A DNA stretch of 63,650 nucleotides from Lachnospiraceae bacterium (GTDB taxonomy: Bacteria; Bacillota; Clostridia; Lachnospirales; Lachnospiraceae). The notes beneath the pieces are model-generated. The model saw only the letters and a program-made list of their open reading frames with translations. It did not search any database and was not told where the DNA came from. The stretch is taken from NCBI GenBank assembly GCA_029006155.1, contig JAQXGF010000036.1:1-63650 (forward strand), given 5' to 3'. Both the position numbers and the translations under genes were made by a program. This document shows, in pieces, positions 1 to 63,650 of the stretch. The number at the start of each line of letters is the position of its first letter. Within the stretch, counting starts at the first letter, position 1.

Positions 1-1
1 C

Positions 2-2080
2 GAGGTTGAGCATGTGGATCAGGCCGGATATTTTTGGCACATCAATTATCCGATTGTCGGGGAAGAGGGCAGATTCGTCGAGATCGCAACGACCCGTCCG
101 GAGACTCTGCTTGGTGATACCGCAGTGGCAGTCAATCCGGATGACGAGCGTTATCAGGATCTGATCGGAAAAATGCTGAAGCTTCCGCTGACGGACCGTG
201 AGATCCCGGTTATCGCGGACGCATATGTAGACAAAGAGTTTGGTACCGGCTGCGTAAAGATCACGCCGGCTCATGATCCGAACGATTTTGAGGTGGGAAA
301 GCGCCACAACCTTCCGGAGATCAACATCATGAACGACGATGCGACCATCAACGAGCTCGGTGGCAAGTATGCGGGTATGGACCGTTATGAGGCCAGAAAG
401 GCGATGGTGAAGGATCTGGATGATCTTGGACTTCTGGTCAAGGTCGTACCGCATGAGCACAACGTCGGCACTCATGACCGCTGCAAGACGACGGTAGAGC
501 CGATGATCAAGCCGCAGTGGTTCGTCCGCATGGACGAGATGGCGAAGCCGGCAATCGAGGCTTTAAAGAGCGGCGAGCTGCAGTTCGTACCGGAGCGTTT
601 CGGCAAGACGTATCTGCACTGGCTGGAGAATATCCGCGACTGGTGTATTTCCAGACAGCTCTGGTGGGGACACCGGATCCCGGCGTACTACTGCGACGAC
701 TGCGGCGAGACCGTCGTAGCGCGCGAGATGCCGAAGATCTGCCCGAAATGCGGCGGCACACATTTTACACAGGATGAAGATACACTGGATACCTGGTTCA
801 GCTCAGCACTGTGGCCGTTCTCCACACTCGGATGGCCGGATAAGACACCGGAGCTCGAGTATTTCTACCCGACGGACGTGCTGGTAACCGGTTACGACAT
901 CATTTTCTTCTGGGTCATCCGTATGGTATTCTCCGCACTGGAGCAGACCGGAAAGGTACCGTTCCATCATGTACTGATTCACGGACTGGTGCGCGATTCC
1001 CAGGGCCGGAAGATGAGCAAATCCCTCGGCAACGGCATCGATCCGCTGGAGATCATCGACCAGTACGGTGCAGATGCACTGCGTCTGACACTGATGACCG
1101 GAAATGCGCCGGGCAATGACATGCGTTTTTATATGGAGCGTGTCGAGGCATCCCGGAACTTTGCAAATAAGGTATGGAATGCATCCCGTTTCATTATGAT
1201 GAATCTGGAAAAGGCAGAGGTGCCGGAGCAGATCGACCTTGCGACCCTGACCGGAGCAGACAAGTGGATTCTCTCCAAGGTCAATACACTTGCAAAAGAA
1301 GTGACGGAGAATCTGGACAAATACGAGCTCGGCATCGCAGTCCAGAAGGTATACGATTTCATCTGGGAGGAGTTCTGTGACTGGTACATCGAGATGGTGA
1401 AGCCGCGTCTGTACAGCGAGACAGACACGACAAAGGCAGCGGCACTCTGGACATTGAAGACGGTCCTGACGAATGCACTGAAGCTGCTGCATCCGTATAT
1501 GCCGTTCATTACAGAAGAGATTTTCTGCACCCTGCATCCGGAAGAGGAGTCTATCATGATCTCCGCATGGCCGGAATATCAGGATGCATGGAACTTTGCG
1601 AAGGAAGAAAAGGAAGTCGAGACGATCAAAGAAGCGGTCCGTGCGATCCGTAATGTGCGTACCGGCATGAACGTTCCGCCAAGCAAGAAGGCGCAGGTAT
1701 TCGTCGTTTCGGAAAATGCGGAGGTACGCGAGATTTTCGAGACCGGCAAAGTATTCTTTGCGACACTTGGCTACGCGAGCAGCGTACACGTACAGGCAGA
1801 TAAGTCCGGCATCGGTGAGGATGCAGTGTCAGCAGTCATCCCGGAGGCAGTCATCTACATGCCGTTTGCAGAGCTGGTTGACATTGATAAGGAGATCGAG
1901 CGTCTCAAGAAGGAAGAGGAGCGTCTGACAAAGGAGCTCGCCCGTGTCAATGGAATGCTCGGCAATGAGAAATTCATCAGCAAAGCGCCGCAGTCCAAGA
2001 TCGATGAGGAGAAGGCGAAGCTGGAGAAATACACCCAGATGATGGATCAGGTAAAGGAGCGCTTAAGCCAGCTGCAGTAA
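2..2080 (+). CDS. valS: Valyl-tRNA synthetase, 5' end outside window
   Basis: Class Ia aminoacyl-tRNA synthetase that charges tRNA-Val with valine in the cytoplasm. The frame is open from the first bases, so the N-terminal part with the HIGH motif lies outside the window; about 690 C-terminal residues are present. Visible are the editing-domain stretch with TTRPETLLGDTAVAVNP, a CxxC...CxxC zinc ribbon near base 690, the KMSKS loop (GRKMSKSLGNG, near base 1010), the anticodon-binding domain and the C-terminal coiled-coil arm typical of ValRS (last ~70 residues). The GTG at 14 is an internal valine codon, not a start. No frameshift is seen. A terminator follows at 2187-2226. Confidence 0.97.
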   Translation, partial: EVEHVDQAGYFWHINYPIVGEEGRFVEIATTRPETLLGDTAVAVNPDDERYQDLIGKMLKLPLTDREIPVIADAYVDKEFGTGCVKITPAHDPNDFEVGKRHNLPEINIMNDDATINELGGKYAGMDRYEARKAMVKDLDDLGLLVKVVPHEHNVGTHDRCKTTVEPMIKPQWFVRMDEMAKPAIEALKSGELQFVPERFGKTYLHWLENIRDWCISRQLWWGHRIPAYYCDDCGETVVAREMPKICPKCGGTHFTQDEDTLDTWFSSALWPFSTLGWPDKTPELEYFYPTDVLVTGYDIIFFWVIRMVFSALEQTGKVPFHHVLIHGLVRDSQGRKMSKSLGNGIDPLEIIDQYGADALRLTLMTGNAPGNDMRFYMERVEASRNFANKVWNASRFIMMNLEKAEVPEQIDLATLTGADKWILSKVNTLAKEVTENLDKYELGIAVQKVYDFIWEEFCDWYIEMVKPRLYSETDTTKAAALWTLKTVLTNALKLLHPYMPFITEEIFCTLHPEEESIMISAWPEYQDAWNFAKEEKEVETIKEAVRAIRNVRTGMNVPPSKKAQVFVVSENAEVREIFETGKVFFATLGYASSVHVQADKSGIGEDAVSAVIPEAVIYMPFAELVDIDKEIERLKKEEERLTKELARVNGMLGNEKFISKAPQSKIDEEKAKLEKYTQMMDQVKERLSQLQ

Positions 2081-2107
2081 CGCGGAGTAAAGAACAAAGC
2101 GGCAGGA

Positions 2108-2133
2108 ATAGATTGCGAATCTCCACTTTGACT
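2108..2133 (+). repeat. Tail fragment of dispersed intergenic repeat
   Basis: Contains ATAGATTGCGAAT followed by a diverged CTCCACTTTGAC. This matches the tail of the repeat at 2302-2392 (ATAGATTGCGAATATTCGCTTGAC). It appears to be an isolated, decayed tail copy just downstream of valS. Confidence 0.5.
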
Positions 2134-2186
2134 TAAATCAGGGTTGTAGCTTTTGATAAACTGACGGGTATAAAGATATGAGAGAG

Positions 2187-2226
2187 AAAAGGCAGTGGTC
2201 ATTCAAAAAGGTGGCGCTGCCTTTTT
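2187..2226 (+). terminator. Rho-independent terminator after valS
   Basis: AAAAGGCAG (2187-2195) pairs with CTGCCTTTT (2217-2225) and runs into a T tract. It lies 107 bases after the valS stop and should end the valS transcript. Confidence 0.75.
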
Positions 2227-2301
2227 CTGTTTCACGTTGCGAAAAAACAGACGGAGTGATATGATAAAACTCAGGCGCCTCTTTTACAGGCAGGCGTACG
2301 G

Positions 2302-2392
2302 AACAAGTAGCGAAGCTAGGCCCCGCAGCAGAAGCCCCGCAGCAAAGCTGCAGAGATGAGCTGCAGGGATAGATTGCGAATATTCGCTTGAC
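2302..2392 (+). repeat. Dispersed hairpin repeat, copy 1 (plus orientation)
   Basis: The head AACAAGTAGCGAAGCTAGGCC, a GC-rich middle with the triloop hairpin GCAGC-AAA-GCTGC, and the tail GATAGATTGCGAATATTCGCTTGAC. The reverse complement of 7875-7943 has the same head, middle and tail. Copy 1 carries an extra ~25 bases (about 2329-2353) that repeat the CCCCGCAGC motif. Together with 2081-2301 it fills the gap between valS and the transpeptidase gene; no gene is seen there. Confidence 0.8.
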
Positions 2393-2415
2393 ACAGCAAC
2401 GGGGGATAAAACAAG

Positions 2416-4074
2416 ATGGATCAAAGAGGGGAGCGGCGGCGCATGCGGCTTGCGGAATCCGAGCGGGTGAGCGAGTCAGAACGTCCAAGAGGGGAACGCC
2501 GCAGACAGATAGAAGAAAAAGAGGAACCGGCATCATCCGGCGGATCGAAACATACCGCTTCTGCTGAAGAGAGAAGGGAGTATGGCCGGGAACGAAGAAC
2601 CGTAACAAGGACGGAAAATCGTTCAGAAGGCAGGAAAATCAGGCGGGAAGCAGCTGCAGCACAGGAAGTGACAGAAGGCTGGCAGCAGAAGCTCCGGGCA
2701 CGGAAACGGCAGAAACGAAACCGGATTCTTGCAGGGATTGGAATCGGCGTGCTTGGGATTTATATTGGGGTAGCAGTCTATTTTGGCTCTCATTTTTATG
2801 AAGATACGGAGATTTACGGCATTGACTGCAGCCAGCAGACGGCAGATACCGTAAAGGCAGAAGTGGCAAAGCGGCTTGATGATTACCGGCTTGAGATCAA
2901 AGAGCGGGGAGGGGTAAGCGAATATCTCACCGCAGGGCAGATCGGACTTACATTTGTAGACGACAGCAGCATTAATCAGATGCTGAAGGCGCAGAAGTCG
3001 TTTCTCTGGCCGGTCATGATTCTGTTAAAGCGTTCCAATGCAGCATCCGTTGCATTTTCCTATGACCGGGATGCGGCGGTGCAGGCATTTTCCGAGCTGG
3101 ACTGCATGAATCCGCTCTATGTGACCGCGCCGGAAGATGCATATGTGAAAACGACAGATACCGGGTTTGAGGTGGCACCGGAGGTCATGGGGACGACACT
3201 GGACATCACGAAGACGAAGCAGGCGATTCTGGATGCGCTGGATGCGGGGCAAAGTGCATGTTCGCTGGAGGAGTCCGGCTGTTATGTGAATCCGGAGATT
3301 TATTCGGACGATGAGGCGCTGCAAGAAGAGGCCAAGAAAAAGAGTGCGCTCGCAAAGGCGTATATCACGTATGATTTTGGTGACCGGAAGGAAGTCGTAA
3401 ATGCGCCGGTCATCGCGGACTGGATCGTGACGCGCGCAGACGGGGAATATGTCATAGATGAAGTGGCAGTCACGGATTATGTAGAAGATCTGGCTGCAAA
3501 ATACGATACGTTCGGCCTGACACGGGAATTCTATACGTCACTCGGGACGATGGTCACGTTAAGCGGCGGGGATTACGGCTGGTGTATGGATCAGGATGCC
3601 ACGGTAGTCGCACTGCTGAATGCGCTGGCAGACGGATACCAGGGAACGATGGAGCCTGAATATTTATACACAGCCAAGAGCCGGGACACGAATGATATCG
3701 GAGATACTTATGTGGAGATCTGCATTTCCCAGCAGCGGATGTGGTGTTATCAATATGGTACGTGTATTGTGGATACTCCGGTGGTGACCGGTAATCCGAA
3801 CAAAGAAAACGCGACGCCGGCAGGTGGCGTCTGGGCCATTGATGCGATGAAGCGGAATGCAGTTCTGGTCGGAGAAGGATATCAGTCTCCTGTCGATTTC
3901 TGGATGCCATTTAATGGAAACATCGGAATTCACGATATGCAGACACGCGCGTATTTCGGCGGGACCATTTATCTGACCAACGGTTCACACGGCTGTATCA
4001 ATACGCCGTATGAGCAGGCGCAGACGATATTCAATGCGGTATCGGTCGGGACGCCGGTGATTGTATATGAATGA
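2416..4074 (+). CDS. Membrane-anchored L,D-transpeptidase (YkuD domain)
   Basis: Cell-wall enzyme expected to form 3-3 peptidoglycan cross-links or attach proteins to peptidoglycan outside the membrane. The 552-residue product has a charged, Arg/Glu-rich cytoplasmic tail of ~100 residues, one membrane segment at about 104-124, an extracellular region of ~270 residues resembling the peptidoglycan-binding domains that accompany YkuD in Clostridia, and a C-terminal YkuD domain. The catalytic signature is SHGCIN, with Cys527 as predicted nucleophile and an upstream GIHD histidine. Type II topology fits family members such as Ldt(fm)-like proteins. The start is the ATG at 2416, close behind a GGGGG stretch. 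It is preceded directly by a dispersed hairpin repeat. The substrate is inferred, not shown. Confidence 0.9.
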   Translation: MDQRGERRRMRLAESERVSESERPRGERRRQIEEKEEPASSGGSKHTASAEERREYGRERRTVTRTENRSEGRKIRREAAAAQEVTEGWQQKLRARKRQKRNRILAGIGIGVLGIYIGVAVYFGSHFYEDTEIYGIDCSQQTADTVKAEVAKRLDDYRLEIKERGGVSEYLTAGQIGLTFVDDSSINQMLKAQKSFLWPVMILLKRSNAASVAFSYDRDAAVQAFSELDCMNPLYVTAPEDAYVKTTDTGFEVAPEVMGTTLDITKTKQAILDALDAGQSACSLEESGCYVNPEIYSDDEALQEEAKKKSALAKAYITYDFGDRKEVVNAPVIADWIVTRADGEYVIDEVAVTDYVEDLAAKYDTFGLTREFYTSLGTMVTLSGGDYGWCMDQDATVVALLNALADGYQGTMEPEYLYTAKSRDTNDIGDTYVEICISQQRMWCYQYGTCIVDTPVVTGNPNKENATPAGGVWAIDAMKRNAVLVGEGYQSPVDFWMPFNGNIGIHDMQTRAYFGGTIYLTNGSHGCINTPYEQAQTIFNAVSVGTPVIVYE

Positions 4075-4151
4075 TTTTATCCTTGGTATCATCATGTGAA
4101 TAAAAATACATAAAAACAGTCGAAATATGAAAAATATGCAAGAATAACCGC

Positions 4152-4180
4152 TTTACGGCATAAATACAACGTGCTATAAT
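4152..4180 (+). promoter_or_regulatory. Sigma-A-type promoter for the ArsR-like gene
   Basis: TTTACG (4152-4157), a 17-base spacer and a perfect TATAAT (4175-4180). It sits 34 bases upstream of the ATG at 4214. Confidence 0.65.
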
Positions 4181-4213
4181 GTTAAATCAAGGCAAAAGCA
4201 GGAGAGAATACAG

Positions 4214-4762
4214 ATGAAAGAAAAGAAAAAGAAAAAACTGGCAAAGCTCGAGAAGCTCGAAAAACAGGAAAAGCAGAAGCTCGAAGATAAGCCAAAGAAG
4301 AAAAAGAAAGAAAAAAAGAACAAGCTGACGGAAACGCTGTCACAGGAAACGGTTACAGATGTGCTGCCGGAGGCAGAAGAAGCGTCAGACGCGGCCGCAC
4401 CTGTAAAACGCAGCCCGGTGAAGAGAAAGAAGACCGCAAAGCATGCGCAGATGGCACCGGCCGATGATACGGCGGCGGCTCTTTTGTTCCGGGCGATGGG
4501 CGACGATGTCCGGCTGCAGATTGTACAGCTGATCCGGGAGAGCGGGGAACTCTGTGCGGCGGATTTGCTCAAGTCGGTGAGCATCGTGCAGTCGACGCTG
4601 TCTCATCATATGAAAATCCTCTGCGAGTCCGGTGTGGTAGCATGCCGGCGCCAGGGAAAATGGTCCTACTATTCCATCGACGCCCAGAAGCTTGAGCAGG
4701 CAGCGGCCTATCTGGAGATGATGGCGGAAGCGGTGAAGAAGGCCGCCGGGACGGAAGCATAG
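4214..4762 (+). CDS. ArsR-family winged-helix regulator with lysine-rich N-terminal tail
   Basis: Predicted DNA-binding repressor. Residues ~88-165 form an ArsR winged helix: LFRAMGDDVRLQIVQLI, recognition helix around QSTLSHHMKIL (126-136) and the wing VVACRRQGKWSYYSI. The N-terminal ~80 residues are unusual: the first 37 are nearly all Lys, Glu and Leu, followed by a second basic patch at 64-76. No metal-binding Cys pair of the ArsR/SmtB ELCVCD type is seen, only ELCAADLL, so metal sensing is not supported. Most ArsR proteins are ~100 residues; this one is 182. The ATG at 4214 has a GGAGAG site upstream. The following zinc-ribbon gene starts 51 bases later and may be co-transcribed. The target is unknown. 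Confidence 0.85.
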   Translation: MKEKKKKKLAKLEKLEKQEKQKLEDKPKKKKKEKKNKLTETLSQETVTDVLPEAEEASDAAAPVKRSPVKRKKTAKHAQMAPADDTAAALLFRAMGDDVRLQIVQLIRESGELCAADLLKSVSIVQSTLSHHMKILCESGVVACRRQGKWSYYSIDAQKLEQAAAYLEMMAEAVKKAAGTEA

Positions 4763-4813
4763 ATCAGTCACGAAGCGACGTATCGAAAAAGGCAGAAAGA
4801 CAGAGGAGCAGTT

Positions 4814-6379
4814 ATGGGAAATATGCGATATTGTCCGCAGTGTGGACATGCGCTGGAGCCGACCGCAAAATTCTGCGAAAATTGTGGCGCAGCGGTGTCA
4901 AAGACACCGGACGGACAGAAGAACGAGACCGGTCAGGTATTTACCCCGCGCAGAAGCAGTGAGACATCCGGACGTGGAGCCGGTACTCCACCGCAGCGAC
5001 GTTTGCAGGCGGGGCAGCCGGCAGGTGGGTATACAGAGGCGGCACAGCCAGGTGCAGGATATCCGCAGAGACGTCCGCAATCCAGAACACCTGCCGGGGG
5101 TTATACAGGATCCGTGCAGGCCGGCGCAGCGAATCCACAGAGGCGGCGACCACAGACCGGGGCATCTGCCGATGTCCATACAGGATCCGTGCAGACAGGC
5201 ACGGGGAATCCACAGAGGCGGCGGCCACAGACCGGCACATCCGCCGGACCATCTATCCCAAATATCGGAAGGGATCATGCGTTTTCGCCGCAGCGGCCAG
5301 ACGGGACATCCCCGGAGGAATGGCGGCGTACCAGAGCGCAGCGGTATGTACCGACGGATCCGGAGAACCGCTGGGATCTGGAAGTCGATGAGGACGAAGA
5401 AGAAGGGCGCTTTACGACGCTTCAGTACATTCTGCTCGGATTTATCGGTGTACTGGTTATTGCGCTTCTGACTTTTGGGGCATTCTGGCTGATCGGACGT
5501 TCAAAGAATCACAGCTCGAATGGCACCACAGCCAATCAGGCGCAGACGGAACAGACCGATGCGAAGGGTTCAGAAAAGAAGGAGACCGAAGCGATTAAGA
5601 TTCTGGGTGACGATGGCAATTCGAATGCACAGGCGCAGACCGGAAGTACTGCCCAGAGTGAGACGGCCGCACAGGCGGAGACAACCGCGCAGACCGACGC
5701 GACGGCGACTACGTTAAATTATACTGATTTTACGGTGACACTTCCGGCAGACTGGAAGGGAAAATACGGAATTACCCAGCAGGGAAATTTTTATGTTTTT
5801 TACCAGCAGTCGTCGAAGGCGCTCGGCTATAATGGAACGCTCTTTACGATTGGAAAATACACGGATATGTCCTATCAGGATCTGCCGAATTACCGGTTAC
5901 TCGGGACGGGTGGAGGAGCCGCTTATGTGCTGACGCTTCCGACCGATGTGCAGTATGCGCAGAACAATGAGGCAGCACAAAAGGAGTATACGGCGATGGC
6001 ATCCGAGATCGATCAGATCGCGTCTGGCATTCAGATCCTCGTGACCGGGGACGGGCCGAAGCAGACCGAAGCGATCCAGATCCAGGGGCAGACACAGGCG
6101 CAGGCAGATGACAGTGAATACATTCTGCCGGAGAGCTCAGAACGCGCACTGACCGATGCAGATGTGCAGGGAATGTCCTATGATGATCTGCAGATGGCGA
6201 TTAATGAGATTTATGCAAGGCATGGGCGGATCTTTGGAACCGACTCCATCCAGCAATACTTTGAGGGCAAGTCCTGGTATCAGGGGACAGCGGATGCCGA
6301 TCATTTTGATGAGAGTGTCTTCAGTTCCGTTGAGAGCCAGAATATTCAGTTTTTACTGAAAAAAATGGGAATTGAGTAA
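4814..6379 (+). CDS. Zinc-ribbon, single-pass membrane protein with C-terminal YARHG domain
   Basis: Unknown function. The 521-residue product has an N-terminal zinc ribbon (Cys7, Cys10, Cys21, Cys24), a Pro/Gln/Arg/Gly-rich repeat region (~45-145), an acidic stretch (~188-198), one membrane helix (~204-227), a Thr/Gln/Ala-rich extracellular linker, a folded region (~300-400) and a YARHG domain (YARHGRIFG from residue 467) at the end. YARHG is an extracellular domain of unknown role, common in Firmicutes and often found with zinc ribbons. The start ATG at 4814 follows GAGGAG. Citrate synthase begins 19 bases after the stop. Topology suggests a cytoplasmic zinc ribbon coupled to an outer sensor or wall-binding domain; that is inference. 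Confidence 0.85.
   Translation: MGNMRYCPQCGHALEPTAKFCENCGAAVSKTPDGQKNETGQVFTPRRSSETSGRGAGTPPQRRLQAGQPAGGYTEAAQPGAGYPQRRPQSRTPAGGYTGSVQAGAANPQRRRPQTGASADVHTGSVQTGTGNPQRRRPQTGTSAGPSIPNIGRDHAFSPQRPDGTSPEEWRRTRAQRYVPTDPENRWDLEVDEDEEEGRFTTLQYILLGFIGVLVIALLTFGAFWLIGRSKNHSSNGTTANQAQTEQTDAKGSEKKETEAIKILGDDGNSNAQAQTGSTAQSETAAQAETTAQTDATATTLNYTDFTVTLPADWKGKYGITQQGNFYVFYQQSSKALGYNGTLFTIGKYTDMSYQDLPNYRLLGTGGGAAYVLTLPTDVQYAQNNEAAQKEYTAMASEIDQIASGIQILVTGDGPKQTEAIQIQGQTQAQADDSEYILPESSERALTDADVQGMSYDDLQMAINEIYARHGRIFGTDSIQQYFEGKSWYQGTADADHFDESVFSSVESQNIQFLLKKMGIE
5103..5243 (+). repeat. In-frame ~75-bp tandem repeat in the zinc-ribbon/YARHG gene
   Basis: The unit starting ATACAGGATCCGTGCAG at 5103 recurs at 5178, a 75-base (25-residue) period. 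A more diverged unit lies upstream around 5030-5100. It encodes repeats of the form TGSVQ-G-NPQRRRPQTG-SA in the cytoplasmic linker. Such repeats often vary in copy number between strains. Confidence 0.8.
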
Positions 6380-6398
6380 ATACAGGAGGAGAGAGATT

Positions 6399-7769
6399 AT
6401 GGTACTGAATGAGACAGACAGAAAGACAAGAGACGAGCGGCTGAGCCAGCTCGTAAAATATTGTATGATTTCCGGAGCACTCGATCTGAACCTGTATGCA
6501 GAGTACGATGTAAAACGGGGTCTGCGTGAGTCAGACGGTAAGGGTGTTCTGACCGGCCTGACCGAGATCTCTGACGTTACCGGTTTTAAGACCATACATG
6601 GAGAAAAAGTGCCGTGCGAAGGTGAGCTGTACTATCAGGGTTACAATGTCATGGATCTGAAGAAGGGCTTTGAGCAGCGACGGTTCAATTTCGAGGAGAT
6701 CACCTACCTCCTTTTGTTTGGCGCACTTCCGAACAAGCAGCAGTTGCGGGAATTTATCGATCTGCTGAACCAGTACCGGGAGCTTCCGAGCAAATTTGTG
6801 CGTGATGTCATCATGAAGGCACCGAGCCTGAACATCATGAACGCACTGCAGCGAAGTGTGCTGACCCTGTATTCCTATGACGAGAATCCGGATGATATTT
6901 CCATCGAGAACGTATTGCGTCAGGCACTGACTCTGATCGCGACGATGCCGCTGACATCGGTCTATGCATACCATGCATACCAGCATTACCACAATGACCA
7001 GAGCCTTGTCATCCGTTATCCGGATCCGACCTTATCCACGGCGGAAAATATCCTGCGGATTTTGAGAAGCGACGGACAGTACACGGAGCTGGAGGCGCGG
7101 GTACTTGATATTGCACTTGTCATCCACGCAGAGCACGGCGGTGGTAACAACTCCACATTTACGACGCACGTCGTATCCTCGACGGGTACGGATACCTATT
7201 CCGCAGTAGCCGCTTCCCTCGGTTCTCTGAAAGGACCGCGGCACGGTGGTGCGAACCTGAAGGTCGAGAACATGTTCTCGGATATCAAGTCGCATGTAAA
7301 AGACTGGAGCAATGACGACGAGATCTACGCATATCTGGAAAAAATCGTCAACAAAGAAGCGTTTGACCACAGTGGACTGATCTATGGTATGGGGCATGCG
7401 GTCTATACGCTGTCCGACCCGCGTGCAGTCATCCTGAAAGAGTATGCGCGCAGCCTGTCGGAGGAAAAAGGACTTACCGAGGAGTTCATGCTCTATTCGA
7501 AGGTAGAGCAGCTGGCGTCCGAGCTTCTGACCGGCCGTAAGAACCTGCATAAGCCGATCTGCTGCAATGTCGATTTTTACAGTGGATTTGTATATTCGAT
7601 GCTCGGCATTCCGACGCAGATGTTTACCCCGATCTTTGCGATCTCCCGTATCGCAGGCTGGTCGGCACACCGGATCGAGGAGCTTGTAAACGAGGGCAAG
7701 ATCATCCGTCCGGCGTACAAGTATGTAGGACACCACAGAACGTATGTGCCGCTGGCGGACCGGCAATAA
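6399..7769 (+). CDS. gltA: Citrate synthase
   Basis: Condenses acetyl-CoA and oxaloacetate to citrate; in Clostridia this usually feeds 2-oxoglutarate and glutamate synthesis rather than a full TCA cycle. The 456-residue product shows the core signatures: HAEHGGGNNSTFT (first catalytic His region), GSLKGPRHGGAN, GMGHAVYTLSDPRA (second His) and NVDFYSGFVY containing the catalytic Asp. I chose ATG 6399 over an upstream in-frame TTG (6372) because AGGAGGAG (6384-6391) is ideally spaced to it and would lie inside the coding region otherwise. It is the last gene before a strong terminator. A 2-methylcitrate synthase activity cannot be excluded, but no prp genes are near. Confidence 0.93.
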   Translation: MVLNETDRKTRDERLSQLVKYCMISGALDLNLYAEYDVKRGLRESDGKGVLTGLTEISDVTGFKTIHGEKVPCEGELYYQGYNVMDLKKGFEQRRFNFEEITYLLLFGALPNKQQLREFIDLLNQYRELPSKFVRDVIMKAPSLNIMNALQRSVLTLYSYDENPDDISIENVLRQALTLIATMPLTSVYAYHAYQHYHNDQSLVIRYPDPTLSTAENILRILRSDGQYTELEARVLDIALVIHAEHGGGNNSTFTTHVVSSTGTDTYSAVAASLGSLKGPRHGGANLKVENMFSDIKSHVKDWSNDDEIYAYLEKIVNKEAFDHSGLIYGMGHAVYTLSDPRAVILKEYARSLSEEKGLTEEFMLYSKVEQLASELLTGRKNLHKPICCNVDFYSGFVYSMLGIPTQMFTPIFAISRIAGWSAHRIEELVNEGKIIRPAYKYVGHHRTYVPLADRQ

Positions 7770-7786
7770 AAAGACAAAACAGAACA

Positions 7787-7838
7787 GGGAAGTGCAGATA
7801 TCAGAACGAAGGTCTGGTGTCTGTGCTTCCCGTTTTTT
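7787..7838 (+). terminator. Terminator after citrate synthase
   Basis: GGGAAGTGCAGA (7787-7798) pairs with TCTGTGCTTCCC (7820-7831) with two G-T wobbles, then GTTTTTT. A 12-bp stem with a T tract is a typical intrinsic terminator. Confidence 0.88.
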
Positions 7839-7874
7839 GTTCCGGCAGGTACATCCCAATTTTTACAGGAACGG

Positions 7875-7943
7875 GTCAAGCGGATATTCGCAATCTATCC
7901 CTGCAGCTCTGCTGCGGGGCCTAGCTTCGCTACTTGCTTGATT
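7875..7943 (-). repeat. Dispersed hairpin repeat, copy 2 (minus orientation)
   Basis: On the minus strand it reads AATCAAGCAAGTAGCGAAGC, then GGCCCCGCAGC-AGA-GCTGC, then GGATAGATTGCGAATATCCGCTTGAC. It matches copy 1 (2302-2392) in inverted orientation, so the two copies bracket a ~5.5-kb block. It lies in the 347-base gap between citrate synthase and the ABC transporter. That gap otherwise holds only the terminator and a promoter. Confidence 0.8.
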
Positions 7944-7965
7944 CGGTTAAATTTTTATAAAGTCA

Positions 7966-7994
7966 TTGCACAGGTGCAGAAGGAAAGCTACAAT
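7966..7994 (+). promoter_or_regulatory. Promoter for the ABC exporter operon
   Basis: TTGCAC (7966-7971), a 17-base spacer and TACAAT (7989-7994). This leaves a leader of ~115 bases before the ATG at 8117. Confidence 0.6.
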
Positions 7995-8116
7995 AGGACA
8001 TAGATGCTCATATGAAAAAGAATGTCGGGCATATGACGGAGAATCGATGGAGATGAGAGAATCCGGTATCCGGGAGAAATCATGGAACTAAAACGGGGAT
8101 CAACACAGGAGGTTAC

Positions 8117-8824
8117 ATGCAGGAAGCATACGTAAAGCTGGAACAGGTGACAAAGGTCTACCATGTGGGGGAGGTCGATATCCATGCGGTGGACGGGATT
8201 GATTTTGAAGTGCAAAAGGGCGAGTTTGTCGTCATCGTCGGGCCGAGCGGCGCGGGGAAGACGACGGTACTTAATATATTAGGCGGTATGGATACGGCGA
8301 GCACGGGACGGGTGCTCGTAGACGGGAAAGACATCGCAAAATACAGCCCGCGGAAGCTGACCGGCTACCGCAGGGACGACATCGGATTTGTGTTTCAGTT
8401 TTACAATCTGATTCCGAACCTGACAGCACTGGAAAACGTGGAGCTGGCATCTCAGATCTGTAAAAATCCGCTGGATGCAAAACGGGTGTTGCAGGAGGTC
8501 GGGCTGGGAGAGCGCATGGGGAACTTTCCGGCGCAGCTCTCCGGCGGTGAACAGCAGCGTGTCTCGATCGCACGGGCGCTGGCGAAGAATCCGAAGCTTC
8601 TGCTCTGTGACGAGCCGACCGGAGCGCTTGACTATCAGACCGGGAAAGCGATCCTGAAGCTGTTACAGGATATGTGCCGGCAGAAAGGCATGACGGTCAT
8701 CGTCATCACACATAATACGGCGATCACGCCGATGGCGGACCGGGTCATCCGGATCAAGAACGGGCGTGTCTCTGAGATGTCGCTGAATGCACAGCCGACG
8801 CCGGTACAGGAAATCGAGTGGTAA
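8117..8824 (+). CDS. ABC transporter ATP-binding protein, MacB/LolD type
   Basis: ATPase subunit of an exporter-like or mechanotransmission ABC system. The 235 residues include Walker [10 protein letters not shown], the Q-loop ([18 protein letters not shown]), the signature [15 protein letters not shown], Walker [13 protein letters not shown] and the H-loop VITHN. The [18 protein letters not shown] stretch is characteristic of the MacB/LolD/FtsE branch that partners with FtsX-like permeases. GGAGG lies just ahead of ATG 8117. The stop codon sits 11 bases before the predicted TTG start of the large permease, so the two form one operon and surely one complex. Confidence 0.94.
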
Positions 8825-8835
8825 GGAGCGGGACA

Positions 8836-11800
8836 TTGAAGAAAAAAGCATTACGGAAGGAATTTCATACCGAAGTACGAAAGAGCCTGAACCGGTTTCT
8901 CTCCATCTTTTTTATTGTGGCAATGGGCGTGGCATTTTTTTCCGGGATTCAGGCGGCTGCGCCGGATATGCGCGCGACCGGAGACTATTATTACGACCGG
9001 AATAAACTCATGGATATCAAGGTGCTCGGAACGCTCGGACTGACCGATACCGACATCGAAGCGCTCTCGAAGGTTGAGGGTGTCGCACTTGCGGTCGGAA
9101 GCTATATGGAGGACGTGTACTGTGGCAGCGGCGATGTGCAGCAGGTGTTGCATTTTGAGTCGATCCCGGAGGGCGTAAATGAGCTTTCTGCGAAAGAGGG
9201 ACGGTTGCCCAAGACACCGACCGAGTGTTTTCTGGATGCCATGTTCGCCGAGCGGCAGGGATATTCCGTCGGGGATACATTGACGGTCACGGTTTCTTCG
9301 GAAGACGATACGGCGATGTGTTACCGGCAGTTTACCGTGTGCGGGATCGGTTACAGCCCGTGCTACATTGCATTTGAGCGCGGCAGCACGACGCTTGGCA
9401 ATGGCTCGGTGTCCGGCTTTGCCTACCTTTTGCCGGAGGCATTTGATTCTGACATTTATCATACTGCGTATCTGCGCGTGGAGGGTGCAGCGGAGGAAGT
9501 TGCCTATACCGATGCTTACGATGCGAAGGTCGAGGAAGTAATGGAGCGCGTAGAGGCGATTCAGGACGTCCGGTGTGAGGCACGCTATGCGGAGGTGAAG
9601 GACGAGGCACAGCAGAAGATTGACGATGCAAAAAAGGAAGTCGAAGACGGAAAAAAGGAGGTCGCCGATGCAGAGCAGGAGCTTGCCGACGGGAAGGCGG
9701 AAGCAGAATCGGAGCTTTCCGAGGCAGAGTCGGAGCTGACCAGGGGCGAGTCCGAGCTGGCGGATGGCAGACAGAAGTTAGAAGATTCGAAGCAGGAGCT
9801 TACCGACGGGGAAGAGGAGATCACAGATGGCGAACAGCAGGTCAAAGACAATGAGACGAAGCTGGACGATGCCAGAAGCCAGATCGCAGCAGCCATTTCG
9901 CAGTTAAAGGACGGGGAAAAGGAGTACCAGTCCGGACTGAAAAAGTACCAGAGCAAGGAGAGCGAAGCAAATCAGCAGCTATCGGAGGCGCAGCAGCAGA
10001 TCGACGACGGAGCGGCGCAGCTGGAACGTGGAAGGCAGCAGCTTGAGGAACAGAACGCACGCCTTGAGACGAGCGCAGCGCAGCTGGAGCAGGCAGCGGG
10101 GCAGCTGCAGGCATCCAGGGAGCAATACGAGGCAGGAATGGCGCAGATCACGCAGGCACGCGCACAGTATGAGGATGCAAAGTCGGATTTTGCACAGAAC
10201 CAGCAGGCGTATCAGGAAGCGCTTGACGCTTATGAGACAGAAAAGGCGGATTGCGACGCAAAGCAGGCAGAACTGGATGAAAAAAAGGCAGGTCTTACGG
10301 AGAAGCAGCAACAGGTTGCAGCGCTGACAACGCAGAAGATTACGGCGGAAAATACGAAAAATGCCTGTGAATCGGAGCTCTCAGGACTTTTGCAGACGCT
10401 TGCAGCAAGCCGGCAGACACTGGCTGAGAAAACGGCTGTATATGATGCGGCACAGGCAGAAGCAGATCGTCTGGCACAGGATCCGGACGCATCGGAGGAA
10501 GAACGGAATCAGGCAAATGAAGCAGCACGGCAGAGTAAGGCGGATATGGACAGCACTTCTGCTTCTGTGACAGCGGCGCAGGCGGCAGTCGACACATGCA
10601 ACGCAACTATTGCTGATGCGATAGCAAAAATACAGGATGCAGACGGGAAGCTTCCCGCTCTGCAGCAGGAAACGGAGCAACTTGCGGGTGAAGTTTTGGC
10701 TGGAGAGACGGAGTTGTCGAAAAAATTGCAACAGCTCGCTTTACAAAAGGCAGGACTGGATGAGACAAAATCCAGGCTCGATGCCGCCACAGCTGAGCTT
10801 GCCGGGACGGACAGCCAGCTCTCGGCAAAAGAAGCAGAACTGAACACGGCAAAGACGCAGCTGGATGCGGGACTTGCAGAGCTGGCGGCAGGGCAGCAGC
10901 AGTTACAGCAGGGACAGGAACAGCTCCTTGCGGCAAAGCAGCAGCTATTCGAAAAGGAACAGGAGCTGCAAAATGCGCAGGCACAAATCGATGCAGGAAA
11001 ACAGGAGCTGGCCGATGCAAAGCGTCAGCTGAGCACGGCGCGCAAAAAGCTGGACCTTGGCTGGGCAGAACTGAATGCTTCCCGTGCAAAGATTTCGAGT
11101 GGGGAGCAACAGCTGAATGATGCAAAGAGCCAGCTGGCAGAAGCACGCCAGAAGTTAGCCGACGGACGGAAACAGATCGCGGACGGCGAGCAGGAGCTTG
11201 CTGATAATGAACAGAAGATCGCAGATGGCTGGAAGGACTATGAGGACGGAAAGCAAAAGGCGGCAGATAAGATCGCGGACGGTGAGCAGAAGATTACGGA
11301 TGCGAAGCAGCAGCTCGCAGATGCGGAAGAAAAGATTGCGGATGCCGAGCAGCAGCTTGCAGATTTAAAGGCGCCGAAGTGGTACGTGTACGACCGCAAC
11401 GAGCTGCCGGATAATACGGGCTATGGAGAAAATGCCGAGCGTATGACCAATATCGCGCAGGTATTTCCACTCGTCTTTTTCCTCGTAGCGGCACTGATCA
11501 GCCTGACGACGATGACCCGCATGGTCGAGGAGGAGCGGACGCAGATCGGGACGATGAAGGCACTTGGCTACGGGAAGAAAGATATCGCATCCAAATATCT
11601 GAAGTATGCATTTTATGCGACGATGGGCGGCAGTGTATTCGGTGTGCTCGTCGGCGAAAAAATTTTCCCGTGGATCATCGTAAATGCATATGGCATTATG
11701 TATCAGTATTTGCCAAAGATTCTGGTCCCGTATGACTGGGGCTTTGGGGCGGCAGCGACCGTGGCGGCACTTGTGTGCACGATGGCGGCAACGTTTTCCG

Positions 11801-13056
11801 CCTGCATTCGGGAACTGCATGCAGTGCCGGCTGAGCTGATGCGCCCACCGGCACCAAAGCAGGGCAAACGGGTGCTGCTGGAGTATGTGCCGTTTTTGTG
11901 GAAACATCTGAGCTTTACGTGGAAATCGACGGTGCGCAATCTCATGCGCTATAAGAAGCGGTTCCTGATGACGATCATCGGCATCGGTGGCTGTATGGGA
12001 CTGCTGCTCGTCGGGTTTGGATTGCGGGATTCGATTATGGATGTGGCGATCCTGCAGTTTGACGAGCTGCAGCTCTACGATGCGATGGCGGTGCTCGATA
12101 CGGATGCGGATGCTTCGGAACAGGAGGAGCCGGTGCAGCTTTTGAATCAGTCCGATCAGGTCTCTGCGAGCAAACGGTTTGCAGTCGAAAAGAAAAAAGT
12201 ACAGGCTGCAGGCAATAAGAAAGAGTGGACGGTCTATCTGTACGTGCCGGAGGATACGGAACAGCTGGAGGACTTCTTCTGCTTCCGGGACCGGACGACG
12301 AAAGAAACGTATCAGCTGACCGACGAGGGCGCGATCGTCACAGAAAAGATCGCAAAAGAGCTGGGTGTCAAGGTAGGCGATACGATTACGTTAAAAGATG
12401 ACGATGGCGGTGAGGCCAAAGTGCCGGTTGCGGCGATTTGCGAAAACTACCTGAGCCACTACCTGTATCTGACTCCGTCCTGCTATGCGCAGGTATACGG
12501 AACAGCGCCGGAATTCAACAGTGTATTTTACCGTACCGTCGACGGGCTGTCTTCGGCAGAGGCACTCGGGGAACAGCTGCTCTCCTGCGATGCAGTCCTG
12601 AATGTGACCTATACAAAGTCCTTAAAGGAACAGCTTGACAACATGCTCGGCGCGTTGGATATTGTCATTGTCGTGCTCATCATATCAGCAGGCATGCTTG
12701 CCTTCGTCGTGCTCTACAACCTGAACAACATCAATATCAACGAGCGCAAGCGCGAACTTGCGACGATCAAAGTGCTCGGATTCTACGATGGCGAGGTGGC
12801 AGCCTATGTCTACCGGGAGAACATCCTGCTGACGGTCATCGGGGCGGCAGTCGGCATTTTCATCGGAAAATTCCTGCACCTCTTCATCATCCAGACGGTA
12901 GAAGTGGACGCCTGCATGTTCGGACGGAACATCAAGCTGATGAGCTATGTCCTCGGGACACTCTTCACGTTCGCGTTCTCGATTATCGTGAATGTGGTCA
13001 TGTATTATAAGCTGAAAAAGATTGACATGGTAGAATCGTTAAAGAGCGTAGAATAG
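8836..13056 (+). CDS. FtsX-like ABC permease with giant periplasm-side coiled coil
   Basis: Membrane partner of the preceding ATPase. The 1406-residue product has an N-terminal membrane helix (~20-40), an extracellular MacB-like domain (~45-250), a coiled coil of ~590 residues (~255-845) built of degenerate heptads rich in ELADG, KQxIADG and DAKxQL phrases, a first FtsX module with three helices (~870-1000; MVEEERTQIGTMKALGYGKKDI), a second extracellular domain, and a C-terminal FtsX module (NERKRELATIKVLGF). I chose TTG 8836 because AAGGAG (8823-8828) is correctly spaced; an in-frame GTG at 8818 overlaps the ATPase gene. FtsX-type permeases usually have 400-1100 residues, so this is very large. 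Role unknown: peptide or lipid export, or wall-hydrolase control, are possible. Confidence 0.92.
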   Translation: MKKKALRKEFHTEVRKSLNRFLSIFFIVAMGVAFFSGIQAAAPDMRATGDYYYDRNKLMDIKVLGTLGLTDTDIEALSKVEGVALAVGSYMEDVYCGSGDVQQVLHFESIPEGVNELSAKEGRLPKTPTECFLDAMFAERQGYSVGDTLTVTVSSEDDTAMCYRQFTVCGIGYSPCYIAFERGSTTLGNGSVSGFAYLLPEAFDSDIYHTAYLRVEGAAEEVAYTDAYDAKVEEVMERVEAIQDVRCEARYAEVKDEAQQKIDDAKKEVEDGKKEVADAEQELADGKAEAESELSEAESELTRGESELADGRQKLEDSKQELTDGEEEITDGEQQVKDNETKLDDARSQIAAAISQLKDGEKEYQSGLKKYQSKESEANQQLSEAQQQIDDGAAQLERGRQQLEEQNARLETSAAQLEQAAGQLQASREQYEAGMAQITQARAQYEDAKSDFAQNQQAYQEALDAYETEKADCDAKQAELDEKKAGLTEKQQQVAALTTQKITAENTKNACESELSGLLQTLAASRQTLAEKTAVYDAAQAEADRLAQDPDASEEERNQANEAARQSKADMDSTSASVTAAQAAVDTCNATIADAIAKIQDADGKLPALQQETEQLAGEVLAGETELSKKLQQLALQKAGLDETKSRLDAATAELAGTDSQLSAKEAELNTAKTQLDAGLAELAAGQQQLQQGQEQLLAAKQQLFEKEQELQNAQAQIDAGKQELADAKRQLSTARKKLDLGWAELNASRAKISSGEQQLNDAKSQLAEARQKLADGRKQIADGEQELADNEQKIADGWKDYEDGKQKAADKIADGEQKITDAKQQLADAEEKIADAEQQLADLKAPKWYVYDRNELPDNTGYGENAERMTNIAQVFPLVFFLVAALISLTTMTRMVEEERTQIGTMKALGYGKKDIASKYLKYAFYATMGGSVFGVLVGEKIFPWIIVNAYGIMYQYLPKILVPYDWGFGAAATVAALVCTMAATFSACIRELHAVPAELMRPPAPKQGKRVLLEYVPFLWKHLSFTWKSTVRNLMRYKKRFLMTIIGIGGCMGLLLVGFGLRDSIMDVAILQFDELQLYDAMAVLDTDADASEQEEPVQLLNQSDQVSASKRFAVEKKKVQAAGNKKEWTVYLYVPEDTEQLEDFFCFRDRTTKETYQLTDEGAIVTEKIAKELGVKVGDTITLKDDDGGEAKVPVAAICENYLSHYLYLTPSCYAQVYGTAPEFNSVFYRTVDGLSSAEALGEQLLSCDAVLNVTYTKSLKEQLDNMLGALDIVIVVLIISAGMLAFVVLYNLNNININERKRELATIKVLGFYDGEVAAYVYRENILLTVIGAAVGIFIGKFLHLFIIQTVEVDACMFGRNIKLMSYVLGTLFTFAFSIIVNVVMYYKLKKIDMVESLKSVE

Positions 13057-13153
13057 CCAGCACTAGGAAAACGAAAAAAGCATATCAGAACCAACTCCGG
13101 GCGCATATCCACAACCAGATATGCGCCTGAATTGGTCTGTGGAAATCTCAACC

Positions 13154-13182
13154 TTGCAGGAAACCCAAAAAGAAGGTATAAT
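13154..13182 (+). promoter_or_regulatory. Promoter upstream of the asnS leader element
   Basis: TTGCAG (13154-13159), a 17-base spacer and a perfect TATAAT (13177-13182). Transcription would start near 13190, at the first base of the structured element, giving an asnS leader of ~230 bases. Confidence 0.7.
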
Positions 13183-13187
13183 GTGGA

Positions 13188-13392
13188 AAACAGTTCAGCG
13201 CAGCAGCAAAATATAAAGGCAGAACTCGGCAAATTTATTTGCCGAGGGCTGGGTTTATATTTTGGGATGGGCAATGTCGTAAGGAGGAACCCGCTTGCGG
13301 GAGGATTCCTTATGACCTGCGCGCCATCAGGCGCTACCAATGGAACGCCCATCAGCTCCTGTCCGTGGCCTGCTGTGCGGAACGTCCGCATT
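13188..13392 (+). repeat. Structured hairpin element in asnS leader (family member A)
   Basis: A chain of nested palindromes: CTCGGCAAAT/ATTTGCCGAG (13225-13234/13237-13246); an outer stem GATGGGC/GCCCATC (13266-13272/13347-13353) enclosing GTCGTAAGGA/TCCTTATGAC (13276-13285/13307-13316, with inner CCCGC-TT-GCGGG) and GCGCC-ATCA-GGCGC (13321-13334); then GCGGA-ACG-TCCGC. It is homologous to 22823-22995. It fills most of the 362-base gap before asnS; no gene is seen in that gap. Confidence 0.8.
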
Positions 13393-13418
13393 AGAAAAAT
13401 TAAGGAGAACAAAACAAC

Positions 13419-14807
13419 ATGGAATTCACAACAGTAAAAGATCTTTACCACAACACCGATGCCTACATCGGAAAAGAAATCACGGTCGGAGGCTGGGTCC
13501 GCAGCAACCGTGACTCAAAGGCATTTGGTTTTATCGTACTGCATGACGGTACATTTTTTGAGACCCTTCAGATCGTATATTCCGATCAGCTGGAAAACTT
13601 CGCTGAGATCTGCAAGATCAATGTCGGCGCAGCCGTGATCGTAAAGGGTACGCTCGTAGCGACGCCGGACGCAAAGCAGCCGTTTGAGATTCAGGCCACA
13701 AGTGTGGCACTTGAGGGTGCGTCCACCCCGGATTACCCGATGCAGAAGAAGCGCCACTCTCTGGAATATCTGCGTACCGTGCCGCACCTGCGTCCGCGTA
13801 CCAATACATTCCAGGCGGTATTCCGCGTGCGTTCTCTGATCGCCTATGCGATTCATCAGTTCTTCCAGGAGAGAGGGTTCGTCTATGTGCATACGCCGAT
13901 CATCACCGGAAGCGACTGCGAGGGTGCCGGCGAGATGTTCCAGGTGACGACGATGGACCTGAACAACCTCCCGAAGGATGATCAGGGCAATGTCGATTAC
14001 ACACAGGATTTCTTTGGAAAGATGACGAACCTGACGGTCAGCGGTCAGCTCGATGTCGAGACATTTGCACAGGCATTCCGCAACGTCTATACATTTGGAC
14101 CGACGTTCCGTGCCGAGAATTCCAATACGGCGCGCCATGCGGCGGAGTTCTGGATGATCGAGCCGGAGATTTCTTTCGCAGACCTGAATGATGATATGCG
14201 CCTGGCAGAAGATATGATCAAATATCTGATCCGTTACGTGCTGGAGCATGCTCCGGAAGAGATGAATTTCTTCAATTCCTTCGTAGACAAGGGACTGATT
14301 GACCGCCTGAATCACGTGCTCAACTCTGAGTTTGGCCATGTGACTTACACTGAGGCGATCGAGATTCTCGAGAAGCACAATGATAAATTTGAGTACAAGG
14401 TATCCTGGGGCTGTGATCTGCAGACCGAGCATGAGCGCTATCTGACGGAGCAGATCTACAAGCGTCCGCTGTTCGTCACCGACTATCCGAAGGAGATCAA
14501 GGCGTTCTACATGAAGATGAACGAGGATGGCAAGACCGTAGCCGCTATGGACTGTCTCGTACCGGGCATCGGAGAGATCATCGGAGGAAGCCAGAGAGAG
14601 GACGACTTTGAGAAGCTTGCGAACCGCATCAAAGAGCTTGGTATGCGGGAAGACGATTACAAGTATTACATGGATCTGAGAAAATACGGATCGACCCGTC
14701 ATGCGGGATTTGGACTTGGCTTTGAGCGCTGCGTCATGTATCTGACCGGTATGTCCAACATCCGCGACGTACTTCCGTATCCGCGTACCGTAGGTACTCT
14801 TGTCTGA
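13419..14807 (+). CDS. asnS: Asparaginyl-tRNA synthetase
   Basis: Class IIb synthetase that charges tRNA-Asn. The 462-residue product starts with an OB-fold anticodon-binding domain ([26 protein letters not shown]) and continues with the class II catalytic core: motif 2 ([26 protein letters not shown]) and motif 3 ([15 protein letters not shown]). The AENSNT stretch, together with the normal asparagine-type core, separates it from AspRS. ATG 13419 follows AAGGAG at 13402-13407. It sits behind a ~230-base leader packed with palindromes. asnS genes in Firmicutes are often T-box controlled, but I could not find the T-box consensus here. The response regulator begins 20 bases downstream, so read-through is likely. 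Confidence 0.97.
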
Positions 14808-14827
14808 TTGATTATCTGGAAGGATAT

Positions 14828-15526
14828 ATGAGCGAAAAAATACTGGTATTAGATGATGAAAAAGAGATTGCGGAGGTCATTGCACTGTACCTCCGCAATG
14901 AAGGGTATGAGGTAGAGATCGCCTATACCGGGCTGGAAGCCTTGAAAAAGGTGGAGGAGGATCCGCCCCATCTGGCACTGTTAGATGTGATGCTGCCGGA
15001 CATCGAAGGCTTCCGTGTCCTGCAGAAGATCCGGGAGAAGTATCGCTTCCCGGTCATTATGCTGACGGCCAAGACGGAGGATGGCGACAAGATCACCGGG
15101 TTGACGCTCGGCGCGGACGATTATATCGCGAAACCGTTCAATCCGCTGGAGCTGGTAGCCAGAGTCAAAGCGCAGCTGCGTCGCTATACGAAATACAATG
15201 GAGGCGAGAAGGCTGCCTCAGAAAATATCATTGACTTTGCGGGACTGGTGATGAACCGGGATACGCATGAATGTGTTTACAATGAGAAGGAGCTTTTGCT
15301 GACGCCGATCGAATTTGATATTCTATGGCTTCTGTGTGAGAACCGGGGCAAGGTCATCAGTTCCGAGCAGCTCTTTGAACAGATCTGGAAAGAAAAATAT
15401 TTCAAGAACAGTAACAACACGGTTATGGTACATATCCGGCATCTGCGGGAGAAAATGGGCGATAACCGGCGCAAGAGTGATTTTATCAAGACCGTATGGG
15501 GAGTAGGATACAAAGTTGAAAAATAA
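14828..15526 (+). CDS. Response regulator, OmpR/VanR type
   Basis: Cytoplasmic transcription factor activated by phosphorylation. The 232 residues comprise a receiver domain (acidic pair DD at 9-10, phosphoacceptor Asp53 in LLDVMLPD, Thr in MLTAK, Lys in AKPFNPLEL) and a winged-helix output domain (~130-230) ending in TVWGVGYKVE, the usual OmpR-family C-terminus. GGAAGGATAT precedes ATG 14828. It overlaps the histidine kinase gene by 11 bases and so is translated together with it. VanR is the closest remembered subfamily, but no van resistance genes are present; the adjacent sortase suggests a cell-envelope regulon. Confidence 0.95.
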   Translation: MSEKILVLDDEKEIAEVIALYLRNEGYEVEIAYTGLEALKKVEEDPPHLALLDVMLPDIEGFRVLQKIREKYRFPVIMLTAKTEDGDKITGLTLGADDYIAKPFNPLELVARVKAQLRRYTKYNGGEKAASENIIDFAGLVMNRDTHECVYNEKELLLTPIEFDILWLLCENRGKVISSEQLFEQIWKEKYFKNSNNTVMVHIRHLREKMGDNRRKSDFIKTVWGVGYKVEK

Positions 15527-16601
15527 GTATCAGAGAATGGCATTTGTCACATTGGGAAAGACGCTTCTTTTTGCACTCCTCTTTCTTATGGTCTGCTATG
15601 GGGTGCTCACCTTCTTTGCAGATCAGAGCAGTTTGCTGGAAAACAGACCGGCACTGGTGCTGGGATTACTGGCAGCAGTGCTGTTTTTTTCTCTGTGCTT
15701 TTTTGTGTTTCGGCAGATCCGCGATCTGAATGCAGTGAGCACGGCGCTGAAAGAGGTGATCCGCGGTGCAGAGCAGCCGGTCATGCTTCCGGATGAACTG
15801 CAGCTGCTTGAGGAGGATCTGGCTCATCTGAAGGAGGAGCTCGTCCGGCGGGAGCAGGAAGCAGCGTTAAGTGAAAAGAAAAAGAATGAGCTCGTGGCTT
15901 ATCTGGCACATGATCTGAAGACACCACTGACTTCGGTGCTCGCATATCTGAGCATGCTCGATACACAGCCGGAAATGCCGGAAGAGGAGCGCATCAAATA
16001 TACGCATATCACGCTGGAAAAAGCGTTGCGCTTAGAAGAGCTGATGCTGGAATTTTTTGACATCACACGGTTCAATCTGCAGGATTTTGTGCTCGAGACA
16101 CAGGAGATGAATCTTTCTCTGTTTCTGGAGCAGATCGCAGATGAGAGCTACGGAATGCTCAGCGCAAAGGGGATGACCTGTGCGGTCGATGCCGAAGAAG
16201 ATCTGATGATCCAGGGCGATCCGGATAAGCTGGCGCGCGTCTTTGACAATCTGCTGCGCAATGCGGCGGCCTACGGGCGGGAAAATACACAGATTCTCAT
16301 TCAGGCGCGCGGCGGAAGGGGGCGGACGACGATTGTCTTTACCAATGAAGGTCCACAGATTCCGCAGAAAAAGCTCGAGACGATCTTTGAACGGTTCTAC
16401 CGGGTGGATGAGGCGCGGTCGAGCCAGACCGGAGGAGCCGGACTGGGACTTGCGATCGCCAAGCAGATTGTAGAGCTGCACGGCGGGACGATCACGGCGA
16501 CGAGCGATATCCACAATACGCGGTTTATCGTGACGCTGCCGGATGCAGAAGAAAAAAAGAAAGCGGCCCGCAGACGGAAAATGACTTCATGCAGGAAATA
16601 A
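15516..16601 (+). CDS. Sensor histidine kinase, VanS type
   Basis: Membrane sensor that phosphorylates the upstream regulator. The 361-residue product has two membrane helices (~13-33 and ~45-66) with a very short outside loop (~12 residues), a linker, the H-box AHDLKTPLTSVLAYL with phosphoacceptor His132, N-box NLLRNAAAYG and the ATP-lid GGAGLGLAIAKQ. The short external loop argues for intramembrane sensing or sensing through a partner, as in some envelope-stress kinases. The start is taken as TTG 15516 overlapping the response regulator (AGGA at 15505-15508); ATG 15537 is an alternative that would trim seven residues. The C-terminus is basic (KKKAARRRK). Confidence 0.93.
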   Translation: MKNKYQRMAFVTLGKTLLFALLFLMVCYGVLTFFADQSSLLENRPALVLGLLAAVLFFSLCFFVFRQIRDLNAVSTALKEVIRGAEQPVMLPDELQLLEEDLAHLKEELVRREQEAALSEKKKNELVAYLAHDLKTPLTSVLAYLSMLDTQPEMPEEERIKYTHITLEKALRLEELMLEFFDITRFNLQDFVLETQEMNLSLFLEQIADESYGMLSAKGMTCAVDAEEDLMIQGDPDKLARVFDNLLRNAAAYGRENTQILIQARGGRGRTTIVFTNEGPQIPQKKLETIFERFYRVDEARSSQTGGAGLGLAIAKQIVELHGGTITATSDIHNTRFIVTLPDAEEKKKAARRRKMTSCRK

Positions 16602-16635
16602 TCCATAAGGATGACACAGAAAGGGAGGCAGAAGA

Positions 16636-17499
16636 ATGAGCAGACGCAGAAAACGAACCAAAACGCTCGGGGATGTGATCCGGCTGATTGTGATGCTGGC
16701 GGCACTGGCCGTGTTTCTTTATTCGGGCTATACCTTGTATGGATTTTATAAAGAATACAAAAAGAGTGCGGATGAGTATGACAATCTGGAGAACAGCTAT
16801 GCCGCGGATCAGCAGGAGGAGAGCGAGGATCTCGACCATCTGGAAGACGATACCGCTTTGCAGAGTATCTCCGGCAGGGAAGTGCGCACCGTCATCGAGA
16901 ACGGAGAGGAAAAGACACTTCCGGTGCTGAAGAACCCGATTGATTTTACCCATCTGCTTTCGGTGAACAGCGATATCGTCGGCTGGCTGCGCATCCGGGC
17001 ACTGGACATCTCTTATCCGGTCGTGCAGGGCGAGGATAACGACTATTATCTGCACCGGACCTTTGAGAAGACGGACAACTTTGCCGGCTGCCTGTTTGTG
17101 AACAGCTACAATATGGGCGACTTTACGGACCAGAATACGATCATCTATGGCCACAATATGAAGAATGGTTCGATGTTTGGCAAACTCAAGAATTTTAATG
17201 ATCCGGAAGTGTTTCAGAAGAGCCGCTATTTCTGGATCTTTACGCCGGACTTTATTTATCAGTACCGGATTTTCTCCGCTTCCGTGGTGGATAAGACGGG
17301 ACTGACCTACCAGATTTCGTTTACGGATGAGGAGTTTGACCAGTTTATCAGCCGGGCGTATTCCAGTTCGGTGGTGGACAATCAGGGTGTGACGGTGACA
17401 AAGGATGACCGGATCGTGACGTTATCGACGTGTACCGGCGATGACGCGACACGGTTTGTGGTCATGGGCAAGCTGGCACAGATTTATGCGGCGAAATAA
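16636..17499 (+). CDS. srtB: Class B sortase
   Basis: Transpeptidase at the outer membrane face that links proteins to peptidoglycan. The 287-residue product has a basic N-terminus, a membrane anchor (~16-34), an acidic linker (~45-75) and a sortase B domain. The catalytic His173 lies in IIYGHNMKNGSMFGKL and the catalytic Cys266 in TLSTC, with the partner Arg in ATRFVVMG. AAGGGAGG precedes ATG 16636. It lies 34 bases behind the VanS-like kinase and 21 bases ahead of the sirtuin, so it is probably in the same transcript. No substrate with an obvious class B sorting signal is in the window, so it is likely a housekeeping or distant-substrate sortase. Confidence 0.93.
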   Translation: MSRRRKRTKTLGDVIRLIVMLAALAVFLYSGYTLYGFYKEYKKSADEYDNLENSYAADQQEESEDLDHLEDDTALQSISGREVRTVIENGEEKTLPVLKNPIDFTHLLSVNSDIVGWLRIRALDISYPVVQGEDNDYYLHRTFEKTDNFAGCLFVNSYNMGDFTDQNTIIYGHNMKNGSMFGKLKNFNDPEVFQKSRYFWIFTPDFIYQYRIFSASVVDKTGLTYQISFTDEEFDQFISRAYSSSVVDNQGVTVTKDDRIVTLSTCTGDDATRFVVMGKLAQIYAAK

Positions 17500-17520
17500 C
17501 GCCGGGAAAGGACGTGCAGG

Positions 17521-18246
17521 ATGGACAATGGAAGAGAACGGCTGCAGCAGATCGTGGATGCGTGCAGCAATCTGGTGTTTTTCGGAGGAGCAGGGGTGTC
17601 GACGGAGAGCGGCATTCCGGATTTTCGGAGCGTGGACGGACTCTATCATATGAAGTATGACTATCCGCCGGAGACGATTCTGAGCCATACGTTTTTTAAA
17701 AGGCATCCGGAGGAGTTTTACCGGTTCTACCGGGACAAGATGCTTGTGCTGGATGCAAAGCCCAACGCGGCACATTACAAGCTGGCCGAGATGGAGCAAA
17801 AAGGGAAGCTGAAGGCGATCGTGACACAGAATATCGACGGGCTACACCAGAAGGCGGGAAGCAGACAGGTGCTGGAGCTGCACGGAAGCATTCATCGGAA
17901 CTACTGTATGCGCTGTGCAAAGTTTTATGATGCAGAATATATGCTGGAAAGCAAAGAAGCTGTCCCGCACTGCAGCTGCGGCGGTGTGATCAAGCCGGAT
18001 GTGGTGCTCTACGAGGAAGGACTGGATACCGCGACGATCGATGCCTCGGTCCGTGCGATCTCAGAAGCGGATGCGCTGATCATCGGAGGTACTTCCCTGG
18101 CGGTCTACCCGGCTGCCGGGCTGATTGATTACTTTCAGGGAAAATATCTTGTCGTAATCAATAAGTCACCGACGCCGCGTGACCGACAGGCGGATCTGCT
18201 GATCTCGGAGCCGATCGGTGAGGTGCTCGGCGGACTGCGCGTGTGA
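17521..18246 (+). CDS. cobB: NAD-dependent protein deacylase, sirtuin family
   Basis: Removes acyl groups from lysines using NAD+, for example on acetyl-CoA synthetase. The 241 residues show the NAD site GGAGVSTESGIPDFRS, TQNIDGLHQKAG, catalytic His121 in LELHGS, and a zinc module made of CMRC (about 129-132) and a second pair in HCSCGG; the motif GTSLAVYPAAGL closes the NAD pocket. It has the length of class III or U bacterial sirtuins. The start ATG 17521 follows AAAGGACG. Its location after sortase B appears to be genome-order coincidence rather than pathway logic. Confidence 0.94.
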   Translation: MDNGRERLQQIVDACSNLVFFGGAGVSTESGIPDFRSVDGLYHMKYDYPPETILSHTFFKRHPEEFYRFYRDKMLVLDAKPNAAHYKLAEMEQKGKLKAIVTQNIDGLHQKAGSRQVLELHGSIHRNYCMRCAKFYDAEYMLESKEAVPHCSCGGVIKPDVVLYEEGLDTATIDASVRAISEADALIIGGTSLAVYPAAGLIDYFQGKYLVVINKSPTPRDRQADLLISEPIGEVLGGLRV

Positions 18247-18284
18247 AGAGAAGCGGAAAAAGACGGGATTGTACCTTGTGGATA

Positions 18285-18306
18285 TTCGCTTGGCAATTCG
18301 TTAGAA
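18285..18306 (-). repeat. Possible repeat tail fragment upstream of the DUF951 gene
   Basis: GGATATTCGCTTGGCAATTCG resembles the reverse complement of the dispersed repeat tail (GCGGATATTCGCAATC). It is short and diverged, so the assignment is tentative. Confidence 0.3.
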
Positions 18307-18318
18307 AGAGGGGAAAAG

Positions 18319-18516
18319 ATGGCATTTAATTACGAAGTGGGTGATATCGTAAAGCTCAAGAAGAAACACCCGTGCGGCGCTTTTGAGTGGGAAATCCTGC
18401 GCGTGGGAGCGGACTTCCGGCTGAAATGCGTCGGATGCGGACATCAGATTATGGTGCCGCGCACGCTGGTGGAAAAGAATACGCGGGGATTGCGGAAAAA
18501 AGCAGAAGAAAAGTAA
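18319..18516 (+). CDS. DUF951 family small protein
   Basis: A 65-residue protein of the DUF951 family, conserved in Firmicutes and usually placed near rpsF or chromosome-maintenance genes. Visible are the family opening (VGDIVKLKKKHPCGAFEWEI) and two Cys motifs, the single HPCG and CVGCGH, which could bind a metal. It is cytoplasmic, with no signal or membrane segment. GAGGGG precedes ATG 18319. Its function is unknown to me. A promoter for the ribosomal operon begins just after its stop. Confidence 0.88.
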   Translation: MAFNYEVGDIVKLKKKHPCGAFEWEILRVGADFRLKCVGCGHQIMVPRTLVEKNTRGLRKKAEEK

Positions 18517-18525
18517 AAAAAGGGC

Positions 18526-18554
18526 TTGTTTTTCCGGATTCTTTATGCTAATAT
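18526..18554 (+). promoter_or_regulatory. Promoter for rpsF-ssb-rpsR
   Basis: TTGTTT (18526-18531), a 17-base spacer and TAATAT (18549-18554). It leaves a ~72-base leader ahead of rpsF. This leader could hold an S6:S18 autoregulatory site, but I cannot confirm the motif by eye. Confidence 0.6.
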
Positions 18555-18633
18555 AACTCTTCGTGATATATTTTTTTAATTCCTTGCTCCTTTTTTCGGG
18601 AAGGGGCCAGAGACCATAAGGAGGTGCGAAAGC

Positions 18634-18921
18634 ATGAACAAGTATGAATTAGCAGTGGTTGTCAGCGCAAAGATCGAAGACGAGGACAGAGCCGCTACAA
18701 TCGAAAAGGTGAAAGAGTACATTACCCGTTTTGGCGGTACTGTAACGGAAGTAGACGAGTGGGGCAAGAGAAAGCTCGCTTATGAAATCCAGAAAATGCG
18801 TGAAGGATTTTACTATTTCGTTCGCTTCGAGTCTGATGCAGCATGCCCGGCAGAGGTTGAGAAACGTGTCCGGATCATGGAGAATGTCATCAGATATTTA
18901 TGCGTTAGACAGGATGCATAA
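18634..18921 (+). CDS. rpsF: 30S ribosomal protein S6
   Basis: Binds 16S rRNA with S18 on the platform of the small subunit. The 95-residue product matches S6 throughout (NKYELAVVVSAKIEDEDRAATIEKVKEYITRFGG; KRKLAYEIQKMREGFYYFVRF). It is preceded by a strong AAGGAGG. It is the first gene of the classical rpsF-ssb-rpsR operon. Confidence 0.97.
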   Translation: MNKYELAVVVSAKIEDEDRAATIEKVKEYITRFGGTVTEVDEWGKRKLAYEIQKMREGFYYFVRFESDAACPAEVEKRVRIMENVIRYLCVRQDA

Positions 18922-18952
18922 CAGGATGCATAAATAGAAAAGAGGAGATCGA

Positions 18953-19417
18953 ATGAACAAAGTCATCTTAATGGGACGTTTAACCAGAGACCCTGAAGTA
19001 CGTTATTCCGCAGGGAATAACTCCATGGCAGTTGCCAGATACACGCTGGCAGTTGACCGCAGATTCCGCCGCGATGGCGAGAGCAATGCCGATTTTATCG
19101 GATGTGTCGCTTTCGGCAGAAGCGCAGAGTTTGCAGAAAAGTATCTCCGTCAGGGTACTAAGATCGTTGTGACTGGCCGGATTCAGACGGGCAGCTACAC
19201 GAATCGGGATGGCCAGAAGGTCTACACGACGGATGTGGTTGTGGAGGACCAGGAATTTGCAGAGAGTAAGGCAGCGGCTTCTGAGAGCGGCATGATGCGG
19301 CAGTCCGCACCGTCGCCGATGGCTGCTTCCCCTATGCCGTCACCGGCACAGGCTTCCTCAGCAGATGGATTTATGAATATTCCGGACGGAATTGACGAAG
19401 AACTTCCGTTCAACTAG
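18953..19417 (+). CDS. ssb: Single-stranded DNA-binding protein
   Basis: Coats single-stranded DNA during replication and repair. The 154 residues comprise an OB fold (MNKVILMGRLTRDPEVRYSAGNNSMAVARYTLAVDR...) and a flexible Pro/Ser/Met-rich tail ending in the acidic tip IDEELPFN, the usual docking peptide for partner proteins. It lies 31 bases after rpsF and is followed by rpsR, as in most Firmicutes. Confidence 0.97.
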   Translation: MNKVILMGRLTRDPEVRYSAGNNSMAVARYTLAVDRRFRRDGESNADFIGCVAFGRSAEFAEKYLRQGTKIVVTGRIQTGSYTNRDGQKVYTTDVVVEDQEFAESKAAASESGMMRQSAPSPMAASPMPSPAQASSADGFMNIPDGIDEELPFN

Positions 19418-19508
19418 GACCGGCTCCCCTGCGTAGGGGCGTTCGGACATAATGCGTAGAAGAGAATACCGGTTTGCAGTTGACTGGTACCGAAAAGGAG
19501 GAATAGTA

Positions 19509-19772
19509 ATGGCATTCAATAAGGATAGAGGCGATGCTCCGATGAAGAGAAGAGGCGGCATGCGCAGAAGAAAAAAAGTTTGCGTTTTCTGTGGTAAAGA
19601 GAACAACGAGATCGATTACAAGGATGTAAACAAGCTCAAGAGATACGTCTCTGAGAGAGGTAAGATCCTTCCGAGAAGAATCACAGGCAACTGTGCAAAG
19701 CATCAGAGAGCGCTTACCGTAGCGATCAAGAGAGCACGTCACGTTGCACTCATGCCGTACGTACAGGACTAA
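19509..19772 (+). CDS. rpsR: 30S ribosomal protein S18
   Basis: Small-subunit platform protein that pairs with S6. The 87-residue product contains [18 protein letters not shown], with the CxxC and further cysteine of zinc-binding S18 forms, and the conserved core [35 protein letters not shown] chose ATG 19509 because AAAGGAGG lies just upstream; the longer reading from 19452 would add 19 unrelated residues. A 91-base gap after ssb contains the hairpin CCCCT-GCGT-AGGGG. A terminator follows at 19797. Confidence 0.96.
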
Positions 19773-19796
19773 TTCCTGACTGACAGCAAAACCTTG

Positions 19797-19832
19797 GCCT
19801 TCCGGCGTCTTCGGACTCCGGGAGGCTTTTTT
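19797..19832 (+). terminator. Terminator of the rpsF-ssb-rpsR operon
   Basis: GCCTTCCGG (19797-19805) pairs with CCGGGAGGC (19818-19826) followed by six T residues. Confidence 0.9.
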
Positions 19833-19908
19833 GTGCTATAGGAAATGATACGGTTTTGCTGACAGCAGTGGTATTTGTTTTGAGGAAAGTTTCAAAGAAA
19901 AGTAAAGA

Positions 19909-19937
19909 TTGAGAAAATATAAGGGAAATGGTAAGAT
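19909..19937 (+). promoter_or_regulatory. Candidate promoter for the first ROK gene
   Basis: TTGAGA (19909-19914), a 17-base spacer and TAAGAT (19932-19937), 79 bases upstream of ATG 20016. Confidence 0.5.
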
Positions 19938-20015
19938 AGCCTTAGAGGAAAAAGGGCAGTTAAAGAATAAATTCAGTATCAGGGAATATGCTGGACAAGA
20001 GAAAGGAATCCGTAC

Positions 20016-21161
20016 ATGAGAGAAACAAAAGGTACGAATATCGAAGTAAAAAAGAATAACCGCAACCGTATTTTCCGGTATCTGTGTGCGCAGACGCAGA
20101 CGGTGTCGAATCCGGAGATCGCGGCGGCGCTTTCCATGAGCCTTCCGACGGTGACGACGAATACGCGGGAGTTTATTGAACAGGGGCTGGTGCGGGAGAT
20201 TGGAGAGCTGGCCTCTACCGGAGGGAGAAGGGCGAAAGCACTGCGGGTAGCGGCAGAGATGGGGCTTGCGCTGGGACTCGACATTACAAAGAACCATATC
20301 GGACTGGCGCTCGCCGATCTGACCGGAAGCTGCCTGGCGTATGAACGGATCCATTTTCCGTTTGCGCATACAGAGGACTACTACCGCCGGGCCGGGCAGG
20401 AGCTGGAGGCATTTTTTGAGCGCTGCCAGAGCCGGGAGACGGAGCTGTCGCGCAGCCGGATTCTGGGACTTGGCATTTCTTTTCCGGGAATTGTAGATCT
20501 TACCCGGCAGGAAATCACCTATTCACACGTACTTGGCCTGCATGCGATCCCGTTTACAGATGTGTCGCAGTATTTTCCATACCCCTGTCAGCTGCAGAAT
20601 GATGCCAATGCGGGCGCATATGCGGCCGGGATGCATGCGAAGATGCCGGAACGCTTCTTTTACCTTTCCCTGAGCAATACAGTCGGAGGAGCGGTATTTC
20701 ATCACGGGGCGCTCGTGCAGGGGAGCAGTTTCCGCTGTGGAGAAGCCGGGCATATGACGATCCATCCGGATGGAAAGAAATGCTACTGTGGAAAACGGGG
20801 CTGTCTGGATGCGTACTGTGCGGCGAGCATATTATCCGATGCGGCGGATGGCAGTCTGGAGCAGTTCTTCGAACGGCTGGATGCGGGTGATTCAAAGCTG
20901 TCGGCGCTCTGGGAGACGTATACGTCCGATCTGGCGATGGCAGTGAACAACATTCATATGATTCTGGACTGTGATGTGATGCTCGGAGGCTACGTCGGGA
21001 GCCGGATCGGTACGCACATCGAGCTGGTGCGGGAAAAGGCAGCTGGGCGGAATACGTTCTCCGAGGATGGCAGCTATATCCGTGCATGCAGCGGCGGCAA
21101 CCGGACTGCGGCGATGGGGGCGGCGCTCGGAATTATTGAGACTTTTTTAGCAAAAATATAG
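20016..21161 (+). CDS. ROK-family transcriptional repressor
   Basis: Sugar- or polyol-responsive regulator of the NagC/XylR type. The 381 residues contain an N-terminal winged helix (NRNRIFRYLCAQTQTVSNPEIAAALSMSLPTVTTNTREF) and a ROK kinase-like domain with GLDITKNHIGLALADL, GEAGHMTIHPDG and the zinc motif CYCGKRGCLDAYC. It lies upstream of a sorbitol-dehydrogenase-like gene in the same direction; a palindrome in that gene's promoter region (21276-21296) is the likely operator. It closely resembles the second ROK gene at 52273 in layout and length, suggesting related repressors for two polyol modules. The effector is unknown. Confidence 0.9.
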   Translation: MRETKGTNIEVKKNNRNRIFRYLCAQTQTVSNPEIAAALSMSLPTVTTNTREFIEQGLVREIGELASTGGRRAKALRVAAEMGLALGLDITKNHIGLALADLTGSCLAYERIHFPFAHTEDYYRRAGQELEAFFERCQSRETELSRSRILGLGISFPGIVDLTRQEITYSHVLGLHAIPFTDVSQYFPYPCQLQNDANAGAYAAGMHAKMPERFFYLSLSNTVGGAVFHHGALVQGSSFRCGEAGHMTIHPDGKKCYCGKRGCLDAYCAASILSDAADGSLEQFFERLDAGDSKLSALWETYTSDLAMAVNNIHMILDCDVMLGGYVGSRIGTHIELVREKAAGRNTFSEDGSYIRACSGGNRTAAMGAALGIIETFLAKI

Positions 21162-21235
21162 CGTCTATTTTTAACAAAAATGAAAGATGAATTTTGAGAA
21201 AAATGCCGAATCGCGGTTGGAATCATCAGATTTTC

Positions 21236-21264
21236 TTGACATCCCTCAAAAAGAAGAATAATAT
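21236..21264 (+). promoter_or_regulatory. Promoter of the sorbitol-dehydrogenase-like gene
   Basis: A perfect TTGACA (21236-21241), a 17-base spacer and TAATAT (21259-21264). Transcription would start near 21271, directly upstream of the palindrome at 21276-21296. Confidence 0.75.
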
Positions 21265-21275
21265 AAACACATAAT

Positions 21276-21296
21276 AAAACTGTTTAATTAAGTTTT
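21276..21296 (+). promoter_or_regulatory. Candidate ROK operator
   Basis: Inverted repeat AAAACT (21276-21281) / AGTTTT (21291-21296), centre-to-centre 15 bases, placed at about +5 to +25 of the predicted transcript. XylR/NagC-type ROK repressors bind similar A/T-rich palindromes. Assignment to the upstream ROK gene is inferred from position. Confidence 0.45.
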
Positions 21297-21311
21297 TGAG
21301 GAGGAAATCAG

Positions 21312-22358
21312 ATGAAAGGCAAGATGAAAGTAGCTGTAATGCTTGGAATCGGCAAGATGGGATTTGAGGAGCGTGACATCCCGCAGCCAAAGGACGATGA
21401 GGTACTCGTAAAGCTGGAGTATGTGGGGATCTGTGGAAGCGACCTGCATTATTATGAGTCCGGCGCGATCGGGGACTATGTGGTAAAGCCGCCGTTTGTA
21501 CTCGGACATGAGCCGGGCGGCACCGTTGTGGAGGTCGGCAAAAATGTCACCCATCTGAAGGTCGGCGACCGCGTGGCACTTGAGCCGGGCAAGACCTGTG
21601 GACACTGCGAATTTTGCAGGACCGGAAGATACAATCTCTGCCCGGATGTCGTATTCTTTGCAACGCCGCCGGTAGATGGGGTATTTCAGGAATACGTGGC
21701 ACATGAGGCAGGACTTTGCTTCAAGCTGCCGGATAATGTGAGCACGATGGAGGGCGCACTCATCGAGCCGCTGGCAGTCGGATTCCATGCGGCACGGCAG
21801 GGCGGCGCACAGGCAGGTCAGACTGCGGTCGTGACAGGTGCGGGCTGCATCGGCCTTGTAAGCATGATGGCTTTGAAGGCAATGGGCGTATCGAAGGTAT
21901 ATTCCGTCGATGTCATGGATAAGCGTCTCGATAAGGCACTGGAGCTCGGCGCGGATGGCGTCATCAACGGCAGCAAAGAAGATGCTGTGAAGAAGGTCCT
22001 GGAGCTGACCGGCGGCATGGGCTGTGATCTGGTCATCGAGACAGCAGGGACCGAGATCACGACGAGACAGGCCGTACAGATGACGAAGAAGGGTGCGACG
22101 ATCGTTCTGGTCGGCTACAGCAAGACCGGTGAGATCAAGATGCCGATCAGTCTGGCGCTCGACAAAGAGCTGACCTTCAAGACCGTATTCCGCTACCGTC
22201 ACATTTATCCGATGGCGATTGATGCAGTCGCATCAGGAAAAGTGAACCTGAAAGGAATCGTTACGAATGAATTTGCGCTGGATGATATTCAGGAAGCAAT
22301 GGATCAGAGCGTCAATAATAAGGCAGATATTGTAAAGGCAGTTGTGAAGATTTGCTAG
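21312..22358 (+). CDS. Zinc-dependent polyol dehydrogenase, sorbitol/xylitol dehydrogenase-like
   Basis: Medium-chain dehydrogenase predicted to oxidise a polyol to a ketose with NAD+. The 348-residue product begins with the catalytic zinc site GICGSDLHYYESGAIGDYVVK and GHEPGG; HYYESGAIGDYVVK is typical of L-iditol/sorbitol and xylitol dehydrogenases. The structural zinc site is CGHCEFCRTGRYNLC and the Rossmann motif TGAGCIGLV. GAGGAGG precedes ATG 21312. A consensus promoter and a palindrome lie in front, and the ROK regulator is just upstream. No kinase or transporter is adjacent, so the exact substrate cannot be assigned. Confidence 0.88.
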   Translation: MKGKMKVAVMLGIGKMGFEERDIPQPKDDEVLVKLEYVGICGSDLHYYESGAIGDYVVKPPFVLGHEPGGTVVEVGKNVTHLKVGDRVALEPGKTCGHCEFCRTGRYNLCPDVVFFATPPVDGVFQEYVAHEAGLCFKLPDNVSTMEGALIEPLAVGFHAARQGGAQAGQTAVVTGAGCIGLVSMMALKAMGVSKVYSVDVMDKRLDKALELGADGVINGSKEDAVKKVLELTGGMGCDLVIETAGTEITTRQAVQMTKKGATIVLVGYSKTGEIKMPISLALDKELTFKTVFRYRHIYPMAIDAVASGKVNLKGIVTNEFALDDIQEAMDQSVNNKADIVKAVVKIC

Positions 22359-22407
22359 TGTGTGGTTGAAAAAGAATGCGAAACTTCTGGCAGGGATCGG
22401 GATGTGC

Positions 22408-22436
22408 TTGACAAATTCCGAAGAAAAGGGAATAAT
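22408..22436 (+). promoter_or_regulatory. Candidate promoter for the DUF1858 gene
   Basis: TTGACA (22408-22413), a 17-base spacer and AATAAT (22431-22436), 46 bases ahead of the ATG at 22482. Confidence 0.5.
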
Positions 22437-22481
22437 AGGGGAGGAAAAACGATCCGAAAAAGATCCTGAAAGGAGAACGCT

Positions 22482-22697
22482 ATGTTAATCACAAAGCAGA
22501 CAACCATGGGCGAGATGCTCGAGTATGATATGGGAATCGCATATGTCCTGATGGAGTCCGGGATGCACTGTGTCGGATGTCCGTCTTCTATCGGAGAGTC
22601 TCTGGAAGAGGCTTGCATGGTACATGGACTGAACGCAGATGAGGTGCTGGCATCGATCCAGCAGTATCTTGCAAACAAAAAAGAAGAGGCGAAATAA
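22482..22697 (+). CDS. DUF1858 domain small redox protein
   Basis: A 71-residue single-domain protein of the DUF1858 type (also called hybrid-cluster-protein-associated redox disulfide domain). It carries a CVGC motif (Cys30, Cys33) within MESGMHCVGCPSSIGESLEEAC, plus a third Cys downstream. The family fold is helical and thought to use the CxxC pair in redox or metal chemistry; the exact role is not known. AAGGAG precedes ATG 22482. It appears monocistronic, with its own promoter and a composite hairpin after the stop. Confidence 0.85.
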   Translation: MLITKQTTMGEMLEYDMGIAYVLMESGMHCVGCPSSIGESLEEACMVHGLNADEVLASIQQYLANKKEEAK

Positions 22698-22703
22698 GAC
22701 GCC

Positions 22704-22776
22704 TTTGCCCGATCGGCAATGTATTTTGTCAGGATTCGACAAAACCTGCAAAAGAATTGTCAGACCGGGCTCTTTT
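22704..22776 (+). terminator. Composite hairpin/terminator after the DUF1858 gene
   Basis: Outer GCCCG/CGGGC arms (22706-22710/22766-22770) enclose the perfect hairpin TTTTGTC-AGGATTC-GACAAAA (22723-22743), and TCTTTTT follows. It probably ends the transcript, but the large loop makes the call less certain. Confidence 0.5.
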
Positions 22777-22822
22777 TCTGTAAAAATTGCTACATTTTGG
22801 CCGCAAGGTATGCTATGATATA

Positions 22823-22995
22823 ACCAGTTCAGAACGGTAGCAAACTGGAAAGGCAGATCCCGGCAAATTCATTTGCCGGGGGCTGTGTTTTCAGTTTGGG
22901 AGGGGCGGAACGCCCCTCAGCCACAGGCAGGAGCTTGCAAAGCAAGCGGATAGTTTGCGAAGCAAACGGGCCTGTGGCCTGCAGGCGGAACGTCA
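22823..22995 (+). repeat. Structured hairpin element in diguanylate cyclase leader (family member B)
   Basis: Diverged homologue of 13188-13392. Stems: CCCGGCAAAT/ATTTGCCGGG (22859-22868/22871-22880); GAGGGGCG-GAA-CGCCCCTC (22900-22918); outer CCACAGGC/GCCTGTGG (22921-22928/22970-22977) enclosing GCTTGC-AAA-GCAAGC (22933-22947) and GTTTGC-GAA-GCAAAC (22953-22967); then GCCTGCAGGC. It occupies most of the 345-base gap 22698-23042; no gene is seen there. A TATGATATAAC stretch just upstream (22814-22824) may be the -10 region. Confidence 0.8.
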
Positions 22996-23042
22996 GATTT
23001 AGAATATCGAACTCTTAACAACCTTCAGAAAGGGGAGTATCC

Positions 23043-24545
23043 GTGCGGCATGTAGAAAAAAGATGGAAAGAATTAAGAGGATATATCCATATCGTTGGTG
23101 CGTTTCTTGTGTTTCTTCTGCTGTGCCTGAGTGTATTTTTCGGCGCGGTGCGAAAGAGCATTGAGAAAAATGTAAGGCAGACGATCACGGCGAATATTGA
23201 CCGTCAGAGTACGGCGTTCAGCTCGAATATCACGATCCAGTATCAGTATCTGGAAGGGTTTGCAGGCTACCTGGGCGAGATCGGTGAGCTTCGTTCGGAA
23301 GATACGATGACGCTGATGCGGCAGGTCTGCGAGAAGAGCGGACTGGAGCGGATCGCGATCATTGATCCGGACGGGACGGCACATTACAGCAGCGGCGAGG
23401 TGAAAAATGTCGCAGAGCGGGATTATTTTCAGCAGGCCATGAAAGGTGCGCGCTGCCTGAGTGATCCGCTGGAGAGCTCGGTAGATGGTGAGACGCGGGT
23501 CATCCTTTCGGTGCCGGTATATCACGATGGCGAGGTGGCCGGGGTGCTTGGGGGCTCTTATGATGTAGGAGCCTTGAGCCATATGCTGTTTGAGGATCTT
23601 TACGGTGGGACAGGCTATTCCCTGATTGTCACCGCAGACGGAGAGATCGTCGCTTATGACGGCAGCGAGGAATACCGGAAGATTCAGCCGGAGGACAATG
23701 TGTTTTCCTATTATGCGCAGATGACATTCCTTCAGGGGGATACCTTTGAACACATGCGGGACGATTTTGCAAACCGCCAAAGTGGCAGTGTGAAGATGCG
23801 AAGAGAAAACGATGTCCGCTATCTGAGCTATGCACCGATCGATATCAATGACTGGACGATGTGCTACATCGTGCCGGAGAAGACGGCAGAAGCGCCTTAC
23901 CGTATGATCACCCAGTATGAAGGGGGGCTGATGGGAATGGTACTGCTCGGGATGGCAGTACTGCTGGCGGGCGTGTTCCGCATGATGACGAGACGGCAGA
24001 AAGAGCTGGAACAGGCGGCGCAGGTGGATGCGCTGACCGGTATTTTGAATAAACGCAGCACGGAGACGGCGATTGACCGCTGGCTGCAGGAAGCACATCA
24101 GAAAAAGCAGGTCTTTATCATGCTGGATGTAGATAAGTTCAAAGAGATCAATGACCAGTATGGGCATGCGACCGGCGATGCGGCACTGCGGCTGGTTGGA
24201 AAGACACTCGTGCGCTTTTTCCGGGAAGATGACATTATCGGAAGAATTGGCGGCGATGAATTTGTTGTCCTGATGAAGCAGGTCAATTCGATCCGGGATG
24301 CGGAGCTGAAGGCGGAGGCATTATGTGCGCTGTTCCGCAGCCTGCATCCGGAAGGATGTCCGGCGGAGGTACATTTATCCTGCAGTATAGGACTTGCGGA
24401 GGTACCGGAACACGGCAGTTCCTATATGGAACTGTATCAGAGTGCAGACCGGGCGCTTTACGAGGCGAAGCGGGGAGGAAGGAACCGCTGGGTACGGCGC
24501 ACGGCGGCAGATACCGAAGAGAAGATGGAAGGAGAGGCTTTTTGA
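23043..24545 (+). CDS. Diguanylate cyclase with dCACHE-like sensor domain
   Basis: Makes the second messenger cyclic di-GMP in response to an extracellular signal. The 500-residue product has a membrane helix (~16-36), a dCACHE-like extracellular sensor (~40-285; double PAS-like fold with IIDPDGTAHYSSGEV and AERDYFQQAMKG), a second helix (~290-312) and a GGDEF domain. The active site is an intact GGDEF at residues 403-407, and an RxxD inhibitory site (REDD) lies exactly five residues before it, so the enzyme should be active and feedback-inhibited. Start GTG 23043 follows AAAGGGGAG. The TetR gene starts one base after its stop. The leader carries the structured element at 22823-22995. Confidence 0.93.
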   Translation: MRHVEKRWKELRGYIHIVGAFLVFLLLCLSVFFGAVRKSIEKNVRQTITANIDRQSTAFSSNITIQYQYLEGFAGYLGEIGELRSEDTMTLMRQVCEKSGLERIAIIDPDGTAHYSSGEVKNVAERDYFQQAMKGARCLSDPLESSVDGETRVILSVPVYHDGEVAGVLGGSYDVGALSHMLFEDLYGGTGYSLIVTADGEIVAYDGSEEYRKIQPEDNVFSYYAQMTFLQGDTFEHMRDDFANRQSGSVKMRRENDVRYLSYAPIDINDWTMCYIVPEKTAEAPYRMITQYEGGLMGMVLLGMAVLLAGVFRMMTRRQKELEQAAQVDALTGILNKRSTETAIDRWLQEAHQKKQVFIMLDVDKFKEINDQYGHATGDAALRLVGKTLVRFFREDDIIGRIGGDEFVVLMKQVNSIRDAELKAEALCALFRSLHPEGCPAEVHLSCSIGLAEVPEHGSSYMELYQSADRALYEAKRGGRNRWVRRTAADTEEKMEGEAF

Positions 24546-24546
24546 G

Positions 24547-25101
24547 ATGGCGGAGATCAGGCAGGCACTGGCACAGTGCTTCAAAGAATTGATGCAGGAG
24601 AAGAGTTTCCAGAAAATAATTGTAAAAGACATTACGGACCGGGCAAATGTAAAGCGTCCTACGTTTTATACGTACTTCCGGGACAAATATGATGTGGTTG
24701 AGTGGATTTTTATGCAGGAGATCTGGCAGCCGGCCAACTCCCTGATCGCAGCCGGGTATATCCGGGAAGGGCTGCGCTTCATGCTGATCAGCATGGAGAA
24801 AGACAAGCGGTATTATCGGAAGCTGGCTGCTTTAGAAGGACAGAATTCTTTTCAGGAAATTTTTGTCCGCTGCATCCGCCAGGAGGTGGAGCAGACATTG
24901 CTGGAAAACGCATTTCATCCGTCCCATCCATTGCTGAGCGCGGAGCTGATATCAGAATATTTCGCACGCATTTTCTGGTTTGTCACGGAAAAATGGCTGA
25001 ATTATGCGGAGGAGGTCAGCGCGCTGGAAGTGATGGAAGTATATGAGATTCTGTTTTCCGATTCCGTAGAAAAGCTTCTTGGACATAAGGTAGAAGGATA
25101 G
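24547..25101 (+). CDS. TetR/AcrR-family regulator
   Basis: Predicted ligand-responsive DNA-binding protein of 184 residues. The helix-turn-helix lies in the first ~50 residues (FQKIIVKDITDRANVKRPTFYTYFRDKYDVVEWIF); the TFYTYFxDKxxL pattern is the TetR signature. The C-terminal domain resembles the DhaS-like group in Firmicutes. I chose ATG 24547; the frame extends upstream to 24394 but that part overlaps the diguanylate cyclase gene. It is separated from that gene by one base, so it is translationally coupled. It may regulate the radical SAM gene downstream or its own operon; not shown. Confidence 0.88.
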   Translation: MAEIRQALAQCFKELMQEKSFQKIIVKDITDRANVKRPTFYTYFRDKYDVVEWIFMQEIWQPANSLIAAGYIREGLRFMLISMEKDKRYYRKLAALEGQNSFQEIFVRCIRQEVEQTLLENAFHPSHPLLSAELISEYFARIFWFVTEKWLNYAEEVSALEVMEVYEILFSDSVEKLLGHKVEG

Positions 25102-25173
25102 ATGAGACAAATCGCAGGATCCGTCTTTGAAACTTGACAAAAGCAAATGGGTGTCAGAAAAAACAGACGACAG

Positions 25174-25210
25174 AAAAAGATTGAATCTTTCAAAATTCGA
25201 TCTTTTTTTT
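25174..25210 (+). terminator. Terminator after the TetR gene
   Basis: AAAAAGATTGAAT pairs with ATTCGATCTTTTT across a short loop (CTTTCAAA), with a run of nine T residues. Confidence 0.85.
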
Positions 25211-25242
25211 TATAGTAAAAACCAGCAGAAAGAGAGGGGGCG

Positions 25243-25818
25243 GTGAAGATCGGAAGAGTTTGTATGATCTGCCTTGGGGCAGGGATTGCCCTGTCCGTGT
25301 TTGAATATGCCCTGCGGATCGGAGCGACTCAGAGCGACATGGGAGGAAAGAAAGCCGTGCGCATAGCGGCGGTCTATTCTGGGATCCAGCTGCTGTTGCT
25401 GTTCGGGGGTGTGCTGATAGCAGAGCTGATCCGAAATGCCGGACTGGATCTGCCGACCGAACGGCTGTGGCGGACGCTGCTGATAGCCCTGCTGCTGTTT
25501 TATTCCTTTTTATGTATGCGGACAGCGATCCGTGAAAAAGGATTTGAGGAACGAAGAGAGGCAGAGCCAAAAAATGGTGTGGTCGCAAAATATGCGGCGC
25601 GGGCCGGGATCCGGATGCTGCTGATCGGCATGGCGGCGTGGTATATCAGCCGCAGGAGTCTCTGGCAGACCGTTAGCATCGGGCTTCTGGCATTTCTGGC
25701 TGCGGTCGGTGGCCTTGTTTACGGTTACTGGTATGGGACAAAATGGCGCAGACAGATCAGCTTCGCAGGCGGTCTGCTTTTACTGCTGACCGGTGGATTG
25801 TTTGCAGTGATAGCATAA
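25243..25818 (+). CDS. Six-helix membrane protein, possibly MntP/YtaF-like
   Basis: Integral membrane protein of 191 residues with about six hydrophobic helices and a basic loop near residues 92-112 (REKGFEERREAEPKN). Length, helix count and central charged loop resemble the manganese efflux pump MntP family, but the usual Asp residues in helix 1 and helix 4 are not clearly present, so I treat it as remote or unrelated. The start is GTG 25243 behind GAGAGGGGG. The radical SAM gene begins 39 bases after its stop and may share its transcript. Function unknown. Confidence 0.55.
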   Translation: MKIGRVCMICLGAGIALSVFEYALRIGATQSDMGGKKAVRIAAVYSGIQLLLLFGGVLIAELIRNAGLDLPTERLWRTLLIALLLFYSFLCMRTAIREKGFEERREAEPKNGVVAKYAARAGIRMLLIGMAAWYISRRSLWQTVSIGLLAFLAAVGGLVYGYWYGTKWRRQISFAGGLLLLLTGGLFAVIA

Positions 25819-25857
25819 CATGAGTAAAGAGGAAAAGAAAATGAGGAGGAACTACAA

Positions 25858-27270
25858 ATGAGTACAGTACATAAGATGGAACGCGCACTGGTAGGAAAAG
25901 GGATCGACGGAGTGCTGCATTATGTGAATAAAGATCCGAACGACCGGAAAAAAGCGCTGCTGAATCTGGTTGATGTCGTACAGAAGGTCGCAGGTCCGAT
26001 GTTTCAGGAAAAGAGCTATGATGCGGCACGTGCGATGATTCAGGATGAAAACAACAAATGGTATCAGTATGTGAACCGTCTTTTGAATGAGGTAGACCCA
26101 CATGTTCTGAAGATGACTGCTTTGAACCTCGGCTTTGAGGCGGCTTATTTTGGAACAAAGACGATCCGGGAGAAACGAAAAGAGCTGCAGTGCCAGGTAC
26201 CGTGGCTGATTCTGATGGATCCAACCAGTGCCTGTAACATGCACTGTACCGGTTGCTGGGCTGCCGAGTACGGACATAAGCTGAACCTCTCTTTTGAAGA
26301 TCTGGATTCGATTATTACACAGGGGAAAGAGCTTGGCATTTACTTCTATATGTATACCGGTGGAGAGCCGCTTGTACGTAAGGCAGACCTGATCCGCCTG
26401 TGTGAGAAGCACAATGACTGTGAATTCCATGCATTCACAAACGGCACCCTGATTGATGAGGCATTCTGTAAAGAGATGGTGCGGGTCGGCAACTTCTCTG
26501 TTTCGATCAGTCTGGAGGGATATGAGGAAGTCAATGATTCCCGCCGTGGTGCCGGCTGCTTTGACAAGGTTATGCATGCCATGGATCTGATGAAACAGTA
26601 CGGCCTGATTTTTGGTACTTCGATCTGCTACACGAGCAAGAATATTGAGACTGTCACAAGCGATGCATTCCTCGATATGATCATCGAGAAGGGCTGCCGT
26701 TACACCTGGTACTTCCACTATATGCCGGTTGGAAATGAGGCGGCGACAGAACTGCTGCCGACGAAGGAACAGAGAGAGTACATGTATCACAGAGTCCGCG
26801 AGATCCGTGGAAAAGAGGGCGGCAAGCAGATCTTTGCGATGGATTTCCAGAACGACGGTGAGTTTGTCGGAGGCTGTATCGCAGGAGGCCGGAACTACAT
26901 GCACATCAATGCAAACGGCGATGTAGAGCCGTGTGTATTCATTCACTATTCCGGAGCCAATATCCATGAAGTATCCCTCTTAGACGCGCTGCGTCAGCCA
27001 CTCTTCATGGCGTACCGGGACGGTCAGCCGTTCAACAACAACCAGCTGCGTCCGTGCCCGATGCTCGAGAATCCGGAGCTGCTGCGTGAGATGGTACATA
27101 AGACCGGCGCAAAGTCGACCGACCTGCAGTCGCCGGAGAGCGTCGACCACCTCTGCGACAAGTGCAAAGACTACGCAGAGAACTGGGCAGGAAAAGCAGA
27201 GGAGATCTGGGAGGAGAATCCGCATCACGTGGAAAGCTTCCATAATTATAAGTCAACGTATCAGGACTAG
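25858..27270 (+). CDS. Radical SAM protein with SPASM-like C-terminus
   Basis: Iron-sulfur enzyme that uses S-adenosylmethionine to generate radicals; the substrate is unknown. The 470 residues include an N-terminal helical extension of ~110 residues, the [4Fe-4S] motif CNMHCTGC (Cys126, Cys130, Cys133), the GGEP motif (YTGGEPLVRK), and a C-terminal cysteine region with GGCIAGGRNYMHINANGDVEPC, PCPMLENPELL and HLCDKCKDYAENW, resembling a SPASM or twitch domain that binds extra clusters. GAGGAGG precedes ATG 25858. It may be co-transcribed with the small membrane protein upstream. No precursor peptide or peptide transporter is adjacent, so peptide maturation is not supported. A strong terminator follows. 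Confidence 0.88.
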   Translation: MSTVHKMERALVGKGIDGVLHYVNKDPNDRKKALLNLVDVVQKVAGPMFQEKSYDAARAMIQDENNKWYQYVNRLLNEVDPHVLKMTALNLGFEAAYFGTKTIREKRKELQCQVPWLILMDPTSACNMHCTGCWAAEYGHKLNLSFEDLDSIITQGKELGIYFYMYTGGEPLVRKADLIRLCEKHNDCEFHAFTNGTLIDEAFCKEMVRVGNFSVSISLEGYEEVNDSRRGAGCFDKVMHAMDLMKQYGLIFGTSICYTSKNIETVTSDAFLDMIIEKGCRYTWYFHYMPVGNEAATELLPTKEQREYMYHRVREIRGKEGGKQIFAMDFQNDGEFVGGCIAGGRNYMHINANGDVEPCVFIHYSGANIHEVSLLDALRQPLFMAYRDGQPFNNNQLRPCPMLENPELLREMVHKTGAKSTDLQSPESVDHLCDKCKDYAENWAGKAEEIWEENPHHVESFHNYKSTYQD

Positions 27271-27309
27271 GCAGCGAAGCCTGTCAAGATCGGTCAGAAG
27301 GGAAACTGG

Positions 27310-27358
27310 CAGAGGAAAATGCAGCGCAGAGGTATGCACTCGCATTTTCCTCTGTTTA
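27310..27358 (+). terminator. Terminator after the radical SAM gene
   Basis: CAGAGGAAAATGC (27310-27322) pairs perfectly with GCATTTTCCTCTG (27342-27354), then TTTACGTTT. It is a 13-bp stem. Confidence 0.88.
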
Positions 27359-27361
27359 CGT

Positions 27362-27390
27362 TTGACTTTCGTTTCCCGGTTTGCTACACT
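27362..27390 (+). promoter_or_regulatory. Promoter of the DJ-1 gene
   Basis: TTGACT (27362-27367), a 17-base spacer and TACACT (27385-27390) preceded by TGC (extended -10). Confidence 0.68.
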
Positions 27391-27450
27391 GTGGACAGAA
27401 AATGCTGAGGGAACAAGAACAACAATCAGCAGATGACAGGAGGCAGAAGC

Positions 27451-28002
27451 ATGGAAAAGGCATATATATTTCTGGCAGATGGATTCGAGGAGATCGAGGG
27501 ACTGACCGTGGTGGATATCCTGCGGCGTGCCGGTGTGGAGATTCAGATGGTTTCGATGATGGGACACAGGGAACTGACGGGCAGCCATGGGATTCCGGTC
27601 GTTGCAGATGCGGTGTTTGAGGAGACGGATTTTTCAGATGGCACGTTATTTGTCCTTCCGGGCGGCATGCCGGGGACGAAGCGTCTGGCGGCACATGAGG
27701 GGCTGGCAGCGCTTTTAAAAGAAAAAGATGCAGAGGGCAAGCGGCTGGCGGCGATCTGTGCGGCTCCGAGCGTGCTTGGCGGACTCGGACTGCTCAAAGG
27801 AAAACGCGCGGCCTGCTATCCGGGCTTTGAGGAGGCGCTTACAGGAGCCGAGGTATCTTTTGACCCGGTCGTTGTATCCGGCAATATTACGACCAGTCGC
27901 GGTATGGGGACTGCGATTCCGTTTGCGCTGGCACTTACAGAGCAGCTTGCGGGCAAAGAAAAGGCAGACGCGCTGGCAAAAGGCATTATTTATGCCGTAT
28001 AA
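27451..28002 (+). CDS. DJ-1/PfpI family protein (YajL/ThiJ type)
   Basis: Member of the DJ-1 superfamily; family proteins act as glyoxalases, deglycases or chaperones (activity debated). The 183 residues show the conserved glutamate region LADGFEEIEGLTVVDILRRAG and the nucleophile elbow AAICAAPSVLGG with Cys103. Its length matches YajL and human DJ-1. I chose ATG 27451 because AGGAGG (27438-27443) is correctly spaced; an ATG at 27433 is too close upstream of it. It has its own promoter and terminator. Name by family only. Confidence 0.92.
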   Translation: MEKAYIFLADGFEEIEGLTVVDILRRAGVEIQMVSMMGHRELTGSHGIPVVADAVFEETDFSDGTLFVLPGGMPGTKRLAAHEGLAALLKEKDAEGKRLAAICAAPSVLGGLGLLKGKRAACYPGFEEALTGAEVSFDPVVVSGNITTSRGMGTAIPFALALTEQLAGKEKADALAKGIIYAV

Positions 28003-28035
28003 CGCCGGAAAACGTAAAAAAACACTGGCGTTTTT
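28001..28035 (+). terminator. Terminator of the DJ-1 gene
   Basis: AACGCC (28001-28006, overlapping the stop codon) pairs with GGCGTT (28027-28032), followed by TTT. Confidence 0.6.
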
Positions 28036-28045
28036 GACATTGTTA

Positions 28046-28091
28046 TGCTATACTATCTCAATGACTGCATAGCTGTAGGGGCAGTCTTTTT
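28046..28091 (+). promoter_or_regulatory. Extended -10 promoter with immediate hairpin ahead of tig
   Basis: TGCTATACT (28046-28054) is an extended -10 element, with TTGACA close by but at the wrong spacing. Just after the predicted start, GACTGC (28063-28068) pairs with GCAGTC (28081-28086), then TTTTT. It could be an attenuator for the tig operon, or a second terminator for the DJ-1 gene. Confidence 0.4.
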
Positions 28092-28122
28092 GTGAGTGAG
28101 AATCGAACCGGCTGCGTTTATG

Positions 28123-28214
28123 AGCAAGTAGCGAAAGCGAAACCCCGTCAGCAGGCCCAGCAGCAAAGCTGCAGCTATGGACAAGAAGCAAAGCGGATTA
28201 CCCGTCCGCTTGAC
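28123..28214 (+). repeat. Dispersed hairpin repeat, copy 3, upstream of tig
   Basis: Head GCAAGTAGCGAAAGCGAAACCCC, the triloop hairpin GCAGC-AAA-GCTGC (near 28160-28172), and a tail with AAGCGGA/TCCGCTT arms ending CTTGAC. Same order of parts as copies 1 and 2 with a diverged tail loop. It ends just ahead of the tig ribosome binding site. Confidence 0.7.
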
Positions 28215-28236
28215 AGTTAAAGGAGGAACAGACACA

Positions 28237-29556
28237 ATGAGTGTACAGGTGGAAAAACTGGAAAAGAATATGGCAAAGTTGACGATCGAGGTACCGGCAG
28301 AAGAGTTCGATGCAGCGATCGAGCAGGCTTATCAGAAGGATAAGAAGAAGATCTCCATCCCGGGCTTCCGTAAGGGCAAGGCTCCGAGAAAGATGATCGA
28401 GAAGATGTACGGCACAGGCGTATTTTATGAGGATGCAGCGAACATCGTTATCCCGAAGGCATACAGCGAGGCTGCAAAAGAGTGCGGCGAGGAGATCGTT
28501 TCTCAGCCGGAGATCAGCGTAACGCAGATCGGAGCAGGCAAGCCGTTTATCTTTACTGCAGAGGTAGCGTTAAAGCCGGCAGTGACACTTGGCGAGTACA
28601 AGGGTGTAGAAGTAGAGAAGACTCCGGTCGAGGTTTCCGAAGAGGAAGTCGACAAGGAAGTAGATAAGGAGCGCGAGAACAACTCCAGAACGATCGATGT
28701 AGACGACAGAGCCGTAGAGAAGGGTGACATCATCAAGCTCAACTTCGAAGGCTTCGTAGACGGTGTTCCGTTCGAGGGCGGAAAGGCTGAGGACTACTCC
28801 CTGACGATCGGTTCCGGCAGCTTCATCCCGGGCTTTGAGGATCAGCTGATCGGTGCAAAGATCGGTGAAGAAGTAGAAGTAAACGTGACCTTCCCGGAGG
28901 AGTACCATGCAGCAGAGCTCAAGGGCAAGCCGGCAGTATTCAAGTGCAAGGTAAATGAGATCAAGGTAAAGGAGCTTCCGGAAGCAGACGATGAGTTCGC
29001 AAAGGATGTATCCGAGTTCGATACACTGGCTGAGTACAAGGATGATATCCGTGCAAAGCTGCTGGAGAAGAAGACGGCTGACGCAAAGCGTGAGAAGCAG
29101 AACAAGACCGTTGCAAAGGCTGTAGAGAATGCAACGATGGAGATTCCGGAAGCTATGATTACCGAGCAGGTAAGAAGAATGGCTGACGATTTCGCAAGAA
29201 GACTGCAGTCTCAGGGTCTTTCTATGGATCAGTACATGCAGTTCACCGGCCTGACCATGGATGCTCTGGCACAGCAGATGCGTCCGGAGGCACTCAAGCG
29301 CATCCAGAACAGCCTGGTACTTGAGGCAATTGCAAAGGCTGAGAACATCGAAGTAAGCGATGAGAAGGTCAATGAAGAGATCGAGAAGATGGCAGCTGCA
29401 TACAAGATGGAAGCAGACAAGCTCAAAGAGCTCATCGGCGATGCTGAGAAGGAGCAGATGAAGAGCGACCTCGCAATCCAGGCTGCAGTTGATATGATTA
29501 CCGACGCTGCAGTAGAAGTAGAGGCTGCAAAGGAAGAGGAAAAGACCGAGGAGTAA
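28237..29556 (+). CDS. tig: Trigger factor
   Basis: Ribosome-bound chaperone and peptidyl-prolyl isomerase that receives nascent chains. The 439 residues contain the N-terminal ribosome-docking domain with the signature loop [17 protein letters not shown] (canonical GFRxGKxP), a central FKBP domain (~155-245; [40 protein letters not shown]), and a C-terminal helical domain ending in an acidic tail. I chose ATG 28237 because AAAGGAGG (28219-28226) sits just upstream; the frame runs back to 28177 without support. It heads the quality-control cluster tig-clpP-clpX-lon. Confidence 0.97.
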
Positions 29557-29587
29557 TACAGGTCAGTTCCAGTCAGGAGGAGACGAA

Positions 29588-30169
29588 ATGAGTTTTATAC
29601 CTTATGTCATCGAACAGACCGGAAGAGGCGAACGTTCCTACGATATTTTTTCCAGACTGCTGAACGACCGGATCATTTTTCTGGGCGAGGAAGTGACAGA
29701 TGTTAGCGCGAACCTGATCGTTGCGCAGCTTCTGTTTCTGGAGTCTGAGGATCCGAATAAGGATATTCAGCTCTATATCAACAGCCCGGGCGGATCGGTC
29801 ACGGCAGGCATGGCGATTTATGATACGATGAATTATGTAAAATGCGATGTATCTACGATCTGCATGGGCATGGCTGCGAGCATGGGCGCATTCCTGCTGG
29901 CAGGCGGTGCAAAGGGCAAGCGTTTTGCCCTGCCGAACGCAGAGATCATGATTCATCAGCCGTCCGGCGGTGCGCGCGGACAGGCGACGGACATTCAGAT
30001 TGTCGCGGATCAGATTCTCCGCACGAAGCAGAAGCTGAATGAGATTCTGGCTGCAAATACCGGCCAGCCGCTGGAGCGGATCGCGGCAGATACCGACCGT
30101 GATAATTATATGACAGCAGAAGAAGCAAAAGAATATGGTCTGATTGACGAACTGGTCAAATCAAGATAA
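29588..30169 (+). CDS. clpP: ATP-dependent Clp protease proteolytic subunit
   Basis: Serine protease subunit that forms the barrel degrading proteins fed by ClpX or ClpC. The 193 residues carry catalytic Ser98 ([10 protein letters not shown]) and His123 ([16 protein letters not shown]), with the usual aspartate later in [13 protein letters not shown]. The N-terminal processing region ([24 protein letters not shown]) is typical. AGGAGG precedes ATG 29588, 31 bases after tig, consistent with an operon. Confidence 0.97.
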
Positions 30170-30173
30170 CATA

Positions 30174-30290
30174 CACGGGGCTGTCGCACAAATGTTGGTG
30201 ACAGCCCTGTGTTCTGTAAAATGAGTCAGGCAGGTAAGTCCTCTGCGCGCAGCAATCAGTGGGGACTTGCCTGTATATCTGCTTTGACTC
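30174..30290 (+). repeat. Paired hairpin elements between clpP and clpX
   Basis: CACGGGGCTGTC (30174-30185) pairs with GACAGCCCTGTG (30200-30211), a 12-bp stem with one wobble. A second element has outer GAGTCA/TGACTC arms (30223-30228/30285-30290) enclosing CAGGTAAGTCC/GGACTTGCCTG (30231-30241/30263-30273). No T tract follows either. They look like members of the structured intergenic class rather than simple terminators. Confidence 0.6.
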
Positions 30291-30320
30291 GAAGCTTAGT
30301 GAAATATAAGAGGTGGAAAC

Positions 30321-31613
30321 ATGCCGGGGAAAAACAATGACAAAATCAGATGCTCCTTCTGCAACAAGACAGAGGATCAGGTACACAAGCTCATAGCTGG
30401 TCCGAACGGGGTATATATTTGCGATGAGTGTGTGGAAATCTGCTCAGAGATCATCGAGGAAGAGATGGATGAGGAGTATGCTCCGGATGGAGAGTACGCG
30501 ATCAATCTTCAGAAGCCGATGGAGATCAAGGATTTTCTGGATGAGTACGTCATCGGACAGGATGAGGCAAAGAAAGCACTGGCTGTCGCGGTGTACAATC
30601 ATTACAAGCGTATCACGAGCGGAAAATATCTGGATGTGGAAGTACAGAAGAGCAACATTCTGATGCTTGGACCGACTGGTTCCGGAAAGACGATGCTGGC
30701 ACAGACCTTGGCGAGACTGCTGAATGTACCGTTTGCGATCGCAGATGCGACGTCTCTGACAGAGGCCGGATATGTGGGTGAGGATGTGGAAAATATCCTG
30801 CTCAAGATCATTCAGGCAGCAGACTATGATATCAAAAAGGCAGAGCATGGTATCATCTATATCGATGAGATCGACAAGATTACGAGAAAGTCGGAAAATG
30901 CATCGATTACACGTGACGTTTCCGGAGAGGGTGTACAGCAGGCGCTGCTGAAGATCCTGGAGGGAACGGTTGCTTCCGTACCGCCGCAGGGTGGAAGAAA
31001 GCATCCGCATCAGGAGCTGATTCAGATCGACACGACGAACATTCTCTTTATCTGTGGCGGTGCATTTGAAGGTCTGGAAAAGATCATTTCTTCCCGACTG
31101 GACAAGAAGGGCATCGGATTCAATTCCGAGCTTACCGAAAAGGAGAAGCACAACGTCGGTGAAGTGCTCAAAAAAGCGCTTCCGCAGGACTTTATCAAGT
31201 TCGGTATGATTCCGGAGTTCATGGGCCGTGTGCCGGTCGTTGTATCGCTGGATGAGCTGGATAAAGATGCACTGGTACGGATCCTGACCGAGCCGAAGAA
31301 CGCGCTGATCAAGCAGTATCAGGGTCTGATCGGACTGGACGATGTGGAGCTGACGTTTACTCCGGAGGCCGTCGAGGCCATCGCGGAGAAGACGATCAAG
31401 CGCCGTACCGGAGCGCGGGGACTGCGCGCGATCATGGAAGGCGTGATGCAGGAGCTGATGTTCCGCATTCCGTCGGACGAGAAGATCGCGACCTGCACGA
31501 TTACAAAGGAAGCGGTGGAAGGTACGGCAGAGCCGGAACTGACCTACCGTGAAGATGTGCGTGGCAGGAGGAGACGCCGGCTTGGCGTCGTTGAAGAGAC
31601 GGAGACCGCATAA
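30321..31613 (+). CDS. clpX: ATP-dependent Clp protease ATP-binding subunit
   Basis: AAA+ unfoldase that delivers proteins to ClpP. The 430 residues begin with the ClpX zinc domain ([31 protein letters not shown]), followed by the AAA+ module with Walker A GPTGSGKT, Walker [11 protein letters not shown] and the pore/sensor region ([30 protein letters not shown]), the IGF loop region ([10 protein letters not shown]) that contacts ClpP, and the C-terminal small domain ([15 protein letters not shown]). AGAGGTGG precedes ATG 30321. A strong terminator follows its stop. Confidence 0.97.
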
Positions 31614-31623
31614 GTCAGAGTAT

Positions 31624-31677
31624 AGCTGCCGCAGAACAGACGAGAGCAAGCAAGTCTGCTTCTGTGGCAGCTTTTTT
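31624..31677 (+). terminator. Terminator after clpX
   Basis: AGCTGCCGCAGAA (31624-31636) pairs with TTCTGTGGCAGCT (31660-31672) with one wobble, then six T residues. It separates clpX from lon. Confidence 0.9.
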
Positions 31678-31757
31678 AAACGAGCCAAGCAAGGTACTTG
31701 CTTGTATCAGGAGTGGTATGAGCCACTCCTGATAAGCTGCGAAGCAGCTGCTCGTTT
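31678..31757 (+). repeat. Perfect cloverleaf palindrome between clpX and lon
   Basis: Outer stem AAACGAGC/GCTCGTTT (31678-31685/31750-31757) encloses three contiguous hairpins: CAAGCAAG-GTA-CTTGCTTG (31686-31704), a 12-bp stem TATCAGGAGTGG/CCACTCCTGATA with a 6-base loop (31705-31734), and AGCTGC-GAA-GCAGCT (31735-31749). Every base outside the three loops is paired and the junction has no spacer bases. Confidence 0.88.
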
Positions 31758-31764
31758 ATGACAT

Positions 31765-31805
31765 ATCATAAGGAGGGACCCGCTTGCGGGAGGATTCCTT
31801 ATGAT
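31765..31805 (+). repeat. Hairpin module shared with the asnS leader
   Basis: Outer ATCATAAGGA/TCCTTATGAT (31765-31774/31796-31805) with inner CCCGC-TT-GCGGG (31779-31790) and asymmetric internal loops. It matches 13276-13316 almost base for base; the terminal pair differs as A-T here against G-C there, keeping the pairing. Confidence 0.85.
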
Positions 31806-31808
31806 CCT

Positions 31809-31888
31809 ACAAGTAGCGGAGCGGATTGCGAATATCCGCTTTGCTCCGAATCAAGCAAGTAGCGAAGCGGATTGCGAATATCCGCTTT
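31809..31888 (+). repeat. Dispersed repeat, copy 4: two tandem tails ahead of lon
   Basis: Two units, CAAGTAGCGGAGCGGATTGCG... and CAAGTAGCGAAGCGGATTGCG..., each ending in a hairpin AGCGGAT-TGCGAAT-ATCCGCT (31820-31840 and 31865-31887, the second with an 8-bp stem). The second hairpin ends ~5 bases before the lon ribosome binding site. With the cloverleaf and the module at 31765-31805 it fills the clpX-lon gap. Confidence 0.8.
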
Positions 31889-31904
31889 AATAAGGAGACA
31901 CAAG

Positions 31905-34223
31905 ATGGAAGAAGGAAGAAGAGTAACGCCAATGATTCCGCTGCGCGGCCTGACGGTACTGCCGGCGATGGTGGTCAATTTTGATATCAGCCGTGAGTCA
32001 TCCATCCGTGCGGTGGAGGCGGCGATGGATCAGGCCAAGATGATTTTTCTCGTAACGCAGCAGGATCCGGAGGAAGATCGCCCGCAGGCAGAGGGGCTGT
32101 ATCCGATCGGCGTGGCAGCAGAGATTCGTACCGTCACGAAGATGCCGAAAGGAATTGTGCGTGTCATGGTAGAGGGAATGCAGCGGGCACGTCTCATTTC
32201 CATGCAGGAGGCCGGAGGATATCTGGCAGGCGAGATCGAGCTATTGGAGGAAGAGGCGTACGATCTGGACCGAAATACGGAGCTGGCGATGCAGCGGGCA
32301 TTGCAGGATCTTCTGAAGCGTTATGCACAGATGAACCAGAAGTTTGGAAAAGAGCTGCTCGGTGCACTGCTGGAGCTCGACGTTCTGGAAGATCTGGTGG
32401 AGCAGGTATGTGCACGGCTTCCGCTGCATTATCAGGAGCGGCAGCAGCTCTTAGAGGCCAATGGACTGATGGAACGTTATGACCGCCTTTACCAGATCAT
32501 AGCAAATGAGATCGAAATTCTGCAGATTCGCAATGAGATTCAGCAGAAAGTCCGGGAACGTGTGGACAAGAATCAGAAGGAGTACATCCTGCGTGAACAG
32601 ATCAAGGTCATTCAGGAAGAACTCGGCGAGGATACGCTGCTCTCAGATGTAGAAAAATATAAACAGCAGGCAAAGGAGCTGGAAGCCTCTGACGAAGTCA
32701 AGGCACGCATCATCAAAGAAGCAGACCGTCTGCGCGGCGTTGGCAGCAACAATGCGGAGAATTCCGTTCTGCGCGGCTATATTGAGACACTGCTGGAACT
32801 TCCGTGGGACAAAGAGTCCGAGGACAATCAGGATCTGAAAAATGCAGCAAGGATTCTCGATGAGGATCACTACGGGCTGGAGAAGGTCAAGGAGCGTGTG
32901 CTGGAATTCCTCGCAGTGCGTGTACTGGCAAAAGGCGGCGACAGTCCGATTCTCTGCCTGGTCGGACCACCTGGTACCGGAAAGACGTCGATTGCCCGAT
33001 CGATCGCGCGTGCTTTGGATAAAAAGTATGTCCGGATCAGCCTTGGAGGTGTGCGGGATGAGGCGGAAATCCGCGGGCACAGGCGCACCTATGTCGGAGC
33101 GATGCCGGGACGTCTGGCCAACGGACTGCGCCAGGCAGGTGTCAAGAATCCGCTCATGCTGCTCGATGAGATTGATAAGGTGAGCAGCGACTATAAGGGC
33201 GATACGGCTTCGGCACTGCTGGAGGTGCTGGATTCTGAGCAGAACAGCCGTTTCCGGGATCACTATGTGGAGCTGCCGATTGATTTATCGCATGTGATGT
33301 TTGTTGCGACCGCGAACGACCTGCACACGATTCCGCGTCCGCTGCTGGACCGCATGGAGATCATTGAGATCACGAGCTATACGTCAAATGAGAAATACCA
33401 TATCGCAAGGGAGCACCTGATTCCGAAGCAGCTGGAGCGCAACGGATTGACGAAGGCACAGCTTACGATCACAAAGCCGGCCCTGATGGCGATCATCGAA
33501 TCTTATACACGGGAGGCCGGCGTGCGGCAGCTGGAACGCCGGATCGGCGAGATCTGCCGGAAGGCGGCCAGACAGATTTTGGAGGAAAAGGAGGAATCCG
33601 TAAAAGTATCCGAGAAAAACCTGGAGAAATATCTGGGTAAGAAGATTTTCTCAGTCAACCGCCGGAACAAGAAGAGCGATGTCGGTATCGTGCGTGGCCT
33701 TGCGTGGACCAGTGTAGGCGGCGATACGTTACAGATCGAAGTAAATACGATGCCGGGTAAGGGCGAGTTCCTGCTCACCGGACAGTTGGGCGACGTGATG
33801 AAGGAGTCTGCCCGCACGGCGATCAGCTATGTGCGGTCACTGAGCGGACGCTATCACATTGATGCGGATTTTTTTGCGAAGAATGACATCCATATTCATA
33901 TTCCGGAAGGTGCGGTGCCAAAGGATGGCCCGTCCGCCGGCATCACGATGGCGACGGCGATCTTATCGGCGGTCACAGAGATTCCGGTGCGCGCCGATGT
34001 GGCGATGACCGGTGAGATCACGCTTCGCGGGCGGGTACTGCCGATCGGCGGCCTGAAGGAGAAGCTGCTCGCAGCGAACCGCGCCGGTATGCACACCGTC
34101 ATCGTCCCGGCAGAGAACAAGCCGGACGTCGAGGAGATCTCTGAGGAGATCAAGCACGGCATGGAGATCGTATACGCAGAGTCGATGCGGGATGTGCTGA
34201 AGGTGGCGCTGGAACATATATAA
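31905..34223 (+). CDS. lon: ATP-dependent protease La
   Basis: Cytoplasmic AAA+ serine protease that degrades damaged and regulatory proteins. The 772-residue product has the Lon N-terminal substrate domain (~8-200; VTPMIPLRGLTVLPAMVVNFDI), a coiled-coil linker, an AAA+ module with Walker A GPPGTGKTS (~354) and LLDEIDKVS, and the protease domain with catalytic Ser677 in PKDGPSAGIT and the downstream Lys region (GGLKEKLLAANRAG). I chose ATG 31905 because TAAGGAG lies just upstream; an in-frame codon at 31872 falls within the repeat tail. It is separated from clpX by a terminator and ~290 bases of nested palindromes, so it probably has its own promoter, which I could not place. Confidence 0.97.
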   Translation: MEEGRRVTPMIPLRGLTVLPAMVVNFDISRESSIRAVEAAMDQAKMIFLVTQQDPEEDRPQAEGLYPIGVAAEIRTVTKMPKGIVRVMVEGMQRARLISMQEAGGYLAGEIELLEEEAYDLDRNTELAMQRALQDLLKRYAQMNQKFGKELLGALLELDVLEDLVEQVCARLPLHYQERQQLLEANGLMERYDRLYQIIANEIEILQIRNEIQQKVRERVDKNQKEYILREQIKVIQEELGEDTLLSDVEKYKQQAKELEASDEVKARIIKEADRLRGVGSNNAENSVLRGYIETLLELPWDKESEDNQDLKNAARILDEDHYGLEKVKERVLEFLAVRVLAKGGDSPILCLVGPPGTGKTSIARSIARALDKKYVRISLGGVRDEAEIRGHRRTYVGAMPGRLANGLRQAGVKNPLMLLDEIDKVSSDYKGDTASALLEVLDSEQNSRFRDHYVELPIDLSHVMFVATANDLHTIPRPLLDRMEIIEITSYTSNEKYHIAREHLIPKQLERNGLTKAQLTITKPALMAIIESYTREAGVRQLERRIGEICRKAARQILEEKEESVKVSEKNLEKYLGKKIFSVNRRNKKSDVGIVRGLAWTSVGGDTLQIEVNTMPGKGEFLLTGQLGDVMKESARTAISYVRSLSGRYHIDADFFAKNDIHIHIPEGAVPKDGPSAGITMATAILSAVTEIPVRADVAMTGEITLRGRVLPIGGLKEKLLAANRAGMHTVIVPAENKPDVEEISEEIKHGMEIVYAESMRDVLKVALEHI

Positions 34224-34231
34224 GAAACTGG

Positions 34232-34275
34232 TATGAGCAAGTAGTGTGACCGGCCCTGTCAGCAGCTCCTGTAAC
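34232..34275 (+). repeat. Possible head fragment of the dispersed repeat after lon
   Basis: TATGAGCAAGTAGTGTGACCGGCCCTGTCAGCAG resembles the head and middle of copy 3 (TATGAGCAAGTAGCGAAAGCG...CGTCAGCAGGCCC). No tail is seen. The rest of the 34224-34408 gap shows nothing else that I can name. Confidence 0.45.
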
Positions 34276-34408
34276 GGATGGAAGAAATTGTCTGACTCAG
34301 ATAAAGATATGGGATGGAGCAGCCTGAAAATTTTGGACAAAGAGAAAGCAGAAGGACAGCAGAAACGGAGAGAACGGAGCAATACCGGGGATCGGAGGAA
34401 GAACAGAT

Positions 34409-35011
34409 ATGGTAATTAAGCAGGTAGAATTGGAAACAGTGTGTGGAATCACAAGTAAGCTTCCGGAAAATGCATACCCGGAGGTCGCATTTGCGGGAAA
34501 ATCAAATGTCGGGAAGTCGTCGCTGATCAACAGCCTTGTAAATCGCAAGGCGCTGGCGCGCACGAGCTCCCAGCCGGGCAAGACGCAGACGATCAATTTT
34601 TACCGGATCAATCAGGCGGAGTACCTGGTCGATTTGCCGGGGTACGGCTATGCGAAGGTGCCGCAGAGTGAAAAGGAAAAATGGGGAAAGCTGATCGAGC
34701 GGTATCTGCATGGTTCGAAGCAGCTGAAGGCCGTCTTTTTGCTGATTGACATCCGGCATGAGCCGGGCAAGAATGATGCGATCATGTACGACTGGATCTG
34801 TCAGAACGGTTTTGCGCCGATCATCATCGCGACAAAGCTCGACAAGATCAAGCGAAGTCAGGTACAGAAGCAGGTCAAGCTGATCCGGGAAGGGCTTTCC
34901 GTAAAGCCTGGGACAACGATCATCCCGTTTTCCGCACAGACAAAGCAGGGCGTGGAAGAAGTGTGGGCGACGATCGAACGTCTCTGGGAGGAAAAAGACT
35001 TGTCGGAATGA
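34409..35011 (+). CDS. ysxC: Ribosome biogenesis GTP-binding protein YsxC/EngB
   Basis: Essential GTPase in assembly of the 50S subunit. The 200-residue product shows G1 GKSNVGKSSLINSLVNRK, G2/switch I TSSQPGKTQTINFY, G3 DLPGYGYAKV, G4 ATKLDKI and G5 FSAQTK. GGAGG precedes ATG 34409. Its position after lon is the classical Firmicutes order. Confidence 0.96.
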   Translation: MVIKQVELETVCGITSKLPENAYPEVAFAGKSNVGKSSLINSLVNRKALARTSSQPGKTQTINFYRINQAEYLVDLPGYGYAKVPQSEKEKWGKLIERYLHGSKQLKAVFLLIDIRHEPGKNDAIMYDWICQNGFAPIIIATKLDKIKRSQVQKQVKLIREGLSVKPGTTIIPFSAQTKQGVEEVWATIERLWEEKDLSE

Positions 35012-35081
35012 CGAATGGTTCCGCAAAAACGGTCGTTTTTTTGACATTTGTACCGAAAAGTTTTTTCGGGCTCCAATTTGT

Positions 35082-35110
35082 TTGACAAGTGCATGGAAAG
35101 TTGCTAGACT
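35082..35110 (+). promoter_or_regulatory. Promoter of the nucleoside transporter operon
   Basis: A perfect TTGACA (35082-35087), a 17-base spacer and TAGACT (35105-35110) with an upstream TGC (extended -10). Transcription would begin just ahead of the riboswitch aptamer. Confidence 0.75.
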
Positions 35111-35124
35111 TTAAGACAAGTAGT

Positions 35125-35199
35125 GTTATCCGATATAGGTCTGTGAAGATGGTTCAGACGTTTCTACCGCACGCCGTTCAGTTGCGACTATTGGGTGGA
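35125..35199 (+). promoter_or_regulatory. Purine (guanine-class) riboswitch aptamer
   Basis: Three-way junction matching the purine riboswitch: P1 ATCCGAT/ATTGGGT (35128-35134/35190-35196), P2 GTCTG/CAGAC (35139-35143/35155-35159) with a GATGG loop, junction J2/3 TTTCTACC (35161-35168), P3 CGCA/TGCG (35168-35171/35183-35186) and J3/1 ACTAT. The specificity base is C (35188), as in guanine rather than adenine switches. Loop 3 (CGCCGTTCAGT) deviates from the usual ACCGTAAAT, so the class call is by eye. The downstream terminator at 35216 is the probable expression platform. Confidence 0.85.
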
Positions 35200-35215
35200 T
35201 GGAGTTTGTTTATCT

Positions 35216-35248
35216 GCAGATGTACTGGATCGTACATCTGCTTTTTTT
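35216..35248 (+). terminator. Riboswitch expression-platform terminator
   Basis: GCAGATGTAC (35216-35225) pairs perfectly with GTACATCTGC (35232-35241), followed by seven T residues. Placed 17 bases after the aptamer and 80 bases before the lipoprotein gene, it fits an OFF switch: ligand binding favours termination. Confidence 0.9.
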
Positions 35249-35328
35249 GCCCGAAAATGCAAAAGAGCGTCTGACGCCAGAAGGTACGGATCTGACACCA
35301 CAATAATTCAATCGAAGGAGAAAAGGAA

Positions 35329-36519
35329 ATGAAAAAGTGTGTAAAACTGATCGCGGCAGCATCTGTGATCGCAACGCTCGGAGCATGTACCGGTGTTGCA
35401 GTCAATGCGGAGGAGACAACGGTGAAGGCCGGATTTATTTTCCTGCATGACGAGAATTCCACGTATGACCTGAACTTCATCAATGCAGCAAAAGAAGCCT
35501 GTGAAAAAATGGGCATCGAGTATGTAGCCAAGACCGGAATTCCGGAGGGCCAGGAAGCGTATGACGCAGCATGTGAGCTTGCAGACCAGGGCTGCAATTT
35601 CGTATTTGCAGACAGCTTCGGACATGAGGACTACATCATCGAGGCGGCAAAAGAGTTCCCGGATGTTCAGTTCTGCCATGCGACCGGTACAAAGGCACAC
35701 ACCGAGGGTCTGGACAATTTCCACAATGCATTCGCTTCGATTTATGAGGGACGTTACCTTGCAGGTGTAGCGGCAGGCATGAAGCTCAATGAGATGATCG
35801 CAGATGGCACGATTACCGAGGATCAGGCGAAGATGGGCTATGTCGGCGCTTATACGTATGCAGAGGTTATTTCCGGATATACCTCTTACTTCCTTGGCGC
35901 ACGTTCGGTATGCCCGACCGCTACGATGGAAGTTACCTTCACCGGTTCCTGGTACGATGAGACCGCTGAGAAAGAAGGCGCGAACAAGCTGATCGAGGAT
36001 GGCTGTGTACTGATCAGCCAGCATGCAGACTCCATGGGTGCGCCGACCGCATGTGAGACCGCCGGTGTTCCGGACGTATCCTACAACGGAAGCACCGAGA
36101 GCGCATGCCCGGAGACGTTCCTTGTATCTTCCAGAATCAACTGGGAGCCGTATTTTGAGTATGCAATGGGCTGTGTTGCAAGCGGCGACGCGATCGATAC
36201 CGACTGGACCGGCAATCTTGAGACCGGATCGGTAGAGCTGACCAGCCTTGGAAAGACCGCAGCAGAGGGTACCCAGGAAGCGATCGATGACACAAAGGCA
36301 AAGCTGGAGTCCGGCGAGCTTCACGTATTTGATACATCTACGTTTACCGTAGATGGCAAAGCGCTTGAGAGCTACATGGCAGATGTAGACACCGATGCCG
36401 ATTATGAGGGAGACCATGAGGCAGTATCCGACGGATATTTCCATGAGTCCGAATTCCGTTCCGCACCATACTTTGATGTCAAGATCGATGGCATTGACCT
36501 TCTGGATACCGCGTTCTAA
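35329..36519 (+). CDS. BMP-family nucleoside-binding lipoprotein
   Basis: Substrate-binding component of a nucleoside ABC importer (BmpA/Med/NupN family). The 396-residue product has a lipoprotein signal with lipobox LGAC (Cys20), then the BMP fold with FIFLHDENSTYDLNFINAAKEA, NFVFADSFGHEDYIIEAAKEFPDVQF, HNAFASIYEGRYLAGVAAG and GYVGAYTYAEVISGYTSYFLGARSV. It is tethered to the outer face of the membrane. The family binds purine nucleosides such as guanosine, which agrees with the guanine-class riboswitch upstream. GAAGGAG precedes ATG 35329. It is followed by a hairpin (36595-36623) that may reduce transcription into the ATPase gene so that binding protein is made in excess. Confidence 0.93.
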   Translation: MKKCVKLIAAASVIATLGACTGVAVNAEETTVKAGFIFLHDENSTYDLNFINAAKEACEKMGIEYVAKTGIPEGQEAYDAACELADQGCNFVFADSFGHEDYIIEAAKEFPDVQFCHATGTKAHTEGLDNFHNAFASIYEGRYLAGVAAGMKLNEMIADGTITEDQAKMGYVGAYTYAEVISGYTSYFLGARSVCPTATMEVTFTGSWYDETAEKEGANKLIEDGCVLISQHADSMGAPTACETAGVPDVSYNGSTESACPETFLVSSRINWEPYFEYAMGCVASGDAIDTDWTGNLETGSVELTSLGKTAAEGTQEAIDDTKAKLESGELHVFDTSTFTVDGKALESYMADVDTDADYEGDHEAVSDGYFHESEFRSAPYFDVKIDGIDLLDTAF

Positions 36520-36551
36520 TCAGGTAAAGGAAGATTCGAAGAAGTTTCTGC

Positions 36552-36623
36552 CAGACAGGGGGGCTGTCTGACGGAGCAGAAAAGACAGCACAGAAACCGG
36601 GTGGTGATACATCGCCCGGTTTT
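36552..36623 (+). terminator. Intra-operon hairpins between lipoprotein and ATPase genes
   Basis: CAGACAG/CTGTCTG (36552-36558/36564-36570) and AACCGGG/CCCGGTT (36595-36601/36615-36621) with TTTTG after the second. Probably a leaky terminator or a 3'-end stabiliser for the lipoprotein mRNA. Confidence 0.55.
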
Positions 36624-36658
36624 GTTGCCTGCAAGGGAAAAGGAAGGAGGATATCCAT

Positions 36659-38188
36659 TTGGAGAGTAAGACAGCTGCAGTATCCTTAAGAAATATTACA
36701 AAAAGCTTCGGACCGGTCGTGGCAAATGATAAAGTGAATCTGGACATTTACCGCGGGGAGATCCTGGCGCTGCTCGGAGAGAACGGAAGCGGCAAGACGA
36801 CACTGATGAACATGCTGTCCGGTATTTATTTTCCGGATGAGGGGCAGATTTTTATCAATGGGAAGGAGACGGTGATCCGTTCACCAAAGGATGCCTATGC
36901 GTGTGGAATCGGCATGGTGCATCAGCATTTCAAGCTGATCGATGTCCTGAGCGCGGCGGAGAATGTGGCGCTTGGCATGAAGGGGCGCCTGAATCTGAAA
37001 AAGACATCGGAGAAGATTCGCAACATCTGCGACAAATATGGTTTCGATGTGGATCCGGATCAGAAAATTTACAGTATGTCCGTGTCACAGAAACAGACCG
37101 TCGAGATCATCAAGGTGCTGTACCGGGGAGCGGACATCCTGATTCTGGACGAGCCGACTGCCGTACTGACGCCGCAGGAGACCGAGAAGCTCTTCGCTGT
37201 TCTGCGGAATATGCGGAACGACGGCAAGGCGATCATCATCATCACCCACAAAATGCATGAGGTCGAGAGCCTGTCTGACCGTGTGGCGGTACTGCGCCGG
37301 GGCTGTTTCGTCGGCGATATGGCGACAAAGGAGACGAATGCACAGGAGATGACGGACATGATGGTTGGTCATAAGGTGACGTTGAACATCGCACGCCCGG
37401 AGCCGGTGAATCCGAAGCCGCGTCTGAAAGTTGAGGGACTGTCGGTCAAAGATGAGGACGGCATTTACAAGCTGAAAAATGTCTCCTTCGAGGCGCGCAG
37501 CGGAGAGATCCTCGGAATCGCCGGTATTTCCGGCTGTGGACAGAAAGAGCTTCTGGAATCGATTGCCGGATTGCAGGTGACCGAGAGCGGAAGTATCACC
37601 TACATCAACGACGACGGAAGTGCGGAGGAGCTGATCGGAAAAGATCCGAGGAAGATCATGGACATGGGTGTGGCACTTTCCTTTGTCCCGGAGGACCGGC
37701 TCGGCATGGGGCTTGTCGGGGATATGGACCTGACTGACAATATGATGCTGCGTTCCTTCCGCAATGGCCGGTCGATGTTTACAGACCGGAAGACGCCGAA
37801 GGATCTGGCGCAGACCGTTGTCAACGATCTGGAGGTCGTGACACCTGGATTATCCACACCGGTGCGCCGCCTGTCGGGTGGAAATGTGCAGAAGGTACTG
37901 GTCGGACGAGAGATTTCTTCCTGCCCGACGGTGCTGATGACGGCCTATGCGGTACGCGGACTTGATATCAATTCTTCCTATACCATTTACAATCTGATCA
38001 ACGAGCAGAAGGAAAAAGGTTCTGCGGTCATTTTTGTCGGAGAGGATCTGGATGTGCTGCTGGAACTGGCAGACCGTATCCTCGTACTCTGTGGCGGTGA
38101 GGTCAGTGGAATTGTGGACGGAAGAACGACCGATAAAAATACGGTCGGAAGCATGATGACCCAGATTGGAGGTACAGGGCATGAATAA
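36659..38188 (+). CDS. Nucleoside ABC importer ATP-binding protein (two-domain)
   Basis: Fused double ATPase of the simple sugar/nucleoside type (NupO/BmpB-like). Of 509 residues, the first half carries Walker A GENGSGKTT, signature MSVSQKQTVEI and Walker B ILILDEPTAVLTPQE. The second half has a degenerate Walker A (GISGCGQKELL), the signature LSGGNVQKVLVGREI and a degenerate Walker B (VLMTAYAVRGLD), as is usual for this family where one site is inactive. Start is TTG 36659, eight bases after GGAGG (36646-36650). It overlaps the first permease gene by eight bases. Confidence 0.94.
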   Translation: MESKTAAVSLRNITKSFGPVVANDKVNLDIYRGEILALLGENGSGKTTLMNMLSGIYFPDEGQIFINGKETVIRSPKDAYACGIGMVHQHFKLIDVLSAAENVALGMKGRLNLKKTSEKIRNICDKYGFDVDPDQKIYSMSVSQKQTVEIIKVLYRGADILILDEPTAVLTPQETEKLFAVLRNMRNDGKAIIIITHKMHEVESLSDRVAVLRRGCFVGDMATKETNAQEMTDMMVGHKVTLNIARPEPVNPKPRLKVEGLSVKDEDGIYKLKNVSFEARSGEILGIAGISGCGQKELLESIAGLQVTESGSITYINDDGSAEELIGKDPRKIMDMGVALSFVPEDRLGMGLVGDMDLTDNMMLRSFRNGRSMFTDRKTPKDLAQTVVNDLEVVTPGLSTPVRRLSGGNVQKVLVGREISSCPTVLMTAYAVRGLDINSSYTIYNLINEQKEKGSAVIFVGEDLDVLLELADRILVLCGGEVSGIVDGRTTDKNTVGSMMTQIGGTGHE

Positions 38189-39290
38189 AGCGAAGGATCC
38201 TCTTTTTCATATTGTAAAGCGGGATGCGTTGCCATGGTATAAATCCTTGGGCATCCGGCTGATCGCGATTCTGGCAGCATTGATCGTCTGCGCGGTCGTG
38301 ACGACGATCCTGACCGGTATCAATCCGATTCAGGTATATGTCTCCATCTTTTTGGGGGCGTTCGGGACAGCCAGAAAAACGTGGATCACCTTTCAGAATA
38401 TTGCGATCCTGCTGTTGATCTCGCTGGCACTGACACCGGCGTTCCGGATGCGTTTCTGGAACATCGGAGGCGAGGGACAGGTGCTGATCGGTGGTCTGGC
38501 AGCAGCGGTCTGCATGATCACGCTGGCGGATAAAGTGCCAAACGTAGTCGTGATCCTGCTGATGATCGTATGCAGCCTTGGCGCAGGCGCGATCTGGGGA
38601 CTGATCCCGGCGTTCTTTAAAGCAAAATGGAACACGAACGAGACGTTGTCCACGTTGATGATGAACTACATCGCGACGCAGCTCGTCGCATTCTATACGA
38701 TCGTATGGGAGATGCCAAAGGGCTCCGGCAAGATCGGTATCATCAACCAGAACACGAATGTCGGATGGCTGCCGGAGATCGGCGGATCAAAGTACCTGCT
38801 GAGCATTGTCGTGGCAGTGCTTGTGACGGTGCTCATGTATATTTATCTGACGTACAGCAAGCATGGATATGAGATCGAAGTCGTCGGGGAGAGTGAGCGG
38901 ACGGCCCGCTACGTCGGCATCAAGGTCGAGAAGGTCATCATCCGTACGATGCTGCTCTCCGGTGCGATCTGTGGTCTGGTAGGCCTCTTGCTCGTCGGTG
39001 GCATCAATCATACGGTGACGACGACGATCGCCAACGGGCAGGGCTTCACGGCGGTTCTGGTATCCTGGATGGCAAAATTTAATCCGTTTACGATGATCGC
39101 TACGAGCTTTCTGATCATTTTCCTGAACCGTGGAGCGAGCGAGATTTCCACGACATTCGGACTGAACCAGTCGTTTGCGGATATCCTGACCGGAATTATT
39201 CTGTTCTTTATTATTGGATGTGAATTTTTCATTGCTTATCAGATTCACTTCCGCAAAAAGCCGGAGAGGAGGATGATCGTAAATGATTAA
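38181..39290 (+). CDS. Nucleoside ABC importer permease, subunit 1
   Basis: Membrane subunit (BPD_transp_2 family, NupP-like) of 369 residues with about ten helices and the conserved FRMRFWNIGGEGQVLIGGLAA and TFGLNQSFADILTGIILFF regions. I chose ATG 38181 (GGAGG at 38168-38172) over TTG 38166. Overlaps of eight bases with both the ATPase gene and the second permease show tight translational coupling. Confidence 0.93.
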   Translation: MNKAKDPLFHIVKRDALPWYKSLGIRLIAILAALIVCAVVTTILTGINPIQVYVSIFLGAFGTARKTWITFQNIAILLLISLALTPAFRMRFWNIGGEGQVLIGGLAAAVCMITLADKVPNVVVILLMIVCSLGAGAIWGLIPAFFKAKWNTNETLSTLMMNYIATQLVAFYTIVWEMPKGSGKIGIINQNTNVGWLPEIGGSKYLLSIVVAVLVTVLMYIYLTYSKHGYEIEVVGESERTARYVGIKVEKVIIRTMLLSGAICGLVGLLLVGGINHTVTTTIANGQGFTAVLVSWMAKFNPFTMIATSFLIIFLNRGASEISTTFGLNQSFADILTGIILFFIIGCEFFIAYQIHFRKKPERRMIVND

Positions 39291-40278
39291 TCTTGTTGCA
39301 TTTATCCCGCGTGCCGTCGTACAGGGCATTCCGCTCCTGTTCGGAAGCACCGGAGAAATTCTGACGGAAAAATCGGGTAATCTGAACCTTGGTATTCCGG
39401 GCGTCATGTATGTGGGCGCGATCAGCGGTGTCATGGGTTCCTTTTTCTATGAGCAGTCGGTAGATCCGGCAGATATGAATGGCGCGCTGGCGATTCTGAT
39501 TCCGCTTCTGTGCTGCCTTGTAGGATCGCTTTGCATGGGGCTTCTGTACTGCTTCCTGACCGTTACTTTACGGGCCAATCAGAACGTGACAGGTCTGGCG
39601 ATGACGACCTTCGGTGTCGGCTTCGGAAACTTCTTCGGCGGCTCGCTGATCAAGCTCTCCGGAAGTGATGTGCCGTCGATCGCGTTGTCTGCGACGAGCG
39701 GATATTTCAGCAAATCGCTCCCGTTTGCAGGGAAGCTCGGATGGGTCGGAAAAGTATTCTTTTCCTATGGATTTCTGGCATATGTGGCGATTTTGATCGC
39801 TATCGTCTGCGCATATGTATTGAAGCACACGCGCGTCGGACTGCATCTGCGCGCGGTTGGTGAGAATCCGGGTACGGCAGACGCGGCGGGTATCAACGTC
39901 ACGAAGTATAAATACAAGGCGACCTGCATCGGCTGTATGATCGCAGGTCTTGGCGGACTGTACTATGTCATGGACTACGCATGCGGCGTATGGTCAAATG
40001 ATGCGTTCGGTGACCGCGGCTGGCTGGCGATCGCACTCGTCATTTTTACGATCTGGCGTCCGTTCGTGAGCATTTTTGCCTCGATCTTTTTCGGCGGACT
40101 TTACATCCTGTATCTGTATCTGCCGACCGGCATGGATCACATGGAATATCAGGAGCTTTATAAGATGATCCCGTACATCGTCACGCTCGTCGTACTCGTG
40201 CTCACGAGCATGCGCAACAAGCGGGAGAACCAGCCGCCAAGCTCACTCGGACAGTCGTATTTCCGGGAGGAGCGGTAA
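39283..40278 (+). CDS. Nucleoside ABC importer permease, subunit 2
   Basis: Second membrane subunit (NupQ-like), 331 residues, with the characteristic GSTGEILTEKSGNLNLGIPGVMYVGA near the start and LRAVGENPGTADAAGINVTKYKY in the cytoplasmic loop. About eight to ten helices. Together with the lipoprotein, ATPase and first permease it completes a riboswitch-controlled importer. The peptidase gene that follows begins 27 bases later and may be read from the same promoter. Confidence 0.93.
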   Translation: MINLVAFIPRAVVQGIPLLFGSTGEILTEKSGNLNLGIPGVMYVGAISGVMGSFFYEQSVDPADMNGALAILIPLLCCLVGSLCMGLLYCFLTVTLRANQNVTGLAMTTFGVGFGNFFGGSLIKLSGSDVPSIALSATSGYFSKSLPFAGKLGWVGKVFFSYGFLAYVAILIAIVCAYVLKHTRVGLHLRAVGENPGTADAAGINVTKYKYKATCIGCMIAGLGGLYYVMDYACGVWSNDAFGDRGWLAIALVIFTIWRPFVSIFASIFFGGLYILYLYLPTGMDHMEYQELYKMIPYIVTLVVLVLTSMRNKRENQPPSSLGQSYFREER

Positions 40279-40305
40279 GGTTAAGAAAGGAAACCGGTGT
40301 GTGAT

Positions 40306-42078
40306 ATGAAACGATCCGAACAGAAAGTAGAAAATACGTGGAAAATGGAAGATATCTATGCTTCCATGGAGGCTTATGAAGCCGATGTGCAGAAGGTACA
40401 GGCACTTTTAAAAGAATACGAGGCGCTGCAGGGGACGCTGGAAAAGGATGCAGAGCATTTGCTGCAGACCCTGATGCTCGATGAGCAGATCAGCATGATT
40501 TACTCGGAGCTGGCGGTCTATGCGAATCAGAAATACCATGAAGATACCGGAAATGCGGTATACCAGAAGCTGACCGGTGAGGTGCAGACACTTGGCGTGC
40601 AGATGATGCAGAGCACGTCCTGGCTGCAGCCGGAGCTGCTGGCATTGCCGGAAGCGCGACTGGCACAGTATTATGCGGAGGAGCCGAAGCTGGAAGGATA
40701 CCGCAGGCAGATCGAGGAGATCACAAGGATGCGCGACCACATTCTGGATGCGAAAACGGAAGAGCTGTTGGCGCGGATGAGTGAGCTGGCCGATGCGCCG
40801 GCAAATATTTTTTCGATGTTCAATAATGCGGATATCCGCTTCCCGGATATCGAAGATGCAAATGGCGAGAAGCATACGCTGACGATCGGAAGCTACATTT
40901 CCTATATGGAGAGCCGCGACCGCACCTTGCGGGAGAACGCCTTCCATGCGTTATATTCTGTCTACCGTCAGTATCGCAATACGATCGCAGCGATGTACTA
41001 TGCAAACGCAAAGCAGGCAGACGTGATGGCAAAGGAGCACCGCTACGAAAATGCGATGCAGCAGGCATTGGATGCGAGTGCCATTCCGGTATCCGTCTAT
41101 GAGAACCTGATAGAGACGATCAACCGCAGGCTTCCGGCGATGCACCACTATGTAGAGCTGCGCAAAAAGCTGCTCGGAGTGGAGACACTGCACATGTATG
41201 ACAATTATGTGCCGATGGTAGATAGCCCGGATCAGCACTATTCCTTTGAGGAAGCAAAGGAGATCGTGCTGCGCGGCCTGGCACCGCTCGGGGAAGACTA
41301 TCTGGATCTGTTGCGGAAGGGATTTGACAGTCGCTGGATCGATATCTATGAGAATGAGGGGAAGCGTACCGGAGCTTATTCGTGGGGAACGTATCAGTCC
41401 CATCCGTATGTGCTGCTGAACTATCATGGCACGCTGGCCGATGTCTTTACGCTGGCACATGAGATGGGGCATTCCATCCACTCGTGGTATTCGAACCACA
41501 CACAGCCATACCGCTATTCCGGGTATCGGATTTTTGTGGCGGAGGTGGCGTCCACCTGCAATGAGGCGCTGCTGATTCATGATCTGCTGGATCGGACGGA
41601 GGATGAGCAGGAGCGTCGCTATCTGATCAACTATTTTCTGGATCAGTTCAAGTCCACGATGTTCCGCCAGACGATGTTCGCGGAATTTGAGCGCGACACG
41701 CATGCGGCAGTACAGCGCGGTGAGACACTGACTTCCGAGGCACTTTGTGGGCAGTATTATGAGCTGAACCGTCGGTACTTTGGGGCGGCGATGGAAGTAG
41801 ATGAGGACATCGCTTACGAATGGCAGCGGATCCCGCATTTCTACACACCGTTCTATGTCTACCAGTATGCGACCGGATTCGCGGCGGCGATCGCGATCAG
41901 CAGCAAGATCCTCGCAGGGGAGCCGGGCAGCGTCGAGAATTACAAAAAATTCCTGAGCGGTGGAAGCTCGATGGATCCGATCGATCTGCTGAAGCTCTGC
42001 GGCGTCGATATGTCCTCACCGGAGCCGGTAGAGCGTGCGCTGGATGTTTTCGAAGAGTATCTGGAAAAATTTGATTGA
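40306..42078 (+). CDS. pepF: M3-family oligoendopeptidase
   Basis: Zinc metallopeptidase that cleaves short peptides in the cytoplasm. The product of ~590 residues carries the M3 motif HEMGHSIHSWYS and the downstream glutamate (VAEVASTCNEALLIH), plus the N-terminal helical lid typical of PepF. Length agrees with PepF (~600). Start is ambiguous: GTG 40297 has AAAGGA at good spacing, whereas ATG 40306 fits the usual N-terminus. It follows the nucleoside importer with a short gap; a functional tie is not evident. Confidence 0.94.
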   Translation: MKRSEQKVENTWKMEDIYASMEAYEADVQKVQALLKEYEALQGTLEKDAEHLLQTLMLDEQISMIYSELAVYANQKYHEDTGNAVYQKLTGEVQTLGVQMMQSTSWLQPELLALPEARLAQYYAEEPKLEGYRRQIEEITRMRDHILDAKTEELLARMSELADAPANIFSMFNNADIRFPDIEDANGEKHTLTIGSYISYMESRDRTLRENAFHALYSVYRQYRNTIAAMYYANAKQADVMAKEHRYENAMQQALDASAIPVSVYENLIETINRRLPAMHHYVELRKKLLGVETLHMYDNYVPMVDSPDQHYSFEEAKEIVLRGLAPLGEDYLDLLRKGFDSRWIDIYENEGKRTGAYSWGTYQSHPYVLLNYHGTLADVFTLAHEMGHSIHSWYSNHTQPYRYSGYRIFVAEVASTCNEALLIHDLLDRTEDEQERRYLINYFLDQFKSTMFRQTMFAEFERDTHAAVQRGETLTSEALCGQYYELNRRYFGAAMEVDEDIAYEWQRIPHFYTPFYVYQYATGFAAAIAISSKILAGEPGSVENYKKFLSGGSSMDPIDLLKLCGVDMSSPEPVERALDVFEEYLEKFD

Positions 42079-42100
42079 CTTTTGAGAAAAACTGTATAAA
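42071..42100 (+). promoter_or_regulatory. Candidate promoter of the MATE gene
   Basis: TTGATT (42071-42076), an 18-base spacer and TATAAA (42095-42100), overlapping the pepF stop. Confidence 0.45.
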
Positions 42101-42192
42101 ATATAGCCTGAATCCGGCGTATGAGAGCATCAAAAGCGGATGCTCCTGCGCCGGATATTTGCTTATTTATGAAAAAAGAAGAGGGAGAACAC

Positions 42193-43545
42193 ATGGCAAA
42201 ACAATACGTAAAAGATATGACGACCGGAAAGGAGCTGCCGCTTCTGCTGCGCTTTTCCCTGCCGATGCTGGTCGGAAATATTTTTCAGCAGTTTTACAAC
42301 ATGGTCGATTCGATCGTAGTCGGCAACTACGTCGGAACGAATGCGCTGGCGGCGGTCGGCATGACGTCGTCATTGAATTTTCTGTACTTTGCGCTCTGCA
42401 ACGGATTTGCGACCGGAGCAGGCGTGCTGATGTCTCAGTATTTCGGCATGAAAAATGAAAAGCGGGTCAAGGATGCGCTCGGCAACTCGGTGTATCTGCT
42501 GCTTGGTATGGGCGTCCTCGTCAGCCTTGTTTCCGTGCTGTTCTCCAGAACTATTCTGGAGCTTTTAAATACGCCGCAGGAAATTTTTGACGATGCGCTG
42601 CTCTATACACGGATTGTCTGTGGCGGTATCATATCGGTCGTGATGTACAATGGCATTGCGGCGATGCTGCAGTCACTCGGTGATTCGACGACGCCATTGA
42701 TTTTCCTTGTGGTGGCCAGCGTGCTGAATGTGATTGGAGATCTGCTGCTTGTCGTCGTGTTCCATATGGGAGTGGCCGGCGTTGCAATTGCGACGATTAT
42801 CGCACAGCTGCTCTCGGCGCTTGGGTGTATCGTGTATGCGGTAAAGAAAAATCCGTACTTCCGGCTGACAAAAGAGAACTTCCGGCCGGATCCGATGCTT
42901 ATGAAAAAATGTCTGCGCCTCGGCATTCCGTTTGGTGCACAGGGCAGTCTGATCGCATTTTCCTGTGTGGCACTGCAGAGCATCATCAACCGGTTCGGTT
43001 CGGATGTCATCGCAGCGTTCACGGCGACTTCCCGGATCGAGCAGCTCGTGCAGCAGCCGTACAATTCTCTGGCGACGGCGCTTGCCACGTTTGCAGCGCA
43101 GAACATCGGGGCAGGCAATCCGTCCCGCGTCCGCAGAGGCTACCGGAAATCGACGCTTCTGGTCATCGTGTTCAGCGTGATTATGTGTGGGATCATGTTC
43201 CTTGCCGGAGAAGCGTTTGTCCGTCTGTTTGTCAAGGATGCAAACGTCATCGCGATCGGCGGCCGTGCGATCCGGATCACGAGTCTTTTCTATATTCCGC
43301 TGGGAATGATTTATATTACGCGCAGCCTTTTAAATGGAGCAGGTGATTCGGCGTTTGCATTTGTCAGCGGACTGGCGGAGGTCGTCGGAAGAGTTGGCTT
43401 TTCGATTCTGCTCGCGGGCATTCCGGCGCTCGGCTACTGGGCTGTCTGGTACACGACCGGTCTGACCTGGTTCATCACCGGCGCGGTCTGCGTACTGCGC
43501 TATCTGCAGGGAAAATGGGAGAAGATTGTGCTGGTGGAGAAGTAG
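42193..43545 (+). CDS. MATE-family efflux transporter
   Basis: Inner-membrane antiporter of the MATE/MOP superfamily, expected to export drugs or metabolites using a Na+ or H+ gradient. The 450 residues form about 12 helices in two similar halves, with the family motifs FSLPMLVGNIFQQFYNMVDSIVVGNYVGTNALAAVG and PFGAQGSLIAFSCVALQSIINRFGSDVIAAFTATSRIE. I chose ATG 42193, preceded by GGGAG; the frame extends to 42121 without support. The substrate is unknown. Confidence 0.93.
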   Translation: MAKQYVKDMTTGKELPLLLRFSLPMLVGNIFQQFYNMVDSIVVGNYVGTNALAAVGMTSSLNFLYFALCNGFATGAGVLMSQYFGMKNEKRVKDALGNSVYLLLGMGVLVSLVSVLFSRTILELLNTPQEIFDDALLYTRIVCGGIISVVMYNGIAAMLQSLGDSTTPLIFLVVASVLNVIGDLLLVVVFHMGVAGVAIATIIAQLLSALGCIVYAVKKNPYFRLTKENFRPDPMLMKKCLRLGIPFGAQGSLIAFSCVALQSIINRFGSDVIAAFTATSRIEQLVQQPYNSLATALATFAAQNIGAGNPSRVRRGYRKSTLLVIVFSVIMCGIMFLAGEAFVRLFVKDANVIAIGGRAIRITSLFYIPLGMIYITRSLLNGAGDSAFAFVSGLAEVVGRVGFSILLAGIPALGYWAVWYTTGLTWFITGAVCVLRYLQGKWEKIVLVEK

Positions 43546-43580
43546 AAAAGATTTGTGTATGAGTGATAAAAGGAGATCGT

Positions 43581-44894
43581 ATGAAAATAATTGGAATTGA
43601 CATCGGTACGACATCGATCAGCTCCGTCGTGCTGGATGAGGAGACAAAGATACAGGTGGCGGCGAAGACGCTGCCGAACGATACGGCGATTTCAGGCCAG
43701 GATTGGGAGCGCATGCAGGATGCAGACCGGATTCTGGAAAAATGCACCAGTCTTGTCGCGGAATACCGGAAGGCATGGCCGGATGTGCGGCGCATTGGTA
43801 TCACCGGCCAGATGCATGGCATGCTGTATGTAGATGAAAACGGATGTGCCATCTCTCCTCTTACGACGTGGGAGGATGAGCGGGGCAACCAGACTTACCG
43901 GGAAGGCAGTACTTATGCGCAGGAACTCCGTGCGCGAAGCGGTTATGCGATGGCGACCGGATACGGACTGACGACGCATTTTTACAATGTGCAAAACCAT
44001 CTGGTGCCGGAGCAGGCAGCGTCCCTGACGACAATCATGGATTATGTGGCGATGCGGCTCACCGGCAGCAGGCATCCAATGACCCATCCGACCAACGCAG
44101 CCAGTTTCGGACTCTTCGATATCCGGCGTGGCAGCTTTGATGAGAGGGCATGCCGCAAGGCCGGTATCGATCCGGCGATTCTGCCGGAGGTGGTACGAGG
44201 AGAAGAAGTGATCGGGCGTACGGAAGACGGCATTGAGGTAATGATCCCAATCGGGGACAATCAGGCCGGAATTTTAGGACTGTGTGAGAGTGAGCAGGAC
44301 ATTGTGCTGAACATCGGTACATCCAGCCAGATATCAAAGATCAGTGAGGCCATTCCGGAAGATCAGACGCTGGAGTGCCGTCCTTACGTGGGAGGAAAGT
44401 ATCTGCTCCTTGGAGCCGGGCTCTGCGGCGGGACTTCCTTTCGGATGCTCAATGACTTTTTCTGCGATGTGTGTGCGCGGTGCAAAGATACGGTCTCCCG
44501 TGATGAGATGTTTGGCTACATGATGGCGGCTGCAAACGAGGCAAGAGAAGCAGAGCAGGGGATGGAAGCGCTGAACGTCCGTACCCTGTTTCGTGGAACG
44601 CGGGCGAATCCGTCCCTGCGCGGCAGCATCGATGGCATCACGATGACGAACCTGACAATGGGGACACTTGTGCTCGGCTTTTACCGGGGCGTTCTGATGG
44701 AGCTGCATGAGGCTTATCAGAAAATGGATGTCGATCCGGAACAAGGCCGCCTGCTCCTGTGCGGCAACGCCCTTCGCAACAATCCACTCCTGCGGAAGCT
44801 CTGTGCAGAACTGTTTGGAAGAGACGCCTGCCTGACCGATAAAAAAGAGGAGACCGCGACCGGGGCTGCGCTGCTGGCGATGAGAACGAAGTAG
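43581..44894 (+). CDS. FGGY-family kinase, sedoheptulokinase-like
   Basis: Sugar kinase of the FGGY family, 437 residues. Visible are the N-terminal phosphate loop GIDIGTTSISSVVLDEE, GITGQMHGMLYV, the catalytic region IGDNQAGILGL with Asp-Asn-Gln, LNIGTSSQIS, and a C-terminal ATP-site part LLLCGNALRNNPLLRKLC. The QMHGMLY and DNQAGILG...NIGTSSQ phrases resemble sedoheptulokinase (SHPK/CARKL) more than xylulokinase, which suggests sedoheptulose phosphorylation into the pentose phosphate pathway; this is family inference. I chose ATG 43581 with GGAG at 43571. The CHR transporter gene begins 31 bases after the stop. Confidence 0.85.
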   Translation: MKIIGIDIGTTSISSVVLDEETKIQVAAKTLPNDTAISGQDWERMQDADRILEKCTSLVAEYRKAWPDVRRIGITGQMHGMLYVDENGCAISPLTTWEDERGNQTYREGSTYAQELRARSGYAMATGYGLTTHFYNVQNHLVPEQAASLTTIMDYVAMRLTGSRHPMTHPTNAASFGLFDIRRGSFDERACRKAGIDPAILPEVVRGEEVIGRTEDGIEVMIPIGDNQAGILGLCESEQDIVLNIGTSSQISKISEAIPEDQTLECRPYVGGKYLLLGAGLCGGTSFRMLNDFFCDVCARCKDTVSRDEMFGYMMAAANEAREAEQGMEALNVRTLFRGTRANPSLRGSIDGITMTNLTMGTLVLGFYRGVLMELHEAYQKMDVDPEQGRLLLCGNALRNNPLLRKLCAELFGRDACLTDKKEETATGAALLAMRTK

Positions 44895-44925
44895 AAAATC
44901 AAAGCATAAGTAAGGAGTACACAGC

Positions 44926-45492
44926 ATGGAAGATAAGAAAACGGTGCTCAGAAAGCTGTTTTTATCGACGCTGTACCTGAGTGCATTTACATTTGGCGGC
45001 GGCTATGTGATCGTCACGCTGATGAAGAAAAAATTTGTGGATCAGTACCACTGGATTGAGGAAAATGAGATGCTGGATCTGGTAGCGATCGCGCAGTCTG
45101 CACCGGGACCGATTGCGGTCAATGGGGCCATCGTGGTCGGATATAAGCTGGCCGGGCTGCTCGGTGTGGCGGTAGCGATTCTCGGGACGATCATTCCACC
45201 GTTTGTCATCATTGCGCTCGTATCCGTCTGCTACAATGCATTCCGCAGCAATGTGATTGTCGGAAAAATGCTGGAGGGGATGCAGGCGGGCGTCGGCGCG
45301 GTCATCGCATCGGTGACGTATGAGATGGGCGCAGGTATTGTACAGGAGAAAAATGTCATCTCTTTGATGATCATGGCCGGCGCATTTCTGGCTTCCTGTG
45401 TGTTCGGAGTGAATGTAGTATTTATTGTGATCGTGTGTGGCGTGCTCGGAGCGTTGCGGACGCTTGCCGCCAGAAAGAGGAGTGTACAGTGA
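44926..45492 (+). CDS. CHR (chromate transporter) family, half-size subunit 1
   Basis: Short-chain CHR protein, 188 residues and about six helices. It has the family motif FTFGGGYVIVTLMKKKFV and QSAPGPIAVNGAIVVGYKLAG. Short CHR proteins work as heterodimeric pairs encoded by overlapping genes, as here. Characterised CHR proteins export chromate, probably by exchange with sulfate; the natural substrate in gut-type anaerobes is not known. TAAGGAG precedes ATG 44926. It overlaps the next gene by four bases (GTGA) and stands upstream of a sulfatase gene. Confidence 0.9.
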   Translation: MEDKKTVLRKLFLSTLYLSAFTFGGGYVIVTLMKKKFVDQYHWIEENEMLDLVAIAQSAPGPIAVNGAIVVGYKLAGLLGVAVAILGTIIPPFVIIALVSVCYNAFRSNVIVGKMLEGMQAGVGAVIASVTYEMGAGIVQEKNVISLMIMAGAFLASCVFGVNVVFIVIVCGVLGALRTLAARKRSVQ

Positions 45493-46046
45493 TTTATCTA
45501 CAGTTATTTTTAAGCTTTTTACAGATCGGGGCATTCAGCTTTGGCGGTGGCTATGCGGCAATGCCGCTCATTCAGGATCAGGTCGTGACGCTGCATGGCT
45601 GGCTGTCGATGTCCGAGTTTACCGATCTGATCACGATCTCACAGATGACGCCGGGGCCGATCGCGGTCAATTCCGCGACGTTTGTCGGCATTAAGATCGC
45701 AGGCATTCCGGGCGCTCTGGCGGCGACTGCGGGCTGTATCCTGCCGTCGTGTATCATTGTGACAGTCATCGCGAAGCTGTACCTGAAATACCGGAATATG
45801 GCAATGCTGCAGGGCATCTTGAATTCTTTGCGCCCGGCGGTGGTGGCGATGATCGCATCCGCCGGCATCTCGATCCTGATCAGCGCATTCTGGGGCAGCA
45901 AGGAGGCGATCGCCTTTGGGACGACGAACTGGAAGCTGGTCGTGATATTTGCGATCTCGCTCGTACTGTTGCAGAAGCGGAAGATGAATCCGATCTGGGT
46001 GATGGTACTGGCGGGCGTACTGAATGTGGCGGCATCGGCGCTTTAA
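45489..46046 (+). CDS. CHR (chromate transporter) family, half-size subunit 2
   Basis: Second half-size CHR protein, 185 residues, about six helices, with FSFGGGYAAMPLIQDQVV and QMTPGPIAVNSATFVGIKIAG. Start GTG 45489 overlaps the preceding stop (GTGA), with AGGAG at 45478-45482. The frame extends upstream to 45435 but that is inside subunit 1. The sulfatase gene starts 35 bases downstream, so the three genes probably share a transcript. Confidence 0.9.
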   Translation: MIYLQLFLSFLQIGAFSFGGGYAAMPLIQDQVVTLHGWLSMSEFTDLITISQMTPGPIAVNSATFVGIKIAGIPGALAATAGCILPSCIIVTVIAKLYLKYRNMAMLQGILNSLRPAVVAMIASAGISILISAFWGSKEAIAFGTTNWKLVVIFAISLVLLQKRKMNPIWVMVLAGVLNVAASAL

Positions 46047-46081
46047 CCGCTTTGATAATACAAAAGAGGGGGATTCTTTTT

Positions 46082-47671
46082 ATGAGCAGACAACCTAATA
46101 TTTTACTTATCACGACGGACCAGCAGCGCTACGACACGATCGCTGCGATGGGCTACGACTATATGTACACACCGAATCTGGATCAGCTGGTACGGGAGGG
46201 ATGCAGCTTTCCGAATGCCTATTCGCCGAATCCGGTCTGCATGGCAGCGCGGCACAACATTATCACCGGGCTTCCGGCACGCTATCATGGCTTTGACGAC
46301 AATTATTTTGATGACAATCCACGGGTGATCCCGTATGATCTGCCGACCTTTCCACAGCTGCTCTCGGATGCGGGCTATGACACGATCGCGGTCGGAAAAA
46401 TGCATTTTCAGCCGTACCGCAGACACAACGGTATCACGAAGCTGGAGCTGATGGACGAGATTCCGCGTCACCAGCAGGACGATGAGTATGCGCTGTATCT
46501 GAAGGAGCACGGCTATGGGGATATTCAGAGCATTCATGGCGTGCGTCACCTGCTTTATATGCTGCCGCAGCGCTCGTTGCTGCCGGAGCAGTATCACGGG
46601 TCTTCGTGGGTGAGTGAGCGAAGCATTTATCATATAAAACAAAATGCCGGAAAGCGTCCGTTCTTTTTGTGGAGCAGCTTTATCGCGCCGCATCCGCCGT
46701 TTGATGTGCCGGAGAATTGGGCAGATCTGTATAAAGGAAAGGAACTTCCGCCTTTGAAAGTATCGAAGACACCGCTTTCGGCACTGGCAGAGGAGAATAA
46801 AAATATCGCGGACTATCCGACAGAGGCATATCTGCGCCGTGCACGGGAGCTCTATTTCGCATCCATTTCGTTTGTAGATTACAACATCGGAAAAATTCTG
46901 CAGCAGCTCAAAGACATGGGAGAGTACGACAATACACTGATTATTTTTACGAGTGACCACGGAGAAATGCTCGGAGACTACGGGACTTATCAGAAATTCC
47001 TGCCATACGACAGTTCTGCACGCGTGCCGTTTATCGTCCGGTATCCGGAAGTGTTCAAGGGCGGCGAGGTTGACACACGGTTTGTGGATCTGAATGACAT
47101 TCTGCCGACGGTGCTCGATGCGGCTGGTGTGGCTTATCCGAATCCGGCGATCCTTCCGGGTGAGTCGGTGCTGAAAAAGTCCGGCTTTAAAGATCGGACA
47201 AAGCAGTACGTGGAGCATGCGCATGGCTCCCGTCGCTGGGCGAGCATCCGGAACGGGCAGTACAAGTATACCTATTATTATGGCGGTGGCAAAGAGGAAC
47301 TGTTCGATATGATCAACGACCCGGACGAGACGACGAACCTGCTTGCCACAGGAGAGGCATGCGAAGGCGCGCTTGCAGCGCGCGAGGAACTCCACGCAGC
47401 GCTGGTGGAGCAGGAGAAGCGGTATGGTCTGGAAGGCTATGTGAAGGACGATGAGCTGATCGTACTGGATGAGATGCAGCCGTTCTTCTACCGGGAAAAC
47501 AATCCGCCGATGTTCCCGAAGGAGCAGGACGGGGAATTCGTGAGTCTGGAAGAAGAGGTGGCGCGTGCGATCGCGAAAGAAGAAGTCGTGAAGATTTCCG
47601 AGCTGGATGTGCCATATTTTACGAAGAGCGGTACGCTGGATGAAGAGAAAATGAAGAAGTTAGAAAAATGA
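46082..47671 (+). CDS. Sulfatase (formylglycine-dependent, Cys type)
   Basis: Arylsulfatase-family hydrolase of 529 residues without a signal peptide, so probably cytoplasmic. It shows the N-terminal metal site NILLITTDQQRYDTI, the maturation motif CMAAR with Cys53 to be oxidised to formylglycine (C-x-A-x-R), the KMHF histidine region and the second metal motif TSDHGEMLGDYG. The CxAxR form suits anaerobic maturases, and such a maturase lies just downstream. I chose ATG 46082 with GAGGGGG upstream; the frame is open back to 45749 inside the CHR gene, which is a shadow. The substrate is not inferable; a sulfated sugar released from mucin or glycosaminoglycan is plausible. Confidence 0.93.
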   Translation: MSRQPNILLITTDQQRYDTIAAMGYDYMYTPNLDQLVREGCSFPNAYSPNPVCMAARHNIITGLPARYHGFDDNYFDDNPRVIPYDLPTFPQLLSDAGYDTIAVGKMHFQPYRRHNGITKLELMDEIPRHQQDDEYALYLKEHGYGDIQSIHGVRHLLYMLPQRSLLPEQYHGSSWVSERSIYHIKQNAGKRPFFLWSSFIAPHPPFDVPENWADLYKGKELPPLKVSKTPLSALAEENKNIADYPTEAYLRRARELYFASISFVDYNIGKILQQLKDMGEYDNTLIIFTSDHGEMLGDYGTYQKFLPYDSSARVPFIVRYPEVFKGGEVDTRFVDLNDILPTVLDAAGVAYPNPAILPGESVLKKSGFKDRTKQYVEHAHGSRRWASIRNGQYKYTYYYGGGKEELFDMINDPDETTNLLATGEACEGALAAREELHAALVEQEKRYGLEGYVKDDELIVLDEMQPFFYRENNPPMFPKEQDGEFVSLEEEVARAIAKEEVVKISELDVPYFTKSGTLDEEKMKKLEK

Positions 47672-47858
47672 GATACTAAATACATTTTTCCTTTCACCGG
47701 TTGATATGGCGAACAACCACTCTTATTCAGATAAAAGCCTGGATAAACGAAGACACAAATTTTACAGAAGATATTTGTCAGACATATTATATATAATATG
47801 AAATATTTAGAAATTATAAAATGAAGAAAGAGTTGTAAAAATAAAGAAAGGAGTCACT

Positions 47859-49136
47859 ATGCACTCACTCAGCGTCATGCTCAAACCGGCTTCCGGCCAG
47901 TGTAATATGCACTGCGACTACTGCTTTTACTGCGATGAGATGGAGCAGCGCACGCAGGCTTCCTATGGATTTATGTCCGAGGAGACTTTGCAGAATGTAA
48001 TCCGAAAGACGATGCCAAATGCGGACCGGGAGATTTCATTCTCCTACCAGGGCGGGGAGCCGACTCTGCGGGGACTTGCCTTTTTTGAAAAAGCAGTCGA
48101 GCTGCAGGAGAAATACAACCGAAAAGGGATTCACGTTCACAATGCACTGCAGACGAACGGGTATGCGCTGAATGAGAAGTGGTGTCAGTTTTTTGCGGAG
48201 CATTCGTTTCTGATTGGGCTTTCGATCGACGGCGTGCAGGAGACACACGATGCGTACCGGCATGGGAAACTGGCGCAGGATGAAAGGACAATACAAATAT
48301 CTGACGTAGATCAGGAAGTATCTTTAGCACAAAAGGAAAAACAGACAGAAAACTGGTCGGATAAAAATGATGTTATACAAGTTCGAGAGAATGAGTCGAA
48401 CCTAAGGATGAAAAAATCAGGAACGTATAAATACGCATCGCGTGCCGCAGACCTGCTTACACGATATCATGTCGACTTTAATATTCTCACTGTTGTAAAC
48501 ACTCAGACCGCCGCATGGATCGAGGATATCTACGAGGACTACCGTCGCCGCGGCTGGAAGTATCAACAGTACATTGCCTGTCTGCCACCGCTTGGACAGG
48601 CTCCGTCTGATTCTGCGTATGTGATTTCACCAGAAGAGTACGGCGATTTTCTGATCCGCCTTTTCCACCTCTGGTACCGGGACTGGAAGAAGAACCGCCA
48701 GCCCTACATCCGTCAGTTCGAAAACTGGATCGGGATGCTCGTCGGCTATCCACCGGAGGCCTGCGATCACTACGGCACCTGTGGTATCCAGTATGTAGTA
48801 GAAGCGGATGGAAGTGTCTATCCGTGTGATTTCTATATGCTGGACGACTATCGGCTCGGAAATCTGAATGAGAACCGGGTCGTACAGCTGGATGAAGCAC
48901 GACAAAAGACCCGATTCGTGGAGCGATCAATGGCACTTGATCCGGCCTGCAAAGCCTGCACCTATTATCCGCTGTGCCGTGGAGGCTGTCAGCGCTGCCG
49001 CGAAGCATTGCCGGGACAGAATATATACAGAAATCTGTGGTGCGAGTCGTACCGGATGTTTTTCGATGCCTGCCTGAAGGAAATGCAGGAAGTGGCAGTA
49101 GGCATTCGGTCGGGTGGTAAGGTGCTTGTACCATAG
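47859..49136 (+). CDS. Anaerobic sulfatase-maturating enzyme (radical SAM/SPASM) with internal insertion
   Basis: Oxidises the sulfatase active-site Cys or Ser to formylglycine. The 425 residues contain the [4Fe-4S] motif CNMHCDYC (Cys15, Cys19, Cys22), SYQGGEPTL, IGLSIDGVQETHD and the SPASM cysteines (GTCGIQYVVEADGSVYPCDFYMLDD... CKACTYYPLCRGGCQRCR). Between DAYRHGK (~137) and GTYKYASRAADLL (~188) it has ~49 polar residues absent from the anSME proteins I remember, where RH-G runs almost directly into GTY. The matching DNA (48273-48420) is clearly more A/T-rich than its flanks. The frame is intact. Start ATG 47859 follows AAAGGAG. The 187-base gap before it is A/T-rich with TATAAT-like strings. 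Confidence 0.9.
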   Translation: MHSLSVMLKPASGQCNMHCDYCFYCDEMEQRTQASYGFMSEETLQNVIRKTMPNADREISFSYQGGEPTLRGLAFFEKAVELQEKYNRKGIHVHNALQTNGYALNEKWCQFFAEHSFLIGLSIDGVQETHDAYRHGKLAQDERTIQISDVDQEVSLAQKEKQTENWSDKNDVIQVRENESNLRMKKSGTYKYASRAADLLTRYHVDFNILTVVNTQTAAWIEDIYEDYRRRGWKYQQYIACLPPLGQAPSDSAYVISPEEYGDFLIRLFHLWYRDWKKNRQPYIRQFENWIGMLVGYPPEACDHYGTCGIQYVVEADGSVYPCDFYMLDDYRLGNLNENRVVQLDEARQKTRFVERSMALDPACKACTYYPLCRGGCQRCREALPGQNIYRNLWCESYRMFFDACLKEMQEVAVGIRSGGKVLVP

Positions 49137-49216
49137 ATGAGGTAGTTTTGCCTGCAATATTGGTTATGGAATATCAATAAGCTTGTGGATCAGGCCCAGA
49201 ATGAAGTGAATATAGA

Positions 49217-49277
49217 ATACCCCGGCAGCAAGGAGAAGTGTACAGTACTTCAGCTCTTACTGCCGGGGTATATTTTT
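49217..49277. terminator. Bidirectional terminator between maturase and sugar kinase
   Basis: ATACCCCGGCAG (49217-49228) pairs perfectly with CTGCCGGGGTAT (49260-49271), with an inner GAAGT/ACTTC hairpin and ATTTTT after it on the plus strand. It lies between convergent genes. Confidence 0.85.
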
Positions 49278-50814
49278 ATGCCTCGCTGTTTTCTACGACC
49301 TTCTGCATCGTATCCCACAGCCCGTCCAGACACTCAATGGTCTTGACATAGAGCTCATACTTGCGGTTATAGGTTTCCGCGAGCTCCGGGTTCGGGGCGA
49401 TGGCCTGGCTCACGACGGTCATGTGCTCAACCGCTTCATCCATGGATGCGTAAGCACCGGTGGCGACGGCGGAAGCGATCGCACAGCCAAGTGCACCTGC
49501 TTCTTCGGCCTGTACCGTCTCGATCGGGAGCTGCATGACATCTGCGAACATCTGTGCCCATACCGGGGACTTGGCTGCGCCGCCGGAGAGACGGATCGCA
49601 CGCGGCTTTTCTTCCATGGTAGCGAGCAGTTTTTCCAGATGATAGCGGTGGCAGAAGGCGATGCCCTCATAGACGCTGCGCGCCATGTGCTTTCTGGTGT
49701 GGGAGACATTGAGTCCCACGAACGAAGCCTTCGCATTCGGATGTACATTCGAAGCCATCAAAAACGGCAGGAAGACCGGTACAAACGTATTCGGAGAGAT
49801 TTCGCCGACCCATCCGTTTACGACTTCGTAGACGCTCTTGCCGCTGCTCTTTGCTTCCTTGCGTACCTCCGGGAGCAGCTGATTGATGAACCACTCATTG
49901 TTTCCGGCAGAGGTCGCGCTTGACTCCTCGATCAGATAGTATTCCGGGAGACAGAAGAGGGAGTTCATCTGTACTTTTCCGTCCAGCACGGCTTCTTTAC
50001 GGATGTATTCGTTGATGGACCAGGTACCTGCGATCATGCAGATCAGATCCGGGTAAATGACGCCGGACGCGATCGCGCAGGCGTTGATATCAAAGAAACC
50101 GCCAACGACCGGAGTGCCTGCCTTCAGGCCGCATTTTTCAGCCGCTTCCTTTGTCACATAGCCCGCGATCTCATCGGCGCGACAGAGTGGCGGAAGGGCA
50201 TGTTCCATCTCCTCAATGCCAAAGAGCCGGAGCAGCTCCGGATCATAGGCGCGGGTGTGCAGGTTCATGAAGTTTGCACCGGAGTAGTCGGTGATCTCCG
50301 CGCGGGCCTCACCGGTCAGGCGGAAACGCACATAGTCCTTGCACTCAAAGACATAACGGATATTTTGATAGTTTTCCGGCTCATGCATTTTCAGCCATGC
50401 CAGCAGTGCGACCGGCTGGCAGTTCATGATATGCTGACAGGAGAGGGCAAATACCTTTTCCTCTGTCCCGTCCGCTTTCCAGCGCTCGACCTCGCGGTAG
50501 GCACGGTTGTCCGTGGAGATGATACCATTGCGCACCGGTTTGTCGTCCTTTCCCCACAGATACAGTCCTTTTCCATGCCCGCAGATGCCGATTCCGGCTA
50601 CGTCATCGGCAGAGATACCGGTCTGCTCCAGCACGACGCGCACGACGCTGCAGTTGGCGTCCCACATTTCTTCCATGTCGCGCTCGACAAACTCCGGTTT
50701 GGGCGTGAGAGCCGCTGTCGCCACACTGCAGCATCCCAACTGATGTCCCTGATTATCAAAGATGGCGGCTTTCGTGGTCGTACCGCCATTGTCAAGACCA
50801 ATGTAATATTTCAT
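49276..50814 (-). CDS. FGGY-family carbohydrate kinase, L-xylulokinase-like
   Basis: Sugar kinase of 512 residues. The N-terminus YIGLDNGGTTTKAAIFDNQG, then GIGICGHGKGLYLWGKDDKP, FFDINACAIASGVI (catalytic Asp region), and LSGGAAKSPVWAQMFADVMQLPIETVQAEEAGALGCA at the ATP site are FGGY hallmarks; the GxGKGLxL phrase recalls LyxK (L-xylulose kinase). I chose the ATG whose complement is at 50812-50814; a longer frame reaches 51132 but overlaps the dehydrogenase gene. It lies downstream of the polyol dehydrogenase and probably phosphorylates the ketose made by it. The exact sugar is unknown. Confidence 0.9.
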   Translation of the reverse strand: MKYYIGLDNGGTTTKAAIFDNQGHQLGCCSVATAALTPKPEFVERDMEEMWDANCSVVRVVLEQTGISADDVAGIGICGHGKGLYLWGKDDKPVRNGIISTDNRAYREVERWKADGTEEKVFALSCQHIMNCQPVALLAWLKMHEPENYQNIRYVFECKDYVRFRLTGEARAEITDYSGANFMNLHTRAYDPELLRLFGIEEMEHALPPLCRADEIAGYVTKEAAEKCGLKAGTPVVGGFFDINACAIASGVIYPDLICMIAGTWSINEYIRKEAVLDGKVQMNSLFCLPEYYLIEESSATSAGNNEWFINQLLPEVRKEAKSSGKSVYEVVNGWVGEISPNTFVPVFLPFLMASNVHPNAKASFVGLNVSHTRKHMARSVYEGIAFCHRYHLEKLLATMEEKPRAIRLSGGAAKSPVWAQMFADVMQLPIETVQAEEAGALGCAIASAVATGAYASMDEAVEHMTVVSQAIAPNPELAETYNRKYELYVKTIECLDGLWDTMQKVVENSEA

Positions 50815-50850
50815 AAATAAAATCCCTTTCGATAAAAACCGGCGCTGCTC

Positions 50851-50876
50851 ATTTTCAAAAAACGGGCAGCGCTGGT
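50851..50876 (-). other. Intercistronic hairpin between dehydrogenase and kinase genes
   Basis: GCGCTGC/GCAGCGC arms around an A/T-rich loop in the 100-base gap 50815-50914. There is no T tract on the transcribed side, so it is more likely an mRNA processing or stability hairpin than a terminator. Confidence 0.4.
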
Positions 50877-50914
50877 AAAGATATAGTGTGCGAATGTTAT
50901 CCTTGTGCGACAGA

Positions 50915-52003
50915 TCAGTCAAAGGTAAATGCAACCTTAAAATCTCCATATTTTCCAGTCGCATATTCAAATGCCTTCTCCCAGTCCTCAAGCTTGAAGA
51001 TGTGGGATACGACGCCATTTGTCTTGATGTTACCCTTGAGCATATTTTCGATGACGAACGGATATGCATACGGGCTGAGGTGAGAACCTCTGATGTCGAG
51101 CTCCTTGCGGTCTCCGATGATAGACCAGTCAACAGTGGTCTCAGAACCGAATACGCTGAACTCTACAAAGGTACCGAGCTTCCGGATGATCGTAAGGCCC
51201 TGACGTACACTTGCCGGATTACCAGTTGCTTCGATATAAATGTCACAGCCGTATCCATCGGTAAGTGCTTTGATTTCTTTATCAATATCACACTGTCCCG
51301 GATTGAATACGAGGTCTGCGCCGAACTCTTTTGCCTTCTCCAGGCGATTCTCCTGCATATCGAGTACGATGAGGAGCTTCGGGTTCTTCATTCTTGCGTA
51401 GGTGATCATGCCAAGTCCAAGTGTGCCTGCGCCGGAGATGACTACAACGTCCTCGTTGGTGATCTCTGCGCGGTCAACGGCATGCTTGGAGCAGCCGAAC
51501 GGCTCGATCAGAAGTGCCTGCTCAACACTCATCTCTTCCGGTACACGGGTGATGACGCTGGTCTTGCCATAGCGTACATACTCGGCCATACCGCCGTTGT
51601 TGTAGTACTGATAGCCGTACATGTCATGTGGCTGGCACATCCAGTAATGTCCGGTTTTACAGAAACGGCATTTTCCACACGGTACGATCTGGTCTGCTGT
51701 GATGCGGTCGCCAAGCTCATATTCGGTCACATTCTCGCCGAGCTGTACGACACGTCCGAAGAACTCATGTCCCGGAATGAATGGCGGCTTTACCCATGCC
51801 GGCTGCATCTCATCGCCCCAGAACATCGCTACGCCGTGCTGGCACTTCAGGTCGCCTGCGCATACGCCGCAGCCCTCTACTTTAATAATGATGTCATCTG
51901 GTCCGCACTCCGGTGTCGGGTATTCCGGCTCAAAACGGTAATCTCCGCGTCCATATGCTACGAGTGCTTTCATTGTCTTTGGAATGGTTCCTCTTACTGC
52001 CAT
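50915..52003 (-). CDS. Zinc-dependent polyol dehydrogenase, erythritol/L-threitol dehydrogenase-like
   Basis: Medium-chain alcohol dehydrogenase of 362 residues. Catalytic zinc site GCGVCAGDLKCQHGVAMFWGDE and GHEFFG; structural zinc site PCGKCRFCKTGHYWMC; Rossmann motif ISGAGTLGLGM. The CAGDLKCxHGAxxFWG phrase and FGCSKHAVDRA recall EltD, the erythritol/L-threitol dehydrogenase described in mycobacteria, so a C4 or C5 polyol is a reasonable substrate guess. AGGAGG precedes the start. It is the first gene of a two-gene operon with the sugar kinase, transcribed from the promoter at 52102-52130 and probably controlled by the divergent ROK repressor. No transporter is linked. Confidence 0.88.
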   Translation of the reverse strand: MAVRGTIPKTMKALVAYGRGDYRFEPEYPTPECGPDDIIIKVEGCGVCAGDLKCQHGVAMFWGDEMQPAWVKPPFIPGHEFFGRVVQLGENVTEYELGDRITADQIVPCGKCRFCKTGHYWMCQPHDMYGYQYYNNGGMAEYVRYGKTSVITRVPEEMSVEQALLIEPFGCSKHAVDRAEITNEDVVVISGAGTLGLGMITYARMKNPKLLIVLDMQENRLEKAKEFGADLVFNPGQCDIDKEIKALTDGYGCDIYIEATGNPASVRQGLTIIRKLGTFVEFSVFGSETTVDWSIIGDRKELDIRGSHLSPYAYPFVIENMLKGNIKTNGVVSHIFKLEDWEKAFEYATGKYGDFKVAFTFD

Positions 52004-52063
52004 GTTCAGTTCCTCCTCATTGGATATTGCTATGTATTTTGTTTTATGAACTAATTTTTAATA

Positions 52064-52088
52064 CGTTTTTAAAATGAATTTAGAAACG
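52064..52088 (-). promoter_or_regulatory. Candidate ROK operator in the dehydrogenase leader
   Basis: A 25-base palindrome CGTTTTTAAAA-TG-AATTTAGAAACG, with 10 of 12 base pairs matching around the centre at 52076. It lies downstream of the -10 box, in the transcribed leader, so a bound repressor would block elongation or initiation. The repressor is inferred to be the divergent ROK protein. Confidence 0.6.
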
Positions 52089-52101
52089 AATTTACAATTG
52101 C

Positions 52102-52130
52102 ATTATAGCGAGTCTGTGTCTGTTTGGCAA
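52102..52130 (-). promoter_or_regulatory. Promoter of the dehydrogenase-kinase operon
   Basis: Read on the minus strand: TTGCCA (52130-52125), a 17-base spacer and a perfect TATAAT (52107-52102). Confidence 0.78.
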
Positions 52131-52203
52131 GTGATTTTTATTCTAAATATCGGGTGGAAAATTTGTTAAAAATAGATAAAAACTTTTCCGCCAAATAAAG
52201 CGC

Positions 52204-52232
52204 TTGACACAGGATGGTTCTTTGCTTACGAT
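52204..52232 (+). promoter_or_regulatory. Promoter of the second ROK gene
   Basis: A perfect TTGACA (52204-52209), a 17-base spacer and TACGAT (52227-52232), 41 bases ahead of ATG 52273. It diverges from the dehydrogenase promoter. Confidence 0.65.
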
Positions 52233-52272
52233 GGTGGAAAGGGAACCTACAACAAAGGATGAGTGAATAGTT

Positions 52273-53406
52273 ATGGTGCTGGATCAAACATTAACCAGAA
52301 GGGACATCAAGCGAAATAACCGGCTCCGCATTTATAATCGGCTGCGGGAGGCCGGTCCGTTTTCCTGTCTGGATATTTCCATAGATCTCGGGCTGAGTCT
52401 GCCGACGGTCGGAAAGAATATTTCAGATCTGGAGGAGGCAGGTCTGGTGCGCTCCTCGGAGGAAAAGAAGAATACCGGAGGACGCAGTTCGAAAATATAT
52501 GAAGCGGTAGCCGACTACCGTGTGGCGATTGGCGTGAATATTACGAATCGACATATCTCAGCGGTGGCGATCGATCTGCAGGGGACGATCATTGCGCATA
52601 CCAGATTCCGACAGACATTTGCCAGAGGCGAGGAATATTATAAGAAGATCGGGGAAGCGGTGCAGACGGTCGTACAGGAGGCCGGACTTCGGGACGAACA
52701 GATTCTCGGAGTCGGGCTGGTCATCCCGGCGCTTTTGACGAAGGACGGAGAGAGTACTTATTATAATCGGGTGCTTCGGATGGATACGGATATGACCTGT
52801 GAGGAGTTTTCCGGGCATATTCCATATCCGACCCGCTTTTTTCACGATGCGAGTTCTGCGGCTTATGCAGAGAGCTGGTACAATCACGATGAGACGGACT
52901 TCTTTTATATGATGATCAGTGACAGTATCTGTGGCGCGCCGATTCTGGATGCACATCCATACCGGGGGATGAATTTCAGAAGCGGGGAGATCGGCCATGT
53001 CCAGCTGATGCGCGGCGGCAGGCAGTGTTATTGTGGAAAACGGGGATGTCTGGATGCCTATTGCAATACAAAGGTACTTTCGACGGTGACAAAAGGTGAT
53101 CTGGCGCGGTTTTTTGAGGAGCTGGAAAGAGGAGAAGAGCGTGCAAAAGCGAAATGGCAGGAGTATCTGCATTATCTCGTGATTGCGATCACAGCGACGC
53201 GCATGCTCTTTGATTGCCGCATCGTGATCGGCGGTTATCTGGGTCAGTATATTGATACGTATATGGGAGAGGTTGAGGCGCTTATGCGCGAAGAAGACCC
53301 ATTTTCAGAGGATGTGGATTACCTGTCCGTGTGCGTGTGCAAGACAGAAGCCTGTGCATCGGGCGGAGCACTTTCGCTGATTGATCAGTTTATTCAGACG
53401 ATCTGA
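52273..53406 (+). CDS. ROK-family transcriptional repressor
   Basis: The 377-residue regulator is built like the one at 20016: winged helix (NNRLRIYNRLREAGPFSCLDISIDLGLSLPTVGKNISDLEEAGLV), ROK domain with GVNITNRHISAVAIDLQG, GEIGHVQLMRGG and the zinc motif CYCGKRGCLDAYC. It is transcribed divergently from the polyol dehydrogenase-kinase operon, the normal arrangement for a local repressor. The inducer is probably the polyol or its ketose (inference). A terminator follows at 53508. Confidence 0.9.
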   Translation: MVLDQTLTRRDIKRNNRLRIYNRLREAGPFSCLDISIDLGLSLPTVGKNISDLEEAGLVRSSEEKKNTGGRSSKIYEAVADYRVAIGVNITNRHISAVAIDLQGTIIAHTRFRQTFARGEEYYKKIGEAVQTVVQEAGLRDEQILGVGLVIPALLTKDGESTYYNRVLRMDTDMTCEEFSGHIPYPTRFFHDASSAAYAESWYNHDETDFFYMMISDSICGAPILDAHPYRGMNFRSGEIGHVQLMRGGRQCYCGKRGCLDAYCNTKVLSTVTKGDLARFFEELERGEERAKAKWQEYLHYLVIAITATRMLFDCRIVIGGYLGQYIDTYMGEVEALMREEDPFSEDVDYLSVCVCKTEACASGGALSLIDQFIQTI

Positions 53407-53507
53407 GAAAGAAACCGATTTTTTGATAAGACGGAATGACGGATCGCATGATTGTGGCAGGAATATAGTTGCTTTGGAAAAACATAGATAGAGAGAAGTA
53501 AGATTGA

Positions 53508-53545
53508 AAAGACACGGACTGGATGAAAATTCGGAACGTGTCTTT
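53508..53545 (+). terminator. Terminator after the second ROK gene
   Basis: AAAGACACG (53508-53516) pairs perfectly with CGTGTCTTT (53537-53545), then CTTTA. Confidence 0.75.
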
Positions 53546-53568
53546 CTTTATAGCGAATGAAAATTTGC

Positions 53569-53596
53569 TTGACAATTTTGTGAAATCCTATATTAT
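53569..53596 (+). promoter_or_regulatory. Promoter of the transposase-family gene
   Basis: A perfect TTGACA (53569-53574), a 16-base spacer and TATTAT (53591-53596), in a strongly A/T-rich stretch unlike the surrounding chromosome. Confidence 0.6.
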
Positions 53597-53689
53597 ATAT
53601 TATAAATAAAAAGAGTATAAAATGAAAAGGAATAGTATTGTGAAAAGAGAAAATGGATGGTAAGATAAAAATAGGAGGACGAAGAACGC

Positions 53690-54550
53690 ATGGCGGAAAA
53701 TACTGTGGCAAGGTCAGAAGGTCTGGAAGCACGTTATGAAAGGTATAAAAGTATTTTAAAAGACCTTACAATTATGAGTGATATATTTATGCGGAATGTA
53801 TTCAAAAAGCGTGAATGTACAGAATATGTTTTGCGGGTAATTATGGGTCAAAAAGATTTAAGGGTGATCGATCAGGTATTGCAAAAAGACTATAAAAATT
53901 TGCAAGGACGGTCGGCGATTCTGGATTGTGTGGTAAGAGATTCCGAAGGCCGGCAGATGGACGTGGAAATTCAGCAGGATAATGAAGGCGCTTCACCCAA
54001 AAGAGCAAGATATCATAGCGGACTGATGGATATGAATACACTAAATCCAGGGCAGGATTTTGACGAATTGCCAGAAAGTTATGTGGTCTTTATTACAAGG
54101 GATGATTTGCTTGGTGGTGGATATCCTATTTATCATATCGATAGAAAGATTGCGGAAATGGATACGATATTCAGGGATGATGCACATATCATTTATGTGA
54201 ATGCAAAGAAACAGGAAGACACGGAGCTGGGACGCTTAGCTCATGATCTACATTGTAAAAAGGCAGATGATATGTACAGTGAGATTCTCGCAGATCGGGT
54301 GAAGGAATTGAAAGAAACGCAGGAAGGAGTAGAATTTATGTGCCATGAAATGGAGCAGATTTATAGTGAGGGTATTGAGAGTGGACTGGAGCGTGGATTT
54401 GAACGTGGAATGGAACAAGGCGAGCAGAAGAAGGCGCGAGAACTGGCGCTCAAGCTTTACCAAAAAGGAGATACCATTGAGGTAATTGCTGAATTAGTCG
54501 AAGTTCCGGTGGCACAGCTGGAAGAATGGCTGGGATTACAGGCGGTTTGA
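53690..54550 (+). CDS. PD-(D/E)XK nuclease-family transposase (Rpn-like)
   Basis: The 286-residue protein has an N-terminal region with IMSDIFMRNVFKKRECTEYVLRVIM, typical of the PDDEXK transposase family, and a nuclease core with Asp in AILDCVVRDSEGR and ExQ in MDVEIQQDN. The C-terminus contains charged repeats (ESGLERGFERGMEQGEQKKAR) and a small helical tail, also typical. Rpn-like proteins promote RecA-independent recombination or act as single-gene mobile or defence factors; they rarely have terminal repeats, and I see none here. Base composition is lower in G+C than neighbours, suggesting transfer. AGGAGG lies 12 bases before ATG 53690. Monocistronic. Confidence 0.87.
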   Translation: MAENTVARSEGLEARYERYKSILKDLTIMSDIFMRNVFKKRECTEYVLRVIMGQKDLRVIDQVLQKDYKNLQGRSAILDCVVRDSEGRQMDVEIQQDNEGASPKRARYHSGLMDMNTLNPGQDFDELPESYVVFITRDDLLGGGYPIYHIDRKIAEMDTIFRDDAHIIYVNAKKQEDTELGRLAHDLHCKKADDMYSEILADRVKELKETQEGVEFMCHEMEQIYSEGIESGLERGFERGMEQGEQKKARELALKLYQKGDTIEVIAELVEVPVAQLEEWLGLQAV

Positions 54551-54583
54551 GTTATGAAATCTTCTTTTACAATATGAAGCAGT

Positions 54584-54599
54584 CAAGCGGATATTCGGT
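54584..54599 (-). repeat. Tail fragment of the dispersed repeat
   Basis: GTCAAGCGGATATTCGG equals the minus-orientation tail of copy 2 (GTCAAGCGGATATTCGC), then diverges. It lies between the transposase-family gene and the terminator of the thiamine operon. Confidence 0.55.
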
Positions 54600-54600
54600 T

Positions 54601-54651
54601 AAAAACAGGGCTACCGGCATTGTGCAGATATTTGCAGAAGCGGTAGCCCTG
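54601..54651 (-). terminator. Terminator of the thiM-thiE-thiD-cytX operon
   Basis: CAGGGCTACCG (54606-54616) pairs perfectly with CGGTAGCCCTG (54641-54651). The minus-strand T tract comes from AAAAA at 54601-54605. It may also act on the convergent plus-strand gene. Confidence 0.85.
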
Positions 54652-54667
54652 TATAGAGGATGGTTGT

Positions 54668-55816
54668 TTATTTTATCAGACAGCACAGTACCGCCGTAAT
54701 TACCATATCCGGCAGTGTATTGCCGATTGGGAGATCGACCTTCATCAGCATACGGTAAATCACAAAGCCGATGAACCAGAGGATCAGGCTGCGCCAGTCA
54801 AAGTCGGAGTCTTTCCGGTCGCGGTGCAGGATAAAAAAGTCTGCGATCTGTACGGCGATCATCGGTGCAAAGACGGAGCCGATCAGGTAAAGAAAATCGG
54901 TGATATCATCCATCGGGAACAGGATAGCGGCAATGGTTCCAATAACGGTTACTGCGATTGCCGCATGGTTGCCTTTCAGCTTTGCAAAGATGGACTCGCT
55001 GGAAATTCCGGCAGAGTAGGCATCCAGAAACGTTGTTGTGACGGTGGAAAATACGATGATCAACAGCCCGACGATGCTTAAGCCTGCTTTCAGAAGGATC
55101 TGCGCAATGTCAGACTCTCCGGTGAACAGGGAAGCCCCCATGCCGATGATGTACATCCAGCAGCTGACCAGTCCGTAGACGATCGCGCTGACGGCAGTGG
55201 CTTTGACCGGCTCTTTTGCTTCGCGGGTGTAGTCACTGATCAGTGGAAGCCACGAGAGTGGCATGGCGACAGCCAGTTCGACGGCGGCACCGAAGGAGAG
55301 ACTGTCATCCGGAGCAGTGGTGATTCCGTTTCCGCTGAAAAAGATCACACGGCACAGTACGATCGTCAGCAGGAAAAGAAGTACCATGGCAACGGTATTG
55401 AGTTTGCCGAGGTTTGTGATGCCAATAAGGATCCATACAACGATGAGAAGTCCGATAATGAGACACCATACCCAGCGTCCGGCAGAGAAGATTCCGTCTG
55501 CGGCGAGTGCGCCGTCATAGATCATGATGGCCGTCCATCCGACGAGCTGCAGAACATTCAGGATGGCGAACAGCAGTCCGCCCTTGCTGCCAAAGCTGGA
55601 TTTTGTCGTTTCCATGGCACTTTTCCGGCTGATTCCGCCGATCACGCCGGCGAAAAAGAGCATGATACAGCCGATGACGTGACCGACCAAAATAGCGGCG
55701 AGTCCACGGCCAAAGCCAAGTGAAGAAAAATAAGTTCCGGTTAAAATCTCTGCGATAGAGACACCTGCGCCGAACCAGATGAGCGCATTGTCCAGAAGAG
55801 AAGTTCGCTTTTCCAT
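54668..55816 (-). CDS. cytX: Hydroxymethylpyrimidine transporter CytX (NCS1 family)
   Basis: Importer for the thiamine pyrimidine precursor HMP. The 382-residue product has about 12 helices and resembles cytosine permease (NCS1). It opens with LLDNALIWFGAGVSIAEILTGTYFSSLGFGRG, a phrase I associate with CytX. The assignment rests mainly on operon context: it lies three bases after thiD, under a TPP riboswitch. AAGGAGG precedes the start. With ThiD, ThiE and ThiM it forms a salvage route from imported HMP and hydroxyethylthiazole. Confidence 0.9.
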   Translation of the reverse strand: MEKRTSLLDNALIWFGAGVSIAEILTGTYFSSLGFGRGLAAILVGHVIGCIMLFFAGVIGGISRKSAMETTKSSFGSKGGLLFAILNVLQLVGWTAIMIYDGALAADGIFSAGRWVWCLIIGLLIVVWILIGITNLGKLNTVAMVLLFLLTIVLCRVIFFSGNGITTAPDDSLSFGAAVELAVAMPLSWLPLISDYTREAKEPVKATAVSAIVYGLVSCWMYIIGMGASLFTGESDIAQILLKAGLSIVGLLIIVFSTVTTTFLDAYSAGISSESIFAKLKGNHAAIAVTVIGTIAAILFPMDDITDFLYLIGSVFAPMIAVQIADFFILHRDRKDSDFDWRSLILWFIGFVIYRMLMKVDLPIGNTLPDMVITAVLCCLIK

Positions 55817-55819
55817 GAT

Positions 55820-56635
55820 TCAGACCTCCTTCTCTTTTGTGAATGCATTGTGAATGGCGAAGCCGTGATCCATCGGACCGCTGCCTGCGCCGAGATCCAG
55901 CATTGCGGCGAGTGCACCTGAGATATACTCTTTGGCGCGTTCTACAGCAGCCGGAAGGTCGTATCCTTTGGCGAGGTTCGAAGCGATCGCAGAAGAGAGC
56001 GTGCAGCCGGTGCCATGGGTGTTCGGATTATCGATCCGTTTTCCACGGAACCAGTGGGCATGTCCTTCAAAGTAGAGCAGATCATTTGCATCATTGAGAT
56101 CGTGTCCGCCCTTGCAGAGCACGGCGCAGTGATAGGCATCTGAGACTGTTTTTGCAGCAGAGATCATGTCATCTGCCGTCTGGATGGACTGACCGGAGAG
56201 TACTTCGGCTTCCGGGATGTTCGGTGTCAGCACGGTGGCCAGCGGGAAGAGTTCCTGCTTTAACGTCTCGATCGCATCCTCACTGATCAGGCGCGCGCCG
56301 CTTGTTGCGACCATAACCGGATCGACGACGATGCGTTTTGCCTCGTATTGTTTCAGCTTCCGGGCGATAACACGGATCAGCTCTTTATCGGACACCATGC
56401 CGATCTTGACGGCATCCGGATAGATATCGGTAAAAATGCTGTCGAGCTGCTGTGCGAGAAATTCCGGGGTGCTGTTTAAAATGGCTGTGACACCGGTCGT
56501 GTTCTGGGCGGTCAGCGCGGTGATGGCGCTCATGGCATAGACGCCATTTGCCATCATCGTCTTGATGTCTGCCTGAATGCCGGCGCCTCCGCTGGAATCA
56601 CTTCCGGCGATCGTTAATGCTGTCTTTTTTTTCAT
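55820..56635 (-). CDS. thiD: Hydroxymethylpyrimidine/phosphomethylpyrimidine kinase
   Basis: Phosphorylates HMP to HMP-P and HMP-PP. The 271 residues show the ribokinase-like fold with TIAGSDSSGGAGIQADIKTM at the substrate site, ITALTAQNTTGV, VVDPVMVATSG and the ATP/anion site NTHGTGCTLSSAIASNLAKG with catalytic Asp/Gly-Thr-Gly-Cys. GGAAGGAG precedes the start. It is separated from thiE by 208 bases that hold a candidate promoter and palindromes, so thiD-cytX may also be transcribed independently. Confidence 0.96.
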   Translation of the reverse strand: MKKKTALTIAGSDSSGGAGIQADIKTMMANGVYAMSAITALTAQNTTGVTAILNSTPEFLAQQLDSIFTDIYPDAVKIGMVSDKELIRVIARKLKQYEAKRIVVDPVMVATSGARLISEDAIETLKQELFPLATVLTPNIPEAEVLSGQSIQTADDMISAAKTVSDAYHCAVLCKGGHDLNDANDLLYFEGHAHWFRGKRIDNPNTHGTGCTLSSAIASNLAKGYDLPAAVERAKEYISGALAAMLDLGAGSGPMDHGFAIHNAFTKEKEV

Positions 56636-56730
56636 GATGATTCTCCTTCCTGATGTGCAGCATACGTTTTGTAACGCGACAAGAAGGTGGTGCCCCCAAT
56701 CTGCCGCGGCGGCATAGAAGTATCCGCTTT

Positions 56731-56758
56731 GTTATATTTACAGCAGCCACGACGTCAA
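56731..56758 (-). promoter_or_regulatory. Candidate internal promoter for thiD-cytX
   Basis: Read on the minus strand: TTGACG (56758-56753), a 16-base spacer and TATAAC (56736-56731). It is inside the thiE-thiD gap and overlaps the outer arm of the palindrome at 56740-56824. Confidence 0.45.
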
Positions 56759-56824
56759 CCGGGCCGAAGCTTATCAGTCAGTCATATCGGTCGAAAGGCT
56801 CGAGTCAGAACGGGCGGCTGCTGT
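56740..56824 (-). repeat. Long palindromic element inside the thiamine operon
   Basis: ACAGCAGCC (56740-56748) and GGCTGCTGT (56816-56824) form a perfect 9-bp outer stem around 67 bases. The GCCGAAGC string inside suggests further hairpins that I could not resolve. A short hairpin TGCCG-CGG-CGGCA lies at ~56702-56714. It occupies the gap between thiE and thiD. Confidence 0.55.
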
Positions 56825-56843
56825 AAAAAGCAATGATAAAGAA

Positions 56844-57482
56844 TTATGCGAGCATTGCATTGGTCGCGGCCTTCAGGTCTGATGCCGCCTTCGAAATATC
56901 CTTTTGCGCATAAATGGCACTGATGACGGCGATTCCGCAGATGCCGCTGCCGGAGAGCTTACCGACGTTTTCTTTGGTGATCCCGCCGATCGCGATGACC
57001 GGGATCGAGACAGCGTCGCAGATCGCTTTTAAGGTGTCATAGGAGACATCTTCTGCATCGTCTTTGGATCCGGTCGGGAATACAGCTCCGACGCCCAGAT
57101 AATCGGCCCCGTGCTGTTCGGCTAAACGGGCCTGCTCGACGGTCTGCGCAGAGACGCCAATGATCTTGTCCGGCCCTAATTTTGCGCGGACATCCAATGC
57201 TTCCATATCGCTCTGCCCGACGTGTACGCCGTCTGCATTCATGGCAAGTGCGATATCGACGTTGTCATTGATGACAAACGGGACATGATAGCTGCGGCAC
57301 AGCTGCTGCAGTTCTTTTGCTTCTTCGAGAAACTGTGCCTCGTCCAGCTTTTTTTCCCGCAATTGTACGAAGGTGACGCCGCCGTCCAGACTTTCTTTTA
57401 CGACGGAATACAGGCTGCGGCCCTCCAGCCAGTGGCGATCCGTGACGGCATAGAGCAGAAGATCGTTTTTATCGCACTTCAT
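56844..57482 (-). CDS. thiE: Thiamine phosphate synthase
   Basis: Joins HMP-PP and hydroxyethylthiazole phosphate to thiamine phosphate. The 212 residues form a TIM barrel with VTFVQLREKKLDE, VPFVINDNVDIALAMNADGVHVGQSDM, IIGVSAQTVEQA, GADYLGVGAVFPTGSKDDA and VIAIGGITKENV. Its ATG lies inside the 3' end of thiM (14-base overlap), preceded by AGGGGG, so translation is coupled. Confidence 0.96.
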   Translation of the reverse strand: MKCDKNDLLLYAVTDRHWLEGRSLYSVVKESLDGGVTFVQLREKKLDEAQFLEEAKELQQLCRSYHVPFVINDNVDIALAMNADGVHVGQSDMEALDVRAKLGPDKIIGVSAQTVEQARLAEQHGADYLGVGAVFPTGSKDDAEDVSYDTLKAICDAVSIPVIAIGGITKENVGKLSGSGICGIAVISAIYAQKDISKAASDLKAATNAMLA

Positions 57483-58290
57483 AATTAGCCCCCTGATTCA
57501 GAACGTCGCCGGTCATATTGCAGATCGCGTCGATGATGCGGTTGCGGTAGGTGGAATTGCCCTCAAATTCCTGCATATGGCTCCAGCCGATCTCACCGGC
57601 AAGACCCATGGCAGCGACGGCTGCCGCAGCGGCTTCCAGCTTGTTATCCGGGTTTGCAGTGATAAATGCGGTCATCATGCCGGAGAGCTGACATCCGGTT
57701 CCGGTAATTTTGCCCATCTCCGGACGGCCGTTGCGGATGACATAGCATTTGTCGCCGTCACTGACGAGGTCAATTGCTCCGGTGATGGCGATGATCGCAT
57801 GGCTCTTTTTGGCAAAGTCTTTTACGAATGCAACGGCAGAGTCCAGTGTCTCATCGGTTACAGCGTCGGCGACATCTGCATCAACGCCCTTTGTCGTCCC
57901 ACTTCCAAAGGCGAGCGTTTTGATTTCAGAAATATTGCCACGGATGACGGTCGGCTGCAGTTCGTCCATGATGCGAAGTGCCGTGTTCGTCCGAAGGGCG
58001 GAAGCGCCGGCCCCGACCGGGTCGAGCAGGATCGGGTGCTGAAGTTCCTTCGCGCGGTGTCCGGCGCGGAACATCCCCTCGATGCTTCTCTGATTTAAAG
58101 TACCGATATTGAGATTCAGACCGCCGCAGATCGAGGTGATGTCCTCGACATCTTCCGGTTCATCCGACATGATCGGGCTGCCGCCGCAGGCGAGCAGAAT
58201 ATTTGCCACGTCGTTGACGGTGACGTAATTGGTGATGTTGTGCACGAGCGGCACAAGTGTTCTGACTTGATCAAGACAGGTTCCAAGCAT
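57469..58290 (-). CDS. thiM: Hydroxyethylthiazole kinase
   Basis: Phosphorylates the thiazole precursor THZ. The 273 residues show VRTLVPLVHNITNYVTVNDVANILLACGGSPIMSDEPEDVEDI, LDPVGAGASALRTNTALRI and GTGCQLSGMMTAFI. I chose the ATG complementary to 58288-58290, with AAAGGAG in front; the frame extends to 58401 but that falls within the riboswitch terminator. First gene of the thiamine salvage operon. Confidence 0.96.
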   Translation of the reverse strand: MLGTCLDQVRTLVPLVHNITNYVTVNDVANILLACGGSPIMSDEPEDVEDITSICGGLNLNIGTLNQRSIEGMFRAGHRAKELQHPILLDPVGAGASALRTNTALRIMDELQPTVIRGNISEIKTLAFGSGTTKGVDADVADAVTDETLDSAVAFVKDFAKKSHAIIAITGAIDLVSDGDKCYVIRNGRPEMGKITGTGCQLSGMMTAFITANPDNKLEAAAAAVAAMGLAGEIGWSHMQEFEGNSTYRNRIIDAICNMTGDVLNQGANYEVR

Positions 58291-58350
58291 GGTTTTTCGC
58301 TCCTTTTCTTTAACATGATCTGCCAGAGGAGCAGCCACGCGCAAAACCTG

Positions 58351-58388
58351 AAAAAAGAAAACGGATATGTCTGCGAGAACATATCCGT
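58351..58388 (-). terminator. TPP riboswitch expression-platform terminator
   Basis: ACGGATATGT (58361-58370) pairs perfectly with ACATATCCGT (58379-58388); on the minus strand a TTTCTTTTTT tract follows (58360-58351). It sits between aptamer and thiM and fits TPP-induced termination. Confidence 0.88.
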
Positions 58389-58426
58389 AAAAAGACAACA
58401 CAAAAAAAGATGCTGCGTATGATATA

Positions 58427-58508
58427 TCCCTACGTTGGCATTATCCAAATCAGGTTTTGGGTCCAGACGATACAGTCTGTTCTCAGCCTGCTCACGGCAA
58501 GCTCCCCT
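58427..58508 (-). promoter_or_regulatory. TPP riboswitch (THI element)
   Basis: On the minus strand: GGGGAGCTTGCC, the conserved CTGAGA, ACCC, AACCTGATTTGGATAATGCC and the closing CGTAGGGA, in order. This is the classical TPP aptamer, here upstream of thiM-thiE-thiD-cytX. Confidence 0.96.
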
Positions 58509-58518
58509 TTTGTCAGAC

Positions 58519-58547
58519 ATTATAGCGCATGTGGAAAGAAAATGCAA
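58519..58547 (-). promoter_or_regulatory. Promoter of the thiamine operon
   Basis: Read on the minus strand: TTGCAT (58547-58542), a 17-base spacer and a perfect TATAAT (58524-58519). Transcription starts right before the riboswitch. Confidence 0.78.
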
Positions 58548-58554
58548 TGATATG

Positions 58555-58583
58555 TTGTTATTTATCGAAAGTGAATTTATAAT
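58555..58583 (+). promoter_or_regulatory. Promoter of the methyltransferase gene
   Basis: TTGTTA (58555-58560), a 17-base spacer and a perfect TATAAT (58578-58583), back to back with the thiamine operon promoter. Confidence 0.72.
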
Positions 58584-58616
58584 GAAATGATGAAAAGAAA
58601 AAACAGAGGTGACAGG

Positions 58617-59321
58617 ATGTACAGTGACTTATTTAGCCGCGTCTATGACGCATTTGGCTGGAATTATTATCCGGAAGAGTTTGCAGGGCTTTTGCAGCGC
58701 TGGATTGAAAAAAATCAGATTCGGGTGCGGACGATGCTCGATATTGGCTGTGGGACTGGTGTGCTCTGCAACAGAATGCATGCGTATGGGATTGACGCAC
58801 AGGGAATGGATCTCTCGGAAGGGATGATCGCGATGGCGAGAGAAAAATATCCGGAGCTGGTATTTGAGCAGGGGAACATGATTACTTATGAGAGTGACCG
58901 GCAGTTTGACCTTGTGACGAGCACCTGTGACGCAATGAACCATATCTTAGATCCGGCGGATCTGCAGCAGGTGATGCAGCACGTCTATGGCTATCTGGAG
59001 CCGGATGGATATTTTCTGTTTGATTTGCTGAAATGGGAGGAGACGGAAGAATGCGAGCCGGTCGATCTGGGAGAGCTGGATGGAAAACGGCTGCAATTTC
59101 AGATTCATCGAACTACGGATGGATTTGTGAGTCTGCAAATCGAGGTATTTGAGGGAACACAGCTCGTACATACCGAAGTGATTCGGGAGCGGATGTATGC
59201 CCCGGATCAAATTTTGCAAATGCTTCGTCAAACCGGATTTTCGAAAGCCTGGTGTACGGATCGACTGCTGGCAGAAGAATCAGAGCAGGCATCCACCTGG
59301 TTTATCATTGCGAGAAAATGA
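58617..59321 (+). CDS. Class I SAM-dependent methyltransferase
   Basis: Small-molecule methyltransferase of 234 residues. Motif I LDIGCGTGVLCNRM, the acidic loop AQGMDLSEGMIAMAREKYP, motif II-III QFDLVTSTCDAMNHILD and motif IV YLEPDGYFLFDL mark the fold. The N-terminus (MYSDLFSRVYDAFGWNYYPEEF) resembles the CapA/YqeM-like methyltransferases, whose substrates are mostly unknown. I chose ATG 58617 behind GAGGTGACAGG; an ATG at 58587 would add ten residues that start on the promoter's transcript edge. It is divergent from thiM. Substrate unknown. Confidence 0.88.
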   Translation: MYSDLFSRVYDAFGWNYYPEEFAGLLQRWIEKNQIRVRTMLDIGCGTGVLCNRMHAYGIDAQGMDLSEGMIAMAREKYPELVFEQGNMITYESDRQFDLVTSTCDAMNHILDPADLQQVMQHVYGYLEPDGYFLFDLLKWEETEECEPVDLGELDGKRLQFQIHRTTDGFVSLQIEVFEGTQLVHTEVIRERMYAPDQILQMLRQTGFSKAWCTDRLLAEESEQASTWFIIARK

Positions 59322-59354
59322 AAGAGGAAGGAATGATCGGATATGACAAAATGC

Positions 59355-59383
59355 TTGACAGATCCGAAAAAAAGGAATAAGAA
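59355..59383 (+). promoter_or_regulatory. Candidate promoter of proC
   Basis: A perfect TTGACA (59355-59360), a 17-base spacer and a weak TAAGAA (59378-59383), 36 bases before ATG 59419. Confidence 0.45.
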
Positions 59384-59418
59384 AGAGAAAACAGGAACAT
59401 AAGAGGAGGAGCAGGCAT

Positions 59419-60213
59419 ATGAAGGTTGGATTTATCGGATGTGGAAACATGGCAAAGGCGATGATACACGGGATGCTCGGAAGCAAAAAGGTGCAGCCGC
59501 AGGAGATGATCGCTTCAGCGAAAAGCGAGAAGACACGGGAAATGATCCGCAGTCAGATCGGAATTCAGGCAGCGAAAACAAATGTGGAAGTGCTGGAATT
59601 TGCAGATATTGTATTTCTGGCAGTCAAGCCGCAGTATCTGGAAGGGGTGCTTGCCGAGATCAGAGGAGCCGTGCGTCCGTCTCAGGTATTTGTCTCGTTA
59701 GCACCTGGTAAAACACTTGAGTGGCTGGGAGAAAGGCTCGGGAGCGGGGCAAAGCTCATCCGGACGATGCCGAACACACCTGCGATGGTAGGAGCGGGGA
59801 TGACGGGGCTTTGTGTAAACACACAAGTGACAGCGGAAGAGACAGCGCTGGTCTGTGAGCTGTGCAATACCTTTGGACGGACGGAGGTCGTGCCGGAGGC
59901 TTTGATCGATGTGGTCGTGGGTGTTTCCGGAAGTTCTCCGGCTTATGTATTTTTGTTTCTGGAAGCGATGGCAGACGCGGCTGTGGCAGACGGAATGCCA
60001 CGGGCGCAGGCATATGAATTTGCTGCTCAGGCAGTGATGGGAAGTGCAAAGCTGATGCTGGAGACCGGCAAGCATCCGGGAGAGCTGAAGGATATGGTGT
60101 GCTCACCGGCAGGCACCACGATTGAGGCTGTGCGTGTACTCGAAGAAAAAGGCTTCCGCAGCGCCGTGATCGAGGCACAGAAGGCATGTGTGAAAAAGGC
60201 GAAAGGGCTGTAA
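59419..60213 (+). CDS. proC: Pyrroline-5-carboxylate reductase
   Basis: Last step of proline synthesis, NAD(P)H-dependent. The 264 residues start with the Rossmann motif GFIGCGNMAKAMIHG, followed by DIVFLAVKPQYLEGVL, RTMPNTPAMVGAGMTGL and the C-terminal signature GVSGSSPAYVFLFLEAMADAAVADGMPRAQAYEFAAQAVMGSAKL...PGELKDMVCSPAGTTIEAV. GAGGAGG precedes ATG 59419. proA and proB are not in the window. Confidence 0.97.
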   Translation: MKVGFIGCGNMAKAMIHGMLGSKKVQPQEMIASAKSEKTREMIRSQIGIQAAKTNVEVLEFADIVFLAVKPQYLEGVLAEIRGAVRPSQVFVSLAPGKTLEWLGERLGSGAKLIRTMPNTPAMVGAGMTGLCVNTQVTAEETALVCELCNTFGRTEVVPEALIDVVVGVSGSSPAYVFLFLEAMADAAVADGMPRAQAYEFAAQAVMGSAKLMLETGKHPGELKDMVCSPAGTTIEAVRVLEEKGFRSAVIEAQKACVKKAKGL

Positions 60214-60233
60214 GAATAACTTTGATTCGATAA

Positions 60234-60303
60234 GAAAATCTCCGGAAATCCTGAGCATGCTCAAATGGAACGGGCAGCTTTCGATTTCCGGAGATTTTCT
60301 ATT
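60234..60303. terminator. Long terminator hairpin after proC
   Basis: GAAAATCTCCGGAAATC (60234-60250) pairs perfectly with GATTTCCGGAGATTTTC (60283-60299), a 17-bp stem, then TATTTTT. It lies between convergent genes and can act in both directions. Confidence 0.88.
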
Positions 60304-60349
60304 TTTATAAACAGTATGTCAGATATTTACAGCTTCATGAACATTTCAT

Positions 60350-60408
60350 TCCAACGAATGTCAGGACAGATAGCAATATTCGCATGCTATCCTTTTCCGT
60401 TATCCTGA
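60350..60408 (-). repeat. Nested palindrome downstream of glgD
   Basis: GTCAGGA/TCCTGAC outer arms (about 60360-60366 and 60402-60408) enclose GATAGCA-ATATTCGCA-TGCTATC (60374-60396). The loop contains ATATTCGC, recalling the dispersed repeat tail. Likely another member of the structured class, possibly also ending glgC-glgD transcription. Confidence 0.5.
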
Positions 60409-60455
60409 CCGCTTTGCTGGAAATCGGCTGGGCTTGTGTTCCGTAAGCGTCCGTA

Positions 60456-61571
60456 TCAGAGCGTATCGCCACGCTTGATGTATCCTGGATTGCCCTCCGG
60501 GGAGATGATTTCCCGCCCGCGGATGATCTTGGCCTGTTTGTCTACGACCTGATTTTCAATGTGGACATTTTCACCGATCACGCAGCCGCCGAGCACGATA
60601 CTGTTGCGGATGACGGCCCCTTTCTTGATGACGCAGCCACGTCCGATGATGGAATTTTCAATCGTGCCGTGCACCATACAGCCGTTCGATACGACGGAAT
60701 TCTTGATGACTGCTGTATCGAAATAATGGGTCGGACAGGAATCATTTGTCCGGGTGTAGATGGGCCACTCTTCATGGAAGAGGTTCTGTGCGGATTTGTA
60801 ATCAATCAGCGCCATATTGGCCTCATAGTAGCTCTTGAAATCGGTGATCGAAGCAAAATAGCCACGATGTGCAACGCCGCGCACATCGAGCTCGCCACAT
60901 TCTTCATTGACGATATCGGAGAGCGTGAACATGGAGGACATTTCTTTTGCCTTGTAGACAAGTTCGATGAACAGCTCTGTCTTCATAACATAAGTATCCA
61001 TGAAAATATTGCGGTTCTTTACATTTCCATGGTTTGGCTCGATCGAAAGTACCCCCTTTTGCTTATTCAGGTTCAGAATGTTGCAGCTTAAATAGGAATC
61101 CTTTGCATTGTCTACTGCGTGGTAGAGCAGGGTGATATCTGCGCCGGACTCGACATGTGCCTGAATCAGGGACGAGTAGTCGATCGTGTAGACCATATAA
61201 TTCGGTGCGATCACAACATATGGATTGTGAAGGCGGCGGATGTATTCCATATTCTCCAGATAAGAGGAGATGTCGGTATTGTAAATGTCATTTACCGCGC
61301 GTGCCTCGCTGAACAGCAGATGCAGACGGCCGCTCTTGGAGTTGATGTTGTAGTGACGGCCCGTGCCGACATGCTCGACAAGAGAGCGTGGCTTGCGGTT
61401 GACATAGACCTGAATGCGGTCAATGCCGCTGTTGCTCATGTTCGAGATCGGAAAATCGATGACACGATATCTTCCGAGAAAGGAAAAGGCGCCGATCGGA
61501 CGATAATCCTGCATGCCCTCCACATAAATATTCCGCGAAGCGGAGTTTACAATTCCAAATGCATCGTACAT
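60456..61571 (-). CDS. glgD: Glucose-1-phosphate adenylyltransferase, GlgD subunit
   Basis: Regulatory partner of GlgC in Firmicutes ADP-glucose pyrophosphorylase, making ADP-glucose for glycogen. The 371 residues have the nucleotidyltransferase fold but lack the catalytic GGxGxRL loop: the start reads IVNSASRNIYVEG... instead, as expected of GlgD. Then FSFLGRYRVIDFPISNMSNSGIDRIQVYVNRK, and a C-terminal left-handed beta-helix with hexapeptide repeats (NSIIGRGCVIKKGAVIRNSIVLGGCVIGENVHIENQVV). Its ATG is one base after the glgC stop, with AAAGGGGG ahead, so translation is coupled. Glycogen synthase and branching enzyme are not in the window. Confidence 0.95.
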   Translation of the reverse strand: MYDAFGIVNSASRNIYVEGMQDYRPIGAFSFLGRYRVIDFPISNMSNSGIDRIQVYVNRKPRSLVEHVGTGRHYNINSKSGRLHLLFSEARAVNDIYNTDISSYLENMEYIRRLHNPYVVIAPNYMVYTIDYSSLIQAHVESGADITLLYHAVDNAKDSYLSCNILNLNKQKGVLSIEPNHGNVKNRNIFMDTYVMKTELFIELVYKAKEMSSMFTLSDIVNEECGELDVRGVAHRGYFASITDFKSYYEANMALIDYKSAQNLFHEEWPIYTRTNDSCPTHYFDTAVIKNSVVSNGCMVHGTIENSIIGRGCVIKKGAVIRNSIVLGGCVIGENVHIENQVVDKQAKIIRGREIISPEGNPGYIKRGDTL

Positions 61572-61572
61572 A

Positions 61573-62712
61573 TTATTCAGCCCCCTTTACACGTTTTGCC
61601 ACGAGCTCGATGTGCTCGCTGTCTGCACTGCCGACTACGGCCTGCTTTCCGATCTGTACGCCGTCCGCCACAAGTGCACGTGTGACGACCGCACCTTCTT
61701 CTACGACGGCACCTGGCATCAGTACGCTGTCGATGATCTTAGCGCCAGCGCCGACTTTGACATTCGTGAACAGGACGGAATTCTGTACACTGCCTTCTAC
61801 GACACAGCCCTGTGTGATGTAGGCATTCTTTACCTCGGCATCTGCGCTGATGTACTGCGGAAGTGCAGTCACATCCTCGGTGTAAATTCTCCAGCTCCGG
61901 TCGTTCAGGTCCAGCTCGTTGTTCGGGTTGAGCAGATCCATGTTGGCTTCCCAGAGAGAATCGATCGTTCCGACGTCTTTCCAGTAGCCTTTAAACTGAT
62001 AAGCGTACAGGCTCTTGCCATCGTTTAAAAGGGTCGGGATGATATCTTTTCCGAAATCGTGGTGGGAGTCCGGATTCTTGATGTCTGCCAGGAGGAGCTT
62101 GCGCAGGGTCTTCCAGTTGAATATGTAGATGCCCATGGATGCAAGATTGCTCTTTGGTTCAGCCGGCTTTTCCTCGAATTCGTAAATGCTTCCGTCTTCG
62201 TTTGTGTTCATGATACCGAAACGGCTTGCCTCTTTCAGGGGAACCGGAATCACGGCGATCGTGGCATCTGCCTTGTGCTCTTTGTGGAACGCAAGCATCT
62301 TTGCGTAGTTCATTTTGTAAATGTGGTCGCCGGAGAGGATCAGAAGATATTCCGGGGCGAATTTATCGATAAAGTCAATATTCTGGGAGATCGCGTCTGC
62401 TGTGCCACGGTAAACATCGAGCTCTGCGTCTGCCTTTTCACGCGGAGGAAGGACGTAAACGCCGCTGTCCTTCGCATCGAGTCCCCAGCGCCCGCCAACG
62501 GATACATAGCTGTTCAGAAGCACGGACTCGTACTGTGTCAGGACACCGACGACATCGATGCCGCTGTTGGCACAGTTACTCAGAGGAAAATCGATGATGC
62601 GGTATTTGCCGCCGTATGCTACTGCCGGCTTGGCTACTTTGCTGGTCAGCTCATGCAGTCGGCTGCCGCGTCCACCGGCCAGAATCATTGCTAACATGTT
62701 GTCTTGTTTCAT
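61573..62712 (-). CDS. glgC: Glucose-1-phosphate adenylyltransferase, GlgC subunit
   Basis: Catalytic subunit that makes ADP-glucose from glucose-1-phosphate and ATP, the committed step of glycogen synthesis. The 379 residues show [45 protein letters not shown] at the active site, [13 protein letters not shown] with the catalytic Asp, [21 protein letters not shown] for sugar binding, and a beta-helix C-terminus ([37 protein letters not shown]). I chose the ATG complementary to 62710-62712 behind GAGAGG. A TATAAT (minus strand, 62779-62774) lies upstream as the likely -10 box. First gene of glgC-glgD. Confidence 0.96.
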
Positions 62713-62947
62713 GATGAGACCTCTCTTTCTCTTTCTTAAACCCGTAGAATAAACTATGGGTACTATGAGGTATATTATACAATTATTTGTGAAAAATTTC
62801 CATATTTTTATGCAAAAAAAACGAGAAAAAATAAAAAAATTACAAAACAAAAGAAGAAATTTACAAGAACCTCACATAACTGGCACAGAATTTACCGGAA
62901 TCCGTATGAAGGAATCACCAAAACCATAAAAATTAAGAAATCCTTTC

Positions 62948-62976
62948 GTGACAAAACGCCGGTTTATGCTTATACT
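62948..62976 (+). promoter_or_regulatory. Promoter of the terminal secreted-protein gene
   Basis: GTGACA (62948-62953), a 17-base spacer and TATACT (62971-62976). It lies 34 bases before ATG 63010. The rest of the 297-base gap 62713-63009 is A/T-rich leader and divergent promoter sequence. Confidence 0.6.
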
Positions 62977-63009
62977 GATAAGAGATTTTACAATTGGGAG
63001 ACGATTCGT

Positions 63010-63650
63010 ATGAGAAATCGAAATTATCAGGACATGTTCTGTGCGGCGCGCCTGGCGATAGCAGTTCTGACTGCGGCCTGTATCAGCCAGCCGGTCGGAG
63101 CAGTTGCACAGGAGCTGTCACCGGATACCGCGGTGATGGAAGAGCAAAAGGGCGGACCGGGAGAGCCACAGGACATCGAGATACAGCCGGATGCGAATAT
63201 GGGCGGAGAGCCGGAAGAGCAGACGGAAGCGCAGGAGCTGACCGGGAACTGGTCCGTAGATGGCGCATGGGTACAGACAAAGGCAGAAGATGAGGAAGAA
63301 CGCTGGACTTACAAGCAGAGCGGGTCGGAGGCAGAGGAAGATACATCCACGATCGTCTGCAGCTATCTGGATACCAATTATTCGGTATTGGAATATGAGC
63401 AGCTCAGAGATATGCTTACCAATAATGCAGTGTACAGCAATGCAGATGCACAGATCAGTACGAGCGCAGCCTATACAGATGCAAAGGATTACCTGTATAT
63501 GCTGACCGTGGAGCCTTCCGGGGTGGATTACCGGGACATTTACTATTATGTCGTAGGAAACCGCCGCTGTTTCTGTGTCGAGGTACGGGAGTATCAGGCA
63601 GAGGCAGATGCGCTGGAGGCGGCACAGCAGAAGACGCCGTCACAGACCGG
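63010..63650 (+). CDS. Secreted protein of unknown function, 3' end outside window
   Basis: Open reading frame from ATG 63010 to the last base without a stop, 213 codons so far. The product begins with a signal peptide (basic MRNRNYQ, hydrophobic LAIAVLTAACISQ, likely cleavage near GAVAQ), then a low-complexity acidic stretch rich in Glu, Gln, Pro and Gly (~35-80), followed by a folded region with SCYLDTNYSVLEYEQLRDMLTNNAVYSNADAQIS-like spacing and aromatic-rich strands (VDYRDIYYYVVGNRRCFCVEVREY). GGGAG at 62996-63000 is the ribosome binding site. I do not recognise the family; the strand-rich part resembles the extracellular region of the zinc-ribbon/YARHG protein only in general style. Confidence 0.75.
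   Translation, partial: MRNRNYQDMFCAARLAIAVLTAACISQPVGAVAQELSPDTAVMEEQKGGPGEPQDIEIQPDANMGGEPEEQTEAQELTGNWSVDGAWVQTKAEDEEERWTYKQSGSEAEEDTSTIVCSYLDTNYSVLEYEQLRDMLTNNAVYSNADAQISTSAAYTDAKDYLYMLTVEPSGVDYRDIYYYVVGNRRCFCVEVREYQAEADALEAAQQKTPSQT

What the first reader, a model, noticed from the sequence alone, without database searches (positions are those of the whole stretch)
13188..13392. asnS leader and diguanylate-cyclase leader are copies of one structured element with compensatory base changes
The region 13188-13392 aligns with 22823-22995: CAGTTCAG..., AAAGGCAG, a hairpin CxCGGCAAAT/ATTTGCCGxG, GGGCTG-G-TTT, TTTGGGA-GGGC, GGAACGCCC-TCAG, GTGGCCTGC and GCGGAACGTC appear in the same order. Substitutions preserve pairing: T-A (13226/13245) against C-G (22860/22879), and T-A (13268/13351) against G-C (22902/22916). 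In the asnS copy the second stem encloses two extra hairpins where the cyclase copy has only a GAA loop. So stems are conserved while loop contents are swapped, which suggests selection on structure in DNA or RNA. Both copies begin at or near a predicted transcription start, so they may be mRNA leaders or free small RNAs.
Basis: partly seen in the sequence, partly recalled or inferred. Interest (0 to 1): 0.78.

Follow-up and report, generated by a model that had tools for sequence, protein, structure and literature searches.

The report
Mobile folded DNA element before genes
The two look-alike gene leaders are copies of a small hitch-hiking DNA element that has jumped many times in one group of uncultured gut bacteria; its three-armed fold is kept by paired changes, and copies shared between distant species nearly all lie in the same direction as the gene before them, which suggests that some now work as folded parts of messenger RNAs.

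Summary
The asnS copy (13189-13388) and the cyclase copy (22823-22996) belong to a ~167-nt dispersed family: about 37 places in this genome, 41 of 47 genomes of the genus; BLAST found none in 16 genomes of other families. It is not a riboswitch or an ancient asnS leader: the asnS promoter is older, and 1 of 30 asnS loci examined carries the element there. Recent copies in sister species have terminal inverted repeats and exact 8-bp target duplications: it is a MITE. An IS66-type insertion sequence in a sister species has similar ends and an 8-bp duplication, so IS66-type mobilisation is likely but unproven. The structural claim holds: 40 of 52 pairs show two-sided changes, and in 17 groups of orthologous insertions two-sided compensated changes (49) exceed one-sided breaks (29). 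Rare G-T pairs and two-sided changes at low divergence point to arm-to-arm copying (template switching). Insertions shared between diverged genomes are sense to the upstream gene in 13 of 14 groups (48 of 113 among unshared copies), suggesting RNA-level retention. Many old copies carry a partial second copy of their own first arm downstream; this is unexplained.

The parts
13154..13182 (+). asnS promoter TTGCAG-17-TATAAT, belonging to the host, not to the element
   Evidence: Read directly; a like promoter is visible in 22 of 29 element-free asnS loci, 14 of them with TTGCAG, by my reading. The tool's consensus scan found nothing at its threshold here.
13189..13388 (+). Element copy A (asnS 5' UTR), starting at about the predicted transcription start
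   Evidence: Covariance model hit 84.7 bits, E 1.5e-21; HMM hit 13191-13272
13208..13264 (+). Arm 1 of copy A, long hairpin with the hypervariable stem
   Evidence: Fold; family alignment
13266..13353 (+). Arm 2 of copy A (GATGGGC / GCCCATC) with the nested module in its loop
13277..13337 (+). Nested module: hairpin TCGTAAGGAGG...CCTTATGA plus REP-like hairpin GCGCCATCAGGCGCTAC; flanked by direct repeat CAATG
   Evidence: Same module at 8 places in the fetched own-genome loci, and its first hairpin in a second repeat family
13354..13388 (+). Remnant of arm 3 and right outer stem of copy A (arm 3 largely deleted)
   Evidence: Comparison with copy B and alignment A1
22823..22996 (+).
   Evidence: Covariance model 146.3 bits, E 1.0e-39
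22825..22841 (+). Left terminal repeat / left half of outer stem of copy B
   Evidence: Alignment and consensus fold
22841..22898 (+). Arm 1 of copy B; its tip with the following T-rich stretch also matches the terminator-like pattern
   Evidence: 22858-22881
22900..22918 (+). Arm 2 of copy B, GAGGGGC-GGAAC-GCCCCTC
22920..22979 (+). Arm 3 of copy B, stem with two hairpins
22980..22996 (+). Right half of outer stem / right terminal repeat of copy B

Best explanation
The element is a miniature inverted-repeat transposable element (MITE), most likely moved by an IS66-type transposase acting on its GTAAC...GTTAC ends and leaving an 8-bp target duplication. It inserts at A/T-rich targets, in either orientation. 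Transcribed across, it folds into a closing stem with three arms. Its arms stay complementary because mutations in one arm are often copied to the other (template switching in the DNA hairpin) and because broken folds are removed by selection. Copies inserted in sense downstream of a gene, often between two co-directional genes, tend to be kept for long times and keep their fold, probably because the folded RNA became a useful 5'-UTR, intercistronic or 3'-UTR part (barrier, processing or attenuation site). SHOWN by sequence: mobility, ends, target duplication, fold, post-insertion compensation, sense bias of shared old copies. INFERRED: IS66-type mobilisation, template switching, selection on the RNA and its use. 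The asnS and cyclase copies are two such insertions in mRNA leaders; no specific regulation of those genes is shown.
For: Copy number and range: 42 model matches, about 37 places, in the own genome; 41 of 47 genus genomes (counts per genome are lower bounds); by BLAST 19 of 25 genus genomes and 0 of 16 genomes of other families. Mobility: of 116 copies tested (a set rich in recent copies by choice) 26 share a flank repeat of 8 or more bases, about 2 expected with shuffled flanks; asnS loci of relatives without the element. Ends: IS66-type element L293, 2267 bp, TSD ACTATTTT on both sides, ends GTTACTATTCAC; the same right-end motif beside 3 of 4 homologues, L338, L339 and, as GTTACTGTTCAC, L340; MITE ends GTAACAGTTCAG and GTAACTATTCAG. 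Fold: 96.6% of 1974 cells pair, 40 of 52 pairs with two-sided changes, 212 such cells against 45.5 in shuffles, 0 of 500 shuffles as high. After insertion: 17 orthologous groups, most diverged pair of each: 49 two-sided kept, 14 one-sided kept, 29 one-sided broken, 6 two-sided broken. In 12 of 14 orthologous pairs the fastest codon phase of the upstream flank differs by 0.28-0.55, the element by 0.06-0.31 (unpaired) and 0.03-0.20 (paired). Template switching: 206 two-sided changes against 7.7 expected even below 5% divergence. Sense retention: 13:1 against 48:65, p 0.0003.
Against: No complete autonomous partner with the MITE's own ends was found: no IS66 domain in G000, G010, G048, G052, G053 or G054; IS256 gave only weak fragments in 2 of 9 genomes; ISL3 occurs in 7 of 15, ends not examined. 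The IS66 end rule GTAA is recalled. G-T pairs are only 65 of 5817 cells, low (recalled yardstick) for an RNA kept by selection alone. The sense bias was found after looking, with gene calls of my own making; the downstream-gene bias is not significant (p 0.39). Over all copies orientation is not consistently biased. The focal copies are not among the orthologous groups, show no target duplication, and copy A has lost an arm. In L056/L038 the element's unpaired positions differ almost as much as the flank (0.24 against 0.28), in L046/L065 equally (0.06). Adjacent double changes exceed shuffles only modestly (11 against 5.7, sd 1.9).
Confidence: 0.68

Rival explanations
1. A pure genomic parasite: arms are kept complementary only by template-switch copying between the two halves of each hairpin, with no use to the host and no selection on RNA.
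For: Two-sided changes dominate even between near-identical copies (206 against 7.7 expected); G-T pairs are rare; 23 of 53 two-sided changes in orthologous groups are of transversion type, which have no G-T intermediate. The mechanism is described for RNA genes in PMC8794818 (abstract and start of introduction read).
Against: In 12 of 14 orthologous pairs the element's unpaired positions changed less than the fastest codon phase beside them, though in L056/L038 only slightly; copies shared between diverged genomes are sense-biased; several blocks, some unpaired in the consensus fold, are nearly invariant.
Confidence: 0.22
2. The fold is needed in DNA, for transposition (hairpin or cruciform recognised by the transposase or host replication factors), and RNA plays no part.
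For: New copies are inserted in both orientations; near-perfect Watson-Crick pairing suits DNA; tiny elements of 41-68 nt keep near-perfect end repeats.
Against: Elements of 41-68 nt lacking the arms carry perfect (64 nt) or 6-7 of 8 matching duplications, so the arms seem not needed to move; compensation continues after insertion.
Confidence: 0.12
3. A true host leader-RNA family (riboswitch, T-box or protein-binding leader) that regulates asnS, the cyclase gene and others as a regulon.
For: Copy A starts at about the predicted transcription start; strong conserved fold.
Against: No Rfam family at either copy at gathering score nor above chance at copy A; only 1 of 30 asnS loci has it; target duplications. 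Neighbouring genes looked unrelated on reading, but I did not annotate them.
Confidence: 0.03
4. REP-type palindromes moved by Y1 (RAYT) transposases.
For: Three Y1 transposase matches in the own genome; the nested module ends in a REP-like GTAG hairpin.
Against: The main element has inverted ends with 8-bp duplications, which Y1 transposases do not make (recalled).
Confidence: 0.02

Closest known systems
MITEs with structured transcripts: Correia (Neisseria), ERIC (enterobacteria)
   Same: Short, many copies, terminal repeats, intergenic, stable transcript folds; RNase III cuts Correia-bearing mRNAs, and ERIC effects on mRNA stability depend on orientation (passages of PMC10969869, and PMC2229807)
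   Different: No sequence comparison was run; here the ends are IS66-like, the element has three arms, two-sided compensation is measured across orthologous insertions, and many old copies carry own-arm duplicates
BOX elements of Streptococcus pneumoniae
   Same: Structured, intergenic, found clustered with and inserted into other elements (review passages); modular build is recalled
   Different: Host differs; modules and ends were not compared; membership not tested by sequence
IS66-family insertion sequences
   Same: 8-bp duplications (two IS66 elements tabulated with 8 in PMC3281130, passages seen); ends near those of L293
   Different: No transposase gene in the element; L293's transposase is itself below the NCBIfam IS66 cut-off (140 against 180 bits) although over the Pfam cut-off (41 against 23 bits)
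Template-switch-maintained RNA hairpins (PMC8794818, abstract and start of introduction read)
   Same: Multi-base compensatory changes without intermediates
   Different: That work reconstructed histories of RNA genes (rRNA named in its outline); here a bacterial MITE family

Membership tests
MITE | Short, no transposase gene | tested here: met
   ~167 nt, alignment of 38 copies
MITE | Terminal inverted repeats | tested here: met
   GTAACAGTTCAGAACAGC / GTAACTATTCAGAACAGC ends
MITE | Target site duplication | tested here: met
   26 of 116 copies share flank repeats of 8 or more bases, about 2 expected. The two window copies themselves show none
MITE | Filled and empty sites | tested here: met
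   asnS 5' region: 1 of 30 loci filled; 3 of the 29 others cut short upstream
MITE | Autonomous partner with the same ends | tested here: inconclusive
   No IS66 domain in G000, G010, G048, G052-G054. IS66-type genes with near-identical ends lie in element-bearing G015 (complete), G050 and G008 (fragments). Draft genomes, so absence is weak
IS66-derived | 8-bp duplication and IS66-like ends | tested here: met
   Right end 10 of 12, left end 8 of 12 positions as in L293; GTAA rule recalled
IS66-derived | Mobilised by an IS66 transposase | not testable with these tools
   Needs a mobility assay
Rfam RNA family | Score above a curated threshold | tested here: not met
   No gathering-score hit at the two copies; copy A at E up to 5 gave two hits far below gathering score; six loci at E up to 0.5 gave three T-boxes, none on an element match
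T-box leader (asnS) | RF00230 match | tested here: not met
Cyclic-di-GMP riboswitch (cyclase) | Rfam match | tested here: not met
REP/RAYT | GTAG-type palindrome moved by a Y1 transposase | tested here: inconclusive
   Main element: no. Nested module has GTAG + hairpin; Y1 genes exist, link not tested
BOX, ERIC, Correia | Sequence homology | not tested
   No reference sequences compared

The most novel reading that the evidence does not exclude
Old sense copies have turned into attenuator-like switches. A partial second copy of the element's own first arm lies just downstream (21 of 35 old orthologous copies, 1 of 29 copies with a fresh target duplication, 17 of 95 others, 0 upstream in any class; with an unrelated copy as query 4 of 35, 1 of 29, 6 of 95). 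It often changes in step with the first arm between species (nine comparisons: 34 sites concerted, 20 constant, 24 other; strongest L085/L074 and L065/L050, absent in L083/L233 and L038/L381). It could compete for the same partner strand, and in convergent contexts it ends in a T-run like a terminator (L051, L410, L412; read). A transposable element would thus repeatedly build switchable leaders and tails.
Probability: 0.13. Interest if true: 0.85.

Novelty: new variant of a known kind. Interest (0 to 1): 0.57.

Why it matters
It turns an apparent pair of gene leaders into a large natural experiment: one folded mobile element at many sites, fresh and old, whose orthologous copies show compensatory change at known sites. 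This makes it possible to separate selection on RNA folds from template-switch copying, and to ask how mobile DNA becomes part of bacterial mRNAs. It also warns that covariation alone does not prove a dedicated riboregulator.

Tried and rejected
Rfam searches at both thresholds gave no family for the element. Phage and plasmid collections and one viral-contig pattern scan: no match. A second viral-contig scan with the end motif gave 5 stretches that I did not follow. IS256 and ISL3 as movers: weak fragments in 2 of 9 genomes and hits in 7 of 15; I did not inspect the ISL3 ends. An apparent IS66 end GTAAGGGTTCAG in L286 was dropped because it seems to be part of the transposase coding sequence (judged from a recalled C-terminal motif, not tested). 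Long-spaced ends in G010 and G013 (fetched) showed no long pair with matching duplications, and the first residues of the ORFs between them did not look like a transposase to me (not annotated). A first ortholog list held doubtful groups (L244/L068, L247/L014), absent from the stricter list, though L247/L014 returns at the loosest setting. L016/L168/L173 is kept: same place after the stop codon, strongly diverged copies. An overall orientation bias was expected from early reading and was not consistently found: of five score cut-offs one gave p 0.043 for the older half's downstream gene. Literature: 'dispersed repeat' with Lachnospiraceae, the end sequence as a word, IS66 and MITE, structured MITEs and repeats, template switching: none of the listed titles is on this element; only the listed top rows were seen and subscription papers are mostly not held. 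Genes near each element come from a codon-score script of mine that sets aside gene calls overlapping the element, not from an annotation. The asnS-side gene search for the cyclase locus did not help, because the cyclase gene does not follow the searched gene in the 29 relatives.

Full report
WHAT IS THERE. Both fold well below shuffled sequence (z -6.5 and -7.1). The asnS copy carries a 61-nt module inside its second arm, flanked by the direct repeat CAATG, and has lost most of its third arm; the cyclase copy is complete.

A DISPERSED FAMILY. BLAST with copy A gives 42 matches in the own genome, 19 of them only to the nested module. The covariance model R1, built from 38 copies, gives 42 matches in the own genome, 5 of them overlapping another on the opposite strand, so about 37 places, some weak, and hits in 41 of 47 genomes of the genus (59 candidates per genome were scored, so counts are lower bounds). 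BLAST with copy B hit 19 of 41 genomes, all of the same genus (19 of 25), and 0 of 16 in other families of the order. A consensus pattern in the collection of 84,980 species genomes found 44 stretches, titled Lachnospiraceae, Clostridiales or Oscillospiraceae MAGs. Viral contigs with the same pattern, phages and plasmids gave none. Rfam has no such family at the thresholds tried.

IT MOVES. An asnS-like match exists in 47 of 47 genus genomes, at least one only a distant paralogue; I examined the 30 for which loci were returned, all of 86% identity or more. In 29 no element was found in the 5' region (3 of these loci are cut to 49, 109 and 160 nt upstream); 22 of the 29 show a TTGCAG, TTGCGG or TTGCTA...TATAAT promoter by my reading, 14 of them TTGCAG. 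Only the own genome has the element there, and G024 has a different copy just after the asnS stop codon. So the element landed at about the start site of an older promoter. The cyclase locus could not be tested this way, because the cyclase gene does not follow the searched neighbour in the 29 relatives. Recent copies from sister species show ends GTAACAGTTCAG...CTGAATAGTTAC flanked by perfect 8-bp duplications: of 116 copies tested, a set chosen partly for high scores, 26 share a flank repeat of 8 or more bases and 9 share 7, against about 2.1 and 4.5 with shuffled flanks. Elements of other sizes share these ends: 64 and 227 nt with perfect duplications; 41, 59, 63, 68, 276 and 328 nt with 7 of 8; 52, 57 and 277 nt with 6 of 8; three further short pairs of ends had fewer. 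The window copies show no clear duplication.

WHAT MOVES IT. 21 of 47 genus genomes have an IS66-domain match, but not the own genome nor the element-rich G010, G048, G052, G053 and G054. A scan of the 30 IS66, 3 Y1 and 2 IS256 loci for inverted ends plus 8-bp duplications printed two cases, one weak (L276) and one convincing, L293 from G015: 2267 bp, ends GTTACTATTCAC, duplication ACTATTTT. Its 530-residue protein matches Pfam IS66 above cut-off and NCBIfam IS66 below cut-off. The same right-end motif stands beside 3 of 4 homologues: L338 in G050 (85% identical), L339 in G008 (56%, a fragment), and as GTTACTGTTCAC L340 in G007 (about 27%); not beside the weak L341. G015, G050 and G008 bear the MITE (18, 15 and 46 matches); G007 has none. 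The MITE's right end matches L293's at 10 of 12 positions and its left end at 8 of 12. 8-bp duplications are tabulated for two IS66 elements in PMC3281130 (passages seen); the GTAA end rule is recalled. So IS66-type mobilisation is the best guess, unproven.

THE FOLD IS CONSERVED. On 38 copies, 96.6% of 1974 cells form standard pairs; 40 of 52 pairs have two-sided changes; 212 cells are changed on both sides against 45.5 in shuffles, and none of 500 shuffles reaches any of the five measures; sliding the partners drops pairing to 35-42%. On 113 distinct sequences of 120 copies there are 5628 Watson-Crick cells, 65 G-T, 27 A-C and 97 others, 59 gaps. Even between copies whose unpaired positions differ by under 5%, 206 two-sided changes are seen where independence predicts 7.7, beside 222 one-sided ones (sequence pairs are not independent). 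Two-sided changes with few G-T intermediates fit template switching, proposed for RNA genes in PMC8794818 (abstract and start of introduction read). Clustering of adjacent double changes is modest (11 against 5.7, sd 1.9).

AFTER INSERTION. 159 distinct copies gave 17 groups in which different genomes share the same insertion site by upstream flank; two groups are very close pairs. Taking the most diverged pair per group: 763 pairs unchanged, 49 two-sided kept, 14 one-sided kept, 29 one-sided broken, 6 two-sided broken, 23 gaps; independence would give about 7 two-sided changes (my arithmetic on those counts). For the 14 pairs of seven groups tabulated, the fastest phase of the upstream flank differs by 0.06-0.55 (0.28 or more in 12 of 14), element unpaired positions by 0.05-0.31 and paired by 0.02-0.20; the spacer after the element ranges from nearly identical to saturated. 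In L056/L038 the unpaired positions are almost as diverged as the flank (0.24 against 0.28) and in L046/L065 equally (0.06). Of the 17 copies in those groups 14 are nearest to an orthologue, L085 is level, and L056 and L050 are nearer to another copy, which mostly argues against homogenisation by paralogues. G-T and A-C event types hint at the strand: in old copies sense to the upstream gene 19 against 7, in antisense ones 8 against 8 (the contrast was not tested and is small).

ORIENTATION. Over all copies there is no consistent bias (one of five cut-offs gave p 0.043 for the downstream gene of older copies). Groups shared between genomes with flank identity under 88% are sense to the upstream gene in 13 of 14, against 48 of 113 singletons (p 0.0003); +E+ against -E- is 10:1 compared with 43:42 (p 0.02); the downstream gene alone shows nothing (p 0.39). 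This was post hoc and uncorrected; three detection settings agree (p 0.0001-0.0003 for the upstream gene).

UNEXPLAINED. 21 of 35 old orthologous copies, but 1 of 29 with fresh duplications, carry downstream a partial second copy of their own first arm (17 of 95 others; controls with an unrelated copy 4 of 35, 1 of 29, 6 of 95). It begins near the same element position in most of the printed cases and bears the copy's own hypervariable sequence; in several groups it changed in step with the first arm (nine comparisons: 34 concerted, 20 constant, 24 other sites; none concerted in L083/L233 and L038/L381). L033 and L050 look like partly deleted tandem arrays. I offer an attenuator-like switch as the boldest reading; arm-to-arm copying of all three strands is the plainer one.

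VERDICT. What it called leaders are insertions of a mobile element that may have been adopted as mRNA parts in some places. New variant of a known kind (structured MITE).

Noticed in passing
window 31763-31804 (L020) and e.g. L018, L019, L021, L024-L030: A second repeat family containing the hairpin TCATAAGGAGGGACCCGCTTGCGGGAGGATTCCTTATGA, nearly the same as the first hairpin nested in the asnS copy: hairpin modules seem to be exchanged between repeat families.
   Followed up: partly
L033 1669-1811; L050 1292-1420: Tandem array-like structure: full element, copy-specific spacer, internally deleted element, nearly the same spacer, start of a third unit.
   Followed up: partly
L303 226-289, L304, L305, L306, L307: Tiny palindromes of 41-68 nt with the same ends; the 64-nt one with a perfect 8-bp duplication, the others listed with 7 of 8: apparently arm-less mobile forms.
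   Followed up: partly
L293 1218-3484: IS66-type element with end GTTACTATTCAC and a 109-residue ORF without a clear family match beside the transposase.
   Followed up: partly
window 58410-58518 (-) and 35111-35210 (+): TPP and purine riboswitches above gathering score.
   Followed up: no
G000 contigs C29 (two) and C103; L039-L041: Three Y1-type transposase matches, possible movers of the REP-like nested module.
   Followed up: no
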